Source: Candidatus Altimarinota bacterium (GTDB lineage: Bacteria; Patescibacteriota; Gracilibacteria; BD1-5; UBA6164). From it: a stretch of DNA of 64,000 nucleotides. The stretch's first letter is position 1, and every line of letters starts with the position of its first letter. A program made the position numbers and the translations under genes. The notes beneath the pieces are model-generated. The model had not been told where the DNA came from and ran no database searches. It saw only the letters and a list, made by a program, of their open reading frames with translations. Location: the NCBI GenBank assembly GCA_028697205.1, contig JAQVFO010000001.1, positions 71,086 through 135,085 of the forward strand, in the 5' to 3' direction. This document shows, piece after piece, positions 1 through 64,000 of the stretch.

Positions 1-1262
1 TAACATATTCAACAACAGCACCAACAGCTAATCCAGTTGTAGCAACATTGACATGAGCAAGTGAAAGTATAACTATTACAAATAATTGATGATCTACGAC
101 TTATACATTTACAAGTAATTGAAGTTTCACATTTTTATATCAAGATGTTGCATGAAATACTGGTTCTACACAAGCAAATGTAACATGGATTGATAATACT
201 TGACCAATAGTTACTTCGAAATCAACATCAAATTTAAGTGTTAATTGAGTTACTATTAATTTTAATTTTTCTGAAGGTAATTTTTCTCCTTCTTGAACTT
301 GAAGCGTAATAGTATATACATGAAGTAATTTATTTGCTCCAGTTGAAACATGATCTACAAATATTTCATTTTCGAGTTGAATATGAGCTTGAACTTCAAT
401 ATTTACAAATTTAACATGAAGTACAACATATATATATTTAATTAAATTGACTGATAGTTTATGAAATTTTTCTAATTCAAGTTGAACTTTTTCTACTTTA
501 TCTAATAATTCAGATTCATCTACTTGATGAACTACATACTCTTGATGATCAGGAGGTGGTTGAATTTGATGATTTAAAGTTTGATGATTTATAAAAGATA
601 ATTGTCCTAATTGAGATTATTCTTCAAGTTATTATGATAATTTATGTTGAGTTTGAACAAATTCATGATCTATAAACAATGATACTTTTAAAAATACATA
701 TTTATATTTAAAGTCTTATTTTAAAAGTCAAAGTACTTTAATAATTCTAGAAAAACTATCAAAAATTATAAATTCTAATATTGAAATAAGTAAGATTGAA
801 AAATATGCTAATTTTGATTATTCAATAAAATCTAAATATAATTTGTTTTTAAATTATTATTCAAATTTTCTTTTATCAATAGATAAATATATAGTTTCAA
901 AAGACAGAAATGATTATCTTGATGCAAAAAAGAATTTAGAGCTTTTACAACAATTATTTATTGAATTAAAAAATATAGACTCTAAATATGTAAGTATAAT
1001 AAATTATAAGAACAATTTAGTAATTTATAATCCTAAAGATGAAAAACTTTTAATAACTTTTAATAAAATTGAGAATATTATTTTAAATAGGCTAAATAAT
1101 TTACTTAGTATATGAAAAATAACAGAAACAGAGTATAATAAAGCTATTTGATATTATAATGATTTTGTATTAGAGTTTTCAATCTATAAAAAAATGACTC
1201 TATTAGATGCAAAAAATAATGCTATTATTGCTCTAAAAAACTTATTAAATGTATTAAAATAA
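1..1262 (+). CDS. Ig-like repeat surface protein, 5' end outside window
   Basis: The frame is already open at base 3 and ends at TAA 1260-1262, giving the last 419 residues of a larger protein. With UGA as Gly the N-terminal part is Ser/Thr/Gly-rich beta-sandwich sequence, including a VAGNTGSTQANVTW-type strand typical of bacterial Ig-like domains. A fibronectin-III-like stretch (TLTSS / TFST patterns) follows. Next come a Gly/Ser linker, a Cys-containing KDNCPNGDYSSSYYD motif and a Lys/Asn/Ile-rich helical C-terminus of about 200 residues with no membrane anchor or sorting signal that I can see. Likely role: secreted or surface-exposed adhesive or structural protein. This is inferred from architecture only, and the signal peptide would lie upstream. 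The DNCPNG motif resembles a motif in other Gracilibacteria surface proteins, from memory. Confidence 0.75.
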
Positions 1263-1398
1263 TGATGCAATAATATTGATGTAAAAATATTAATTTTAAT
1301 CGTTAAATAAATTAAAGTTTAATTATTTAGTTGATAAATGAAAAAACTTGCTTTTTAAAAAAATTAGCTAAAATGTAGCAGTATTTTAAAATTTAAAT

Positions 1399-1971
1399 AT
1401 GCATCATATGATAACAGCAATGAAAATGCAAGTTTGATGAGTTGTAAAAATAGGGAATGAACTACTTTTAGTATTAAGAAAAGAAATTCATAGATGAGGT
1501 AGATGAGCTACAAATATAAAAGTTAAAATGAAAAATTTATTAGCTTGAAATACTACTGATAGAGTTTTTGATAGTGAAGAAAAAATGGATGATATAATTT
1601 TAGAAAGATCTAAATTTGAGTTTTTATACCAATCTGGTGATACATTTTATTTTATGAATAATGAAACTTACGAACAAATAGAATTAAATGCAGAAGATGT
1701 ATGAGATAATGTAAATTTTATGACTCCATGATTAGTTGTAGATATACAAAGATATGAATGAAGACTAGTTTGAGTAATCCTTCCTGCACAAGTTAAATTA
1801 TTAATTACAGAATGTGAACCAGGTGTTAAATGAAATACAGCAGACTGAAGAGTTGTAAAAGAAGCAACATTAGAAACATGATATACAATAAAAGTTCCAT
1901 GATTTGTTGAATCATGAGAATATGTGATAATTAATACAGAAACTTGAGAATATAGTGAAAGAGCAAGATAA
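1399..1971 (+). CDS. efp: Elongation factor P, arginine type
   Basis: This 190-residue protein is EF-P, which binds ribosomes stalled at polyproline and promotes peptide-bond formation. The three beta-barrel domains align along the whole length: KMKNLLAG and the TTDRVF / ILERS strands of domain I, the middle OB domain, and the C-terminal GNTADGRVVKEATLETG and INTETGEYSER signatures. The tip loop that carries Lys34 in E. coli reads HRGGRGATN here, so the modified position is Arg (about residue 35), as in the rhamnosylated EF-P of Pseudomonas and Neisseria. Several ATGs crowd the start (1399, 1408, 1420). The first is used here, but EF-P families usually begin nearer the later ones. The gene converges on earP at 1987, which supplies the matching modification enzyme. 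Confidence 0.95.
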
Positions 1972-1974
1972 TAA

Positions 1975-2014
1975 AGAAAAAAAATACTAAAAATTAATTT
2001 TTAGTATTTTTTTT
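1975..2014. terminator. Bidirectional terminator between efp and earP
   Basis: A perfect AT-rich inverted repeat (AAAAATACTAAAAATT and its complement) with T-runs on both sides sits just after the efp stop. It includes the last codons and TAG of earP, so one hairpin can end both convergent transcripts. Confidence 0.7.
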
Positions 2015-3054
2015 AATTCAGTAAGTAAATTGCAATTTTGTTCTATATAGTTTCATAAAAATTTAAATAAATTATGAAAATCTTGTTTATCTAAGAAACT
2101 ATTAATGGCTTCATTTTTTTGTGATGAATTAAAAAACCTCAAAATATCTAAGTTTATTCAAAAATCTCAAACAAACTTCAAAAAATCATCTAATTTTTCA
2201 TTATGAGCTCAATTTTTTTCTTTATAAATATCCCATAAAGTTGGTTTTCAATAAGCAAGGGAAGTACATAAACTATTTTCTCATCTTACAAAGTTTATAT
2301 CACAAATAGATAGCAATTCATTAAAGTCTAATAATTCTAGAAATGGCATAAAAAATAGATTATTTGATTCTGATTTATAATTATTTTCATAATCAAAGAT
2401 AAAAAATACTTCATCATTTCTGTGTTTTATTGATTTAAGTATTTCACTAAGAGAGTCTTTATAAACAAAAACAGAAACCCATTTATTATTTGCTAGGTTT
2501 TTTGATAATTTTAGATTATATTTTTTATTTATATAATTTAAATAATTTTCTTTTATATCTCATCTTGTTTTTATTTTATTTATAATTATTCCTCAAGTGT
2601 TTTTAATTAGACTAGGAATAAAATGAATATATTTATCTCAATTAATTTCATAAGTTGTTCAATGTAAATTTTCAACTCACTTATGAAGTAAAAAATATCA
2701 AAATTGTATTATAGTTTTATTTGTTTCTCATTTTTTTAAATAATCATTTGATAATCTATAATCAAAAAAAGTAAAAATATTTTTTGACGGAATATGATTA
2801 TTTAATTCATTAATATTTAAAAAAGTTATTTTTTCTTTTCAATTATCTCAAATCATTTTATTAAATAATTCTTCATTATCAGAAAAAAACCTAACTTTTA
2901 AGTTTTTGCTTTCTGAAGTCATATTTAAAGCTAGATTTAATGCGAATCAAATATCTCAATAATTATCTATAATAGGAACGTAAAAATCTATAGATGAGTT
3001 CATATGAAGACTAGATAAAGGATGTATAATATTATAAAAGTTATTCAATGCCAT
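1987..3054 (-). CDS. earP: EF-P arginine rhamnosyltransferase EarP
   Basis: EarP transfers L-rhamnose from dTDP-rhamnose to the tip arginine of EF-P. The 355-residue product shows both family signatures: IDNYGDIG near residue 30, the N-terminal Rossmann motif with the catalytic aspartates, and RGENSL..AYGKP.LWDIY..NGAHNEKLDDFL near residues 255-295, the nucleotide-sugar site. The usual length is about 370-390. The start at 3054 has AAAGGAG ten bases upstream, unusual here. An internal ATG at 3003 would put the signature at the typical distance from the N-terminus, so either start is possible. The gene overlaps the end of the upstream exchanger by 67 bases, or by 16 with the inner start, and converges on efp. 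No rhamnose synthesis genes are in the window. Confidence 0.88.
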
Positions 3055-3965
3055 CTATTTAATACTCCTTTATTTCAAATTATAATTCTTTTACTATGTG
3101 AAAAGTATAAAAATATCATAAGCAAAGTTGTAACTCCCAGTTCAATTACTATATAAATTATATCTCAATTTGCTATATTTATAGGTGTTATTAATCATGC
3201 TAGTGATAATCATAAAACGATATTTATTATATTAGATCAAACTATGTTTCAAATTATTATATCAGTTTGTTTTTTAAAACTTGCTACAATTGATGCAGCT
3301 AATTCAGGAAGACTTGTTCATATAGCAACAATAGTAAGTCAAATAATAGTTTGTGATATTCCAAATGAAGTTGCAATTGATTCTGCTGATCTAACAATTA
3401 CTTCTGCTCATAATGCAAGTCATATAGATCATAGAATTATATATAAAACAGATTTCCAAGTTGATAATTTTTCAGTATGTTCTTCTGCTTCTTCTTCCAA
3501 AATCTTCATAATTCAAAATGTATATGAAAGAAAAATTATAAAAAATAGTATAAGAACAAGTGAATCTCAAAATGTAATTATATTTTTTGAAGCTTTTGAT
3601 AAAATCACATCATTAGCTAGAAAAAATAATGCAAGTGATGTAAGTAAAGTAAAAGGGACTTCTTTATAAACTGTTGAATTTTGGGCTTTTAATGGATAAA
3701 TTATTGCAGAAATTCATAGTATAAGAAGTATATTTGCAATATTTGATCAAACTATATTTCAAAGTGCAAGACCTGTTTCTCATTTGATAGCTGAAACTGT
3801 GTTGATAAATATTTCCGGAGCAGATGTTCATACCGCAACAATTGTTAATCATATAACTAAGTTAGAAATTCAAAATTTTCTTGCAATATTAGTAGATCAT
3901 TCTACTAAATATCAAGCACATTTTATAAGTATAAAAAATCAAACAATTAGAAGTATATAATCCAT
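2988..3965 (-). CDS. Calcium/sodium antiporter, YrbG family
   Basis: A 325-residue integral membrane protein, the same length as E. coli YrbG, with two inverted halves. Each half has the alpha-repeat of the Ca2+/cation antiporter superfamily: GLTIVAVGTSAPE.. with GNIVGSNIANI in the N-half, and GLTIVAIGTSLPE.. with GNIVGSNIINI in the C-half. The acidic residues of these repeats coordinate the ion. About ten hydrophobic helices are separated by a central acidic loop (EEEAEEHTEK). It probably exports Ca2+ in exchange for Na+. The last 22 codons overlap the 5' end of earP, so the two genes probably share a transcript. The start at 3965 gives a membrane helix directly at the N-terminus. Confidence 0.93.
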
Positions 3966-4107
3966 AATTAATAAAAATAATAAATAAAAAAATTTAAGTT
4001 AAGTATAATTTTTATTTAATTTTTTCAAAACTTTAATTGACTTTTTATTTGAAAATTGTTGGATTTTCTTTATTATAAAATTGATATTATACATTTATAA
4101 TTTTTTT

Positions 4108-5664
4108 ATGAGATTACTATTAACATTTGTTTTCATCTTTTTATCGTTTTCAAATTGTTTTTGAGAAGAAAATATTAACCCTATTTGATGAATTTTAGAT
4201 TCTACTTGAGCAATACTATGAGAAGTTAAATGTGCAGATAATAAATATGAAATAATATGAGACTTTGACACAAAATTAAATAGTAATTTACTTTATAGTA
4301 TAAAAAATACTCTTGCTTGAGAGGAAAAAACAGATATCTTAGTTGATTTTTCTGTAGAAAAAAATTGACAAAAACTTGCTGAAAAAAATACAGAAAAATT
4401 TAATATTGTTTTTGCAGATATATGACCTATTTTAATCAAAGCTAAAGTTACTGAAAAAAATACAGATTGTGTTTACAATTTACAAAAAAATATAAATGTA
4501 TATTCTAAAATTGTTTCTTATATTTCTGATAAAAGTGACCTAAATTTATCTTTTGATAATGATTTTAAAAAAAATAATATATTTTTTAATGAAACAATTT
4601 TAGAATCAAAAAATTCAAGTTTAATTTGAGAACAATTTTTATCACAAGTAACTGATAAATTATATATTTTTCAAGATTCAGATATTATAATTATTAATTC
4701 AAGCAATTATTTAGAAATTTTACAGTGATTTGAGAAGTTATCAAAAGTTTACAATATAAATTTTCCAAATAAAAAGATTTTTATTGTTACTGATTCTAGT
4801 TTTATACTATCAAAAAAACTCTTAAGTAATTTTATTAATAGTTTAGAGGTTAGTATTTATACATTTACACCATCAAATTTATTAAATTTTTTAAATTATA
4901 TTTCACTTTGAAGATCATCAACAGACATAATAAAAAATAAAGAATATTGAATAAATCAAATCTCTTTTGAAGATAATTCTAGTAGTTTATTTTTCTTAAC
5001 AAATTTCACAAATAAACTTATATCATCTTGATTTCCTATAAGTATTTTATGAATTATTTTTTCATTATGAGTTGCTGTAACAGTTATTAATTTCATTAGA
5101 CAATTTGTATGAATTTCTATTTTTAATTTATATTATCCAATATTTTTTGCATTAAGTGTTTATCTTTTTAGTTTTCAAATTACTTTAGTTTTATTTATTT
5201 CATCTATTCTTTCTATGTATTTTATGAAAATGATTTATAAAAAAGTTCATTTTTTACTAAATACAAAACTTTCACTTTTCTTTGTCTTGTATCTTATAAT
5301 CTCAATTTTAACAATTTGAATACTAAATATTTTTAATTTAATTGATTTTATAGATCTTAAATCAAATTTAGTAGTTTTTCCTTTTATTGTTATTCCTATG
5401 GTTGCATATAAGTTACTTGCTGATGAAAGAAATGTTTTTAGTATTGCGTTTTTATTTTATTTATCAGAATTTATATTTGTATCTTTAGTTGCATATTTTA
5501 TTATAAAATCAAGTTTTATTCAAAATATATTTTTAGCATATACAGAATTACTTATAGTTGTATTTCTTATAAATTTCTTAATTTGAAAATTTACTTGATT
5601 ACAAGTTCTGGAATATATACGTTTTCTTCCTCTTATTAAAAGACATTTTCAAGAAGAGGAATAA
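4108..5664 (+). CDS. Membrane protein with large N-terminal domain and 7 TM helices
   Basis: The 518-residue protein has a signal peptide (FVFIFLSFSNCFG), an extracytoplasmic region of about 280 residues, then about seven hydrophobic helices from residue 305 to the end. The layout, and the adjacent RimK-like ATP-grasp gene, match the family of seven-TM proteins fused to an inactive transglutaminase-like domain (UUP1 family). That assignment rests on layout and neighbourhood, because I see no clear transglutaminase motif. No catalytic Cys-His-Asp triad is evident. The stop is 52 bases before the next gene, so they are probably cotranscribed. Likely role: membrane partner of the downstream peptide-ligase/peptidase. 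Substrate unknown. Confidence 0.65.
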
Positions 5665-5716
5665 AAAGTGTTTTTTTATAGACAATGATTCTTTATTTTT
5701 ATCTTTTACATAATTT

Positions 5717-8044
5717 ATGCTTGATTTTTGAATACTTTCGATGAATGAAAGAAATCTTAATTACATTAAAAAACTTAACCCAAAATCATCTGTTAATTTA
5801 GCTGATAATAAGGTTGAAACAAAAATCTTTCTAGAAGAAAGATGAGTTTCTGTCCCTAAAACATTATCTATTATTTCTACAAAAAAACAATTAAACTCAT
5901 TTAATTTTAAGTCATTAAAGGAAGATTTTTTCGTTGTAAAACCAGTTTTTTGAAGCAGATGACAATGAATATTAATAGTTGAAAATTTAAAAAATTGAAC
6001 ATATAAAATCTGATGAGAAATAGTTTCAGAAGAAATTTTGTTAGATCATATGCTAGATATTCTTAACTGAGATTTTTCTCTAAATTATTGATATGATAAA
6101 GTCCTTATTGAAGAAAAATTAATTCCTTGAAATTGATTTGAAAAATTTTGTCAATATTGATTAGCTGATATTAGGTTGATTGTTTATAATTTAGTACCTG
6201 TTGCAGCTATGATTAGAGTTCCAACAAAAATTTCATGATGAAAGGCTAATTTGTCGCAATGATGAGCATGATTTTGAATTGAGGTATGATCTTGAATATT
6301 AAATACATTTTATACTAACTGAAAAGTTTATAAAAAAGAATTTCCTGAAGAATATAAATTATTAAAATGATTTGAAATTCCATTTTGGAATGAAATACTT
6401 CAAGCATCTTCAAAAACTCAATTTTTTGTAAACTTATGATATTTAGCCCTTGATTGGGTAATAACTGGATCTTGACCAAAAATTCTTGAAATAAATGCAA
6501 GAGCGTGACTTGAAATACAAAATGTATGTTTACTCCCTTTAAAAAATAGGTTAGATAAAATAAAAGATTTAAAAATCACTGAACCTGAAAAATGAGTTGA
6601 ATTATCAAAATCATTATTTTCTGAAAAAATAACAACTAATTTTACATCATGAAAGGTTATATATTTGTCTCAAGATGCAAAATTAATTTATGATGATACT
6701 GAGGAAAATATAGTTGTTAATGTTGACTTAACTAAATCAAAAAATTTTATTTCTAGTTATTTGTATGATTTATTATCAAATACAGATTTTACAATTTATT
6801 TTTGAGATGGAATAAAATTTGATAAGTTAAAATTTCAAATTGATGATACATTGGACGATGATGTAGCAGTATTATGAACAAATATAGTAAAAGATTTTTT
6901 TATAAAACCTGAATCAAATATAAAGAAAAATGAATTATTTATTCCAAAAAAGGCTAATAAGAATGAAATTTCATTATTAAAAATAATTGATGAAAAAGTT
7001 GTAAAACTTGATAAGAAAGTAAGTTTTACAACAGTTTTAAAACCTGTAAATTTTCTTGAACAATTAGATAAGTTTATTGAAATGAAATGAAAATATAATC
7101 CAATTTTTGAATATGATTTTCCAAGTGAAGAAAGAATTGAAAATTTAGAGAAAGAAATAACTATATTGAAAGATACATATTTTAAAAAGGATTTAGAATT
7201 AAAATCAGAATTTGCAAATATATTTTTTGAAAAAATAGAAGAAATTTCAAATAGATTAAATCTTATAAAAGCTTATAAGGAACAGAACTTTGTTGATATT
7301 GAGAAATATAATATTAAACTTTTTGGTAAGCTTGATGATAAATTAGTAAAAAAGGCAGTAACAAAACTATGATTATTGGCAAATGATAATGTTTTATGAA
7401 AACAATTAGATCCAAGTTATGTAGTAGAATATATAAAAAATTATTTAGAAACTAATTCTATATTTACCTGAGTTAAGGTAGTTTTATCTACATCAAACAT
7501 GTCTAGAATTTTAGTAAATAGAAAAAAGTGAAAAGCTGAAGTAAGAGTCTCAGTAGATGGGGTTTTTAGAGAAAAAGAATTAGATTGAATAATTGCTCAT
7601 GAAATATGAATACACTTAGTTAGAGCTATAAACTGAAAGAAATCATGATGGAATATATTTGAATCATGAACAGCCGATTATCTTGCAACAGAAGAATGAT
7701 TAGCAGTATATAATAGTTTAAAATATTTTCCTGATGCATATGAAAAAAATGCTATGTATCAAAATTATTATATGATAGATCAAGCAAAAGAACTTGATTT
7801 TCAGGAACTATCTGAATTATGATTTAAATTAAAATGAAATGATTACATAAAAGTTTTTAAAACAATTACTAGATTTAAAAAATGAATCAAGGATACAAGT
7901 ATAAAAAACCATTGAGCTTTTTTCTCAAAGGATAAAGTATATTTAGATTGATATATTCAAGTTAGAGATTGGATTGAAGATTGATGAGATGTAAATAAAT
8001 TGATGATAGGGAAAGTTAAGATTGAGGATTTAGATATTGTGTAG
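5717..8044 (+). CDS. RimK-like ATP-grasp ligase fused to DUF1704 (MATCAP-like) metallopeptidase
   Basis: A 775-residue two-domain protein. Residues 1-290 are an ATP-grasp of the RimK-related glutamate-ligase group: SMNERNLNYIKKLNPKSS start, VVKPVFGSRGQGI phosphate loop, LIEEKLIP, DIRLIVYN, and ILEINARAGLEIQN metal-binding residues. Residues 400-775 are a DUF1704 domain with the zinc motif HEIGIH (His628, Glu629, His633) and the EEGLAVYN element at about 659-666 that names the family (QEGLA). ATP-grasp enzymes of this type form amide bonds to Glu-like residues, and eukaryotic MATCAP enzymes remove C-terminal Tyr/Glu from tubulin. One chain could therefore add and remove a residue, which is inference. 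The start at 5717 includes the MLDFGILSMNERN leader usual for the ligase. The 3' end overlaps the convergent gene by 29 bases. Confidence 0.88.
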
Positions 8045-9638
8045 ATTTTATCTTATTTGCAATAACTTTAAAAACTTTATTTACAATTAATTTTTGTTCC
8101 TTACTTATATCATTTAACATTGAGTCAAAATCTATTCATAAATAATAATATTTTCTTTTTAAAAAATCTTTAAATGATTCTTTGTTTAATTTTCATGTAA
8201 TTATTTTTTGTTTTAATAATACTTTATAAATAATTATATCTACAATAAAGAAAGTAATTAAAAAGTCTTTATTTTGTGAAAAATCAATTTTTCAAGAAGT
8301 AATATCTTTAATTCAAAATTTTCAATTAATTAATTTAAAAATATCTCATCAACTTTTTAAATAATCTATTATTTTTAAAAGTCATCTAATGTATGTTGTA
8401 TCTTTGTGTTGTACTCAAACTCAATTAATTGGTTGATTTCTTTTATACCTTATAAATCTTGCTTCATTTGTTGTAAGTTTTCTTGTTACATCTCAATATA
8501 TATCTATAAATTTTAAATATTCATCACTTTTTAATATTTCTCATGCAAATAGTGTTGTAAACTCTGGAGATACTGGATTTACAGAAAAAATATCTTCTCA
8601 TCTATGCATTATTGATTCGAGTAACATAGCCATTCATTCATCTTTTTCTACATTTCATTCTCATCTTATATCTCAAAAATATTTTTCATGATTTCTTTGA
8701 CTTATATAGTGTCATAAAACTTCATGTGTAACTAGTTTTAATATTCTGTCTAAAGGTAGTTTAGCAAATTTGTCATTATCTGGTATATCAAGAAAATCTG
8801 GTCAGTCATAAACAGATCCTGCACTTGCTAAACGAGTTCTTTGCCTTAATCATAAAGATTCAAAAATCATATCAAATATTTGCATATATGTTTCTCTATC
8901 TATTTCTGCTTTTCAAAAAGTATCTCTAAAATCTTTTGTTTCTTTATTTTCTTTTTTATTATATATAAATTTCATTCATACATCATATCATCTACTTTCT
9001 AATTCGTTTTTAATTTTTGCTAAATATTTTTGTAGTTCATTATATCTTTCAGGAGTTATTTTATATTTGTTTTTTTCAGATTCTGTAATCATATAGTCAT
9101 AACATCTAAGAGCTTCTTCTTCATTATCTATTACTTTTCATCAATATAAAACTTTCTCATATTCTTCATTTTTTGTTACTATAAACTTAATTTGAGTTTT
9201 TGTTAAATACTTTTTATATCAAGCTTTTTTTAATTCAAAAATTAATGAATTTAAAAAATATTGCAGCAAAGTTATATTATAGTTAATTGCGTTCATAATT
9301 ATCTCTTTTTTTGAATAATTTAACTCATCATTAACTATTAGTTCTTTTAATATAGAATTAAATTCATTTATAATTTTTATAGTTTTTTCTCTAATAGTCC
9401 TTTCTAGTTCTTTAAAATCTTCTTGAGATAATTCTGGTTTTTCAGGAAAATCTTTTCACAAAAAAGTCTCAAATATATCTTTATTAAAATAAATATTTCT
9501 TCAATTTATCTTATAAGTTGATTTATAAGCGTAAGTTAATTCAAGAATTTTATCAAGTCATGGAGTTTTTAATAAATTGGATAATTTTTTTTCTATTTTT
9601 TCCTCTGAAATTTCATAATTTCAAACCTGATTTTGCAT
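8016..9638 (-). CDS. DUF1704 (MATCAP-like) metallopeptidase, stand-alone
   Basis: A 540-residue protein with a helical N-terminal half and a C-terminal DUF1704 domain. The zinc motif is HEVLGHY (His305, Glu306, His310), followed by FGDIRGEGNVEKDEGMAMLLE, which provides the conserved EGMA/EGLA element. It is a second member of the family fused to the ATP-grasp in the convergent neighbour, but lacks the ligase. It probably cleaves C-terminal residues from proteins. Substrate unknown. A long AT hairpin covers the start codon region. It converges on the fusion gene with a 29-base overlap, so both messages are antisense to each other at their ends. Confidence 0.82.
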
Positions 9639-9680
9639 ATATTAAAATATATAATATAAATTTTATATATTTTAATATAT
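9637..9680. repeat. 18-bp inverted repeat at a start codon
   Basis: Arms 9637-9654 and 9663-9680 are perfectly complementary with an 8-base loop. The left arm reaches into the ATG (9636-9638) of the minus-strand DUF1704 gene, so the hairpin would fold in its leader. It could mask initiation, or simply reflect AT richness. Confidence 0.45.
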
Positions 9681-9776
9681 AATGTTTTATGTGTCAAATA
9701 ATATTTTGTTTATAATTATCTTTTTAATTTTACTTTCAAAGCTTTTTTAATAATATTGATGCGATATAAAATAATT

Positions 9777-11327
9777 ATGTGAAATATGCAAAAAGTAACT
9801 CTTGTAATACTTGATTGATTTTGAATAAATAAAAAAAATGTTGAAGAAAATAGTATAGTAAAGGCAAATTCACCGACTTTTAATTATCTTTTTGATAATT
9901 TAACTACTGAACTAAATGCATCTTGAAAAGCAGTTTGAATTCCTGATTGACAGATGTGAAATTCTGAAGTATGACATATGACTATTTGAGCTTGAAGAAT
10001 TATAAAACAAAGTTTGGTAAAAATAGATGATAGTTTTGATTCTTGAGAGTTTCAAAATATTGAAAGTTTTAGAAATTGAATTCAAAATGTAATAAATAAT
10101 AAATCTAATATTCATTTATTTACACTTTTTTGAACTGGTTGAGTTCATGCACACTCAAATCATTTAGAAAAGATTTTAAAGATCATCCCAAAATCTATAA
10201 ATGTTTATTTGCATATATTTACTGATTGAAGAGATGTTGAACCAAAGTCTTTTTTATGATTATTTAAAAACTTTAATAAGAGTGTACTTTTAAATTATAA
10301 AAATGTATTTGTTTCTTCAATTTCTTGAAGGTATTATGCAATGGATAGAGATAATAATTGGGATAGAGTAAAAATAGCTTATGATGAAATTGTTTATTGA
10401 TATAATGAGACAAAGTTAAATGTAGAAGATTATATAAATAAAAGTTATGATGAATGATTAACAGATGAATTTATTATTCCAGCATCTTTTTCATCTTGAA
10501 AAAGAGTATGAAATTGAGATAGTATTTTTTTCTTAAATTATCGTAGTGATAGAGCAGTTCAATTAGCTAAATTATTTTATGAAGAATGATTATATATTAA
10601 AACTATTCAAAAAATTTATGAAGAAAAGTGAATTGAAAAGGAAATGTCTGAAATAGATGAACTTAAAAATATATATTTTGTTACAATGACAAAGTATTAT
10701 AAAGAATATACTTGAAAATATTTCATAGAGAGTGAAAAAGTTGATAATTGTTTAAGTGAAGTATTACAAAATAATAATTTATCGCAATTACATATAGCAG
10801 AGACAGAAAAATTTGCTCATGTTACTAAATTTTTTAATGGTTGAAAACAGATAATTTTTAATTGAGAAAAAGATATACTTGTTCCATCACATAAAGTTCA
10901 AACTTATGATTTAGATCCAGAAATGAGTGCTGAAGAAATTTTTGATAGTTATATAAGTAATACTTTAAATTTTGATTTTACTGTTATTAATTATGCAAAT
11001 GGTGATATGGTTTGACATACATGAAATATGGATGCAAGTATAAAGTCTGTAAAAAAACTTGATGAAATAATTAAAAAAACTATTGATTTTTGTGAGAAAA
11101 ATAATATTGATTTATTAATTACTGCAGATCATTGAAATTGTGAAGAAATGTGATCTTTAGAATGCCCTAAGACATCACATACTGTTAATTTTGTACCATT
11201 TTGGTATATTAAAAATTGAAAAATAGTAAAAACATTTGCTACTTGATGATTATCAAATATAACACCAACAGTTTTAAAAATTATGTGAATAGAAAGACCA
11301 AATTTAATGGATTATAGTTTAATTTAA
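9777..11327 (+). CDS. gpmI: 2,3-bisphosphoglycerate-independent phosphoglycerate mutase
   Basis: Interconverts 3- and 2-phosphoglycerate in lower glycolysis, using two Mn2+ and a phosphoserine intermediate. The 516-residue length fits the family (about 510). The N-terminal LVILDGFG metal motif and GQMGNSEVGHMTIGAGR with catalytic Ser63 are present. Further on are [34 protein letters not shown] and LLITADHGNCEEM. The conserved glycines in these motifs are mostly TGA. The alternative start at 9786 would remove three residues. Fifteen bases separate it from the cyclase gene, and enolase follows, so consecutive glycolytic enzymes bracket a signalling gene. Confidence 0.97.
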
Positions 11328-11342
11328 TTATACATTTTATTA

Positions 11343-12512
11343 ATGAATAATATAGATAATTTTTTGTGAGTAATTTTGTTTACTGATTTAAAAGATTATA
11401 CTTTAAAGACATCTTTATTAACTCAGAAACAGATGGATGAGATTTTAGATAATCAAGATTTAATTATCAAAAATTCGCTAAAAAAATATGATTGAAATTT
11501 AATAAAAATTATATGAGATTCATATATGATTTATTTTATTGATCCACTAAATTCATTATTGTTTTCAATTAACATTCAGGAACAACTTAAGAAATATAAT
11601 GATGCAAAACTATTAAATTTATTAAAAATTGAGATAAGAATTGCTTTGGATTATTGAATGATACATAGAAAAGAAATTTTTAAATGAAGTGATTATTTTT
11701 GAGAAACAGTAAATATATCAGCAAGATTAATTTGAAAAACAATTGAAAATTCAATTTTTATAACAGAGAGATTTTATAAATCTATTAATAATGAAAAAAT
11801 TGATGCAAGATTTTCTTTTTTATGAGATGCTAATTTTAAATGAATAATTGATAAAATTTGAGTTTACCAAGTTTTATATTTAGAAGATGAAATTAAATTA
11901 TATGATAATTGAAAATACAAAAATTTAGATTTTACATCAATTATTTTAGATGATAAAACAAAAATTAGAATAAAAAACATTGATGAAATAATTTTGAAAG
12001 CTTCATCAGTAAATGCTATATTATGATCTCAACCTATACCATTTATTGAAATGTATTCATCAGTAATTATATATATTTATATGCTTAAGCAAATAGCATA
12101 TGAATACAACATTAAATTATCAAATAATGAAATTAAGGAAATAATAATTGTACTTTTTTCTTCGTTATGAACTTCATTGTTTGTTTGAGAATCAGTTAAT
12201 ATTATTAGTAAAATATGATTAGTATGATTTTGAGGGTTTTTAATTATTCCATTAAATTTTTGAACAGCATATGGTGTATGAAAAGTTATAAATAGATATT
12301 TTTATAATAAAACAAAGGATATTAATCTTTCAAATTCTGAGATAAAAGATTTATTTTTGTCATGAAAAGATGTATGAATTAAATATGCAAAACAAAATAA
12401 AAAACAAGTTATTGAAACTTGAAAAAATTTTAAGGATGATTTTATTAATAAAACAAACAAGATGAAAAAAGAAATTGATAATATAATAAATGAATTAAAA
12501 AATTTTTTATAA
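11343..12512 (+). CDS. Class III nucleotide cyclase fused to a DUF697-like membrane-associated domain
   Basis: In this 389-residue protein residues 8-180 form a class III adenylate/guanylate cyclase catalytic domain. FTDLKDYT and DGNLIKIIGDSYMIYF supply the two metal-binding Asp positions, and FGETVNISARL supplies the transition-state Asn and Arg, so the site looks intact. Residues 240-340 (PIPFIEMYSSVI..YG, GLVGFGGFLIIPLNFGTAYG) resemble DUF697, a domain usually attached to GTPases and membranes. The C-terminus is a charged helix. I cannot tell cAMP from cGMP. It sits between gpmI and eno with short gaps, suggesting one operon. No cyclic-nucleotide receptor domain was recognised in the window. 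Confidence 0.78.
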
Positions 12513-12579
12513 AAAATAAAATTTTACAAAATTTAGTTTTAAATATAATACAAAAGTTTTTATTCCTTAACTTAAATTT

Positions 12580-13812
<1,233 letters not shown>

Positions 13813-13825
13813 TTTATAAATAAAA

Positions 13826-13860
13826 TAAAAAAATCACCTAAAAATTTAGGTGATTTTTTT
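13826..13860. terminator. Bidirectional terminator after eno
   Basis: AAAAAATCACCTAAAAATTTAGGTGATTTTTT: a perfect stem with A-tract and T-tract, between the convergent eno and the small coiled-coil gene. Confidence 0.85.
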
Positions 13861-13863
13861 ATT

Positions 13864-14292
13864 TTATTTATTTCTTCCTCAACTTTTTCTAGTTGTACTT
13901 CTTTGTCATCTTCTTGAATCATTTCATTTATAAGAAGAACTGCTTCTGTGTTCGCTTGAATGTGTATCATCTGATTTCCTATAAATATCATCTTTTCTAG
14001 GGTAACTTGGTCTACTTGAATTAGAATCTCTAGATCAGTAACTTTTTCTTTCTCATCATCCATATCATGTTGACTTATAAGAACTAGATCTATTTTCATA
14101 AGGTTTTCTAAAAGAATCATCTCTTGCTCTTTCAGAACTTACTTCTTTTGATTTATGATCTAATTTTCTTTCAGCTGATTCAATTTTCTTTTCAAGTGAA
14201 ATAACTGTTTGTTCCAAAGAATTAACAGATTTTGTTAATGAATTTATAGATTTAACTAGAGATTCAATTTTTTCTTCTGAGATTTTTTCCAT
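13864..14292 (-). CDS. Small coiled-coil protein with Ser/Arg/Gly-rich tail
   Basis: 142 residues. Residues 1-55 are a heptad-like coiled coil (EEKIESLVKSINSLTKSVNS.., then SLEKKIESAERKL). Residues 56-142 are disordered and rich in Ser, Arg, Gly, Tyr and Asp. The tail is clearly related to that of the neighbouring DEAD-box helicase: both have IYRKSDD or TYRKSDD, then a Ser/His-rich piece, then RRGQRSTTR or RRGQRPSTR. No enzyme motif is seen. It lies 104 bases downstream of the helicase on the same strand. It may be an oligomeric partner of the helicase in RNA handling, which is inference from the shared tail and the neighbourhood. Confidence 0.75.
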
Positions 14293-14395
14293 ATATAATG
14301 AATTTAAATATTAAAATAATAATATTACAATAATAAAAAATGTTTTTATTTATAATTGATTTCTGGACAACGCATTGAATGACGAAAAGCAAATA

Positions 14396-15880
14396 TTATC
14401 TACCTCTATTTCATCTAAAACCACTATGACCACTTCTAGAATTATCTCATCTATCAGAGTTATTTCTAGTACTTGGTCTTTGTCATCTTCTTTCATCTCT
14501 TTTTTGAAAATATCCTCATTCTCTATGAGAACTTGAATTATTATCATCAGATTTTCTATATGTACTATCTTTAGATCAAAAACTTCTTCATTCATCTCTA
14601 TTTCATCCTCTTGATCAACCAAATCTTCATCCTGAACTTCTTCATCATCCTCCAAATCCTCATCTACCTCATCCGCTTCTTCAACCAAAACCTCATCTTC
14701 ATCCTTTTCATCCACTTCTTCAACCAAAACCTCATCTTCATGAACTTGGTTCCTCTTTTCTTTCTATTTCAACTCATTCATTATTTACTTGTTTGATTTT
14801 GATTTTATTAGTTCTTTCTATGTTTTTTAATGCATATTTTTCACTACCTGATACAAAAGTGATAGCTTTACCACTAGCTCCAGCTCTACCAGTTCTACCA
14901 ATTCTATGTATATAACTTTCAGGATCAGTAGGAACGTCAAAGTTAACTACTAACTCAATATTTTTCATATTTAATCATCTTGCAGCAACATCAGTTACAA
15001 CAAATATGCTTGAATATCAATCTTGAAAATCTTTTAATGCTTTAAATCTTTCTCTTTGTCTCATATCACCATTTAAATATGAAGCTTTAAATCAATCTTT
15101 ATTTAATCTTTCAGCTAATATTTCAGTATCTCTTTTTGTTTGCACGAAAACTATAGTTTTTTGAGATTTATGTGTAGCAATAAATTTATTTAATAAATCG
15201 TATTTGTTAATATGTGGTGATTCAACAAATGAGTGGTCTATTTTTTCTGTAGTAATTGCATCTGTTGATTTAATAAAAGTATAGTTAACTCAAAGATGAG
15301 TTTCAATAATTTTTTTAATTTCTGGAGTTATAGTAGCTGAAAATGAAAACACTTGTTTCAAGTTAGTTAATCATTCCCAAATAAATTCTATATCATCAAC
15401 AAATCACATATCAAGCATTCTATCTACTTCATCAAGAACAAAATAATTTATATGTTCAAGTTTTAATACATTTCTCTCAATTAAATCAATTACTCTTCAA
15501 GGAGTTCATATAACTATATCTTGTCATCTTCTGATTAAATCTATTTGTTTATATATAGGGCTTCATCCATATACTGCTAGTGATGAAACTCTATGGTATT
15601 TTGATAATTTAAATATCTCATCTTTAATTTGAGAAACAAGTTCTCTTGTTGGTGCAATTATAAGAGCTTGTGTTCCTCTTTTTTTAAGATCAAGATTTTG
15701 TAATAAAGACAATACAAAAGCTGCTGTTTTACCAGTTCAAGTTTGAGATTGACCAATTACATTTTTTCAATTATTTGATTCAACTATTACATCAGATTGT
15801 ATTTGAGTAGGAGTTGTATATCCAATTTCGTCTAATGCCTTTACAATATCGGCTTTTAGTCATAGTTCGTTAAAATTCAT
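14396..15880 (-). CDS. DEAD-box RNA helicase with Gly/Arg-rich C-terminal tail
   Basis: ATP-dependent RNA unwinding. In the 494-residue protein the Q-motif ([14 protein letters not shown]), Walker A (QTGTGKT), PTREL, GTPGRVIDL, a DEVD variant of motif II ([13 protein letters not shown]), SAT, and [10 protein letters not shown] of motif VI are in order. From about residue 365 the tail is a low-complexity run of RGGFGGRSGG type, then an SR-rich segment shared with the downstream small protein. Most of its glycines are TGA, so this tail is where the recoding is densest. RGG tails bind RNA and drive condensation in other DEAD-box proteins. The helicase family is about 370-450 residues without such a tail. 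Confidence 0.96.
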
Positions 15881-16019
15881 ATTTTAAATATGTTAAAAAT
15901 TATATTTAAAGCTTGAAAATTAATTTTATAAAAGTTAACTAAAGTTTGTATTATATACCTTCATCTTTAGTCTTTTGTTTTAATCTTCTAGCTTATTTGT
16001 GAATTAGTAAAGTTTATCT

Positions 16020-16320
16020 TAAAAGTAACATAAAAATAAACCTTTTAAAAGGGAAGAATTAACTTTTAATTTTTATGAGAATAAGGAATATCTGAAAAAT
16101 ATAATCTTCGGACTCCTGTTAGCATTTGCTTACGACCCGTTGATTTATAAATAAAACTTTATTTATACTAAAACAACTTTTAAGGGATTTTTTCAATAGC
16201 TTATACTGAAAATAGTGAGAAGGTGGATCTTAAAATTTGTTCCTTTTGAATTTAGATTTTCCTTAAAAAAGCGATTTTTCAAACTTTTCTAATTTCGGCG
16301 AGATTATACAAGATAATTTT
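16020..16320. ncRNA. Possible structured RNA in a 511-base gene-free region
   Basis: No open frame spans 15881-16391. Within it 16100-16140 (TCTTCGGACTCCTGTT.. and ..TTACGACCCGTTGA) and 16290-16312 (TTTCGGCGAGATTATA) are much richer in GC than normal spacers here. There are hairpins at 16038-16056 (CCTTTTAAAAGG) and 16137-16180 (GTTG..TATAAATAAA / TTTATTTATA..CAAC). The length would suit RNase P RNA or tmRNA, but I cannot find the conserved RNase P P4 strands or a tmRNA acceptor/T-arm. The strand is unknown. The rest of 15881-16391 is plain AT-rich spacer with the promoters of the two flanking, divergent genes. Confidence 0.35.
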
Positions 16321-16391
16321 AGTATTGCAAATTTATTTTTATTTATTAAAATAATATTTGAAATATTAAATTTAAAATTTAAATTCCTACA

Positions 16392-16979
16392 ATGATTTCA
16401 AAGATAAATGACATACTAAAAGAAATTGATCAAAGAAAAAAAGATTTAGTAAAAGAATATGAACATCTAAAAAAAACTTATTCATTTTACTTAGAATGAA
16501 GAAAAGTTATTTTTACCAAGAAAACAAAAGAATATAATAAAAAATTTAAGGAAGGACTTGTAAGATATATATTTACTTCTCAAATTAGACATATTATATC
16601 AGCTCCTTTTATATATATGATTGCATTTCCTGTATTTATATTAGATATATTTTTATTTATATATCAACAAACATGTTTTAGACTTTATTGAATACCATTT
16701 GTAAAAAGAAAAGACTATATAATTTATGATAGAAAATATCTTGATTACCTAAATATAATTGAAAAGCTTAATTGTCTTTATTGTTCTCGGGTTAATTGAT
16801 TATTTTCTTTTGCTGTTGAAATAGCTTGAAGAACTGAAAGATATTGGTGTCCTATAAAAGCATCTAGAAGATTAAAAGCAACTCACAATTGGCAAAAATA
16901 TTTTGCTGATTATTGAGATCCAGAGTGATTTAAAGAATGTTTTAATAAGAATGAAATTTTTTATAAGGAACTAGATTAA
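16392..16979 (+). CDS. Conserved hypothetical membrane-associated protein
   Basis: 195 residues. A charged coiled N-terminus (KEIDQRKKDLVKEYEHLKK) is followed by a long hydrophobic hairpin around residues 70-105 (SAPFIYMIAFPVFILDIFLF). A conserved-looking C-terminal region follows: YDRKYLDYLNIIEKLNCLYCS.., ..GLFSFAVEIAGRTERYWCPIK. A CxxC and a further Cys could bind metal. I recall similar hypothetical proteins in other bacteria but know no function. The gene is alone on the plus strand with the next gene 85 bases on. Confidence 0.75.
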
Positions 16980-17064
16980 AATATTAAATTTTTATAGAAA
17001 ATATGCTTGACAAATATTTTTTAATACTTATATTAATTTAATATTAAATTTTAACTATTAAATT

Positions 17065-17559
17065 GTGAATAATATTGATTTTTCTTCTGATAAATTGTGT
17101 TTTCATGTGATTGATTGTATAGACCCTTTAGATGACTCTTCAGAAATTCTTAATAGATTAAAAAGTATACTTGAAAAATGATTGTTAACAGCTAATGAAC
17201 AATGAAGACAAAAAAATTGATTTGAAGTAACATCTGCATCAAGAACTGATGTTTTTTCAACAAAATTTAAATCAAGTATGTGAGAAAAACCAAAAGAATA
17301 TTTACAAAATATAGTTAAAAGTGTATGAACAACAGTTTGATTATTGCTTGAAGCAGAACATGATGAATATTGAAAATATCCTTACAGTTTAATAAAAGAA
17401 TGAATAAAACCTGAGATTAAAGCTATTGTTGTTGATGAAAGCTCTCCATTATTTTTTGATTTATATAATGAATTATTAAATATTTCATCTTCATATTGAG
17501 TTTTACTTTTAAATTCTTTACTAAATCAATTAGAAAAACCTGTTTGTATTATTGCATAA
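17065..17559 (+). CDS. Hypothetical protein ending in CIIA
   Basis: 164 residues from a GTG start. ATG is absent upstream in frame. Soluble alpha/beta-looking sequence without recognisable motifs: FHVIDCIDPLDDSSEI, a Ser/Arg-rich SASRTDVFSTKF, an acidic LLLEAEHDEYG and a hydrophobic C-terminal helix. The last residues are PVCIIA. The convergent neighbour ends in LCIIA, because both 3' ends lie inside one palindrome. I do not recognise a family. Confidence 0.65.
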
Positions 17560-17602
17560 AAAAAACTAGATTAATCTAGTTTTTTTTTATGCAATAATAC
17601 AA
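17543..17602. repeat. Perfect 60-bp palindrome joining two convergent genes
   Basis: Arms of 30 bases (17543-17572 and 17573-17602) are exact reverse complements with no loop. The centre (AAAAAAACTAGATT / complement) is a normal bidirectional terminator. The outer parts encode the last five codons (xCIIA-stop) of both genes. Confidence 0.95.
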
Positions 17603-18000
17603 AGTACTTCTTCTTTTTTATTTTCAACTTTTTTAGCATAATCAGGTCATAAAATTTCTCTTACTTTTGTCATAAAATTTTTTATATCTTCTTCTTCAAG
17701 TTTATATTTTTCTTCAAACTTTTTATCTTTAATTAATTTTTTATAAGCACTTATTGCACTTTTTCTTATTTTAGCTTTTACTTTGTATCAAGGTCCTCTA
17801 AAATTTATAGGATTTATTTCATTTATTAATACTAAAAATATAGAATTTAATACTTTATCTATTTCTTTATTTAAGTTTTCAAAATCTAATTCTATTCACT
17901 TTATATCTCATCCAATTTCTCATAGATCTTTATTAATTCACTTAACTTCATCACTCATAAATTCAGTTATAGCTGTTTCCCAAGGATTTAATACTGTCAT
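17587..18000 (-). CDS. Hypothetical small helical protein ending in CIIA
   Basis: 137 residues, mostly charged helix. The N-terminal MTVLNPWETAITEFMSDEVKG is amphipathic. A central FRGPGYKVKAKIRKSAISAY is basic. The C-terminus ends EEVLCIIA, with the only Cys at position -4. No domain recognised. Convergent with the preceding hypothetical gene. The two proteins are otherwise dissimilar. Confidence 0.65.
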
Positions 18001-18060
18001 AAAATATATTTAAGAATAAAATTTATTTTTAGAGTATATATAATTTGTTAAAAGTCAAAT

Positions 18061-18927
18061 TTATTTTATATTAAATATATCTAAACTATTTTTAAATACT
18101 TGATTTTCTATTTTTTCTTTGCTTTCAGTTCTTAAATTACATAACTTCTCAAATACATACTCAACATAATTTGGATAATTTTCTTGTCATCTAAAAGGAG
18201 TTGGAGTAAGGTAGGGTGAATCTGTTTCTATAAGTATATTTTTTAATGGAATTTTTGTGACAGTTTCTTGAATATTTTTTGCACTATTAAATGTAAGAAT
18301 TCAGCTAAAACTTATCATGCAATTTGGCGCAAAATCAAGACATGTAAGAGCAAATTCTAAATCTTCAGAAAAACAATGCAAAATAAAATTTTTAAAATTT
18401 ATTTCTTTCAGTATTTCAATTATATCATTTTTAGCTTCTCTGTTATGGATAATTAGAGGTAATTTAAGCTTTTTTGCTAATTGAATTTGTGCTATAAAAA
18501 AATCTTTTTGAAGTTGTTTTTTTTGTTCTTCACTATTAACTGTATTTTTATTTAAAACATTATTTTGACACTCTGATAGATCTTTTGATACATTACATTG
18601 TTTATTATTTTCGAATTCTTTTTTTAGCCGATAATAATCAAGTCAGCATTCTCAAATTGCTACTACCTTATTATTTTTAGCTAATTTCTCAAGCATATTT
18701 ATTGTCTCATCTAAATTAGGATATTTTCATATATCACAAGGATGAACTCACACAGATGCATATGCAAAGTTATATTTTCAAGCAACTTCTATATTATGTT
18801 TGCTTGATTCTAAATCAACTCAAACATTTGTTATAAATAGATTATTTTGATTTTGTATATTTAACAAAATTTCTTCTTCACTTTTTTGTTTACAAAGGTA
18901 TGTATGGCAATGGGTATCGAATAACAT
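18061..18927 (-). CDS. TatD-family metal-dependent hydrolase
   Basis: 288 residues with the TatD DNase layout: DTHCHTYL metal ligands at the N-terminus, GVHPCDIG, AIGECGLDYY, LPLIIHNREA, FILHCFSEDL and ETDSPYLTPTPFRG near the C-terminus. TatD proteins are 3'-5' exonucleases and DNA-repair or quality-control hydrolases. A lysine-rich insertion at about residues 105-150 after LDYY is longer than usual. The gene lies 60 bases from its minus-strand neighbour. Confident as to family, less so as to substrate. Confidence 0.93.
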
Positions 18928-18995
18928 TTAAGAAATTTTAAATTATAAATGTTAAATAAATAAATAAATTTTAAAAAATTTACAATTTAAAATTC

Positions 18996-19517
18996 TTAGA
19001 ACTCTACTCCAGAACTTGAAAGTAAATAAACTTGGTTGTTTAAGTCAGTAAAATTAGCATTTATAATATTTAAATTCTCTAATTTTTCTTCTTTTTTTGA
19101 AGTTAAGATACTAAGTATATTTTCTCATTTTTTTATGTCCTGTGGATTTAAAAAATTTATCACCAATGTATTTAATCAATCCTCATTTGCTTGATTTATA
19201 AGATTTCATCAGATTTGTGAACTTATGTTTTCAATTAATACATTAGCTGGATTATAAGTTATAGACAATGAAAGGCTTTTTACTTGATTCATATCTTTAC
19301 TTGAAAGTAAATTTATATTTGTATTATTTTTTTGTAAATATAAATCTCATACCTTAGAATTTTCTCAAGAGTTTATTACGCTTACTTGAATTTTTTGTCA
19401 TAGTGATGTATCTTGAACCATAAAATTTAATCCAAAAGCTAAAACTAGACTCATAGCTATCAATCAAGTATTTTTAATTAAATTATGTTTTTTGTATTTT
19501 GAAAAAATATCTGTCAT
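18996..19517 (-). CDS. Single-pass membrane protein with extracytoplasmic beta domain
   Basis: 173 residues. A short basic cytoplasmic N-terminus (MTDIFSKYKKHNLIKN) precedes one transmembrane helix (GLIAMSLVLAFGLNFMV). About 135 residues of alternating polar/hydrophobic beta-rich sequence follow (SVINSGENSKVGDLYL, SLSITYNPANVLIENI). The spacing resembles cohesin-like or Ig-like modules, but I cannot assign it. Divergent from the small gene at 19654. Confidence 0.65.
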
Positions 19518-19653
19518 AGATTTGTAATAAATATTAAACTATCTCAAATTTTAACAATAATTTACAAAAAGTAAAATTTTTATTATTTTAACTTGACTAT
19601 TGATAATTAATCTTTAAATTATACTTACCACCTTTAAATAAAGGAGAATAAAA

Positions 19654-19797
19654 GTGGAGTGTTATAATCATTTTATCACTTTTTTGAAAAGTGATGATTT
19701 CTATCAAGGTTTTCAAATTCTGATTCTGTTGGTAGTAATTGCAGGCTTTGCTGCGTATTACCAAACAAAATCAGATAAACAGGAGGATTTTGAATGA
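19654..19797 (+). CDS. GC-richer miniature membrane protein, apparent TGA stop
   Basis: A GTG start lies seven bases after AAAGGAG, a clear Shine-Dalgarno sequence that most genes here lack. The 47-residue product has one membrane helix (ILILLVVIAGFAAYY) with an acidic N-terminus and a DKQEDFE tail. Codons include GGC, GCG and CTG, rare around it, and its two glycines are GGN, not TGA. Read by the standard code it stops at TGA 19795-19797, directly before a strong hairpin. Read with UGA as Gly it would run through that hairpin to 19929 and overlap uvrC by about 100 bases, giving 91 residues. The first reading looks more natural, but conflicts with the rest of the genome. Confidence 0.5.
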   Translation: MECYNHFITFLKSDDFYQGFQILILLVVIAGFAAYYQTKSDKQEDFE

Positions 19798-19822
19798 AAA
19801 AGCAGGCGAGGGAAACCTCGCC
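19798..19822 (-). terminator. uvrC terminator hairpin
   Basis: GGCGAGG and CCTCGCC around a GAAA loop (TTTC on the minus strand) at 19805-19822, followed on the minus strand by TGCTTTTTC. It begins five bases after the uvrC stop. Confidence 0.75.
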
Positions 19823-19826
19823 AAAA

Positions 19827-21653
19827 CTATATTATTCCATGATTTTCAAGAGCTTCTATCTGATTTATTGATAGGAGTTTTTTTAATTCTTCTTTTGAAA
19901 CTCATTTTAGATTTTCTATATTTCCATAAGTTTTTATAAGCTTAGTTCTAGTTTTTGGTCAGATTCAAGGAATTTCTTCAAGTATATTTTTTTTCATTGA
20001 TTTAATTCTTTTATCTCTATTAAAAGTTATAGCAAATCTATGTGCTTCATCTCTTATTTTTTGAATAAGTCTTAATTCTTGACTATCTTTCTCAAGTACT
20101 ATAGGCTCTTTAATTCAAGGTAAAAATAATTCTTCTTCTCTTTTAGCAATAGAAACAAGTTGTAAGTTATATATAAGGTTATAATTACTGTCATGTATTT
20201 CATAATTTCTATTTTCGTTTTTAAACTCTTCAATTATTTTTAATACACTATTTAATTGTCAGATTCAACCATCAATTGTTATCAAATCTGGTAAATTTCA
20301 TTTTTCTATAAGTTCTTTTAATCTTCTTGTCATTATTTCTTTCATGCTTGAAAAATCATCTATTTTTAGATTTTCTAAGGTTTTTATGTTGAATTTTCTG
20401 TATTTACTTGGATTTGTTTTTCAGTTTTCTATTATACTTCTTGATGCAACTGTATGAGTTCAGGAAAGATGACTTATGTCATTACATTCAAAAATTAAAC
20501 TTTTATTTATCTCATTATATCACATAATAGATAACAAATTTTTCATAGTTTGTTTAGTAAATCATTTTGTACTTAAAGAATTTAAATGTTTTTTATAAGC
20601 GTATTCATAAATATTTTTGTAAACAAATTTTATAATTTCAAGTTTTGGTCAAACTTTTGGAGTTTCTGACTTTAATGAAGTACTATTTTTTAATTCAATT
20701 GGTAGAAGTAAAGTTTGTTTTTCTTCAAAATTTATTTCTCTTTCGATAAAATACTCTAAAATTTCTTCTATGCTTTCTCATAATTTAGCTTCAATTTCAT
20801 AGTTTCTTAAATCAACTATTTTACTATCTCTTATAGATACTAGTCATATGTAGATTTTTTCATATTTTTCCAAATAATTTATTACGTCATAATTTCAAAT
20901 TACATAATCTCTAACTATGCTATTTTCTTCTAAACTTTTTATACTTTCAATATCTTGTTTTATACTTAAAGCTTCTTCAAATTTTAGATCTTTTGCTTTT
21001 TCTAACATTTTATTTTGTAATGTTGAAATTACTTGTTTAAAATCTCAGTTTAAAAAGTTTTTGATATTTTCTATTCATTTTTTATAGTTTTCTATACTTT
21101 CTTTAGTAAGTAGACAAGGTCAACTACATCTTTTTGTATAATAATCTATACATGGAATTTTTGTTCAAGCTACAGATTTTATTTTTAGTTCATTATCTAA
21201 CAAGTTAAAATCAATATTACAACTTCTATATCAAAAAATTTTTTTTACAACTTTTAATACATTATTTACATGATTTGAGCTTATAAAAGGTCAAAAATAA
21301 ATTCAAAAGTTAGTTTTTATGCGAGTTTTTATGATTTTTGGGATTTCTTCATTTGTAATTTTTATGTAGAGATGATTCTTATCATCTTTCATTAATATGT
21401 TGTATTTTGGTTTATGTTTTTTGATTAAAGTAGTTTCTAAAATCAAACTTTCTTTTTCATTATTTACAACAATAGTTTCTATTTTATCTATTTCAGAAAC
21501 CATTTTTTTCTTTGCAAAATTTAGTTTAGACTTTCAATTGAAGTAAGAATTAACACGTGAAAAAAGATTTACACTTTTTCAAATATAAATTATTTTTCAA
21601 TCTTTATTAAAAAATTGATAAATTCAAGGAGATTTAGGGATGGATTTTAACAT
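19827..21653 (-). CDS. uvrC: Excinuclease ABC subunit C
   Basis: Makes the two incisions in nucleotide excision repair with UvrA/UvrB. The 608 residues match the family. The N-terminal GIY-YIG nuclease ([22 protein letters not shown]) is followed by a UvrB-binding helix pair ([16 protein letters not shown]). The RNase-H-like C-terminal nuclease contains [27 protein letters not shown] and [10 protein letters not shown] helix-hairpin-helix ends the protein ([20 protein letters not shown]). It is the last gene of a minus-strand run with the PH-like, MazG-like and exonuclease III genes, which suggests a repair/nucleotide-sanitation operon. Confidence 0.97.
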
Positions 21654-21662
21654 AAAAATTTT

Positions 21663-22334
21663 TTATCTCAAATCAATAGTTCATTTTTTTTCTTTTGCTT
21701 TTTCTTCTATAGATTTTTTTTCTTCATCTTTTTTCTTTATTCAAGTAGAAGTTTCAAGATATTGATTAACCACTCAAGTTAGAGCTTCCATTATAAGTTC
21801 AAATTTATCTTTTTCTTCTTTTTCTGGTTCTTCCTTTTTTTCTTCTCTTATTTTTTCTATTTCATCAAGTGCTTCAAATGGTATTTTTGCCTCTTTAAGT
21901 ATAAAAAATTCTTCTCATATTTTATGAATTGTTAAAGTTCATTTTCAGAGAATAGAATCAATTATTCAATCTTGATCTACTTCAATTCATTCAATATTTT
22001 CAAAACTTACAGAATTAACTTTTATGTGAAATAAGGCCCATTTTAAGTCGATTACACTTGATTCTGTAATTATCCATGCATCATTGTACCAGTTAAATAT
22101 ATCATAAATAATTCTTATATATATGATAATTAAATAAATTTCAAAAAAATAAAAAGGTATTTTATATTGAAATGTAGGGGAAAGGTAATATAAAAATGTT
22201 GGAACAAAAACAAATAATCAAAACATTACAATTAACCTGTTTAGGATAACTATCATATGTTCATGAACTATATATTTTACTTCACTTCATTCAGGAATAA
22301 ATTTAGAAAAAAATAGTTTTTCGTATTTGTTCAT
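21663..22334 (-). CDS. Membrane protein with PH-like (bPH2) domain
   Basis: 223 residues. Two hydrophobic helices (residues 28-48 and 60-80) are followed by WYNDAWIITESSVIDLKWALFH and a beta-rich stretch, which matches bacterial PH-like proteins of the YdbS/YdbT type. The C-terminus is a highly charged Lys/Glu tail. The function of such proteins is poorly known; membrane binding or stress roles are suggested. It is nine bases upstream of uvrC and probably in one transcript. Confidence 0.7.
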
Positions 22335-22365
22335 TAGGTCTTTATTAAAATATAGTGTTTATGTA

Positions 22366-22668
22366 TTATTTTTTAATCCATTTTTTACTTAAAGCTTCTT
22401 CTAAATCAATTCAAAACACATGTGCGTTAACTATTGCCATTCATACAACATCAGCTAATTCTTTAGCAACTTCTTCTTTTGATTCATTTTCAGGTAAAAA
22501 TTTTTCAGGTCTACTTTTTTTTCTATGAATTAGTACTGCTTGTGAATATTCTCATAGTTCTTCATAAAGTTTTAGTAATGAAAAATCTTGGTCAATTACT
22601 ACATTGTACTTTTTTCAATAATTAATAGCATTTGCAACTACTTTTTCTTGTAATTCTTTAAAATCCAT
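22366..22668 (-). CDS. MazG-like nucleotide pyrophosphohydrolase
   Basis: 100 residues, all helical, with the all-alpha NTP pyrophosphatase signature. LYEELGEYSQAV gives the ExxxE metal ligands and EVAKELADVVGMAIV the second E..D pair. Such enzymes hydrolyse non-canonical or surplus NTPs to NMP and PPi. Small single-domain size fits MazG-like rather than full MazG. Located between exonuclease III and the PH-like gene on the same strand. Confidence 0.8.
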
Positions 22669-22682
22669 ATTTAATAAATTTG

Positions 22683-23468
22683 TTAATCTTTAATTTTTAA
22701 TTTAACAGGGCAATGGTCAGATCACATAATTGAAGTTAAATACTCCATATTTTCAATCTTATTTATAAAATTTTTATTTACAATAAAATAATCAAGTCTC
22801 CACCCTACGTTTCTAGGTCTTGCTCAAGCCCTATAACTCCACCAACTATAAACGTCTTTTTTTTCTGGATTTAGCTTTCTCCAAACATCTATGTATCAAT
22901 TATTTAAAAGCTCACTTATTTTAGCTCTTTCTATTGGTAAGAATCAAATACTATCTTCATTTTCTTTTGGTCTTGCAATATCAATTTCTTCGTGACAGAT
23001 ATTAAAGTCTCATGTTATTATCACATTTTCACCACTTGCAACTAACTTATTTGCATAATCAATGATTTTATCATAAAATTCAAGTTTATATGTAAGCATC
23101 TCAGTTCCATCTGCTCTTGTTCAACCATTTGGAAAATATCAATTTAAAAGTACAAAATTTGAAGTTTTTATCTCTGTAATTCTTCAATCTGTATGAAAGT
23201 GTTCAACATCTTCAAAATGATTTCTTCAATTTAAAACTTCTAAGCTTTCTTTATAAAAAATGGCAGTTCAAGCATATCAAGCAGTTTCTCAAGCATGCCA
23301 AATGTATTTATATCATTCTATCTCTCAAACATCTTTTAAAAATTGATTCTCAAAGGCTTTTGTTTCTTGTATACAAAGTATGTCAGGATTTTCATTTTTT
23401 ACAAATTCTTTAAATCATTTTGTTGCGACAGCTCTTATTCCATTTACGTTCCAAGTAATTATTTTCAT
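22683..23468 (-). CDS. xthA: Exodeoxyribonuclease III (AP endonuclease)
   Basis: 261 residues of the exonuclease III / EEP family, which cleaves abasic sites and removes 3' blocks. MKIITWNVNGIRA starts the protein with the catalytic Asn, ILCIQETKA carries the metal-binding Glu, and the C-terminus has SIMGSDHCPVKLKI with the catalytic Asp-His. The family is about 255-270 residues. First gene of the minus-strand run ending in uvrC. Divergent from grpE with 135 bases between. Confidence 0.95.
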
Positions 23469-23603
23469 AGGTTTTTGTTAAATTAGTATGTCTTTTATTT
23501 ATTTTAATGTTTTTAATAAAAAGTAAAGTTTTAAATCTTGAAAAAAAATGAAAAATAAATATATTTTAATTCTAATAAATTAATTACTAAAAATATATAC
23601 CAA

Positions 23604-24158
23604 ATGACAAAAAATGAAAAGGAAGAAAAAAAAGAACATGATTTAACTGAAGAAATGCAAGAAGAACTAAGTGAAATTGAAGAAGAGCCTATAAAAGAAG
23701 AAGCAACTGAAGAAGTTTTAGAAGAAAGCACTTGAAATGATGAACTTGCTAAACTTAAAGACGCTTTTGCAAGACAACAAGCTGATTATGATAATTTCAA
23801 AAAAAGAGTTGAAAGAGATAGAGAGGATATGATGTTTTTTTTAAAGGCTGATATACTTAAAAAAGTTTTACCAAGAATTGATGATATGCAAAGGATAATT
23901 TTATCTACTCCAGAAGTTGATAGAAGTGGAGCAATTTATGAATGAATTGTTTCAATTGAAAAAAAATTAGTTACTGATTTAGATAAATTATGAATTAAAG
24001 CATTTGTTTCAAAATGAGAGAAAGTAGATCCAGATAAACATGAGGTTATGACTCAAGTTCCTTGAGAAGAGTGAGTTATAGTAGATGAGTTTGAAAAATG
24101 ATATATGATAGGGAATAGAGTGCTTAGAGTTGCTAAAGTAGTTGTTTGACAATGATAA
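23604..24158 (+). CDS. grpE: Nucleotide exchange factor GrpE
   Basis: 184 residues. An acidic disordered N-terminus (about 50 residues) precedes the long dimerising helix (LKDAFARQQADYDNFKKRVE) and the C-terminal beta domain ending with GYMIGNRVLRVAKVVVGQG, the GrpE signature. It speeds ADP release from DnaK. No dnaK or dnaJ is adjacent. The next gene begins two bases after the stop, suggesting coupling. Confidence 0.95.
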
Positions 24159-24159
24159 T

Positions 24160-25017
24160 ATGCAAAACATAATAATCTCAAATCAAGCTAAATTTAATGA
24201 AATAATTTCAAATTTTAAAAGTTGATGATTTGATAAAATACATATCTTGTCTGATTTTGATAAGACTTTGACAAAGGCTTTTTCTATTAGAAATGATTGA
24301 AAAGTAAGACAAAGTCTTATTTCTGTTTTGAGAAGTGAGTGATACTTATGAGAAGAGTATAGTAAAAAAGCTTATGAATTATATGATTATTATCATCCAA
24401 TTGAGATAGATTCAATTTTATCTCTTAACGAAAAGAAAAAAGAGATGACAACTTGGTGGATAAAACATCTTGATTTGCTTGTAAAATCTAATCTTCATAA
24501 AAAAGATATTGAGAAAGTTATTTATTCAGATTTGATTGATTTTAGGGATTGAGTTAAAGATTTTTTACTTAAATTAGATAAGTATAATATTCCACTTGTT
24601 ATAATCTCAGCAAATTGACTTTGAACAGATTCAATAAAAATGTATTTTGAAAGGGAAGAATCATATACTAAAAATATAAAAATTATCTCAAATTCATTTA
24701 AATGGGATGAAAATTGAAATGCAATATGACATGATGATAGGATAATTCATGTATTTAATAAAGATGAAACTGTTTTAAGTGATTTCCCACTAATTCATAA
24801 TTTAATTGAAACAAGAAAAAATGTAATTTTGCTTTGAGATTCACTTGGTGATCCTCATATGATTACATGATTTGATTATGATAATTTATTAAAAATTTGA
24901 TTCTTAAATGAAAAAAAAGATGAACTACTCAAAGAATATAAAAAAAATTATGATGTGGTTATTACTGATGATTGAGATTTTGGTTTTGTAAATGAGATTA
25001 TTTCATCAATTCATTAA
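24160..25017 (+). CDS. HAD-superfamily pyrimidine 5'-nucleotidase-like protein (UMPH-1 type)
   Basis: 285 residues. HILSDFDKTLT is the HAD nucleophile motif, VIISANG motif II, and ILLGDSLGDPHM the C-terminal acidic motif. The order and spacing match eukaryotic-type cytosolic pyrimidine 5'-nucleotidase, which dephosphorylates UMP/CMP. Starts two bases after the grpE stop. The 3' end overlaps the convergent AGOG gene by 20 bases. Confidence 0.83.
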
Positions 25018-25675
25018 AATTTACCCAGATAATAGCATCAAGATGTATTTCTGGTATTTGAAGTTTTTTTGATAAATCATTATAAAAAAGTTTTATATCT
25101 GTATAATCTTCTTTATACTTTTCAAAAATTTGTGTTAGTCTAGAATCAATTGGAATTTCTATTTTAAATGGGCATATTATAGTTTTTCAGTTATTTATAA
25201 TAGATAATCAATAAAGAAGCATTTTAATTGCAAATACTATGGTCTTTGCATCAATTTTTTGATTCATAGTTGAAGCTAGTTCATCTCTGAGTAAAATTAT
25301 ATTATTTGAATCAAAATCTAATTGTTTTTCAAATTTACTTAAAAGTAATTCAAGTTTTTTAAGTCTTCAAATTTTTGTATCTACAAATCTTTTATTTCAC
25401 TTAGAGTTAGGTAAAAATTGACTTAATTCACTAATTATTCAGTCAGATAAATTTCTATTAGAAAAATAAGTAGCAAATTCTTCCCAATATTTTTCTCAAG
25501 TACTTGATAGTTGATAACAAACTATAGAATTAGCTAAAATTAAACTTAAGAAATCACTTTTTTTTTGAATATTTTTATAAAGTTTTTCTAAGCTTTTATA
25601 TTGTAAATCTTGTTTTTCAATATTTAAAGCATCTTCAATAGTATAATTTTTAAGCAGATTATAAATTTTTTTCAT
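24998..25675 (-). CDS. Archaeal-type 8-oxoguanine DNA glycosylase/AP lyase (AGOG)
   Basis: 225 residues, helical throughout. The C-terminal half has DAKTIVFAIKMLLYG (catalytic Lys of the helix-hairpin-helix glycosylase), PFKIEIPIDSRL (catalytic Asp) and EIHLDAIIWVNF, the signature order of AGOG. AGOG excises 8-oxoguanine and is best known from Archaea. Its presence in a small bacterial genome suggests an old transfer. The length is close to the family norm (about 240). Convergent with the 5'-nucleotidase, 20-base overlap. Confidence 0.82.
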
Positions 25676-25741
25676 AAACTATAATTTAGAATATATTTTT
25701 TAGTTTAAATATAAAAAAAATTTTGTAAAGAAAAAAATAAT

Positions 25742-25769
25742 TTGACAATGATAGTAATATATTTAATAT
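25742..25769 (+). promoter_or_regulatory. Promoter of the small RNA
   Basis: TTGACA (25742-25747), 16-base spacer, TAATAT (25764-25769). The same pair with the same spacing precedes the tRNA-like gene at 25913. Confidence 0.7.
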
Positions 25770-25775
25770 TTAAAT

Positions 25776-25886
25776 GACTTCTTGTAATTCCTCTTCTACT
25801 TGGCAGCGGGGGATGTGGATTACATGGAGTTGTCTCCTCCTTCCACTTCTGTGGATTTTATCCCCGGGCTTGCCCGGGGTTTTTTT
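25776..25886 (+). ncRNA. Small structured RNA with its own promoter and terminator
   Basis: About 110 bases, GC-rich in an AT-rich genome, no open frame. The core folds on itself: GGGGAT..ATCCCC closes the domain, then GTGGA..TCCAC, then GGAGTTGTCTCC as apical hairpin. A textbook terminator (25862-25879, CCCCGGGC TT GCCCGGGG, then seven T) overlaps the closing helix. It lacks the SRP RNA GGAA loop and the tmRNA or RNase P signatures. It could be 6S-like or an antitermination RNA; I cannot name it. Confidence 0.65.
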
Positions 25887-25912
25887 AATATTAAAATAAT
25901 TACAAATTAAAT

Positions 25913-25940
25913 TTGACAATGACTAATAATTAGTTAATAT
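25913..25940 (+). promoter_or_regulatory. Promoter of the tRNA-like gene
   Basis: TTGACA (25913-25918), 16-base spacer, TAATAT (25935-25940). Transcription would start about 17 bases before the acceptor stem. Confidence 0.65.
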
Positions 25941-25963
25941 ATAATTATGAGTTAAAACTCATA

Positions 25964-26129
25964 GGGAATACAGCTCGAGGCAGAGAGCACTAACTAACTG
26001 AGCTTTGTGGATGCGGGATGTATCTCTTAGCAAAGTCAATGCATAGCTAGTAATCTGGAAATGGTTTCAGGTGAATACTTGCATGGTAGAGGTTAGAGGT
26101 CATAGGTTCGAATCCTATTATTCCCACCA
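25964..26129 (+). tRNA. tRNA-like gene interrupted by about 90 bases in the anticodon loop
   Basis: The two ends make a canonical tRNA. Acceptor GGGAATA (25964-25970) pairs with TATTCCC (26119-26125), followed by A and an encoded CCA (26127-26129). The D-arm is GCTC-GAGGCAGA-GAGC, the T-arm ATAGG-TTCGAAT-CCTAT, the variable loop AGGTC. The anticodon stem CTAAC (25990-25994) pairs with GTTAG (26092-26096), but 97 bases lie between them instead of 7. The extra sequence folds (CTTTG..CAAAG, CTGGAAA..TTTCAG, ATGC..GCAT). It is too short for a group I intron, and position 33 is not the usual U, so the anticodon cannot be read off. Alternatives: a very small tmRNA-like RNA (a short frame ends TAG TAA inside), or a degraded gene. 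Strong promoter and terminators argue for expression. Confidence 0.6.
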
Positions 26130-26137
26130 GGTTTCAA

Positions 26138-26177
26138 TACAAAGTCCATACTATAAAAAAGTATAAGTGACTTTGTA
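26138..26177 (+). repeat. Hairpin after the tRNA-like gene
   Basis: TACAAAGTC (26138-26146) pairs with GACTTTGTA (26169-26177), with a second ATAC/GTAT helix inside. Possibly a processing signal for the 3' trailer. Confidence 0.6.
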
Positions 26178-26193
26178 CCAGTACCTCCCTGAG

Positions 26194-26240
26194 GGGGCGC
26201 AAAGCCCCTTTTTCCCCCCCGGTTCGCCGGGGGCTTTTTT
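26194..26240 (+). terminator. Two tandem GC-rich terminators
   Basis: GGGGC-GCAAA-GCCCC followed by TTTTT (26194-26213), then CCCCCGG-TTCG-CCGGGGG followed by CTTTTTT (26216-26240). Unusually strong for this genome. The region 25676-26291 is otherwise gene-free, with AT-rich spacer between the RNA units. Confidence 0.85.
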
Positions 26241-26291
26241 ATGTAAAAAAAATATCTTGGAAAATTTTTCCAAGATATTTTTAAATAATTT

Positions 26292-27752
26292 TTAATTTCA
26301 GGCTTTTTTATCATCATATGCCATTGAACTTGTTTCTTTTAATTTTCTATCTAATAGTAATTTAGTTAAATCTTTTTTAATTTCAGCTTTTGTTATATCT
26401 CATATTTTTCAAGCTCATGGATCTGATAATTTGCTAACAAGATTTTTTGAAACTTGATATTCATATATACTTTGTTTTGTAACTTCTCAGTATATAGCTG
26501 TATCTTTTCAATCAAAGTGTCATAGAGTTGCAAGTGTTTTTTGTAATTCTCTAACATTTTGTGAAACATCTCATAGTTTTGGAGTTCATATTTTTTCTAT
26601 TTGATCATTAGCTTGTTTTAATGCTAAACTTTTTAATTCTTCTAATTTCCTTCTATTTCTATCTTCTTCATCTTTTTTAGCAACAAATAATGCATAATCA
26701 TTTTTTAATTCTTCTCTTGTTTTTGGTCAAAAGTATCACGCTCAAATATCTGTTTTATCATTTATTATTCATTGTTTTAATTGGTAATTAATAAGCACGT
26801 TCTTTATATCATTGTATTTTCAAGTTATTGCTCAACTATATAATTCCATTTCTGTTAATTTTTTTTGTAGTTGTTTTATATCTTCAATTGATGATTCAGG
26901 ATGAATATAAACATCAAAAATATTTTTAGGTAGTATAACTAATTCCTTATCTTTAGTTTCAGGTGTTTCTAATTTTATTTTGTTATTATTTGCTAATTCT
27001 TTTTCTTTTTGAAATACTTTATCTCTTGTTTTTATTCCCCAATATCATGCTCAGTATTCATTTTCATTTTTTATAATTCAATTTTCAATTTGAAATGTTA
27101 CTAAAGTATTTATTAAATCTTTATTATAAATTCAATCAACTTTTCATTTATATATTCATAAAATCTTTAGTTTTTCTTGTAGTAGTTTTACATCATCTAA
27201 TTTTGATGTAATTCATAGATTTTTTGTATAAATTAATTCTTTATTTTGTTTATATTTTGATAGATTTACATTTCATCCATTAAAACTTAATCATACAGGA
27301 GTTTCAGAGCTACCAGATTCAGTTATTATTTTTCATATTACTTTTCTTTTTCACCAAGATAATGCTTTTTTAAGTCAATCATCTCAATATCACATCCAAA
27401 CATCAATTCTGTCTGAATCATATCATCTTTCTCAAGCCGAAACTATTGCTCATCATCTATCAGCTATAATTCAGGTACCAAGTCATTCTAAATATATTTT
27501 TGTTCAGAAATCATATTTTTTTGGTCCTGCAAGCATTCATTCAAATACATTTTGTCATGAAGCTCATCTTATTCATCCTCAATTAAGTTTTATATCAGCT
27601 TCATAGCTTCATTTCAAATAGTAATCTTGATCTGGAAGTGGTGAGTAATATGCAGTTACTATAAAGTATTGTTTTTCTTCTTGTGCTAAGGCTTGTATAG
27701 TTGGAAATACTATAAAGTAAGTAATTATAAATAGAAATATCTTCTTAAACAT
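26292..27752 (-). CDS. Secreted 3D-domain cell-wall protein with three peptidoglycan-binding repeats
   Basis: 486 residues. Signal peptide (MFKKIFLFIITYFIVFPTIQALA), then a 3D domain at about 30-150: FIVTAYYSPLP, FGTKIYLEGLGTGIIADRGG, YDSDRIDVWMG, with the Asp residues that name the fold. The 3D domain is the double-psi barrel of lytic transglycosylases (MltA/Rpf2/YocH group) that cut peptidoglycan glycan strands. Three peptidoglycan-binding-like repeats follow, with KLKILGIYKGKVDGIYN, GAGYWGIKTRDKV and GAGYFGPKTREEL motifs. The helical C-terminus is charged. Paralogue of the next gene upstream. Confidence 0.85.
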
Positions 27753-27821
27753 TAAAAATAGTTATAAAAATATATAATGTCACTAAAAATTTTATCATAT
27801 TTGCGCTATGTAGTCAAAAAT

Positions 27822-27876
27822 GAGTATATTTTGTAATAAAAATTAAATTACTTAATTTTTATTACAAAATATACTC
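27822..27876. repeat. 25-bp inverted repeat, terminator of a 3D-domain gene
   Basis: Arms 27822-27846 and 27852-27876 are perfect complements with loop ATTAC. The right arm contains the last four codons and the TAA of the minus-strand gene at 27862. Longer than a normal terminator stem. Confidence 0.8.
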
Positions 27877-28824
27877 TAAATAGTCTAACATAGATTTAAC
27901 TTTTGGGGCCAGAGTTTGTTTTTGTTTTAATTGTGCAATTTGTATTAATAATCTCTTTGCAGTCTTATCATAATTAATTCCTAACTTAATTTTTAAGTTA
28001 TTTACTCAAGTTTTCAGAGAATTAATTTCTTTTTTATTTAGTAAATTTTCATTTTTTAAAATTGTTCAGTATAACTCATTTATTTTTGTGATAGTTTTTG
28101 GTCAAAAATATCAAGCTCAATCATCATCTTCACTTGTTATAATTCAGTTTTTTAACTGAAATTTTAGTAAAGTAGGTTTTATATCACTATAAATTCAATT
28201 TATTTTTCAATCATATAATCATATTTCACTAAAAAATAGTTGAAGCTTTTTTATATCTTCTTCTGTAGAATCAGGAGTTATATAAAGATCCTGATATAAA
28301 TTTTCTATATTAGATTTAAAATCAAGAGTAATTTTTTCGTTATCTCATACTACATAGCCTTTTAATTCTCTTCTTCCCCAATTTTTACATCTAATTCTTC
28401 ATTCATCTCCAGATCACATCCATATGTCAATTGCGTCATATGATTCTCAATTTTTATCAATTCTATTTATAGCTCATCATCTATCTTCAACAACTCATAC
28501 ACCAAATCAATTTAGGTATATTTTTGTTCAAAAAGCAAATTCTTTTGGTGCAGCAATTGCTCATGTAAACACTTCTTTACCTGAGGCCATATGAAGTCAG
28601 TCTCAGTTAAGTCTTACCTCACTTTTAAAATCTCAAGTAAAATAAGCTTCTTGATCTGGAAGTGGAGTGTAGTATCAAGTAACTACAAAGTTGATTTCTT
28701 GGTTTGTAGTAGTTATTTGATTTGATGTATTATTTGTCTCTCAAGTGAGAGCTTGTACATTTGAATAATTTATTAGAAAAATTGTACTTATAACAAAAAA
28801 TTTGTTAAACAATCGAGGTAACAT
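27862..28824 (-). CDS. Secreted 3D-domain cell-wall protein with one peptidoglycan-binding repeat
   Basis: 320 residues. Signal peptide (LFNKFFVISTIFLINYSNVQA), a Ser/Thr linker, then a 3D domain: FVVTGYYTPLPDQEAYF, FGTKIYLNGFGVGVVEDRGG, YDAIDIWMGSGDEG. A single peptidoglycan-binding-like unit follows (FFSEIGLYDGKINGIY, DGAGYFGPKTITKI), then a basic helical tail. It is a shorter paralogue of the 486-residue protein 110 bases downstream on the same strand. Probable glycan-strand-cleaving or wall-remodelling enzyme. Confidence 0.83.
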
Positions 28825-28986
28825 AGTAAATAATTAATAATTTCATTTAATAATTAATAGTAAATTTGTCATCATTTATCTAACTAATCTTTACTTTAAG
28901 CGAATTTATTAGTTATCTTTATATATTAAAAAATAAATATAGACCGACATTATAACTAAAAAAAATATAAGACAAGTTTTTTTATA

Positions 28987-29014
28987 TTGACAACGCGTAA
29001 TATATATGTATTAT
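28987..29014 (+). promoter_or_regulatory. Promoter of the 29044 gene
   Basis: TTGACA (28987-28992), 16-base spacer, TATTAT (29009-29014), 30 bases before the ATG. Confidence 0.6.
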
Positions 29015-29043
29015 AAATTAAATTAATTTTAATTTATAAATTT

Positions 29044-29307
29044 ATGGAATCTAAAAGTATTACTATTTGAGATGATACTTATGTTTTAATTTCAAGAAAA
29101 TCATTTGAAAAACTTAATAATGAATGAAAAAATCATTATATAAATTATTGTCATGAAATAGCATTAAAGGTAAATCTAATTATTGAAAAATTTAAAATTA
29201 GATTAAAGAAAAAACATATTCAAAATTCTTTTTCTAATAATGATTTATCTGAGGCAATTATGTCTTGAAGTATCACAGAAGAAATTATATCTAATCTATA
29301 TAAATAA
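29044..29307 (+). CDS. Hypothetical small basic protein
   Basis: 87 residues, charged and helical (NYCHEIALKVNLIIEKFKIRLKKKH), with an acidic C-terminus. No domain recognised. It has its own promoter and stands between a 3D-domain gene and the convergent tilS, whose stop begins two bases after its own. The frame contains several TGA glycines. Confidence 0.6.
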
Positions 29308-29308
29308 A

Positions 29309-30259
29309 TTAGAAGTATATTTTATCTCAACTTTTTTTCATTGATAATTTTTTGATTTCTTTAATTGTTTTATTTCATTTTCAATTGATAAATCTAATTA
29401 TTTCTGCAATATTATTTTCAGATAATCAAATAGTGGAATTTCAGTTTCTTATAAAGTAAATATACCTAATTACTTCATTTTGAAGGAATTGTGACAAAGA
29501 GTTGAAACTATTTATTCAGAAGTATTTTAATTCTTCATTTTCATTAGAAAAAGTTTCTAAAAACTTTTTAACTTCATTATCTATGTGTTCTTTTGCTGAT
29601 TCTAGATATCACATAAAATTATTTATATTTTCTTTGAAGTTTAAGTTAACTTTTCATAGTTTTGGAATAATTTCAAGTCTTAGGAAGTTTCTTGTAATTT
29701 CAGTATCTAGATTTGATTTATCTAAAAAGTATTTCAAATTATTTTTATCTAAGTAATCTAAAATTTCATTTTTAGTAATATTTAGAAGAGGTCTTAAAAT
29801 AGATCAAGATTTTTCAGTCATATTTATAAGTCCAGTAATTTTGCTTCATCTAAGCAAATTAAACATAAATGTTTCTATCTTATCATCTAAGTGATGAGCT
29901 GTTAATATGTATTTACTTTTATAAATATGTAATATAGCATCAAAAAATGCATATCTTTTCTCACGAGCTATTTCTTCTATACTTTTGCTAGGTATTTTTT
30001 CATGAATAGCTTTTATATTTGCAATTCATATCTCAACTTGAAATCATAGTTTTTTACCTAGTTCTTCTATAAATTTTTCTTCTTCATCAGCTTCAGGACG
30101 AAGTTTATGATTAAAATAACATACAACTAAATTATCTTTGTATGATGTTTCTAAAATCTGATAAAGTAAATACATAGAATCAGGTCATGTAGAACAGGCT
30201 AAAATTATTTTATCTGAAGGAGAGAAATACGATTTAAGAAATGTTTCAATATTTTGCAT
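29309..30259 (-). CDS. tilS: tRNA(Ile)-lysidine synthetase
   Basis: 316 residues. Converts C34 of the CAU-anticodon tRNA-Ile to lysidine, so that AUA is read as Ile. This is essential where AUA is frequent, as here. The N-terminal PP-loop reads STGPDSMYLL (family SGGxDS), with FNHKLRPEADEE, TAHHLDDKIETFMFNLLRGS and LRPLLNITKNEIL downstream. The C-terminal region is short, like the compact Thermotoga/Aquifex form. Thr and Pro replace the two glycines of the P-loop, which is tolerable in this family but notable. Confidence 0.9.
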
Positions 30260-30343
30260 ATTTTTGAAAATTAATATATAGCTATATTTTTATTGATTTT
30301 TTGTTATAAATCAATAATATTTTATTTTCTTAATTTATATGAT

Positions 30344-30916
30344 ATGTTAAACATTAATTTAGAGAATAAACTATTACATGAACAGTCTATTGAACTAATT
30401 AAAACATTAAAAATTCGTTTTGAAAATAATATGAATCGTCATAAAGATTTTGAATGGGATAAAGTTAAAGAAAAGTTAGAGTCTAGCCATGAAAAACTTT
30501 GGTCATTAAACGAGATGGAATCAACTTGATGAGAACCAGATGTAGTTGCATATGATGATAAAACAGGCGAGTACGTGTTTTTTGATTGTTCTCTGGAGTC
30601 TCCAAAATGACGTAGAAGTTTATGCTATGATAATGAAGCTTTAGAATCAAGAAAAGAATTTAAGCCAAATGATAGTGCAATTAATATGGCAAAAACTATG
30701 TGAATTGAAATTTTAACAGAAGAACAATATAGATGATTACAAAAATTATGAAGTTTTGATACAAAAACATCAAGTTGGGTAAAAACTCCTGAAATCATAA
30801 GGAATTTATGATGAGCCATATTTTGTGATTATCGTTATGATACTGTGTTTGTTTATCATAACTGAGCAGAGTCTTATTATGCAAATAGAGGGTTTCGTTG
30901 AGTACTAAAAGTATAA
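30344..30916 (+). CDS. DUF4256 protein
   Basis: 190 residues matching the DUF4256 pattern along its length: LWSLNEMESTGGEPDVVAYD, DCSLESPKGRRSLCYD, AINMAKTMGIEILTEEQY, TKTSSWVKTPEIIRNLGGA and DTVFVYHNGAESYYANRGFRG. The family is widespread and without known function. Divergent from tilS. The 3' end overlaps the convergent RNHCP gene by 40 bases, across the long hairpin. Glycines are mixed TGA and GGN. Confidence 0.82.
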
Positions 30917-31245
30917 AAAAAATATGATCAAAACAATAAACAAGACTAAAAAGTCTTGTTTATTGTTTTGATAAAGTCAAGAAAGTTATCATCAATTGCT
31001 ACTTTATTTAAAATCTCTTTCCCACATTTCACACACTTATGCTTTATCATCCATCATTTATTTTTCTTATTATCTATTCAAATTGGTTTCATAAGTCAAC
31101 CACAGTCTGATTCTCTATCTCAAGGGAAGTCTTTATCTAGGTGTTTTGAGTATAGACAAAAAGGGCAGTGATTTCTAGCGCTTCACTCAGGGTGTTTATT
31201 TATAGTTTTTCCACAATTTTCACATATAAAACTTTCATTAATCAT
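30877..31245 (-). CDS. RNHCP-domain zinc-ribbon protein
   Basis: 122 residues. The first 85 are an RNHCP domain: FICENCGKTI, GSARNHCPFCLYSKHLD, PGDRESDCGGLM and HKCVKCGKEI, eight Cys in two zinc-ribbon knuckles. Its role is not established. The usual end is near DDNFLDFIKTINK. With UGA as Gly the frame goes on through the 46-base hairpin for another 30 residues (KSCLLFGSYFFY..) to a TAA inside the 3' end of the convergent DUF4256 gene. The extension looks like read-through of terminator DNA rather than a domain. Confidence 0.8.
30927..30972. terminator. 21-bp hairpin between DUF4256 and RNHCP genes
   Basis: Arms 30927-30947 and 30952-30972 are perfect complements around AAAA. It follows the DUF4256 stop and is translated within the RNHCP frame. 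Confidence 0.8.
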
Positions 31246-31336
31246 TTTAAAATGTCACATAAATTTCTATTTTTTAATAAATTTTGATAATAATATCTAA
31301 TTTATTTATAAAAAAAACAATTTTTAATTAAAATAT

Positions 31337-31367
31337 TTGACAATATTTAAATAATATGTTTTAATAT
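31337..31367 (+). promoter_or_regulatory. Promoter of the 31397 gene
   Basis: TTGACA (31337-31342) and TAATAT (31362-31367), spacer 19 bases, 29 bases before the ATG. Confidence 0.5.
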
Positions 31368-31396
31368 ATTTACATTTATTTAATAATATTTAATAT

Positions 31397-31573
31397 ATGA
31401 AAAAATTAGAAATTGGAACATTTAGACATGCTTTCAGAACTGAAATGTCACAAGTAGTATATTGGACTATATTTTGAGCTTTAGCAGTTATTGTATGACT
31501 ACAAATAAATCAAGCTTGAGCATCATATAATGAAGTTGCTCCTATTAACCAAATATATACATATTTTTTATAA
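31397..31573 (+). CDS. Small single-pass membrane protein
   Basis: 58 residues: a basic amphipathic N-terminus (MKKLEIGTFRHAFRTEMSQ), one transmembrane helix (VVYWTIFGALAVIVGLQI) and a short polar tail. It has its own promoter and a perfect terminator, so it is likely a real gene. I do not recognise a family. Confidence 0.65.
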
Positions 31574-31589
31574 AAAATTAAGTATATAT

Positions 31590-31620
31590 AAAAAGAGTAT
31601 TTGAAAAAATACTCTTTTTA
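31590..31620. terminator. Terminator shared by the small membrane gene and mraY
   Basis: AAAAGAGTATTT-GAAA-AAATACTCTTTT with a T-run. The right edge includes the mraY TAA (31618-31620). Confidence 0.8.
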
Positions 31621-32676
31621 TTGTAGTTGATAAACTATTATTCAAACAACTGAAAGTACAATTCAAATAAGCCACATCCTAAAAACAACTTTTTCTTCTG
31701 ACCAACCAATAGCTTCAAGATGATGGTGAAATGGAGCTATACGAAATACTTTCTTTCATTTTCTAAGTTTCTTACTTGTTATTTGAATAATTACACTAAT
31801 TGTTTCAAGAATAAAAATAGCTGTAACAATTAAAAAAACTGTTATCGTATTTGTTAAAACTGCTATAATTCAAAGATTTGCTCAAAGGGCTAAACTTCAC
31901 ACATCTCACATATAAAACTCTGCTGGTTTAACATTGTACCAAAGAAAAGCAATCAAGCTTCATATTATTACTAAACAAAGTGTAGAAAGCAAAAAAAGTC
32001 ATTGGTCATATGAAATATATGCATAAACACTATAAGCAAATAAAAGCAATCATCAAGCAAGTCAATCAAGTCAATCAGTTATATTTACACTATTTGCTGA
32101 AGCAATAATTATAAAAATAAAAAAAGGAATAAAGTATACTCATAGTTGAAAGGCTCATCAAAATGGAATTTTTAGTGTTTTTAGATAATCTCAATTAATG
32201 TCAGTTAAATTCCATCAAAGTTTATAGTAAAACCACATAGATCATAAAAGAGCAAATACAATTAACCAAAACATTTTAAATCTTGCAGAAAGTCATTTTT
32301 TTCATATTCATTTTATGTTCATATAATCATCAACTAATCAAAGAAATCAAACAGTTGCTAGGGTAAATAGACAAAGGTAAGTTTCTTTTTGATTAAGTAA
32401 AGAATTGTTTGTTATATGAAAATGTTGTAATCATAAACTAACAATTACCATAAGAAAAATAATAGCTAAAATTATAGCTCATCACATAGTTGGAGTTCAG
32501 GCTTTGTCTTTATGTAACTTAAAAAACTCCATTGCCTTTCAAACGAGAGCTTCTTCTCTTATTTGTTTTCAGAGCTTAAGTTTTTTTAGAAAATCTATGT
32601 AGTAGGGAATAATTAAGTATCAGATTAAAAAAGTTGCTATTCAAAAAGAGAAAATTTGTATTAAATATGAATTCAT
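31618..32676 (-). CDS. mraY: Phospho-N-acetylmuramoyl-pentapeptide transferase
   Basis: 352 residues, about ten TM helices. Transfers phospho-MurNAc-pentapeptide to undecaprenyl phosphate, giving lipid I. Motifs: GTPTMGG (N-terminal), LVDDYMNIK (Asp-Asp of the active site), NSVNITDGLDGLAGG and [10 protein letters not shown], the C-terminal His-rich loop. Many of the glycines in these motifs are TGA. Together with ftsW and the wall hydrolases it shows that the cell makes peptidoglycan. Other mur genes are not in the window. Confidence 0.96.
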
Positions 32677-32783
32677 TACAATTAAGTGAAAAATTATAAA
32701 TTTAGCTAATTCTAATAATTAATTTGGTTTTTTCAAAAGATTTAATAAAATGCGACTAATTAAAATAACATTAATAATGATTT

Positions 32784-33401
32784 ATGAATTTAAATACAAA
32801 AGCAATATTTACAACTGATGAATTTATTAAAAGTAAATTAGTAGAAAAACTTGGTTTTAAAAGGGAAGTATCAACAAATTTTGAATTATTTATATGAAAA
32901 AGAGAAATTGAAGAAGTAATAGAAAATATTATTCTTATATTTTCTTCAAATCCAAATATGCAAGAATCTGTAAATTATGTTAAAGAAAACTATTTAATAG
33001 AGAAATTTTTACTTGTTTGAAATTCATTTATAGTAAGAAATCAGGATTTAGAAGTGGGTGATATTATGATTCCTAATTCTTTTCTTGATTCAACTTGAGA
33101 AAAAGCATTATTTATTGACTATGCTGTTTGAGAAAATTACGATTTAAATAAATTTTGACTTATATTAAATGGTGTATCAATGGAATCAAATATTGATTTA
33201 AATATTGAGAATATTCAAGAAATTAGAGAAAATTATGTTTGTGATATAATTGATAATGATAGTTATAAATTTTTAAGTTTTTTAAATGTAGAAGAGATGG
33301 AAAAATCTGTTGTTATAAGAGTTTGTATAGAAATTTGAACTGAAAGAAATAACAATATGTTTATTGATAATTTATCAAATATCATTGAGATAATGATTTA
33401 A
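32784..33401 (+). CDS. Hypothetical protein, possibly related to nucleoside phosphorylases
   Basis: 205 residues. KFLLVGNSFIVRNQDLEVGDIMIPNSFLD resembles the (L/V)VGTAGG..LKVGDIVI segment of the PNP/MTA nucleosidase fold, and the later VEEMEKSVVIRVCIEIG sits where those enzymes have a Glu-Met-Glu motif. The phosphate- and base-binding residues are not convincing, so it may be a diverged, inactive member. Divergent from mraY. Ends at a perfect terminator. Confidence 0.6.
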
Positions 33402-33429
33402 AAAAGTCCAAATTAATTTGGACTTTTTT
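33400..33429. terminator. Palindromic terminator
   Basis: AAAAAGTCCAAATT / AATTTGGACTTTTT, perfect and loopless, between two convergent genes. Confidence 0.8.
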
Positions 33430-33432
33430 GTT

Positions 33433-34107
33433 TTAAAATTTTTCAGTAAATATTTGTTCTTTTGAAACTCATAAATCAAGTAGTTTTTGTATACTATCAT
33501 CAATCATATAAGGATTTCAACAAATATAGAATTCTTCAAAATCTGCTATGTTTTCTTTAGTTATAAAATCTGTAACTCTTCAAAATTTATGGTGTAAATC
33601 ATGTTCGCGACTTATATAATATTCAAAATCAAAATTTGAATTATTATTTTTCATTTTTATTAATGTATCCTCATAGAAAATATCTTCATCAGTTCTAAGT
33701 CAAAACAAAAGTTTTATTTTACAACTAAGTCATATTCTTTCACTTCAAATTATCTGGTTATAAAGTGGAACAAATCATGTTCCTGTTCATATAAATAATT
33801 TTGATTTTTTAGTTTCTCTTAAAATAAAGTGTCAAGCTGGACCAACTCATTTTAAAATAGTTCATATTTCACTATCACATATAAATTTACTTCATCATCT
33901 TCAATTTTCTAGTCTCTTTATGATTAATTTTATTTTATTTCAATCAATAACATCAAGCATACTATATGCTCTTCATCATATGTTAGGAAGTATAAAAGTT
34001 ATGAATTGTCAGTAATTGTAATTAAATTTTTCCTCTACTTCAAATATCATTTCAAATACATCAATAGTTAATTTTGTTTTTTTTGTTAATTTGAAATCTT
34101 TTATCAT
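33433..34107 (-). CDS. Ferredoxin reductase-type FAD/NAD(P)-binding oxidoreductase
   Basis: 224 residues of the FNR fold. GRAYSM is the RxYS flavin motif, GPAGHFILRE the second flavin contact, FIGTGTGFVPLYNQI the pyridine-nucleotide loop, and YICGNPYMIDDSIQKLLDLG with terminal FTEKF the C-terminal signature. It probably shuttles electrons between NAD(P)H and a small redox protein. The partner is unknown. The ATG overlaps the end of the upstream mini-gene frame if UGA is read as Gly there. Confidence 0.87.
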
Positions 34108-34181
34108 TTATAATTTTTAATGTATATTTTATAGATTTTATTTAATTCTTTTAAAAAGCAATTATTTTTTCAAATTATATT

Positions 34182-34200
34182 AAAGCCCCCAAAAGGGGGC
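34182..34200 (-). terminator. GC-rich terminator after the mini-gene
   Basis: GCCCCC-TTTT-GGGGGC followed by TTTAATAT on the minus strand, 24 bases after the TGA of the 50-residue gene. Confidence 0.75.
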
Positions 34201-34223
34201 AATTGCAGTGAAAATGGTGTTAG

Positions 34224-34376
34224 TCACCTTATCCCCTGTGCACGAAGCTCAGCTTCATAGATCATTTTTCTCTGCTGAGGGTCGGGGACATCTTGTCGAA
34301 ATGTTGGATGGGCTTGTATGAAAGCCCTTTTCCATTCTTCGAATTTCTTCCAGTTGTCACGTTCACGAGGGGCCAT
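34224..34376 (-). CDS. GC-rich miniature basic protein, apparent TGA stop
   Basis: The inner ATG (34376) has AAGGAG nine bases upstream, a strong Shine-Dalgarno sequence, and gives 50 residues starting MAPRERDNWKKFEEWKRAF and ending LRAQGIR. The outer ATG at 34409 would add 11 residues (AKIKKKEISE) but has no such site. The codons (CGT, CCC, GCC, GAC) are unlike all neighbours, and the single Gly is GGG. The frame stops at TGA 34224-34226 just before a GC-rich terminator. With UGA as Gly it would continue through that terminator to 34101, overlapping the ATG of the reductase gene. It looks acquired from a standard-code source. Function unknown; Trp/Arg-rich helix, possibly nucleic-acid binding. 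Confidence 0.6.
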   Translation of the reverse strand: MAPRERDNWKKFEEWKRAFIQAHPTFRQDVPDPQQRKMIYEAELRAQGIR

Positions 34377-34456
34377 TTCCGAAATCTCCTTTTTTTTAAT
34401 CTTAGCCATTATTGACTAAGATATTTTTATAATAATAAAAAAATAAAATTTGCAAA

Positions 34457-34753
34457 TTATTTTTTACTTAAACTATGCTTTACATTGTGTCTAAAACTAA
34501 TTATAACTTCTTTTATAACTCAGTTTAGATCATTTATTTCGTTTTCATTTTTATATAATTTTTTAAAAAATCATATTGATTCAATTAATCTATTTGTGTA
34601 TTCTGAAATAACTTTTTTGCTATTTTCACTAAGTGATTTAGGCATTTTTCATAAAACTTCATCAAGTTTTTCTTGATTTTCTTTATTTAGTGAAATTTTT
34701 AATTCTTTTAATCTTATTAAACTATTATCATAATTTAAAACTTTTCTATTCAT
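34457..34753 (-). CDS. Hypothetical small helical protein, paralogue of next gene
   Basis: 98 residues, helical. LGKMPKSLSENSKKVISEYTNRLIESIGFFKKLY parallels LPQNLDKETNKVIEEYIGMLMKNITLFEEFE of the upstream gene, so the two are probably an old tandem duplication. The N-terminal 25 residues and C-terminal RHNVKHSLSKK are extra. The start overlaps the upstream stop by 8 bases, implying translational coupling. No known family. Confidence 0.6.
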
Positions 34754-34994
34754 TTCAATTATTTTTAATTAATAATCATACGAGCAATTTAAAATTATTT
34801 ATAAGAGTTCTAATAATTATATCTAATGTTTCATCACTTATTCATTCAAACTCCTCAAATAAAGTTATATTTTTCATTAACATTCATATGTATTCTTCGA
34901 TTACTTTATTTGTTTCTTTATCAAGATTTTGAGGTAATATTTCTAGAAAGTCATTTAATATTTCTTGCTCGTGTATATTTGATATTTTTTTCAT
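34746..34994 (-). CDS. Hypothetical small helical protein
   Basis: 82 residues, acidic and helical, with three conserved-looking segments shared with the downstream neighbour (NLDKETNKVIEEYI, LFEEFE, IIIRTLINNFKLLV). Its TAG lies inside the next gene's start. No membrane segment or motif. Possibly a subunit pair with the 98-residue protein (inference). Confidence 0.58.
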
Positions 34995-35104
34995 AAAATA
35001 CAATAATTATATAAAAAGTCAATAATAATTTATTCAATATATAATATTTGTCAAAAGAAAAAAAATAAATAAACTGCTAAAAACAAGTTATTAATTCTAT
35101 TATA

Positions 35105-36391
35105 ATGAAAAATATTTATTTAATTGATGGGAATGCTTTAATTTATCGTATGTTTTTTGCAATGCCAGATTTTACTACAAAGGATTGAAAACATGTTAGT
35201 GCTATTTATTGAGTTGCTAAATTTTTTTTACAAGATTTAGTTAGAGATAATCCTGATTATGTTGTCTTTGTTAGGGATGCTAGATGAGAGAATTTTCGTC
35301 ATAAGATTTATTCTGAATATAAAGCAACTAGAGATAGAATGCCAGATAATTTAAGAAGTCAAGTTGAAGAAATAAATGAAATGGTTTCTTTATTTCATAT
35401 GGATGTTGTAGAAATTCCTATGGTTGAGGCGGATGATGTTATTGCAACACTTGCAAATACATATTGAAAAGATAAAAATAATCAAGTTTTTATACTATCT
35501 TGAGATAAAGATTTATACAGTCTTGTAACAGAAAATGTAAAAATCTATGATACTATTAAAAAAGATGTTTTTGATATAAAAAAAACAAGTGATAAATTTG
35601 GAATAGTACCTGAAAGAATAATTGATTATTTAGCTATAGTTTGAGATAGTTCTGACAATATTCCTTGAATTGATTGAATTTGACCTAAAAAAGCTGTTCC
35701 ACTTATAAATAATTTATGAACAGTTGAAGAAATATATAATTTTATTGATTCTTGAAAAATTTCTGATGATGATGAAATAAAAAAAATACTTTCTTGAAAA
35801 ACTTTAGAAAAGATTAAAGAAGCTAGAGAAATAGCTTTTTTATCAAAGAAACTTGCAACAATAAAAAACGATGTTGATTTATGAAAATTTAATCTTGAAG
35901 ATTATAAGTTTAATAAAGATACACTAATCGATGATGAAGTTATAGAGTTATTTAAGAAATATGAATTTAATAGTTTACTTTGAAAAGAGCATATAAAAAA
36001 GCAAAAAGTTTGGAATGATTTATGATTAAAAGTTAAATTGATTTGAGATACTGAATGACTTGAACTCTTAAAAAAAGATATAAATAAATGTACTGAAATT
36101 GTTCTTGATACAGAAACAACATCACTTGATATAATAAAAGCTGAGCTTGTTGGAGTTTCCATATTTCTTGATAAAGAGCATATATATTATATAAACGTAG
36201 AACATAATTGACCAAAAGTTAACAAAAATGAATTAAGAGAGTTTTTTAAATTTATTTTAAACTCAAATCTTAAAATAATTGGTCATAATATAAAATATGA
36301 CTTAGAAATTATTGAACTTTTCTTAAGAGTTGATAATAATTGAGAGTTAGCAAAAAGTAATTCATTTTGACAGATGAGTTTACTTGATTAA
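35105..36391 (+). CDS. polA: DNA polymerase I lacking the polymerase domain
   Basis: 428 residues. Residues 1-290 are the 5'-3' flap exonuclease: LIDGNALIYRMFFA, FVRDARGENFRHKIYSEYK, VEADDVIATLA, SGDKDLYSLV and GDSSDNIPGIDGIGPKKA with the metal-binding Asp. Residues 325-410 begin a DnaQ-like 3'-5' exonuclease: EIVLDTETTSLD (Exo I) and IGHNIKYDLEI (Exo II). The protein then stops at SNSFGQMSLLD. Exo III and the whole polymerase domain are absent, and no polymerase motif is seen in any frame before htpX. The final QMSLL fits a beta-clamp-binding motif, so this may be a finished flap nuclease tethered to the clamp. Confidence 0.92.
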
Positions 36392-36427
36392 AATATTTTA
36401 ATTATTATTTTTTAATTTTAACAAAAT

Positions 36428-37345
36428 ATGTCGATGATTAAAAGAGTATTTTTATTTTTACTTACAAATCTTGCAGTTATAGTTCTTATATGAATTATGA
36501 TTGCTTTAGCAGAACACTTTTTAGGTATAAATATTTCTTGATACTGACAAAGTTATACATCAATTTTTATATATGCTTTAATAGTATGATTTTCTTGATC
36601 TTTTATAAGTTTACTTCTTTCAAAGTGGACAGCAAAAAGAGCTTATAATATAGTACTAATTAACCAAAATGATTTATATAATTTAAGTTCAAAGGAAAAG
36701 CTTTTATATGATTTAGTTTTTGATTTATCAAATAGAAGTGGTATAAAAATGCCTGAAGTTTGAATTTATGAATCAAGTGATCCAAATGCTTTTGCAACAT
36801 GAGCTACAAAAAATAGTAGTTTAGTTGCTGTTTCAACTTGATTATTAAATATGATGAATGAAAATGAAATCAAATGAGTAATAGGTCATGAAATGTCACA
36901 TATACTAAGTTGAGATATGGTTACTATGACTCTTTTACAATGAGTTGTAAACACATTTGTGGTATTTTTATCAAGAGTAATAGCAAATCTAGCTGATAGT
37001 TATTTTAGAAGATGAAATGATTCTTGATGAGTATCTTGGATTTATTATGTTGTTTCTATTTTGCTTGATATAGTTTTATGAATTTTGGCTTCTATTATAG
37101 TTATGTGATTTTCGAGATATAGAGAATACAGGGCAGATGAAGGAAGTTCAAGATTTGTAGGGAAAGAAAATATGATTGCAGGACTTGAAGCATTGAAAAG
37201 AATGTATGAATTTGCATCAGATGATAAATCAAAACTAGCAACAATGAAGATTAATACAAAACATAAATGATGATTATTTGCACTTTTTGCTTCACATCCA
37301 GATTTGGATGATAGAATAGAAAATTTGAGAAATTTTAATTATTAG
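36428..37345 (+). CDS. htpX: Membrane zinc metalloprotease HtpX
   Basis: 305 residues. Two N-terminal TM helices, then [17 protein letters not shown] with the HExxH zinc site, two further TM helices ([33 protein letters not shown]) and [13 protein letters not shown] with the third ligand Glu. HtpX degrades damaged membrane proteins in stress. Length matches the family (about 290-300). Ends at a clear terminator. Confidence 0.95.
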
Positions 37346-37407
37346 TAATTTAAATTTGCTAGTATATGATTAAAACTTCTAGAAAGTAAATAATTAATTT
37401 TTTGCAA

Positions 37408-37446
37408 AAATAACTCTTATAAATAAAATGTAAGAGTTATTTTTTT
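37408..37446 (+). terminator. Terminator after htpX
   Basis: AAATAACTCTTA and TAAGAGTTATTT flank an AT loop, followed by a T-run. Confidence 0.75.
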
Positions 37447-37458
37447 AAAAACAAAATT

Positions 37459-38043
37459 ATGAGAAAATTATTGGCTATTTTAACATTACTTACAATTACA
37501 TTTACTTCGGTTTTTGCTTTTACAGATCAAGAACAATTTAGAGCGGCTAATTATCTAGCTTCAAAAAGTTTTATAAAAGATTATCATACAAATGTAAAAG
37601 AATATAGAATATGAGATAGTATAACTAGAAAAGAATCTATGAAAATACTTGCAAATGTTGCTGCTTTGAAAGTTGAAACTACATGTTTAAGTAGTTTTAA
37701 AGACGTCTCTGATGATTGGTGATGTAAATATATTGAAGCTGCATTAAAAGCTTGATTTATTAAACAATCTGATAAATTTAGACCAGATGATAATATAACT
37801 AAAGCAGAAGTTATGAAACTTTTATTCAAAGCAAGAAATTTAGAAAAAAAGTATAATACTTGAATTTGGCAAGAAGATTATATGAATAGTGCTTTTAATT
37901 ATTGATTAACTGATGAAACAGCTAAAGATTATAATTCAGATGCTGTAAGATGATGGTTATTTGTCGTTATTTCAAGATCTTTTACTGATTATTTAAATGA
38001 TAAAAATTATATTTTATATAGTGATGAGGTAAAAGTTAAATAA
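37459..38043 (+). CDS. Secreted SLH-like domain protein
   Basis: 194 residues. A signal peptide (RKLLAILTLLTITFTSVFA) is followed by S-layer-homology-type units: ITRKESMKILANVAAL, SFKDVSDDWGCKYIEAALKAGFI and FRPDDNITKAEVMKLLFKA, then a diverged third unit (WQEDYMNSAFNYGLT). SLH domains anchor proteins to wall polymers. No catalytic domain, so it is a small wall-associated protein. Confidence 0.82.
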
Positions 38044-38054
38044 TTAATAAATTT

Positions 38055-38342
38055 ATGGATGAGTTATTAAAACATTATAGAGATTGAATTGATACTTTAG
38101 ATAGAGAAATTGTATATTTACTATCTAGAAGGTTTGATTATGTAAAAGAAATTTGAAAGATTAAAAAAAATTCATGAGTTATTAATCCAATAGATGAAAA
38201 TAGGTGGAATAGAGTTTTAGAAAATATTAAAAAAGAAGCAAAAGATAAATGATTATCTGAAGAATTTATTGAAAATATTTGGAATGAAATTCATAGAGAA
38301 GCTTTAAATTTAGAAAATAAAATAAAAAATAGCAATATTTAA
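38055..38342 (+). CDS. Chorismate mutase, type II (AroQ)
   Basis: 95 residues, all helical. YRDGIDTLDREIVYLLSRRFDYVKEIGKIKK is the AroQ helix-1 signature, followed by RVLENIKKEAKDKGLSEEFIENIWNEIHREAL. It would convert chorismate to prephenate. It stands alone without other aromatic-pathway genes, so its physiological role here is uncertain. It follows the SLH-like gene by 11 bases. Confidence 0.85.
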
Positions 38343-38358
38343 AATATTGCTATTTTTT
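38325..38358 (+). terminator. Terminator after the chorismate mutase gene
   Basis: AAAAATAGCAATATTT and AAATATTGCTATTTTT, including the TAA of the gene. Confidence 0.75.
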
Positions 38359-38403
38359 ATACAATAAATATTATGAATGAGTTATTATTTAATAATTTTA
38401 TAT

Positions 38404-39024
38404 ATGTTTTTCCCAAAAAATACAAATTATTGAAAATTTTTTCAAAATATGGCTGGTGATATAGTTGAAATCTCAACACTTTTTAACAAGTTAGTTGTGG
38501 AGTTTAAAGATTTTGATAAATATTCTAAAAAAGCTGAAATTATTGAGAAGCAAGTTGATTGAATTGCTCATGAAATAATTACAGAGCTAAATACATCATT
38601 TATTACTCCTTTTGATAGGGAAGATCTTCATCTTTTAGCTCTCGAAGTTGATAATATTGTTGACTGAATTGAAGATGTTATAAATATGATAAATTTATAT
38701 AATATTTGAGAAAAACATTGATTTTTAGATGATTTTTCAAATATCTATAATGATTTAAGTATTACATTATCTTTATTGATTTCTGAAACATTTAAATCAA
38801 AAAGAAATTTAATAGAAATAAATAAATATGCAACAACAATAAAAATGCTTGAAAGACAAGCTGATGATGTATATCTAAAATCAATACAAAAAATATTTTT
38901 AAAAGAAAAAGATCCAATTGAATTAATCAAATGGAAAGATATACTTGAAAAACTGGAAACAATAACTGATGAATATAATTCAGTTTCAAATTCAATACTA
39001 AATATGGTAATAAAAATGTGATAA
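38404..39024 (+). CDS. PhoU-like DUF47 phosphate-transport regulator
   Basis: 206 residues, helical, with the DUF47 pattern: MFFPKNTNYGKFFQNMAGDI, KKAEIIEKQVDGIAHEI, TPFDREDLHLLALEVDNIVDGIEDV and ILEKLETITDEYNSVSN. It lies 24 bases before a Pit-type transporter, the usual DUF47-Pit pairing, so it probably regulates or assembles with that phosphate permease. An overlapping ATG at 38373 opens only a short unrelated frame. Confidence 0.9.
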
Positions 39025-39048
39025 TAATAATTTATTATATATAAAAAT

Positions 39049-40071
39049 ATGTTAGAATTAATAAATATTGTAGTTAATTTTTTAACAAACTACCCTTTTG
39101 TATTTTTTATAATACTCGTGGCACTTGCTTTTGATTTTACAAATTGAATGCATGATAGTGCTAATTCAATAGCAACAATTGTATCAACTCGTGTTTTATC
39201 ACCAAAAGTAGCTGTAGTATGGGCTGCATTTTTCAACTTTGCAGCATTTTTTATAGTTTGAACTGAGGTAGCAAAAACTATATGAAAATGAATGATAGAT
39301 ATAAATATAGTTACACCAACAGTAATATTATGTGCTTTATTATGAGCAATTTCTTGGAATATTTTTACTTGGTTTTTTTGATTACCTACAAGTTCATCTC
39401 ATGCACTTTTGGGAGGTTATTTATGAAGTGCAGTTGCAAAATGATGAGTATGAGCAGTTATTTTATCATGATGGACTAAAACAATTATATTTATATTTTT
39501 GGCTCCATTAATCTGAATGTTATTTTGATTTATAATACTTTTAATTTCAACTTGGTTATTAAAGAATGTTAAGTTAGTAGTTGTTAATAAATTATCTCGT
39601 TCCCTACAATTATTATCATCTGCTTTATACTCTCTTTGACATTGAGCTAACGATGCACAAAAAACTATGTGAATTATAGTAAGTTTATTATTATCTGTAA
39701 ATCTTGTAACTACTGCAGAACCACCATTATGGGTTATGATGGCTGCATATACTGCTATTGCTTTTTGAACAATAACTTGATGATGGAGAATTGTAAAAAC
39801 AATGTGAAGTAAGATTATAGAATTAAGACCTATAGATTGATTTAGTGCTGAGACAGCAAGTGCTATAAGTTTATTTACAGCATCTCATTTATGAGTTCCT
39901 ATAAGTACAACTCATGCGATTACTTGAGCTATATCTTGAGTATGAATAGCAAAAAATTCTAGGGCAATAAGATGGTGAATTGCTTCAAAAATAGTTTATG
40001 CTTGGATTTTTACTATCCCTTGAGCTTGTTTGGTTTGATTTTCATTATTTAAGATTTCAACTATATTTTAA
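39049..40071 (+). CDS. pit: Low-affinity inorganic phosphate transporter, Pit family
   Basis: 340 residues, about ten TM helices. The two signature repeats are present: ALAFDFTNGMHDSANSIAT with LPTSSSHALLGG in the N-half, and LYSLGHGANDAQKTMGI with VPISTTHAITGA in the C-half. Imports phosphate with a cation. Operon with the DUF47 gene. Several signature glycines are TGA. Confidence 0.96.
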
Positions 40072-40109
40072 AAAATTTGACAAAATAAATAAAAATATAA
40101 AATAAAATT

Positions 40110-40280
40110 AAATAAATAACTTGTTTTAAAACAAGGTTGGAAACTTGTAAGAGTTATTTAAAGTTAAAAGTGTCCTTCTTTTCGAAGGGAACTTGGGTGG
40201 AACCGTCCAAATTAAATGCAAATGCAAAAATGGATCCCAAGGTAATATTTTGAAAAAGATATACCTTAGGGGTCTTTTTC
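40110..40280 (+). promoter_or_regulatory. Glycine T-box riboswitch of glyS
   Basis: The T-box core GGGTGGAACCG is at 40195-40205. Its TGGA would pair with the UCCA end of tRNA-Gly. Stem III is TCCTTC-TTTTC-GAAGGGA just upstream. CTTGGG (40193-40198) can pair with CCCAAG (antiterminator). The same CCCAAGGTA instead pairs with TACCTTAGGGG to form a terminator ending in TTTTT (about 40232-40279). A short stem I (AAATAAC..GTTATTT) holds GGA-A at 40139-40142 as likely specifier, a glycine codon. Uncharged tRNA-Gly would turn on glyS. Stem I is much shorter than in classical T-boxes. Confidence 0.85.
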
Positions 40281-40309
40281 ATTTAAATTATTTTTTAACT
40301 TTTCTTATT

Positions 40310-41734
40310 ATGGAAAATAATTTTACAATGAAAGATATAGTAAATTTATCACAAGCTAGATGATTTGTTTATGCTTGAAGTGAAATTTATTGATGACTTG
40401 CAAATTCTTGGGATTATGGTCCTTATGGGAGTCTGATGAAAGAAAACATAAAAAATCTTTGGATAAAAGAATTTGTGCAAAAAAAAGATGATATGATGTT
40501 ACTTGATAGCTCAATCTTATTAAATCCTAGAGTTTGGATAGCTTCAGGACATGTATGAGGATTCTCAGATCCACTTATAGATGATAAAAACACAAAAGAG
40601 AGATTTAGAGCTGATAAATTGCTTGAGAATCTTATTTCTGAAATGTGAGATAGTGCAAAATCTTTAGAGTCAAAATATGGTGTTACAAATCTTATCCCAG
40701 AATCTTGGCCTATGGAAAAACAAGCTGAGGTTATGAGATGAGAAAAAGTAAAAAATCCAAATTCTTGAAATGTTTGAGATTGGACAGATGTTAAGAAATT
40801 TAACTTGATGTTTAAAACATTTCAATGAGTTACTGATGATTCATCTGCAACTGTTTATATGAGACCAGAAACTGCACAAGGAATTTTTGTAGATTTTCCA
40901 AATGTACTTAGAACAAGTAGAAGAAAAATTCCATTTTGAATTGCTCAAGTTGGTAAAGCTTTTAGAAATGAGATAACTCCAGGTAATTTCATATTTAGAA
41001 CTAGAGAGTTTGAACAAATGGAAATAGAGTATTTTTGTGAGCCATGAAAAGATTTAGAAGTACATGCAGAATGGAAAGCTGATTGTAAAAATTTTCTTTT
41101 AAATACGATATGATTAAAAGAAGAAAATCTAAGACTTAGAGATCATGATAAAGATGAACTTTCTCATTATAGCAACGCTACTACAGATATAGAATATAAA
41201 TTCCCATTTGGTTGGTGAGAACTATGGGGAATTGCTGATAGAACAGATTTTGATCTAAAAGCACATATGACTGAATCAAAAGCTGATATGAGTTACTTTG
41301 ATCCTGTAAATAATAGAAAATTTATACCTTATGTTATTGAACCATCAGTTTGACTAAATAGATTATTTTTAACTGCACTTTGTGATGCTTATACTCAAGA
41401 AGGAGAGTGAGAAGAACAAAGAACTTATTTAAAATTAGATCCAAAAGTTGCTCCTATAAAAGTTTGAGTTTTACCAGTTGTTAAAAAGATATCAGATATT
41501 GCTAAACCTATTTTTAAACAACTTGCAGAAGATTTTGTATGTGAATATGATGATGTTTGATCTGTAGGGAAAAGATATGCTAGATTTGATGAGATTTGAA
41601 CTCCATTTTGTGTAACTATTGATAGTGAAAATTATGATGCTTGAAAAGTTACAGTAAGATATAGAGATAGTATGGAACAAGAATTAGTTGATATAACTAA
41701 ATTAAATGAATTTATAAGACAAAAGTTGAAATAA
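40310..41734 (+). CDS. glyS: Glycyl-tRNA synthetase, single-chain dimeric type
   Basis: 474 residues, class II. RGFVYAGSEIYGG and [16 protein letters not shown] at the N-terminus, [19 protein letters not shown] (motif 2 region), [50 protein letters not shown] and IEPSVGLNRLF (motif 3), then an anticodon-binding domain (PIKVGVLPVVKK). Charges all tRNA-Gly, presumably including the UGA reader. Controlled by the T-box directly upstream. Confidence 0.97.
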
Positions 41735-41745
41735 AATAAATAAAT

Positions 41746-41783
41746 AAAAAAATCATTCTTGATAATTCAAGAATGATTTTTTT
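41746..41783. terminator. Terminator after glyS
   Basis: AAAAAAATCATTCTTGA and TCAAGAATGATTTTTTT around four bases, shared with the convergent gene at 41790. Confidence 0.85.
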
Positions 41784-41789
41784 ATTTTA

Positions 41790-42554
41790 CTATTTTAGTT
41801 CTGAAAATACTTCTTCAAGCTTTTGAATTACTATATTATAAATATCAATTTTCTTTTGGTTTTCAGTGGTTACTTCGATATCATTTAGTTTCTCTTTTAT
41901 TTTTTCAATAGTTTTTGAAATAAGTGCTTTTCTCTTTTCTAAATCTAAAATTTTAAATTTTTCATTATTTTTTATTATATCAATTTTTTCATCAATTTTT
42001 TTATTTATTAGTTCATCAATTTCATTTTTTAATTCACTTTCATGTACTTTTATTTTTTCTTTTATCAAGCTTACTTTTTGTTCAAGTAATTCCTTATTTT
42101 TATCAATTTCATAATCTAAGTCCTTTCATTGCTTAAAAACTTCAACATTTGTCTTTATATAATTAAGATAGTCTTGCAAATTTCATTGTTCTATATATGG
42201 GATAAGTTTCTTATATACTTCCTTTTTTAAATCTAATAATGATTGTTTTATATCTTCTAAATTATTGTTGTTATCAATTATGTTTTCTTTTGATTTATTG
42301 TAATTATTTATTATTAATTTAATTTCTTCAACTTCTTTTTCACTTAAATTATCTTTCAAAAAATTTTTAATATCTCATATATCTCATAAATCAGATGAAA
42401 ATTTCTTTGTAATTTCTCCTTGTTTTTCTTCTAAAACTTTTATATTTTGTTGTAATTCTTTGATTGTAACTACTTCTGTTGCAGACACACTAAAAAATAT
42501 TACAGAAAAAAGTGTAAATATTAAAATTCTTATGTATATTTTTAAGTTTCTCAT
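41790..42554 (-). CDS. Secreted coiled-coil protein
   Basis: 254 residues. Signal peptide (IYIRILIFTLFSVIFFSVSA) followed by almost continuous Lys/Glu/Ile/Asn-rich coiled coil to the end, e.g. TIKELQQNIKVLEEKQGEI and IEKIKEKLNDIEVTTENQ. No enzymatic or binding domain seen. May be a periplasmic or surface structural protein. The spacer 42555-42757 upstream holds only its promoter region and the 3' side of the kinase gene. Confidence 0.7.
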
Positions 42555-42757
42555 AGGTAAATATTATAGTTGCAACAAAAACTAGAGAATCTTTTAATGT
42601 ATTAGTTATGTAAACTAAGGCTTTAACACTAAAATTTTGGTGATCCCCTAATTTTGTAATTATATATTACTTAAATTTATGAATATACAAATTCTTAATG
42701 TAAAGATTATGTGAAGAAAATTTAAAAGATTCTTATAAAATATTTTCTTTCACTATT

Positions 42758-44065
42758 TTAATAACTAATCTTGATACTAAATCATTTTCAAATATCGGAT
42801 TTTATTCTCATTTTCCAATTATGAGCTTCAGCAATTTTTTGAACCAAACTTAATCATACTCATATTCATCTTTCTTTTGCATCTCAAGTTTTTTCTTTTT
42901 TTCATTGATAGAATTTTTCAGTTAGATATGGTATTTCACTTTGATTTATTCATCATCAGTTATCAAAGAAATCAATATAATTTTTTGTAACATTTATTGT
43001 TAATATGGTATCATTTCATGCATACTTTAAAAAGTTTCATATTACATTGTGAACTAGTTGTTTAAACAAGTTTTTATCAATTTTTAATTTTAAATTATCC
43101 ATTCAAGTTATCTTTATTCTTTGATTATTTTCTTCAAGTTTCTTTTTGTGTGTATTTGAAATTTCTTTTAAAATATCGATTATATCTTCTTCTGAAAGAA
43201 TTAGCTTTAATTCTTGGTTATCAAATTTTTCATATTCCATTATGATATTTACAAGAGTTATAAGTCTTTTCATTTCCTCTATAATTGAATTTAGAGTTTT
43301 ATCGTTTAGTTTTATAACTCAATCAGAAATTCATTCAAGATAACATTGAATTGATGTAATAGGTGTTTTTAACTCATGACTAATATCGGCCAGTAATTTA
43401 CTTTTAATATTTTCTTGAATTTTAAGTTTCTTGTTTAGATCATTAATTGCTCATACAAGTAATCATACTTCATCTAGTTTTGTATAAATCAATTCAGGAT
43501 TGGTTTTCTTGTTTAGATCAAGATTTTTTATTAATTGAGTTATATTTTTAATTGGTAGTATTGTCTTTTTAATAAATATTCATATTCAAATAATTATGAA
43601 AAGTATTGCTAAAATATTTACAACAATTATTGATCAAAGAAGCTTATTTAAAAAATTATACTCAGGAGAATTTTTGTCTTTTACCTTTTCTATAACTTTT
43701 CAGAAGTTATCTGTTGGAATAATTTCTTCAATATACTTAGGAGTTAATCAGCTTTTAATTAAGTAATTTATAACTATATCTCTGTTTTTCTCTTTATTTA
43801 AAGGTATTTTTCAATCATTAGTTTCTAATAAATCAAAAAATTCAACATCAGTATCATTAAATATATTATCAATCTCATCTGAAGTTTGTTTTTTAACTAT
43901 ATTGTTTATGTATTCTAAAGTTATTTCACTTTTACTTTGTATAGTTTCTGCTAAATATATTTTTAAATAGATATTATAAAAGCTGTAAAAAGCAATTATA
44001 TTAGCTATAGTTATAAAAGAAATACTTAGTAAAAATACTATTAAAAATTTTTTAGAAAGGGACAC
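42758..44065 (-). CDS. Sensor histidine kinase
   Basis: 435 residues from a GTG start. TM1 (FLIVFLLSISFITIANIIAF), an extracytoplasmic sensor of about 110 residues, TM2 (LLGSIIVVNILAILFIIIG), a HAMP-like linker, then the kinase: ADISHELKTPITSI (phospho-His), LVHNVIGNFLKYAG (N box), DFFDNGGGI (G1) and GIGVGLSLVQKI (G2). Autophosphorylates and feeds the response regulator 42 bases upstream on the same strand. The signal sensed is not evident from the sensor domain. Confidence 0.94.
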
Positions 44066-44107
44066 TTTATTAAATATTAAATGTTAAATATTATAATTTA
44101 AAAAATC

Positions 44108-44779
44108 CTAGTTATTTAAGCGATATCATTCTCATCTTACTGTTAAGATAATATCTTTATCATCAATCTTTTTTCTTATGTTTTTTATGTGAGTATCAAT
44201 AGTTCTATCAAATAAATATTCACTATATCAAATTAAATCCATTAAATCTTCTCTTGATACAATTTTTCAACCTCACTCTAAAATCTTTTTTAAAATATCA
44301 AATTCATTTTTTGTAAAAAAAACTTCTCTATTTGATATTTTAACCTTTATTTTATCTAAGTTAATTTCAATTTTTCAATACTTTAAAAAGTTTCATTTCT
44401 CTTCTTTAATTTCCTTAGTTTTAATTCTTCTAAGTATTGACTGAATCCTAGCTAATAGTTCTTTAGGTGAAAAGGGTTTTGCTACGTAATCATCAGCTCA
44501 AGCTTCAAATGCTTTTAATTTATCATTTTCAGTATTTTTTGCTGTTAGCATTATTATAGGAATACTTTTTGTTTCTCTTATCTCTTTACATATCTCAATT
44601 CAATTTTTTCAAGGTAAATTAATATCAAGAATAATTAAATCTGGATTAATTCCAACAATACTTTCAATAGCATTATTTCAAGAACTATGAATAAAAACAT
44701 CATATCATGAGTTTGATAAGTATAATTCTAATGACTTAAGTATTCAAAAATCATCTTCAACTATAAAAATTTTTTCCAT
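44108..44779 (-). CDS. OmpR-family response regulator
   Basis: 223 residues. Receiver domain with IFIVEDD, LIILDINLPG (phospho-Asp), IIMLTAKN and ADDYVAKPFSPKELLARI, followed by a winged-helix DNA-binding domain: FFTKNEFDILKKIL, SREDLMDLI and RTIDTHIKNIRKKI. It is the first gene of a two-gene operon with the sensor kinase. The target genes are not identifiable from sequence. Confidence 0.95.
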
Positions 44780-44862
44780 AAAGTGATGGTTAAGAAAATA
44801 AGTAAAGTTTTAACTACTTTTTATCTTTATAGTTTTTTTTATTATAATTATTTATTTATAAA

Positions 44863-44896
44863 AATAAAGAGATGTTTTTAAAAACATCTCTTTATT
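44863..44896. terminator. Palindromic terminator
   Basis: AATAAAGAGATGTTTTT and its exact complement, just after the MscS-type gene (minus strand) and upstream of the regulator operon. Confidence 0.75.
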
Positions 44897-44900
44897 AATT

Positions 44901-46415
44901 TTAATTATCAACTTCTCATTCAATTATTACAGCTTTTTGCAGAGCTATATCATGTCAGTTACTTTTGTTTTTTCATCATGAGGATTTTTTATTTGTAGAA
45001 CAAGCATTATAATACAGATATTCTTTGATATATTGAATAATCTTTTTTTCAATTTTTCTGTTTAATTCACTAGTTCATAACCAATAAAAAGTAATTTTTA
45101 TTTTATCCTCATCAATGTGCTCGTATTTAGTTCTAAAAGTATCAGTATTATTTGGATTTAATGTAGTTAGTTTATATTCAATCATTTTAAATAAAATATT
45201 TTCTCTTATATAATCAACTATTTCAAATACATCTTTTTCTCATTTTAATGATAATATTATATTAAATATATTTTCTTTAATTAATGAATTTTTTGCAAGG
45301 GTTACTTTTTCTTTAAGTAAATCTATATTTGGAATTCACATTTCTTCATTTTCAATTACTCAGTAATCATTAATTTTTTTAATAACAGTGCTTAAAGGAT
45401 TCATTTTTATTATTTTTCATCTTTCAGTTCATATTTTTATAACATCTCATATTTTGAAGTGCCTAAATAATATTAAACTCGCTACAAATGAAGAAATAAC
45501 TTGAGCATTGATAAATATTAAAGATCATGATATAAATATAAGTAGAACGTATAATTCAGGGAATAGGTAAAATATATATATTACTAAAAATATAACTAAA
45601 GAAACTCAAAAGATTAAATCAAAATATTCTCAAAAATTTTCATGTTTTTTTCTGAAATTATTATTATTAACTAAAACTATTTTTATTAGATAAATTATTG
45701 TAAATATTATTATAAATACAAATAAGTATACAAGTTTTTGTTGTTTTTCTTTTAAAATCGAATCATTTTTTTCTTTTTTTACACTAACATAGCTTTCTAG
45801 TAAGTTTTTATATTTGGCTTCAAGTAAGTTATATCAAGCTAAACTATTTTGTAAATCTTTAACTAATTCTTCTTTAAATTTTAAGTCTTCTTTTAAATCT
45901 TCATTATTTTTTTCTAAATCAGCTAACTCTTTACTAATCTCTGTTATATTTTTTCAATTCTTTAATAAATCAATATTTTTATTATTCTCTAGAATACTTT
46001 CCTGAAGACTTTTTAGGTTAGATTGAATATCATCTAGTTGTTTTTGGTTTAACTCTTTTTTAATCTCTAATTCGTCTATTACAGTTTGTAGTGCCTCAAT
46101 ATTTTTTTCTTCATCAGTTTTTCATACCAATTTTTCAAACTCTCTGTTTTTAACTTCATTTGCCTTATCTATAATTGTTTTATCTCAACTTCATTCACTT
46201 GGCGTATTTAATTCGATTCAATCTTTTTTAAACTCTTCTTCTAAATTTACTCAAGTTTGAGAATTAGTTGAATTGTTTTGATCAGTATTACTACTTAATA
46301 AATCACTATTATTATTTGTTGTTGGTGGTGGAGTTGAAGGGATATCTTCTCAATATGATATAAAATAAGTAAATAAACTTATTATTATTATCATTATTTT
46401 GAATAAATTTTTCAT
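44901..46415 (-). CDS. MscS-type mechanosensitive channel with long extracytoplasmic coiled coil
   Basis: 504 residues. Signal peptide, a Pro/Asn/Ser linker, about 170 residues of Glu/Lys coiled coil (QKQLDDIQSNLKSLQESILE), TM helices around 225-245, 265-285 and 290-325, then the MscS beta domain: FKIGDVIKIGTERGKIIKMNP, a variant of the family FxxGDxI signature. The C-terminal alpha/beta domain follows. MscS channels release solutes on hypo-osmotic shock. The long N-terminal coil is unlike small MscS and recalls the large MscK/YbdG-type members. Confidence 0.8.
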
Positions 46416-46577
46416 ATACAATCATTATTATTTTAATTAATTTAATATATTTTATCATATATATTATTAAAATGTCAAGAAAATTTATTATTTTATTAAA
46501 TAAAAATTTGCTTTTTTTAACTTTTTTTATAAAATCTGTCTTGTTTTTAGTTCTTATTATGTAATTTAAAGTTAAAT

Positions 46578-46790
46578 ATGACATTTGCACCACCACAGAA
46601 AACATCTAAATCTAAATCTAGAATTAGAACTAGTGCTTGGATAAAATTAACAGCTAGAAAATTAAAAAATAGAGTAGTTGTAAATAAAGAATGAAATGGT
46701 TTAGCTCACTTCGTTGCACTTGATGGTACTTACAACGGTAGACAAGTTTTAAAAGTGAAAACTAAATCAAAAAAAGTTACTAGAATATAA
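46578..46790 (+). CDS. rpmF: Ribosomal protein bL32
   Basis: 70 residues. MTFAPPQKTSKSKSRIRTSAW fits the bL32 N-terminus (AVPKRKTSKSRRRMRRAH type), and a TYNGRQVLK strand fits its C-terminus (GYYKGRQV). The four zinc cysteines of typical bL32 are absent, as in Cys-free versions. Basic overall. Confidence is moderate because the protein is short and diverged. Confidence 0.75.
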
Positions 46791-46904
46791 TAAAAATTTA
46801 GTTAAAAGTTAAAAGTTATTTGAAAGTTTATACTTTCTACTTTTGCTTTTAACTTTTTTTGTTTTGAAAATTTACTACGTTTTTAATTTTTAACTCTAAA
46901 TATC

Positions 46905-47378
46905 TTGTCAAAAATATCAAGAAAGCTTACGAGAAGATTACTTTTTCAAAAACTTTTCATTTTAGGGTTTACAAATATTTCAGATGAAGATTTTATGGCT
47001 TCATTTTATTTTGATGATTGAAATTTAGAGATAGATAAAAATTACTATCAAGAGATGCAAGAAATTATCTTAGATAAAGAACCGATATTTATTGATTTGA
47101 TAAAAAGATATGCGCCAAAATTTGATATAAAAAATATGAGTCTTTTATATGTTTTACCTATATTTATTGCTTCTGCTGAAATTTTTTATTTAAAAGAAGA
47201 AATTCCTATAAAAGTATCTTTAAATGAAGCAATTGAATTAGCTAAAATTTATTCAGATGACTCAGTTAAAAAAATAGTAAATTGAATTTTAAATAATATA
47301 TTAGAAGATTATGATAAATTAAATGAGGAGATAAAAACTCTAATTCCAAATAATTCATATTCATTTTTTCATAAATAA
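46905..47378 (+). CDS. nusB: NusB-like transcription antitermination factor
   Basis: 157 residues from a TTG start. SRKLTRRLLFQKLFILGFTN matches the arginine-rich NusB helix 1 (RR.ALQ.LY), and the second half (LLYVLPIFIASAEIFY..EIPIKVSLNEAIELAKIYSDDSVKKIVNGILNNI) fits the conserved IPxxVxINEAIELAKxFS..FVNGIL signature. Binds BoxA RNA with NusE for rRNA antitermination. Followed by a terminator and rnc. Confidence 0.88.
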
Positions 47379-47383
47379 TAACT

Positions 47384-47410
47384 AAAGTCAGTAAAACTGA
47401 CTTTTTTTTT
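47384..47410 (+). terminator. Terminator after nusB
   Basis: AAAGTCAG-TAAAA-CTGACTTT plus a T-run. Confidence 0.85.
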
Positions 47411-47537
47411 GATTTTTAAGCAAATTAAAATACAATAAGGCTGAAACGAAAGCGTGAATAAATCATAAAAATATTATTAATATTTTTTTATAATTTTATC
47501 ACTTTATCGTTTTACTATTTATTGTTTTATATTTTTT

Positions 47538-48284
47538 ATGGTAATAGTAAAAAAAGCTACACAAAATCAAGAAGTTATTGATAAAATATCATTTTTATTA
47601 AATAAACTTGAAGTTAAGTTTATTGATGTTTCTTTTTATATTCAAGCATTTATTCATAGATCAATTGTAAATGAAAAACCAGATTTTGCTCCTCAACACA
47701 ATGAAAGACTTGAATTTTTATGAGATTCTGTTTTAGAACTTGTTATAACAGATAATTTATATAGAAATTTTCTTGATAAAAATGAATGAGAACTTACTGA
47801 TATAAGAAGTGCTCTAGTTAGAGGTAGAAATTTAGCTAAAGTTTCAAGAGACTTAAATTTTAGTGAATATTTGTTTTTATGAAAATGAGAAGAGATTTGA
47901 TGATGAAGAGATAGTGATTATCTACTTGCTAATACTTTAGAAGCATTTATTTGAGCTTTATATCTTGATTTATGATTAGAAAATGCAAGAATTTTTATAA
48001 ATAGATTTATTTATCCAACTTTAAAAGATATTTTAGAAAATAATTATTTTAAAGATTTTAAATCATTAATACAAGAATACTCACAAGCAGAATTTGATAT
48101 AACTCCAACTTATGAAGTTTTACTTGAAGAATGATCAGATCATGATAAAAATTTCAAAGTTTGAATTTATATTTGAGAAAAACTTATTTGATCTTGATTT
48201 GGCTCAAGTAAAAAAAAGGCACAAGAACAAGCAGCAAAAAATGCTTATGAAAATAAAGAAAAATTTATTAATATTTCAAAGTAA
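47538..48284 (+). CDS. rnc: Ribonuclease III
   Basis: 248 residues. The nuclease domain has HNERLEFLGDSVLELVI (RNase III signature with catalytic Glu/Asp) and ANTLEAFIGALYLDLG. The C-terminal dsRNA-binding domain ends GSGFGSSKKKAQEQAAKNAY. Processes rRNA precursors and double-stranded RNA. Start at the first ATG, 18 residues before the usual domain start. Confidence 0.97.
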
Positions 48285-48310
48285 TTTTATTTTTAAGAGA
48301 CTTATAAATT

Positions 48311-48604
48311 ATGATAAACACTATTTTTATTGCTATAATAATTTTTACAGAGTTACTTTTTTATATAGTTTTTATTGATGTTATTTTGTCTTGGGTTACT
48401 CTTGTATGATTAAATATAAGACCAAAATTTATAGCACAAATAATAGATCCAATTTATAGCTTTATAAAATCATTTTTACCAACTACATTTTGACCTTTTG
48501 ACTTTACTCCAATTATTTTAATTATGATTTTATATTTTATAAAATGATTAATAATTATTTTAAGTCCGTGAGTTCAATCTACTATTAATAATTATATTAA
48601 ATAA
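48311..48604 (+). CDS. YggT-family membrane protein
   Basis: 97 residues with two hydrophobic segments and the YggT layout: FIDVILSWVTLVGLNIRP, IDPIYSFIKSFLPTTFGPFDFTPIILIMIL. Role unclear. In other bacteria YggT is linked to division or osmotic stress. Its TAA overlaps the ftsW ATG (TAATG), consistent with a joint role near the division machinery. Confidence 0.82.
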
Positions 48605-49848
48605 TGAATAAGCAAGTTGATTATAAACTTTTTTTTGCAGTTATATTACTTGTAATATTTTGAATGATAATGATAAGCTCAGTTTCAGTTTATCCATCTT
48701 TTAAAGTTACAAATAATATGGTAAAGCTATGACTTTTAGACTCACCATATAACTATTTCTATGTAATAAGAAACATAGTTCACGTTGTTATATCTTTAAC
48801 ATTGCTTTGAATACTAGTAAAAGTTCCTTATACTTTTTTTGAAAAAAATGCAAGATATATATTTTTTTGAAGTTTAGCATTACTTGTTGTAGTTCTTCTA
48901 ATGTGAGTAACTTTTAAGTGAGCAAGATGATGGATATCTATTCCTTGAATACCTTTTACTATCCAACCAACTGAGTTTTTAAAATTTTGATTTATTATTT
49001 ACTTAGCCTATTTTTTTAAAAAATACAATCATACCCTCCATACATTTAATGAATGATTTTTACCTTTTTTGTTTATTCTTTGATCTGTAATTTTTTTAGT
49101 TGCTTTACAACCAGATTTCTGAACTATAATGCTTTTAGCCCCAGTAGCAACACTTATGTTTTTTGTTGCATGAGCAAATGTTAAATATATATTAATGCTT
49201 ATTCTTTCATGATTTTTGCTTATTTTTTCAGTTTATTCATTTTGAAGTTATGATAAAGTTACCTGAAAAAACTTAAATAGTTTATGATATATTACTCAAA
49301 GAATTGATAATTTTTTAAGTGATGAAAAAACTTCTATTGAAAATAAAACTATAAACTATCAAACAGAGCAAGCAATTATTGCAATATGAAGTTGATGATT
49401 TTGATGATTGTGATTTTGACAATCAATTCAGAAATTTTGATATTTACCTGAAGTTCAATGAGATTTTATTTTTTCAGTTATTGTTGAAGAGTTGTGATTT
49501 TTTTGAGCATTTATACTAGTTTCTATGTATATTTTTATTTGATATAGAGGAGCTTATATTGCTCTTAGATCTACTGATTTATTTGCTAGATTCACAGCTG
49601 TTGGTATGTCTTCACGGTTTTTGATGCAAGCTTTTGTAAATATATGAGTTAATTTAAATATAGTGCCTTTAACATGAATTACACTTCCTTTTATTAGTTA
49701 TTGATGATCTAGTCTAATAACTTCAATTATGTGACTATCTATATTATTAAATATTTCTAGATATATTGAAAATAAAGAAAGTTTATTTAAAACTAGGTTT
49801 AAAAGATGATCTAAATTGATGAACTTTTTTAGAAGAGATAGAATTTAA
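48604..49848 (+). CDS. ftsW: Lipid II polymerase FtsW (SEDS family)
   Basis: 414 residues, ten TM helices. FKGARGWISIPGIPFTIQPTEFLK, ALQPDFGTIMLL, QAIIAIGSGGFGGLGFGQS, LPEVQGDFIFSVIVEELGFFG and LPFISYGGSSLI are SEDS signatures, the last being the FtsW type. Polymerises lipid II at the septum. Most of these conserved glycines are TGA. Coupled to yggT. Confidence 0.95.
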
Positions 49849-49870
49849 ATTTATATAAACTTAAAAAATT

Positions 49871-51073
49871 ATGGAACAAGAAGCTCTTACTCCTGCAATG
49901 AAACAATATAAAGAAATAAAAGAAAATTATAAAGATGCAATTCTTTTTTTTAGGATGTGAGATTTTTATGAAATGTTTTGAGAAGATGCAATGATTGCTC
50001 ATAATGTACTTTGAATTGCTATTACATCAAGAAATAAAAATGCAAAAAATCCTGATATTTTAGCTTGAATTCCTTATCATGCCAAAGAAAAATATTTACC
50101 AAAATTGATAGAAGCATGATATAAAGTTGCAATTGCAGAACAAGTTTCAGATCCAAAACTTAAATGAATCGTAAAGAGGGAAGTTTCTAGAGTCATTACA
50201 CCTGCTACACTTTATTTGGAATGAGAAGAATACTGAAAAGAAAACATTTCAAATTATATGATATCAATTGTTTATGATAATTCAAGATACTGAATTAGTA
50301 TTCTTGATTTATCTACAAACAAATGGGTAACTTCAGAGTTTGATACATTTGAAAAGTTATCACTACAAATATATAAAATTTGACCTAAAGAAGTAATTTT
50401 AGAAAAGAAACTATTTTCTGATGAATCTTTAAAAGATTTATTGTCTAAAAAGTATAGTCTAAATATTTATTATTTTGAATGAAATTCTGATTTTAAACAA
50501 ATTTTAATTAAACATTTTTGAGTAAATAACTTGTCATGATTTTGATTAGAGTGAAAAAATATGGCAGTAAAAGCTAGTTCTTTGCTTTTAGAGTATTTAA
50601 CATTAAATCAAAAGTCTAATCTAGATTTTTTACAATCTATAAGTTATGAAACTTTTTCTGATGTGCTTGATTTAGATGAATCAACAATAAAAAATCTTGA
50701 TTTAATCTATAATTTTGCAACAAAATCACAAAAAATTTGAACTCTTTTTTGAATTCTAGATGAAACAAAAACAGCAATGTGAACTAGATTTTTAAGAGAA
50801 TCAATTTTAAAACCATTACAAGATAAAGAAAGGATTGATAATAGATTAGATATGATAGATGAATTTTTAAAAAATTCAGTTTTACTTGATAAGGTACAAA
50901 ATCATTTAAAATATGTTTCTGATATAGATGCTATTTTAAATAGATTAGCTTTAAATAGAAGCTGACCTAAAGATTTACTTAATCTTAAGAAATCACTTCA
51001 AGAAATTTTGGAAGTTTTTGACCTTATAGAAAAAGAAGGAAGTGATAAACTAAAAAAAATATTTGATACTTAA
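49871..51073 (+). CDS. mutS: MutS lacking the core and ATPase domains
   Basis: 400 residues. The mismatch-recognition domain I is intact: [35 protein letters not shown] (the Phe-x-Glu that inserts at the mismatch) and [20 protein letters not shown]. Connector domain II follows, then the start of domain III ([16 protein letters not shown]). The chain ends at KLKKIFDT. The rest of the lever, the clamp and the ATPase with its Walker motifs are absent, and the next gene begins 11 bases later. As it stands it cannot hydrolyse ATP. Either a second gene elsewhere encodes the rest, or the function has changed. Confidence 0.92.
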
Positions 51074-51083
51074 TACTTAATAA

Positions 51084-51422
51084 ATGTCTAATTTAAAAAA
51101 ATACTTAGGTAAAGTATTAAAAGTAAAAATAGATAGACCTTTATGAACAAGGCATCCAGAATATGGATTTATTTACCCAATAAATTATTGATATATTCCA
51201 AATACAATTTCTTGAGATTGACAAGAGATTGATGCATATATTCTTGGTATATATAATCCTGTTAATGAATTTGAATGAAAGTGTATAGCAATTATTAAAA
51301 GACTTAATGATAATGAGGATAAGTTAATTATTGCTCCAGAAAATTTTTCATTTACAAATCAACAAATAATTTCTCTTACAGAATTTCAAGAAAAATTTTT
51401 TGATATTAAACTCATAAGATAA
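51084..51422 (+). CDS. Inorganic pyrophosphatase-like protein
   Basis: 112 residues. HPEYGFIYPINYGYIPNTISGDGQEIDAYILG matches the family I pyrophosphatase segment (YPVNYGYIPGT.., DGDxxDVYVL). The enzyme is shorter than the usual 170 residues and lacks the second acidic cluster, so catalysis is uncertain. Possibly a diverged binding version. Confidence 0.7.
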
Positions 51423-51432
51423 CTATAAAATT

Positions 51433-52365
51433 ATGCTTTACTTATTTACTTGAAATAACGAATACTTAGTAAAAGAAGAACTTAAAAAATGGAAAAAACA
51501 TTTTTTAAGTAAATTTGGTGATTTCAATATTTTACATATTCAAAATATTGATGAGCTTGATAAAAATTTTTTAAGTGAAAATTTACTTGCTTCAAGCTTT
51601 TTTAGTGATAAAAAATTAATCATAATTGAAAATATTGAAAAAATTGAAAAGGATGAGTCAAAAAAAGAATTTTTAATTTCTATTTTAGAAAAAATACCAG
51701 AATGAAATATAATAGTTTTTTCTTCTGTATCTTTACCAGAAAAATCATTATTTTATAAAAAGATTCAAGAATTTTGAGAAATAAAAAGATATGATATTAA
51801 AAATACTTATGAAACTAAATTATTTTTACAAAAAAAATATAATTCAATGATTGATGATAAAGCTATCGAAAGAATTATTTCTTTTAAATCAAATAGTTTA
51901 TCAAAAATAATTAATGAACTTGATAAATTATTTATAACTAAAGATTTTATAAGAGAAAATGATATAATTGAAAATATAGTTCCTGAATTGGAAGAAACTA
52001 TTTTTGTTTTTGTAGATAAAATTTTAAATAAAGATAAAAAATGAGTTTTTACTGATTTAAATATAATTCTTGAAAATATAGATATTTACGCGTTTTATAA
52101 TATGTTTATTTGAAATTTAAGAAATACAGTGTATATAATGTTTTTTAAATATTTATGATATAAAAAAGATCATATTGTAAATGAATTATCTCTTTGAAAT
52201 AGATGATTTTTAGTAGATAAAAAGTATAAAATATCTTTTGATGAATTATTTGAATTATATAAAAGATTTATTGATTTTGATAAAAATATGAAATTTTGAA
52301 AATTGATTTGAAGTTCTGGAGAAGATTTAAAATTTGAATTACAAAAAATATTGACAATTATTTAA
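51433..52365 (+). CDS. holA: DNA polymerase III subunit delta
   Basis: 310 residues. MLYLFTGNNEYLVKEELKKW is the delta N-terminus (LxxGxExxLxxE). FSDKKLIIIENIEK and IPEGNIIVFSSVSL follow as the central AAA+-like strands without Walker A, then ALILSFKSNSL-like and helical C-terminal segments. Delta opens the beta clamp during loading. Follows the pyrophosphatase-like gene by 10 bases. Confidence 0.85.
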
Positions 52366-52413
52366 TTATTTTTATTATTAATTAAATTTATTGTAATTTA
52401 ATGTTTTTTTGAT

Positions 52414-52866
52414 ATGTTTTTAAACCAAAGTAAAAAGTGAATAATTGATAATTATTATGAATTTATAATTACTAATTCAAATGAATTATTAAGTATTTTT
52501 TTTGATTTATGATTAAGCTCAGAGTTAATTTCAATTTTATATATAATAGTAAGTGATGAAGATGTGAATATTGATAAATCAGATTATTGAGATTTTTATA
52601 GGGAAATTGATAAAAAACTTGTAGAAACCAATAAAAATGCAAAAATTGTTATTTCTAAACATTTAAATTTTTTTATAAAATTATTTAACAAAAATTTTTC
52701 ATTAGAATTTAAAATTAGATTTTTAAATTTCTTTTTAAAAGACTTATTATTTAAAAGTTTAATGAAGTGAGTTAAAGCTTGAACTGTAAGAATTATTAAT
52801 TGAATTCCTGTCGTTAAGTGATGAAAAGTTGATAAAATTCTTCCAGAGTTCAACTCAAATTTTTAA
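52414..52866 (+). CDS. Hypothetical protein
   Basis: 150 residues, helical with hydrophobic stretches (SELISILYIIVSDED, FKIRFLNFFLKDLL) and a basic C-terminus with GVKAGTVRIINGIPVVKGGK. No family recognised. The 3' end overlaps the convergent dus gene by 4 bases. Confidence 0.55.
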
Positions 52867-53912
52867 ATATAATTTTCTTTAGGAATTTCAACTGGTATAG
52901 AGTTTAAATAAGTTTTAAACTCTATTTTTATGTCATTTAAGACATTTATAACTTCTTCAAGTGTTTCAACAGTTACAAGTCTTTTTCTATAATTTTTCAC
53001 TCAAGGAAAATTTTTCAAATAACAAACAAGGTGTTTTCTTATTTCAAGACATCATTTTTTTTCTTTTTTAGTTTCAACTAATTTAACTGCATGAAACTCT
53101 GCAATTTCAAGTATTTCTCACAAAGTTGGGTGATACATTCAGTTTATAAATTTTCAAGGTCTAGTTATTCAATTATGATCTATCAATTCTCAGTTTTTTA
53201 TAAAGCACCAAGGATTTCAAAAAGTTGCTCTTCAAATCATAAATCAATCTAAATTTTTTACTTTTTTCATTCAATCTTCATAATTTTCTACATCTCAATT
53301 GCAAATTACAGGGATCGAAAGGTTGTTTTTTAGTTCATAAATTGGTTCAAAATTTGCATTTCAAGTATATGCTTGTTTAGCAGTTCTTCAATGTACAGTT
53401 ATTAAACTTGCTCATGCTGATTCCAGTCATTTTGCAAAGTTTATAAGATTTTGATTTCAATCAAAACTGAGCCTAGTTTTTACGCTTATTGGAAGTTTTG
53501 TTGCTTTGTTTAAGCTTTCTATAATCTCATAGGCTTTACATTCGTTAATTAAAAGTCAGGCTCAATGTCAGCTTTTTACTACCTTTTTTGCAGGACATCA
53601 CATATTTACATCTATTCATGCAACATCATATTTTTCTATTATTTTAGCAGCTTTTGCAAAGTTTTCAGGATCTTTTCAAAATATTTGAACAATCAAAGGA
53701 TTTTCAATTTCTGTATGAGGAAGAACAGAATCAGCAAGCATTTTTGAATGAACTAATCAATCTGCACTATAAAATTCAGTTATACACTCTATATGAGGAG
53801 CAACTTTTTTCATAGTTTGTCTGTATGCACTATCTCAGTATCAATCCATTGGAGCTAAGAAACACAATTTTCATTTTTTTTCTATTTGTTCTTTCCAGAA
53901 ATTTTTACTCAC
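52863..53912 (-). CDS. dus: tRNA-dihydrouridine synthase
   Basis: 349 residues from a GTG start. FMN TIM-barrel with LAPMDGYWDSAYRQ, IVQIFGKDPENFAKAAKII, GIDVNMGCPAKKVVKSGHGAGLL (catalytic Cys), SVKTRLSF, ITVHGRTAKQAYTG, VICNGDVENYED and FMIGRATFGNPW. Reduces uridine in tRNA D-loops. Matches the Dus family in full; the subtype (DusA/B/C) is not decided. Confidence 0.94.
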
Positions 53913-54044
53913 TTTATTTTTTTAAATTCTAAGTTTTGCAGATTTTATATAAAAACATTAAAAAGTAAAACTCTTATTTTACAAAGTAATTTTTCTTTAT
54001 ACAATTTTAAAAACTTTAATCTCTAATTACTAAACTATTGTTTT

Positions 54045-55142
54045 ATGATTTATGATTTTGTAATAATATGATGATGAGCTACATGACTTTTTTCAAGTAT
54101 ATTTGCTCCATCTAACTCAAAAAAAGTTATTTTAGAAAAAAATAATAATCCGTGAGTTAAGGTATTATTATCTTGATGAGAAAGAGCAAATATTACAAAT
54201 ATAAATATAGATCCACAAAACGATTATTTTTGACAAAATAAAAAAGCAATGATTTCAATTTTGAAAAGATTTTCACAATATGATACTATAAGTTTTTTTG
54301 AAGAGTGATGAATTAGAACTGTTGAGGAAGATAGATGAAGAATAATATTAGAATCTTGAGATTCAAAAGAACTACTTAACTTTTTGCTAAAAAAATCAAA
54401 GGAAAATAATACTGAAATAAAAACAAATTTTGAAGTTATAAATATAGAAAAAAGAGATGAATTATTTTATATTAGTTCATCATTATGAGAAGAAGTAATA
54501 TGAAAAAAAGTTTTAGTTTCGGCTTGATGAAAATCATTTTTTCAGGTATGAACTAAAGGGGACTCTTATGTTTTTGCTGAAAAATTTTGATTAAATATGG
54601 TTAATCCTTACAGAGCTTTATCTGCTTTTGTTTTAAATCAAGACTTATCTCTATTATCATGAGTTTCATTAAATGTAAATTTAGATGTTTTAGATAAAAT
54701 AACTTGAAAAAATATATATTCTGAATTTTGACCATTGCTTTTTACCCATTTTTGAATTTCATGACCAATTGTTTTTAATGCAAGTAGTGCATTATGATCA
54801 TATATTAATAAAACTTATAATTCTGAAGAACAAGGTTATTTAAATATTTTAATTAAATTAAATTTTAATGTCAATAATACTCCAAAAAGAGTTGTAAAGT
54901 TTTTTAACTTAACTGAAGAAAATAGAATAATAACTTTAAATTTGCAAAATCTTAGATCTTGGAAAGAAGCAAAACTAACTTGATGATGAGTATTATTAGA
55001 TAATCTTGATAATAATTTACAATCAAAAACTATATCTTGATTATACTTTGCTTGAGAATGTTTAGATATAACTTGAAAAACTTGATGATTCAGCTTACAA
55101 CTAGCTTGGAGTAGTTGATTTATTGTATGAAAAGATATATAA
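54045..55142 (+). CDS. BaiN/HI0933-family FAD-dependent oxidoreductase
   Basis: 365 residues. N-terminal Rossmann FAD loop VIIGGGATGLFSSIFAP (three successive TGA glycines), GVKVLLSGGERANITN, GKKVLVSAGGKSF, FTHFGISGPIVFNASS, and the terminal AGECLDITGKTGGFSLQLAWSSGF signature. Members of this family are flavoproteins of uncertain substrate; BaiN acts on bile acids in gut clostridia. Somewhat shorter than usual (about 400). Confidence 0.88.
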
Positions 55143-55253
55143 AGTATGTTTCTATATTTGTCAAATCAAATTTTTGTAAAAAACATAAAAATTATGATAG
55201 AATTAATATTAAGTTAGATTAGTTCAAATTATATTAATTTTTTACAAATTTTT

Positions 55254-55763
55254 ATGTGATTGACAGAAATATTAAATGAAAAGAAAAAACAAGCAGAAAG
55301 TATTAAAAATAAATACAAATTGCTTAAAAAAAATAAAATAGTATGAATTGTTGTAATTGAGAATAAAGATATATTAAAACAATTGCTTGAATGAATTTCA
55401 ATTTTACCTATTGATTTGATTGTTTTATCAAAAGAAGAATTTTGAAAATATGATACTATGATTTATTTAGATGATATTTCTGAAAATTTACTTTATTGAG
55501 TTGACTTTATTGTATGTGATAATTGTATGCCTAAATTGTCAGATTATTTAAAAAAATGAATTGCTCCAATTGTATCAAAAGATAATTATTTAAACAATAT
55601 ATTAAGTGAATTTAACCCTGTAAAAAGTGAATGAAATGCATTTTTTTATGAAGCAAATAATGTATGGAGTATATTTTATGCAATTGTTAGATATCTTGAA
55701 AATCATAAATTTCCTTATGATAATAGAAATTTAGTTAAAAATATTCTTGATATATACTATTAA
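55254..55763 (+). CDS. Hypothetical protein, glycosyltransferase-C-terminus-like
   Basis: 169 residues. The second half (IVCDNCMPKLSDYLKKGIAPIV.., SEGNAFFYEANNVWSIFYAIVRYLE) has the spacing of the acceptor-proximal end of GT-B glycosyltransferases (GTxPIV..GNGF.F). There is no donor-binding motif, so it is a fragment-like or regulatory homologue. It lies 111 bases downstream of the flavoprotein gene. Weak assignment. Confidence 0.5.
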
Positions 55764-55773
55764 AATTATATAT

Positions 55774-55812
55774 AAAAAAAGTCTAAATCACATTGATTTA
55801 GACTTTTTTTAT
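55774..55812. terminator. Terminator between convergent genes
   Basis: AAAAAAAGTCTAAATCA and TGATTTAGACTTTTTTT around a four-base loop. It reaches the stop of the minus-strand gene. Confidence 0.85.
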
Positions 55813-56624
55813 ATACTTGAATTTATCTTTTTATTAGTATCATTTATTTCTTTTTCTACAGTTAGACTTAGAGTTCTTAACCTATAATCGTATGTTGCTG
55901 TCTTAAATCAGTCAACATCTCTTATACTCTTTGTTCTTCTGTATTTTGGAATAGATAATTCAGCTTTATCATTATGTTTTATAACTTCATAACATAAACA
56001 ATCAGGGATTCTAGTTGGAGTTTTAATTGTTATTTTAAATCAGTCACTTTCATCTTCAATAATTTCATTTAATCTATCAAATAGTGTTGAAATATGGGCT
56101 TCTCATGAGTCAAATGACTTTGTAATTAAGTTAAATGTAAAACTTCATCAATTTATAAGTAGATATTCAGCAATAAATTTTATTACTTTTAACCTATCTC
56201 ATAGATATTGAGTAACTTGATTCATAAAAATAATTCATTGAGTATCTTTTCATAGTTTTTCAAGAATTTGTAACAAAAAATCATCATTTTCTAAATCTCA
56301 TTTAATAAATTGAACTCAACCCTCAATTACATCACTTATATCAATTTTTGATAATAAGATTTTATTATTTGGAATTCATGCTTCAACTAACATTTCTTTC
56401 AATTCTTTTAATGCTTTACTATTATTTCATCATATATCAAGTAATTTTACTTCTCAATTTTTTTCATATAAATTTAATCAAATACTTACTAATTGTTTAA
56501 TATTTAATGCTAATTGCTCTTCATAATTTTCTTTAGAATTTCAGATTTTTTGCAATGTTCTTCAGTTTTTTGGTAGTCAATCAATGCAATATAATTTATC
56601 TGATTCACAACTAAGATTATTCAT
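55809..56624 (-). CDS. SAM-dependent methyltransferase-like protein
   Basis: 271 residues. VKLLDIGGNNSKALKELKEML is a Rossmann motif I, and GIIFMNQVTQYLGDRLKVIKFIAEYLLINGG matches motifs IV-V (strand, loop, helix) of class I methyltransferases. The basic C-terminus (KYRRTKSIRDVDG) is unusual. Substrate unknown. Convergent with the 55254 gene. Confidence 0.65.
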
Positions 56625-56753
56625 AATTATTTATTTAATTTTATTTTTAATATTTTAACATAAAATTTACTCTAATTCAATAATTTTCTAATTTTTTTTT
56701 GACTAAAAACAAAAACTTGTTAACTTTATGTAAATATACTTAATTTTCTACCT

Positions 56754-59042
56754 ATGGCAAAAAATCTTGTAATTGTGGAATCACCTGCAAAAGGAAAAAC
56801 TATAGAAAAATTTTTGTGAGCTGACTATAAGGTAGTTGCATCTATGGGACATATAAGAGATTTACCAGAAAAAGAATTATGAGTTGATATAGAAAAAGAA
56901 TTTGCTCCAAAATATCAAATATCAAAAGAAAAGAAAAAAACAGTGGATTGACTTAAAGACTTAGCTTCAAAATCAAATGAAGTTTGGATAGCAACCGATG
57001 AGGATAGGGAATGAGAAGCAATTGGTTGGCATCTCTGTCATGTACTTGATTTAGATCCTACAAAAGTTAAAAGAATAGTTTTTCATGAAATTACAAAAAA
57101 AGCAATTGAAGAAAGTATAAAAAATCCTAGAAATGTGGATATAAATTTAGTTGATGCTCAACAAGCTAGAAGAATTCTTGATAGACTTGTATGATATAAA
57201 GTAAGTCCAGTTTTGTGGAAAAAGATAAGAAAATGATTATCAGCATGAAGAGTTCAGTCTGTAGCAGTAAAAATGATTGTTGAAAGAGAAAGAGAAATAC
57301 AAGAATTTAAACCAAAAGAAAGTTGGAAAATAGTTGCAAATATGGAACATAATAATTTTGCATTTAAATCTGTACTTGAAAAAGTATGATGAAAATCAAA
57401 AGTTTTTAACTCACGTGAAGATGTTGATAAACTTCTATTAACTCTATTACCAAACTTAAACGAATTAAAATCATCAAAAGATAAAAACGGTTATGAGATA
57501 TTAAACTGAAAAGTTAATTTAGAGTTTATTTTAAATGATACTGTAAAAAAAGATAGTAAGAGAACTCCTGGGGCTCCTTTTACAACATCTACACTTCAAC
57601 AAGAAGCTAGTCGTAAGTTTTGATTTTGAGTTAAACAAACTATGATGATAGCTCAAAAACTTTATGAATGAGTAGATTTATGATGAGGACAAAGACAATG
57701 ACTTATTACATATATGAGAACTGATAGTGTAAACCTATCAACTTTTGCAAAAGAAGAATCAAAAAAAGTTATAGAAAAACTTTATTGAAAAGATTACCAT
57801 CATGAAAGAACTTTTAAAACTAAACAAGCATCAGCACAAGAAGCTCATGAAGCTATAAGACCAGTAGATATATCAAAAACTCCTGATAGTTTATCTTGAG
57901 TACTTGAATCTCAAGAACTAAAATTATATGAATTAATCTGGAAAAGAACAGTAGCAAGTCAGATGAGTGATGCACTTATAGAAGTTACTACAATGGATTT
58001 TTCACCAACAGTAAATCCAAATTCAAATTGGATAACTAAATGAGAAGTTATTAAGTTTGATTGATTTATGAAACTTTATATTGAGTGAAATGATGATGAA
58101 AATGATGAAGAAGAAGTTTCAAAATTACCAAAAATGGATGTTTGAGATAAAGTTAATGCAAACCAACTTATTGCTTCACAAACTTTTTCTAGACCACCAG
58201 CTCGTTATACTGAAGCAAGTTTAGTTAAAAAAATGGAATCAGAATGAATTGGTAGACCATCAACTTATGCTCCAACAATTTCAACTATTATAGATAGATG
58301 ATACATAGAAAAATTTGAAAGAAAATATTTAAAACCAACAGATATAGCTTTCACTACTACTGATTTTTTAGCAAAGTATTTTGAAAAAATGATGGATTAC
58401 AAGTTTACATCACTTGTTGAGGAAGATTTTGATAAAGTTGCAAATTGAGATGAAAAGTATCAAAGTATGCTTTCTAGATTTTGGGAATGAACTTTGAAAA
58501 AAGACTTAGAACATGCATGAGTAAATGCTGAAAAAGTAATAGAAATGGTTGGAAAAGCCTGTCCTGAATGCTGAAAAGATCTAATTTATAGATATAGTAA
58601 AACTTGAAAATTTATAGGTTGTAGTGGATATCCAGAGTGTAATTATATTGAAAGAGAAGAGGGAAGTAATGATTGATTAGAAGCTTTGAAACAAAAATAT
58701 GAATGAAAACCATGTCCTGACTGAATTGAATGAACAATAGTTATAAAAACAGGTAGGTTTGGTCCATTTTTAGCAAGTTCAAAGTATCCAGAAGTAAAAT
58801 GGATAGGGAAGATAAAATCAGAAAAAGATGAGATTTTAGAAGAAATAGTTAAAGAAAAATGACTTTTAATTGATCAGGAAACTTGAGAAGAATTGGTAAT
58901 AAAAAATTCTAAAAGATGACCATTTTTAGCAGCTAAAAAATATCCAGAAGTAAAAATAGCAAAAAATATCCCAAAAGAAGTTTGGGATGAGTTAAATAAA
59001 AGAATGAATAAGGATGATGAAGTAGTTACTGAGTGAAATTAA
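56754..59042 (+). CDS. topA: DNA topoisomerase I
   Basis: 762 residues. Toprim domain ([31 protein letters not shown]), the type IA core with [32 protein letters not shown] (catalytic Tyr) and [11 protein letters not shown]. Several C-terminal zinc-ribbon repeats follow, beginning [20 protein letters not shown], then [17 protein letters not shown] and a [15 protein letters not shown] unit. Relaxes negative supercoils. The C-terminal ribbons partly lack Cys pairs. Confidence 0.97.
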
Positions 59043-59045
59043 AAT

Positions 59046-59077
59046 AAAAAGAAATTAGATTTATCTAATTTCTTTTT
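59046..59077. terminator. Terminator between topA and the rhomboid gene
   Basis: AAAAAGAAATTAGAT and ATCTAATTTCTTTTT around TT. The right arm contains the TAG of the minus-strand rhomboid gene. Confidence 0.8.
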
Positions 59078-59589
59078 ATTTTATTTAAAAAATAATATAA
59101 AATTCAAGCAATACTTCAAAATAAATGTCAGGCTAGACTAATTCAAGGAGTTAATCATATTGCAACATTAATAATTATTGCTGTTATTCATCATTTATAC
59201 TCTGGATTTCATCTATTATATAATTCAATAGTTAGGTAAGTTAATAAAGCCAAACAAAATCAACTTATTCAAATTGTATTTCATTTACTAAACAAAAGTA
59301 CCATAATTCAGGTAAATATTGTATTAAATATGAAAAAGTATAGAAACTTTGTTTTTCACATTAATATTTCTAAATGGTTTCAAAATACATAAATAAAAAT
59401 TGAGTTAAAAACAAGATGAAAAAATCATCAATGTAAAAACTGATAAAATATAAATTGTAAAAGAAATATATTGTAAATTCAATTATCAAAAAAATAATTA
59501 TTCATCCCAAATTGGTATAAATTAGGAATAAACGTAGTTATTATAGTAACTATTGTAGAAATTATAATTAATATATTTGAGATAGTCAT
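59065..59589 (-). CDS. Rhomboid-family intramembrane serine protease
   Basis: 174 residues, six TM helices. FLHGGFFHLVFNSIFIYVFG is the loop-1/TM2 signature (His, Asn), GISGFCLALL carries the catalytic Ser (GxSG), and SLAGHLFGSIAGIL the catalytic His. Compact, without extra domains. Cleaves other membrane proteins near their TM segments. Its ATG overlaps the lgt stop (TAATG). Confidence 0.9.
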
Positions 59590-60392
59590 TATTTACTTAA
59601 TTTTAAATAGTAAAATATTCATATAATTAACATAGGGAGACTAAGAATTTCTCACATAGTTAGGAATCATAAAATATATCATATTTGGGAATCAGGCATT
59701 CTAAAAAATATTTCAACAAATATTCTGAAAAATGAATAAAATATTAAAAATAACGCTGCAATTTGACCATCATTTTTAGGAAGTAAAAAATAGTACCTAG
59801 GTTTTACTATTTTAAAATTCTTTAATTTATTAATTTCTAATTTCTTTAATTTAAAATAGTAAAGTATAAAAAATAATACAATTCATTCTAGAGTAGCTTC
59901 AAGTAAAGGAGATGGAAAGTGTCATACTGAATTTATATAAACAGCAAGAGGTCAATCATAAGGGCTAAATCAAAGTAGCTCTTTATTTATGTAATTTCAA
60001 ATTCTTCAAAATCAAAGTCATATAGGTAAAGTAAAGCAGACTTCATCAGCAAGGCGAAGAAATCATATTTTATATTTTTTATTAAAAAAATACATTGCAA
60101 GTATTACTCATATAACTCATCAATGAAAACTCATTCATCATTCCCAAGTTTTTATTAAGTCTATTGGATTTGCTAAATAATATGTTAAATCATAAAAAAG
60201 TATATATCACAACCTTCATCATAAAATAACTCATATAAAGGTATATAATAGCAAATCATCCATTTTTTTTGTACTTAATTTCAATCATTTTTTTACAAGT
60301 ATATATGATGCGATAAACGCTAGTACATACATAAGTCAATAATATGTAGGAGCAATTGTTAATCAGAGAAATTCAAATTTAAAGATATACAT
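59589..60392 (-). CDS. lgt: Prolipoprotein diacylglyceryl transferase
   Basis: 267 residues, seven TM helices. LGGRLGYILFYDL, WEGGMSFHGGVIG (catalytic region with His) and LPIGLGFGRIGNYINKELLG are the Lgt signatures. Transfers diacylglycerol from a phospholipid to the lipobox Cys of prolipoproteins, so the cell makes lipoproteins. Overlaps the rhomboid gene by one base, implying coupled translation. Confidence 0.95.
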
Positions 60393-60544
60393 ATAGGAAA
60401 AATAATAAATTAAGAGAAAAAACTAATAAAAGTTAAATTCTTCTCAAATTAGTAATAAAAGATAAACTTATTTTTAATTACTTTTTATTTTTATAAAATT
60501 ATTTAAAGCCTTGTTTAAGCTAAAACAATAGAAAAATCAAAAAC

Positions 60545-60610
60545 TTGACAATTCATATTTATATAAAATAGTATATTATATTTGACAATTAATTAAATAT
60601 ATGTTTTAAT
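60545..60610 (+). promoter_or_regulatory. Two tandem promoters before the M23 gene
   Basis: TTGACA (60545-60550) with TAGTAT (60569-60574, spacer 18), and TTGACA (60582-60587) with TTTAAT (60605-60610, spacer 17). The rest of 60393-60728 is AT-rich without frames. The leader of about 110 bases shows no clear structure. Confidence 0.6.
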
Positions 60611-60728
60611 TAAGTTAGAAATATTTAACTACACACAAAAAATATAAAGTGTCAAATATATAAAAAGTAATTTTTACTAATTATATGTAAAAACATTTTA
60701 AAAAAAAGATTATTTCTAAAAATAGCTT

Positions 60729-63122
60729 ATGAAAACAAGAATTAAAAAATCATTATCGGTCTTGCTGATATGATTGTTGATAATACCGCCGGATATTACA
60801 AGATCCGCGAATACAGATATAGTGTATCCATTACAGCAAGTTTCAAAGCTTGAATGTAGGTATGATAAGTTTTCAGATTTAGATAGTAGTTGTAAAGAAA
60901 ATTTACCAATACTACATACTAGTGATTATCAGAAGTATGCAAATTTAAATGATTGATATAATGATTATACAAGAAGATACACAGTTTTATGGTGAGCTTC
61001 ATATACATATTGATGGGATCAATGAAATTGATGACATATGTGAGTAGATATAGCAACTTCAGAATGAACACCAGTATATGCTATGGCACAATGAGAAGTT
61101 ATAATAGCACAAAATAAATTAGATTTTTGAAATTTAGTTTCAATTAAACATACTATTAATGGTAAAAAAATAGTTTCAAACTACGCTCATTTATCAAAAA
61201 TTGAAGTAAAAGTTTGAGATAAAGTTAATGCATGAGATAAAATATGAGAAGTTTGAAGTACTTGAAATTCTACTTGAAACCATCTTCATTTTCAAATAGA
61301 TATTGCAACAAATACATCACCAGCTTACTATAGTTATGATACTTGTCCTTACACATATAATGAGATAAGTGAAAAGTGAGTTTGTTTCAATGAACTTCAA
61401 AATCTTACTGTAGATCCTCTTGCTTTTTTGGAAACTTCTTGAGCAATGTTGAATAATATTGTAATAAAAGAGGTAACTGTAAAGAAATCAAATAATTCTA
61501 CAAGTTCTTCAGCTTGAAAAACATCTTGATACATATTTAATACTTATGTATATCCAGAAGCTCCAAAAAGTGATATTAAAGAAGTTCAAAGATTATTTAC
61601 TGACTTAGGTTATTATAACTGAGCTATAGATTGAAATTATTCATCTATATCTGAAACTATAATATCATATCAATTAAATAAATGAATAATTGCTTCAAGA
61701 AATGAAGATTGAGCTGGGTATTTTTGACCAAAAACAAGAGCTCAAACAAAAGCAGATTATGATAAATACTTAGCATCAAAAGCAACAAATAATTCTAATG
61801 CTTCATCATCTGATACTGTAGTTGAAAGTGTTGTTACTGCTCCTGCAATTAAAAAGATAAGTAGTGAATGAATGATGACAAGAGAGCAAATAGAAGCAAA
61901 AGAAATTCAAGAATTTAAACAAAAACATAATATAAAAATTGAGTTTAAAGATCTATGAAATAGTGTTTGAATTTGAGAAACTAAAAAAATATGAGTAACA
62001 ATTACAGATAAAAAATGAAAACTATTTAATTGAAATACTCCATATCCAATAAATTTTATAGTTGATTCATCTGTACTTGATGTATTTCCAAATAAGTTTT
62101 TCAACTTTACAGACTGAAAAAGAGAAATAACATTAACTTGAAAAAAGACTTGAAATACTACATTGTACGTAAAAATGTGAAATGAAACATTACAAAGTTT
62201 TAATGTAACAGCATATAATTCTTCTAAAAATATATATGCGAAATCAAGTATAAATTTAGTAAAATCAAATGTAGTATTATGAGATACAAATCTTTGAGCA
62301 ATAATGTTTAAAGATGAAAAATGAACAAGATTATTAAATGTAAAATATGCTTGACAATATGTTATAAAAACTGAATGAAATGCTAAAATATGTGTTAAAT
62401 CGTGAAATGTAAGTAATATAAAAAGTATAATGAATACTAATTGTAGTGATGATGAATATGTATCTAGTAAAACAATTACATATGATGATACAATATCTTG
62501 AATATTACTATTTAACTATAAAGTATTTGATAAACAAGCAAAAATAAAAGTATATTCATATAATGATAAAAAAGACTTAGTTGCATTAAATGTTAAAACT
62601 ACTGCTCCAAAATGATTAACTGAAACTTATGCATACTATGATGATGTAATGAATATGCTTGAAAGCTGAATTGCTTCATCTTCTCTAAATCAATGATACT
62701 TTTTAGAAAAAAGATCATTATCTGAAAAGGATGCAAATGAATGGATAAAAAATACTTTGCTTACAATTAAATCTAATACAGTTGATAGAAATATTCTAGC
62801 AGTAATAAATTCAAATATTGATATGTTAAACAATGAATGACCTCCATGATATACTTACATAACTAGAAAAGATTTCTTAGATAAAGTTTACAAATACTTG
62901 GTATTTAATAAAACCTCGGAGGTCTCGATTAAATACAGAGATTTACCAACAGTTGATAATATAAAAGCAAATTCAATTTTTGATAAAACAAATACATGGA
63001 AAGATAGATTTTGAGATAATTATTATCAACCAACACAACAAATTACAAGATGAGAATGAGCTTATGTTCTATCTCTTGCAATTGACAAAACAAAGAATTT
63101 AACACTTACAATTAATAAATAA
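60729..63122 (+). CDS. Secreted M23 peptidoglycan endopeptidase with peptidoglycan-binding domain
   Basis: 797 residues. Signal peptide (SLSVLLIGLLIIPPDITRSA), then an M23 (LytM) domain: GGHMGVDIATSEGTPV (His and Asp zinc ligands), NYAHLSKI, GSTGNSTGNHLHFQID (third ligand, catalytic His). A peptidoglycan-binding repeat follows (VQRLFTDLGYYNGAIDGNY, GAGYFGPKTRAQT), the same module as in the 3D-domain proteins. Then comes an invasin/Ig-like region (FNVTAYNSS) and a long C-terminal region of unknown fold. Likely cleaves stem-peptide cross-links outside the cell. Confidence 0.92.
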
Positions 63123-63177
63123 TAAAAAAGGAAAATTTAAAAAAATAAAAACAAATTTAATTTTATAATAAAAAAAT

Positions 63178-63525
63178 ATGAGAACAAGAGAAGTAATTAA
63201 TACTTCAAGTGAAGTATTAAAAACACAAGAAAAAACATTATCTAAAGCAGTTATGTCTGCTATGAAAGAATTTGGTAATAGAGAAAATAATTTAATTGAT
63301 AATCCTTTTGCAGAATATTGAATAGAAGTTAATGATATTCTAACATTATCAAATACTTCTTCTGCAGAAGAAACTACATATAAACTTTGAAAATTATTTT
63401 GAGTAACATCAATTAATTTAAGAAAAATTATTGAAAGAGATAGAGATGATTTACAAGTATTAAATATGTTAAGACAAGTATGATTAGGAAATATGAGTTT
63501 ACCTAAATTTGAGAAAAGAAGATAG
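63178..63525 (+). CDS. Hypothetical helical protein
   Basis: 115 residues, charged and helical (LSKAVMSAMKEFGNRENNLI, SINLRKIIERDRDDLQVLNM), no membrane segment. No family recognised. Follows the M23 gene by 55 bases and ends with a terminator. Confidence 0.6.
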
Positions 63526-63545
63526 TTTAATTATTTGTTACATAA

Positions 63546-63586
63546 AAGATCAGTATAAAATCGCTTTTATAACTGGTCTTTTTTAG
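63546..63586 (+). terminator. Terminator
   Basis: AGATCAGTATAAAA and TTTTATAACTGGTCT around TCGC, with one wobble pair and one bulged base, then a T-run. Confidence 0.75.
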
Positions 63587-63650
63587 TTTTTTTTGATTTA
63601 TTAAAATAAGTTAATATAATTTAATTAATTAATTATTAGTATAAGCCAAT

Positions 63651-64000
63651 ATGTGAAGAAGAAAACAAGTTAATTTACCTCCAGAGTTAAATAAGATTGT
63701 ATTTTGAATCTTTTTTTTGATTTTTTGAGCTGCAACTATATTTGCAGATACAAACTCAGTTTTTTGATATTATCTTTCGTTAAGTTTCTCAACACTTGTT
63801 TGAGAGTATTTTAAATGGATTGTTTCACCAGCATTTTTGTTATTTTCATTTTTACTTTTTAAAAACTGAATAAATTTCAATTTCAATATTTATAGAGCAT
63901 TTTGATTTTTATTTTATTTTTCATCTATTTGTACTGTTATTTGATATTTTACTGATTATCAGGCAATTTTTAATTTATATCCTGCATTAAAATCTTTTTT
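63651..64000 (+). CDS. FtsK-like membrane domain, 3' end outside window
   Basis: The first 116 residues of a longer protein. After a basic RRKQ start come four hydrophobic helices (IVFGIFFLIFGAATIFA; FSTLVGEYFKWIVSP..; FLLFKN..; RAFGFLFYFSSICTVIG), the layout of the FtsK/SpoIIIE N-terminal membrane domain, which docks the DNA translocase at the septum. The motor domain would lie beyond the edge, so the identification is provisional. Confidence 0.55.

Follow-up and report, generated by a model that had tools for sequence, protein, structure and literature searches.

An EF-P/EarP gene pair of a distinct deep EarP branch in Patescibacteria, most likely glycosylating EF-P arginine without self-made dTDP-rhamnose

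The known sugar donor of EarP is dTDP-L-rhamnose, and the locus described here raises the question of what an EarP gene beside an EF-P gene does in a genome that lacks the pathway to this donor. Earlier descriptions of EarP cover Beta- and Gammaproteobacteria as well as some Fusobacteria, Planctomycetes and Spirochetes (PMC5615199), and no paper on EarP in Patescibacteria was found in the literature searched. The window, that is, the whole stretch of 64,000 nucleotides that was analysed (G000:C3:71086-135085), belongs to a genome of 1.27 Mb, 99.1% complete and assembled in 19 contigs. Our reading, to which we give a probability of about 0.68, is that the two genes constitute an EF-P/EarP unit of a distinct deep EarP branch, most likely glycosylating the EF-P arginine without self-made dTDP-rhamnose. 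The features concerned are the following:

1399..1971, plus strand: EF-P, first copy (TIGR00038, PF08207/PF01132/PF09285; 190 aa under table 25)
1977..2014, no strand assigned: AT-rich hairpin overlapping the EarP 3' end (RNA fold -13 kcal/mol, z -4.8 against 200 shuffles)
1987..3003, minus strand: predicted EarP-family arginine glycosyltransferase (PF10093, fold, catalytic residues; 338 aa)
2988..3965, minus strand: Na/Ca exchanger (PF01699, 225 bits)

Identity of the two gene products

As shown by profile searches, the 1399-1971 protein scores 200.4 bits against TIGR00038 (cut-off 185.8) and matches the three EF-P domains PF08207, PF01132 and PF09285. Its tip loop reads HRGGRGATN, with no proline at position -2, which bears out the arginine-type EF-P proposed from sequence alone. 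The tip arginine is R35 when counted from the first ATG and R32 when counted from the ATG at 1408, the latter matching the numbering of P. aeruginosa. EarP-type EF-Ps with an SGRN tip (R32 in P. aeruginosa) likewise have an arginine tip without proline at -2, and they join the window EF-P in the tree (100/99), whereas their loop reads KSGRNAAV against RGGRGATN here, where the glycines are UGA-coded. A second EarP-type EF-P is present in the same genome (L069 4995-5543, G000:C14:69664-70200) with the tip HRAGRGATT and 47% identity to the window EF-P; G001 and each of the six genomes of genus g4 have this copy too, and the duplicated EF-Ps may share one EarP.

The family of the neighbouring protein was established computationally. 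It scores 121.2 bits against PF10093 (cut-off 25) and 117.2 bits against the NCBI equivalog TIGR03837, whose cut-off of 347 marks the level of proven rhamnosyltransferases; since the second score falls below that level, the protein is filed as a divergent variant and not as a proven rhamnosyltransferase. The minus-strand open reading frame spans 1987-3054, yet the family alignment begins at the ATG at 3003, so the start at 3054 given in the sequence-only reading is too long. Counted from the ATG at 3003, the catalytic aspartates carry the same numbers as those of P. putida EarP, D13 and D17. The signatures IDNYGDIG and RGENSL..GAHNEKL, on which the earlier assignment was based, were both found, and with the profile score, the EarP fold and the catalytic residues they keep the protein inside the EarP family. 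An AlphaFold model built with 23 relatives reached a pLDDT of 92.3, and a Foldseek comparison with the PDB returned EarP structures as the 14 best matches (E 6e-18 to 1e-7), the first non-EarP family appearing at E 1e-6. The product of the 1987-3003 gene is a divergent EarP. With EarP of Pseudomonas and Neisseria (GT104, PF10093) it shares the GT-B fold, D13/D17/E273, the aromatic cage, R271, S275, Y291 and an efp neighbour; it differs in its low identity (14-17% in structural alignments), in being convergent and not in tandem with efp, and in the absence of RmlBCD from the genome.

The EarP gene carries 17 TGA codons, all at glycine positions. In proteobacterial EarPs the glycine frequency is 0.35 at these positions against 0.07 overall, and it reaches 1.0 at G16, G19, G137 and G241. 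In-frame TGA at conserved glycine positions indicates that the gene is native to a UGA=Gly genome, which rules out contamination and gene miscalling. In this genome UGA serves as the main codon for glycine (20,845 of 25,426 glycine codons are TGA). The suggestion that UGA decoding might have a special link to ribosome-stalling factors found no sign in its favor: PP motifs are not in excess genome-wide (219 observed vs. 242 expected), PPP motifs number 13 against 6 expected, and a special need for EF-P arising from UGA=Gly or polyproline was rejected. A valyl-tRNA synthetase-like protein (C3:314123-316783) retains a PPP motif.

The residues D13, D17, F191, Y193, R271, E273, S275 and Y291 are kept in the window EarP and in its clade, the catalytic ones almost without exception (D13 31/31, D17 31/31, and E273 30/32, with Asp in the other two). 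The dN/dS of EarP ranged from 0.29 to 0.37 with the window/G004 pair left out, and the genome pairs without RmlC and RmlD gave 0.29 and 0.37. EarP is therefore under purifying selection, and a degenerate EarP in genomes devoid of rml genes is ruled out.

Distribution, neighborhood and origin of the pair

Across the class (99 genomes, the window's own and 98 relatives), PF10093 and a profile of the clade mark the same 31 genomes, which belong to two families of a single order; EarP thus occurs in 31 of the 77 genomes of the order and in none of the 22 others. Matches to the clade profile were all or none, with E 4e-55 or better and nothing intermediate. No EarP besides that of the window's own genome was found among 380 genomes drawn across the phylum, nor was any found on phages or viral contigs. 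Among the genomes searched, the unit appears to belong to a deep EarP branch of one order of Gracilibacteria/Absconditabacteria-type Patescibacteria. The EarP-type EF-P (loop R[GA]GRG[AST]T) is present in 30 of the 31 genomes with EarP and in 2 of the 46 without it (G054 and G068; Fisher p 7e-18), which agrees with a unit gained and lost together and restricted, within the phylum sample, to this order. G055 and G062 (L095, L082) lack EarP, and their EF-Ps, which belong to the EarP-type lineage, have a changed loop, KSTNKGRGKG, as expected if loop and enzyme were lost together.

It could be argued that EarP no longer modifies EF-P, or targets another arginine, and that EF-P works unmodified. 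Arginine-tipped EF-Ps of the same family are common without EarP, so a bare arginine may suffice and an arginine tip alone is no proof of modification. These native EF-Ps (KV[MV]GRGGSI) form another EF-P branch and co-occur with EarP in just two genomes, G036 and G042, both of which also have the EarP-type EF-P. EarP is paired almost perfectly with a single EF-P type, the genes are adjacent, the catalytic residues are intact and dN/dS is low; on these grounds we consider an unmodified EF-P quite improbable. Elsewhere in the order and class (L031-L117), EF-P tips include Arg without EarP (KV[MV]GRGGSI), Met (VAMGKG), Gln in several forms and Lys.

The EF-P and EarP genes are convergent and separated by 15 bp, and the hairpin between them at 1977..2014 is a possible two-way terminator. 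The same convergent adjacency was counted from coordinates in 14 genomes, while in others of the order the genes lie apart; this contrasts with the statement that EF-P and EarP genes are always adjacent (PMC7199390). On the right-hand side the unit is flanked by the Na/Ca exchanger gene, which shares the strand of EarP, lies upstream of it and overlaps its start by 16 nt. Within the genus of the window, the EarP-type EF-P and EarP occur in G000, G001 and G004, which lack a native EF-P; in G002 and G003, conversely, the native EF-P is present and EarP is missing. The exchanger is a neighbor common to G004, where the pair is present, and G003, where it is absent. The G003 exchanger is followed on its right by the same two genes, in the same order, as in the window (L264, L294, L215). 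Its left-hand neighbor is the gene that in G004 comes before EF-P, and neither EF-P nor EarP lies between. This is an EF-P/EarP-free site, and gain or loss are both possible. Further along the window (5717-8044), a sugar-transfer-associated ATP-grasp domain is fused to a MATCAP domain of the tyrosine carboxypeptidase type, in one protein, with homologues at the corresponding position in G003 and G004.

Regarding origin, the sequence-only reading had suggested lateral acquisition of the whole modification system and had looked to EF-P and EarP trees for an answer, and the two trees bear on it differently. In the EarP tree, sampled from the order, Proteobacteria and Fusobacteriota, the EarPs of the order constitute one clade apart from the proteobacterial and fusobacterial clade (100/100). 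Two separate clades exclude a recent transfer from the sampled Proteobacteria, and the clade of the order is a deep sister of the other, not nested inside it. In the EF-P tree, by contrast, the order's EarP-type EF-Ps fall together with SGRN EF-Ps from Proteobacteria and Fusobacteriota (100/98.9; 998/1000 bootstraps), separate from the native EF-Ps of the same families. With the tip-loop columns removed the support fell to 93/62, in an alignment that did not yet include the fusobacterial sequences. The AU test of a first quick EF-P tree favored the opposite grouping, and the figures used here come from later, more careful trees.

The pair may instead be ancestral to the order and lost in most members. 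EarP does form one clade within the order, and the AU test does not reject a monophyletic grouping of the order's EF-Ps (p 0.125). Nevertheless, congeners have, elsewhere in the genome, a different EF-P of the native type together with an EF-P/EarP-free site, both EF-P types coexist in G036 and G042, and the EF-P tree unites EarP-type EF-Ps of three phyla (100/99), which makes an ancestral pair unlikely. What stands of the earlier claim is the grouping of EF-P with other phyla; the AU test and the lack of a sampled donor keep its support weak. A lateral origin of the pair thus appears likely, if weakly supported, and its donor is none of the phyla sampled.

The donor pocket and the source of the sugar

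RmlC and RmlD had no match in the window genome, and the only protein similar to RmlB is GalE. A search with the rml proteins of G004 against the genome sequence (1,271,504 of 1,271,871 bases) confirmed the absence. An assembly gap hiding the genes is unlikely, because the counterpart of a gene flanking the G004 rml cluster sits inside a 332-kb contig here, without rml. The need for a dTDP-rhamnose supply predicted earlier is therefore not matched by the genome, in which the search for RmlB, RmlC and RmlD disclosed no route to this sugar. More broadly, RmlC is missing from 12 of the 24 EarP genomes that are at least 90% complete. On the other hand, rmlC is somewhat commoner with EarP (13 of 31 genomes vs. 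8 of 46; p 0.02, kinship not corrected), a hint that cells which make rhamnose also use it. Since the pathway is missing, the donor would not be dTDP-L-rhamnose of the cell's own making, and the sugar would come from the host or be a different one.

The residues of the donor pocket bear on this choice. F191, Y193, F252, F258, R271, S275 and Y291 are all present in the window EarP, while Q255, D274, R278 and R23 are replaced by L, N, T and N, respectively. Q255, R278 and R23 are each found in 78 of 78 proteobacterial EarPs and in 0 of 32 members of the order's clade, where position 255 is mostly L or I. Position 274, which holds 76 D and 2 E in the 78 proteobacterial EarPs, is replaced in 32 of 32 clade members, mostly by N, and H289 is replaced by Asp in 31 of 31. 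In P. putida EarP, Q255 contacts the sugar ring of the nucleotide at its 3'-OH, and D274 forms a bridge with R23 (PMC5615199); the two latter positions have changed jointly in the order's clade. The pocket is identical in close relatives with and without rml genes, so the presence of rml was rejected as the cause of the changes, the same replacements being found in rml-bearing relatives. The fusobacterial EarPs of Ilyobacter polytropus and Fusobacterium vincentii belong to the same family, adjoin an efp and fall with the proteobacterial clade in the tree. They keep R23, R278, H289 and an acid at position 274, whereas the EarPs of the order do not, and their efp lies downstream of earP on the same strand with an SGRN tip, in contrast to the convergent efp of the window. 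Q255 is Tyr in one of the two, that of Fusobacterium vincentii, so the loss of Q255 is no proof of a new donor.

One explanation is a normal rhamnosyltransferase whose dTDP-L-rhamnose is taken from host or prey, either ready-made or as imported parts from which the cell makes it. We know of no dTDP-sugar importer, at least 12 near-complete EarP genomes lack RmlC, and pocket residues that all sampled proteobacterial EarPs share are replaced in rml-bearing relatives too, which together make scavenging somewhat unlikely. Its plausibility derives from the described Absconditabacteria, two of which have been cultivated and feed on the cytoplasm of gammaproteobacterial hosts (PMC8080830, PMC11452946). 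In addition, rml genes are retained in the close relatives G004, G032, G029 and G059, which have the same EarP pocket, and in P. putida EarP the rhamnose moiety itself is without protein contact (PMC5615199).

Alternatively, the EarPs of the clade may use UDP-Glc, UDP-Gal, UDP-GlcNAc or UDP-ManNAc, which would make the product an undescribed modification of EF-P arginine. The nucleotide-sugar enzymes found in the window genome are all of the UDP type, namely an Arch_glmU-type bifunctional enzyme, a GalU-like enzyme scoring just below its cut-off, GalE and WecB. Q255, the sugar ring contact in P. putida (PMC5615199), is Leu here, R278 and H289 are changed as well, and the donor seems independent of rml. 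Against this, the aromatic cage that surrounds the base is retained and does not separate T from U, and the Arch_glmU-type family says little, because it is present in nearly all genomes of the order with or without EarP. A changed donor is a tentative proposal; we lean slightly towards it, as the pocket changes extend to the whole clade, and rate a UDP-sugar a little above host-derived dTDP-rhamnose.

Proposed function and meaning

We hypothesize that the window EarP is an EF-P arginine glycosyltransferase, most likely not dependent on self-made dTDP-rhamnose. From its GT-B fold and the known enzymes we infer an inverting mechanism, in which D17 and E273 would activate the guanidino group of the EF-P tip arginine. 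EarP would then most likely glycosylate this residue, with a UDP-sugar made by the cell or dTDP-rhamnose taken from the host as donor, and the glycosylated EF-P would rescue ribosomes at proline stretches.

EarP is carried here by host-dependent cells, often without its donor pathway, and their EF-P may bear either rhamnose from prey or another sugar, both of which would be new. Because at least four EF-P loop types are mixed within it, the order is a natural experiment in the gain, loss and swap of EF-P modification. If a switched donor is true, this EarP branch would put a non-rhamnose sugar on EF-P arginine in cells unable to make dTDP-rhamnose.

Follow-up and report, generated by a model that had tools for sequence, protein, structure and literature searches.

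A candidate rlo-type C-terminal glutamylation cycle in which a fused MATCAP peptidase appears to have replaced the retropepsin eraser

Operons of an ATP-grasp enzyme, a seven-TM (7TM) protein and a peptidase, related to the one described here, were reportedly predicted in the 2009 amidoligase survey by Iyer et al. Among characterized systems, rloABC of Pseudomonas comprises the 7TM protein RloB, the ligase RloC and a secreted, periplasmic retropepsin, RloA, which cuts polyglutamate; losing RloB or RloC rescues the loss of RloA (PMC12239564). In the rim systems, RimK makes free poly-alpha-glutamate in vitro, stimulated by the eraser RimB, which itself requires about 5-6 glutamates, and RimBK is a ligase-eraser hybrid with the retropepsin at its N-terminus; bacterial C-terminal polyglutamylation has been described as limited to a single protein, RpsF, and genomes with rimB or rimBK hold about half as many genes with five or more terminal glutamates (PMC11957791). 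The animal MATCAP/TMCP enzymes TMCP1 and TMCP2 trim tubulin tails, C-terminal glutamate included (PMC10499314). Ligase-eraser hybrids and animal MATCAP as a trimmer of Glu or Tyr are, in other words, already known; the literature searched yielded no MATCAP version of such a system, no repeated eraser swap, no Glu-ended membrane partner and no substrate for any RloC-type ligase.

The locus reported here lies in a stretch of 64,000 nucleotides (the window) and is a relative of Pseudomonas rloABC, as a 7TM gene is located upstream of an RloC-like ligase. The two share the RloC ligase family, an RloB-type 7TM protein with an extracytoplasmic domain opposite a cytosolic ligase, and a co-encoded eraser; the pairing of a 7TM_transglut protein with an RloC ligase is present in the window and common in the class of the source genome. 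An active DTG RloA retropepsin is not encoded at the locus, where the motif is lost and the corresponding part of the protein degenerate. The rloABC eraser is a separate secreted retropepsin, whereas that of the window is a fused cytosolic MATCAP domain, and RloB carries an inactive transglutaminase domain where the 7TM protein of the window has a PKD-like and an alpha/beta part. With RimK/RimB and RimBK the locus has in common an ATP-grasp glutamate ligase and an eraser, sometimes in one chain, and C-terminal Glu chemistry; however, RimBK has an active N-terminal retropepsin and no 7TM partner described, while the order here is ligase, dead retropepsin, MATCAP. We consider it probable that this is an rlo-type C-terminal glutamylation cycle in which the eraser was swapped from a retropepsin to MATCAP, with the 7TM tail as the likely substrate. 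A first-pass annotation had proposed a reversible C-terminal modification cycle; the comparative evidence below backs such a cycle with Glu. The system is not an isolated one but appears to be an rloABC variant, and RimBK, of the retropepsin type, provides a single-chain precedent.

The fusion gene (5717-8044, plus strand) forms a single open reading frame of 775 codons under genetic code 25, in which 48 TGA codons are read as glycine, including some at conserved Gly positions such as that of HEIGIH; under table 11 the frame is interrupted by TGA and no long frame is left. An origin of the fusion in an assembly or frame artefact is excluded, as 57 of the 60 loci sampled from other class genomes have the fusion in one frame, and the three remaining loci consist of one real swap (L040) and two with overlapping frames (L034 and L061). 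The two halves are hence not separate genes in all relatives, and the loss of metal- or ATP-binding residues that would have spoken against function is not observed: the checked metal, catalytic and ATP-grasp residues are constant in all 54 aligned fusions except for the first Glu of TEEGLA, which is mostly E or Q, and D726 and G723, which are variable. Both active sites thus appear intact, as first suggested. The AlphaFold2 model of the fusion has a mean pLDDT of 90.2 and a pTM of 0.55, the latter leaving the arrangement of the domains unsure, and its top fold matches include RimK (also in complex with RpsF) and human MATCAP.

The N-terminal domain (residues 1-288; 5717-6580) is a RimK/RloC-like ATP-grasp ligase, as the first-pass annotation had it. 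Pfam ATPgrasp_ST (PF14397) matches residues 12-283 (E 8.9e-46, 156.7 bits against a cut-off of 31.4), and K75, E132, D151, R153, D246, E258, N260 and R262 are invariant (54/54). In fold searches the N-terminal part matches RimK and other ATP-grasp ligases with Z-scores of 16-18 (RimK 5zct, Z 17.3), and the fits of ArgX and cyanophycin synthetase are comparable to that of RimK (Z 17-18). The match to TIGR02291 (E 1e-58, 198.8 bits) falls below the NCBI cut-off of 314.2; the domain is a relative of this family and is not filed as that equivalog. The nearest functional name is alpha-L-glutamate ligase-like, and glutamate is presumably the co-substrate. Elsewhere in the genome, no other RimK scores above the cut-off and just one match lies below it. 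RpsF is an unlikely substrate, as its frame in the source genome ends in VSKD and, unlike the RimK target, has no Glu end; with neither another clear RimK nor a Glu-ended RpsF, the usual alternative target is removed.

The C-terminal domain (residues 438-775; 7028-8041) belongs to the MATCAP (DUF1704/QEGLA) gluzincins, again as initially read. PF08014 matches residues 452-665 (E 3.3e-22, 79.4 bits against a cut-off of 27), a phmmer search of the PDB aligns human KIAA0895L/MATCAP over 564-773 (E 1e-15), and residues 438-775 superpose on human MATCAP 7z5g with Z 25.1 and an rmsd of 2.5 over 269 residues at 26% identity; QEGLA (TIGR02421) scores 84 bits, below its NCBI cut-off of 338.65. The HExxxH metal and catalytic motif HEIGIH (H628, E629 and H633; 7598-7615) and E660 of TEEGLA (7694-7696), the third metal ligand by homology, are invariant (54/54). 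TMCP1 and TMCP2 (KIAA0895L and KIAA0895; 7z5g and 7z6s) share with this domain the fold, HExxxH, EEG and KRG-like motifs, and the known activity of the family is C-terminal Glu/Tyr trimming (PMC10499314). The domain in the window differs in being bacterial and ligase-fused, with a membrane protein tail rather than tubulin as its proposed substrate. We infer that it is a metallo-carboxypeptidase that trims glutamates back.

Overlooked in the original domain reading was the middle of the protein (residues ~300-415; 6614-6961), which alignment and profile comparison identify as a decayed retropepsin, the type of enzyme that serves as eraser in the related rlo and rim systems. Middle parts from the class align in hhalign with live CPR retropepsins at a probability of 99.3 (E 2.5e-20, shared flanking helix omitted) and with separate RloA proteins at a probability of 93, where E-values are pairwise and carry no database correction; the seed of the earlier retropepsin profile contained no class fusion. 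The assignment depends on these profile comparisons because the whole-model fold matches cover mainly residues 3-287. In the fusion of the window the catalytic DTG has become DLT and the flap is deleted; other decayed copies have INP, DPH, NTG or DTS, and the flap is missing from the MATCAP-fused copies in the alignment shown. Three class members retain DTG or DSG, although G026, the copy inspected, lacks the flap. The retropepsin domains that an automatic first classification had assigned to several MATCAP fusions were identified by the alignment as decayed copies.

Directly upstream of the fusion, where the first-pass annotation had placed a seven-TM protein, lies the gene of an RloB-like 7TM_transglut protein (4108-5664, plus strand; PF14402, E 2.5e-8), with a possible alternative TTG start at 4081. 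Its layout comprises a signal-type N-terminus, an extracytoplasmic PKD-like and alpha/beta part, seven membrane segments and a tail (AlphaFold2 pLDDT 86.5; PKD matches with TMt 0.66-0.70 over 89 columns). Lys plus Arg counts alternate along the loops as expected from the positive-inside rule, with an average of 4.5 in the tail, which is predicted to be cytosolic. The gene ends in three Glu codons (LIKRHFQEEE; 5653-5661), the proposed substrate or primer site. Such a run of two to six glutamates ends 73 of 84 class 7TM proteins; the 11 exceptions include a wrong match or fragment (G085 and G033) and G113, which has RloA, so that the share is about 73/81 when these are set aside. Where the 7TM gene is unlinked, the run is still present in 18 of 19 class genomes. 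Lys-ended tails occur despite the presence of the system in five genomes of one family (G042, G124, G144, G151 and G185) and in G171. Among unrelated neighbouring genes only 2 of 456 proteins end in two or more glutamates, and in contrast to the class, proteobacterial loci with RloA-type operons have a 7TM protein ending in EE in 1 of 82 cases. On a plasmid of Halobacterium sp. DL1 (L132, 3161-4927, plus strand), the end of the 7TM protein is fused straight to an RloC-like ligase, unannotated in the record, an arrangement in line with a cytosolic location of the tail.

In the survey of genomes suggested at the outset, 147 of 192 class genomes have MATCAP, 154 have ATPgrasp_ST and 136 have 7TM_transglut; the RloA family PF05618 occurs in one of the 192, and a profile search did not find it in the source genome. 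Apart from the 60 class loci, 77 loci from the rest of the phylum and 82 proteobacterial loci were compared. The real swap, in the window's own family (G113), keeps the rlo layout, in which the 7TM protein is accompanied by a ligase without fusion partner and by a small DTGA retropepsin with a membrane anchor; it has no fused MATCAP. In the rest of the phylum the ligase usually carries a C-terminally fused retropepsin with DTG or DSG intact; these CPR fusions (e.g. L189 and L168) resemble the locus of the window in ligase, 7TM gene and C-terminally fused eraser, but have an intact DTG, no fused MATCAP and a 7TM tail that is not Glu-ended. Outside the class, all 60 genomes that lack a fused or adjacent MATCAP have kept DTG/DSG intact, and 9 of the 12 that possess one have lost the motif. 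In five CPR genomes (G235, G383, G466, G503 and G533), MATCAP is the next gene, unfused, and the catalytic Asp is replaced by Asn in all five. The 7TM tail follows the same division outside the class: of nine genomes with MATCAP and a lost motif, eight have a tail ending in Glu-Glu or longer and one a tail ending in a single Glu, and of 63 with an intact motif one has a tail ending in Glu-Glu or longer.

On a quick tree of the ligase domain, with SH-aLRT support only, the state of MATCAP with a lost retropepsin requires three changes, in the class with G426 and G441, in the group of G235, G383, G466, G503 and G533, and in G402 with G448, and Glu-ended 7TM tails are present in all three. The Fisher test of Glu tail against motif loss (8/9 vs 1/63, p 7e-9) is a raw association that ignores ancestry and should be read within the limit of these three events, and a tree-aware sign test of MATCAP against Glu tail yields 1-2 concordant and 0 discordant pairs, without power at just about three independent swaps. 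In each lineage in which MATCAP seemingly replaced the older protease, the co-encoded membrane protein appears to end in glutamates. Three further CPR genomes (G210, G211 and G212; L164, L167 and L165) have a fusion of the ligase with a live DTG retropepsin, a MATCAP gene directly downstream and no Glu tail, and possibly represent two-eraser or transitional states. A single CPR genome (G270, L213) combines a DTG retropepsin fusion with a 7TM tail bearing a long Glu run (SEEEEEEEREEE).

Based on these comparisons, we propose that the system could operate as follows. The ATP-grasp half would ligate glutamate to a C-terminal glutamate, the likeliest acceptor being the co-encoded 7TM protein, which would present its genetically encoded Glu-Glu(-Glu) end to the cytosol. 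The MATCAP half, having replaced the retropepsin eraser whose decayed remnant probably still joins it to the ligase, would trim the added glutamates, and the two enzymes in one chain would set the length of the Glu tail as a reversible switch on the 7TM protein, a putative envelope sensor or regulator. The eraser would in this way have changed from an endopeptidase, which in RimB needs about 5-6 Glu, to an end-trimming carboxypeptidase such as the TMCPs, with which a short encoded Glu end is compatible. By analogy to the Pseudomonas rlo mutants, the physiological role may be in envelope/osmotic homeostasis. The wider generalization, i.e. reversible C-terminal polyglutamylation of a membrane protein in which MATCAP convergently replaced the retropepsin at least three times, each with a Glu-ended substrate tail, is put forward tentatively, at somewhat less than an even chance.

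The 7TM C-terminus is the most likely substrate on comparative grounds. However, RloA is periplasmic in Proteobacteria, and its substrate may for this reason not be a cytosolic tail. This location would suit an exported product (PMC12239564), and the fusion could instead make and trim free poly-glutamate or another peptide, with the 7TM protein acting as exporter or sensor and using its Glu tail as a docking or priming element. The free product of RimK and its stimulation by RimB (PMC11957791) are compatible with such a role, as are the Lys tails of some systems, yet it would on its own leave unexplained why the Glu run is at the extreme C-terminus, the sole site for a carboxypeptidase or C-terminal ligase, and why it accompanies MATCAP and not the retropepsin; we regard it as unlikely, though deserving of serious attention.

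A slim chance is assigned to the ligase adding another amino acid or group, as its relatives ArgX, LysX and cyanophycin synthetase do, with MATCAP removing the same group. The comparable fold matches, the score under the TIGR02291 cut-off and the removal of Tyr by animal MATCAP are in agreement with this. Against it stand the polyglutamate cleavage by the related erasers RloA and RimB (PMC12239564, PMC11957791), the terminal Glu of the tails and the closest functional name, that of a glutamate ligase. Relaxed constraint, in which Glu-rich tails were selected against by a retropepsin that cuts polyglutamate and arose only once it was lost, with a different role for MATCAP, would account for the scarcity of terminal Glu runs in rimB/rimBK genomes (PMC11957791); it is very improbable, as the tails are mostly 2-3 Glu long, shorter than RimB requires, and conserved (73/81), and as G270 has its long Glu tail beside a live retropepsin. 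If the glutamylation cycle on the 7TM tail is correct, tubulin-tail trimming would be one use of a wider family of C-terminal deglutamylases that includes bacteria, and the locus would parallel in bacteria the enzymes that act on tubulin tails in animals. The comparative pattern points to a specific substrate end, a specific pair of enzymes and a naturally occurring exchange of erasers, which makes the question testable.

Several further observations were made in the window and the compared loci. A convergent gene (8016-9638, minus strand) overlaps the stop codon of the fusion and encodes a second, divergent MATCAP-like gluzincin (motifs HEVLGH, KDEG, KR and KDxxYxxG), which scores 45 bits against the MATCAP profile of the class. 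A close relative adjoins the fusion in the same-genus genome G119 (L034), with weaker relatives at other loci, and membership of this gene in the system is unsupported. The 7TM protein of the RloA-type system in G113 (L040, 860-3067, plus strand) contains a very long, Glu-rich, low-complexity extracytoplasmic stretch. Elsewhere in the window, the gene of an elongation factor P whose tip loop carries Arg (GGRGA; 1399-1971, plus strand) adjoins that of an EarP rhamnosyltransferase (1987-3054, minus strand; PF10093, 7e-35), a pair that represents EarP-type modification of elongation factor P in a code-25 CPR genome, and a class III nucleotide cyclase domain is joined to a DUF697-like membrane part (11343-12512, plus strand).
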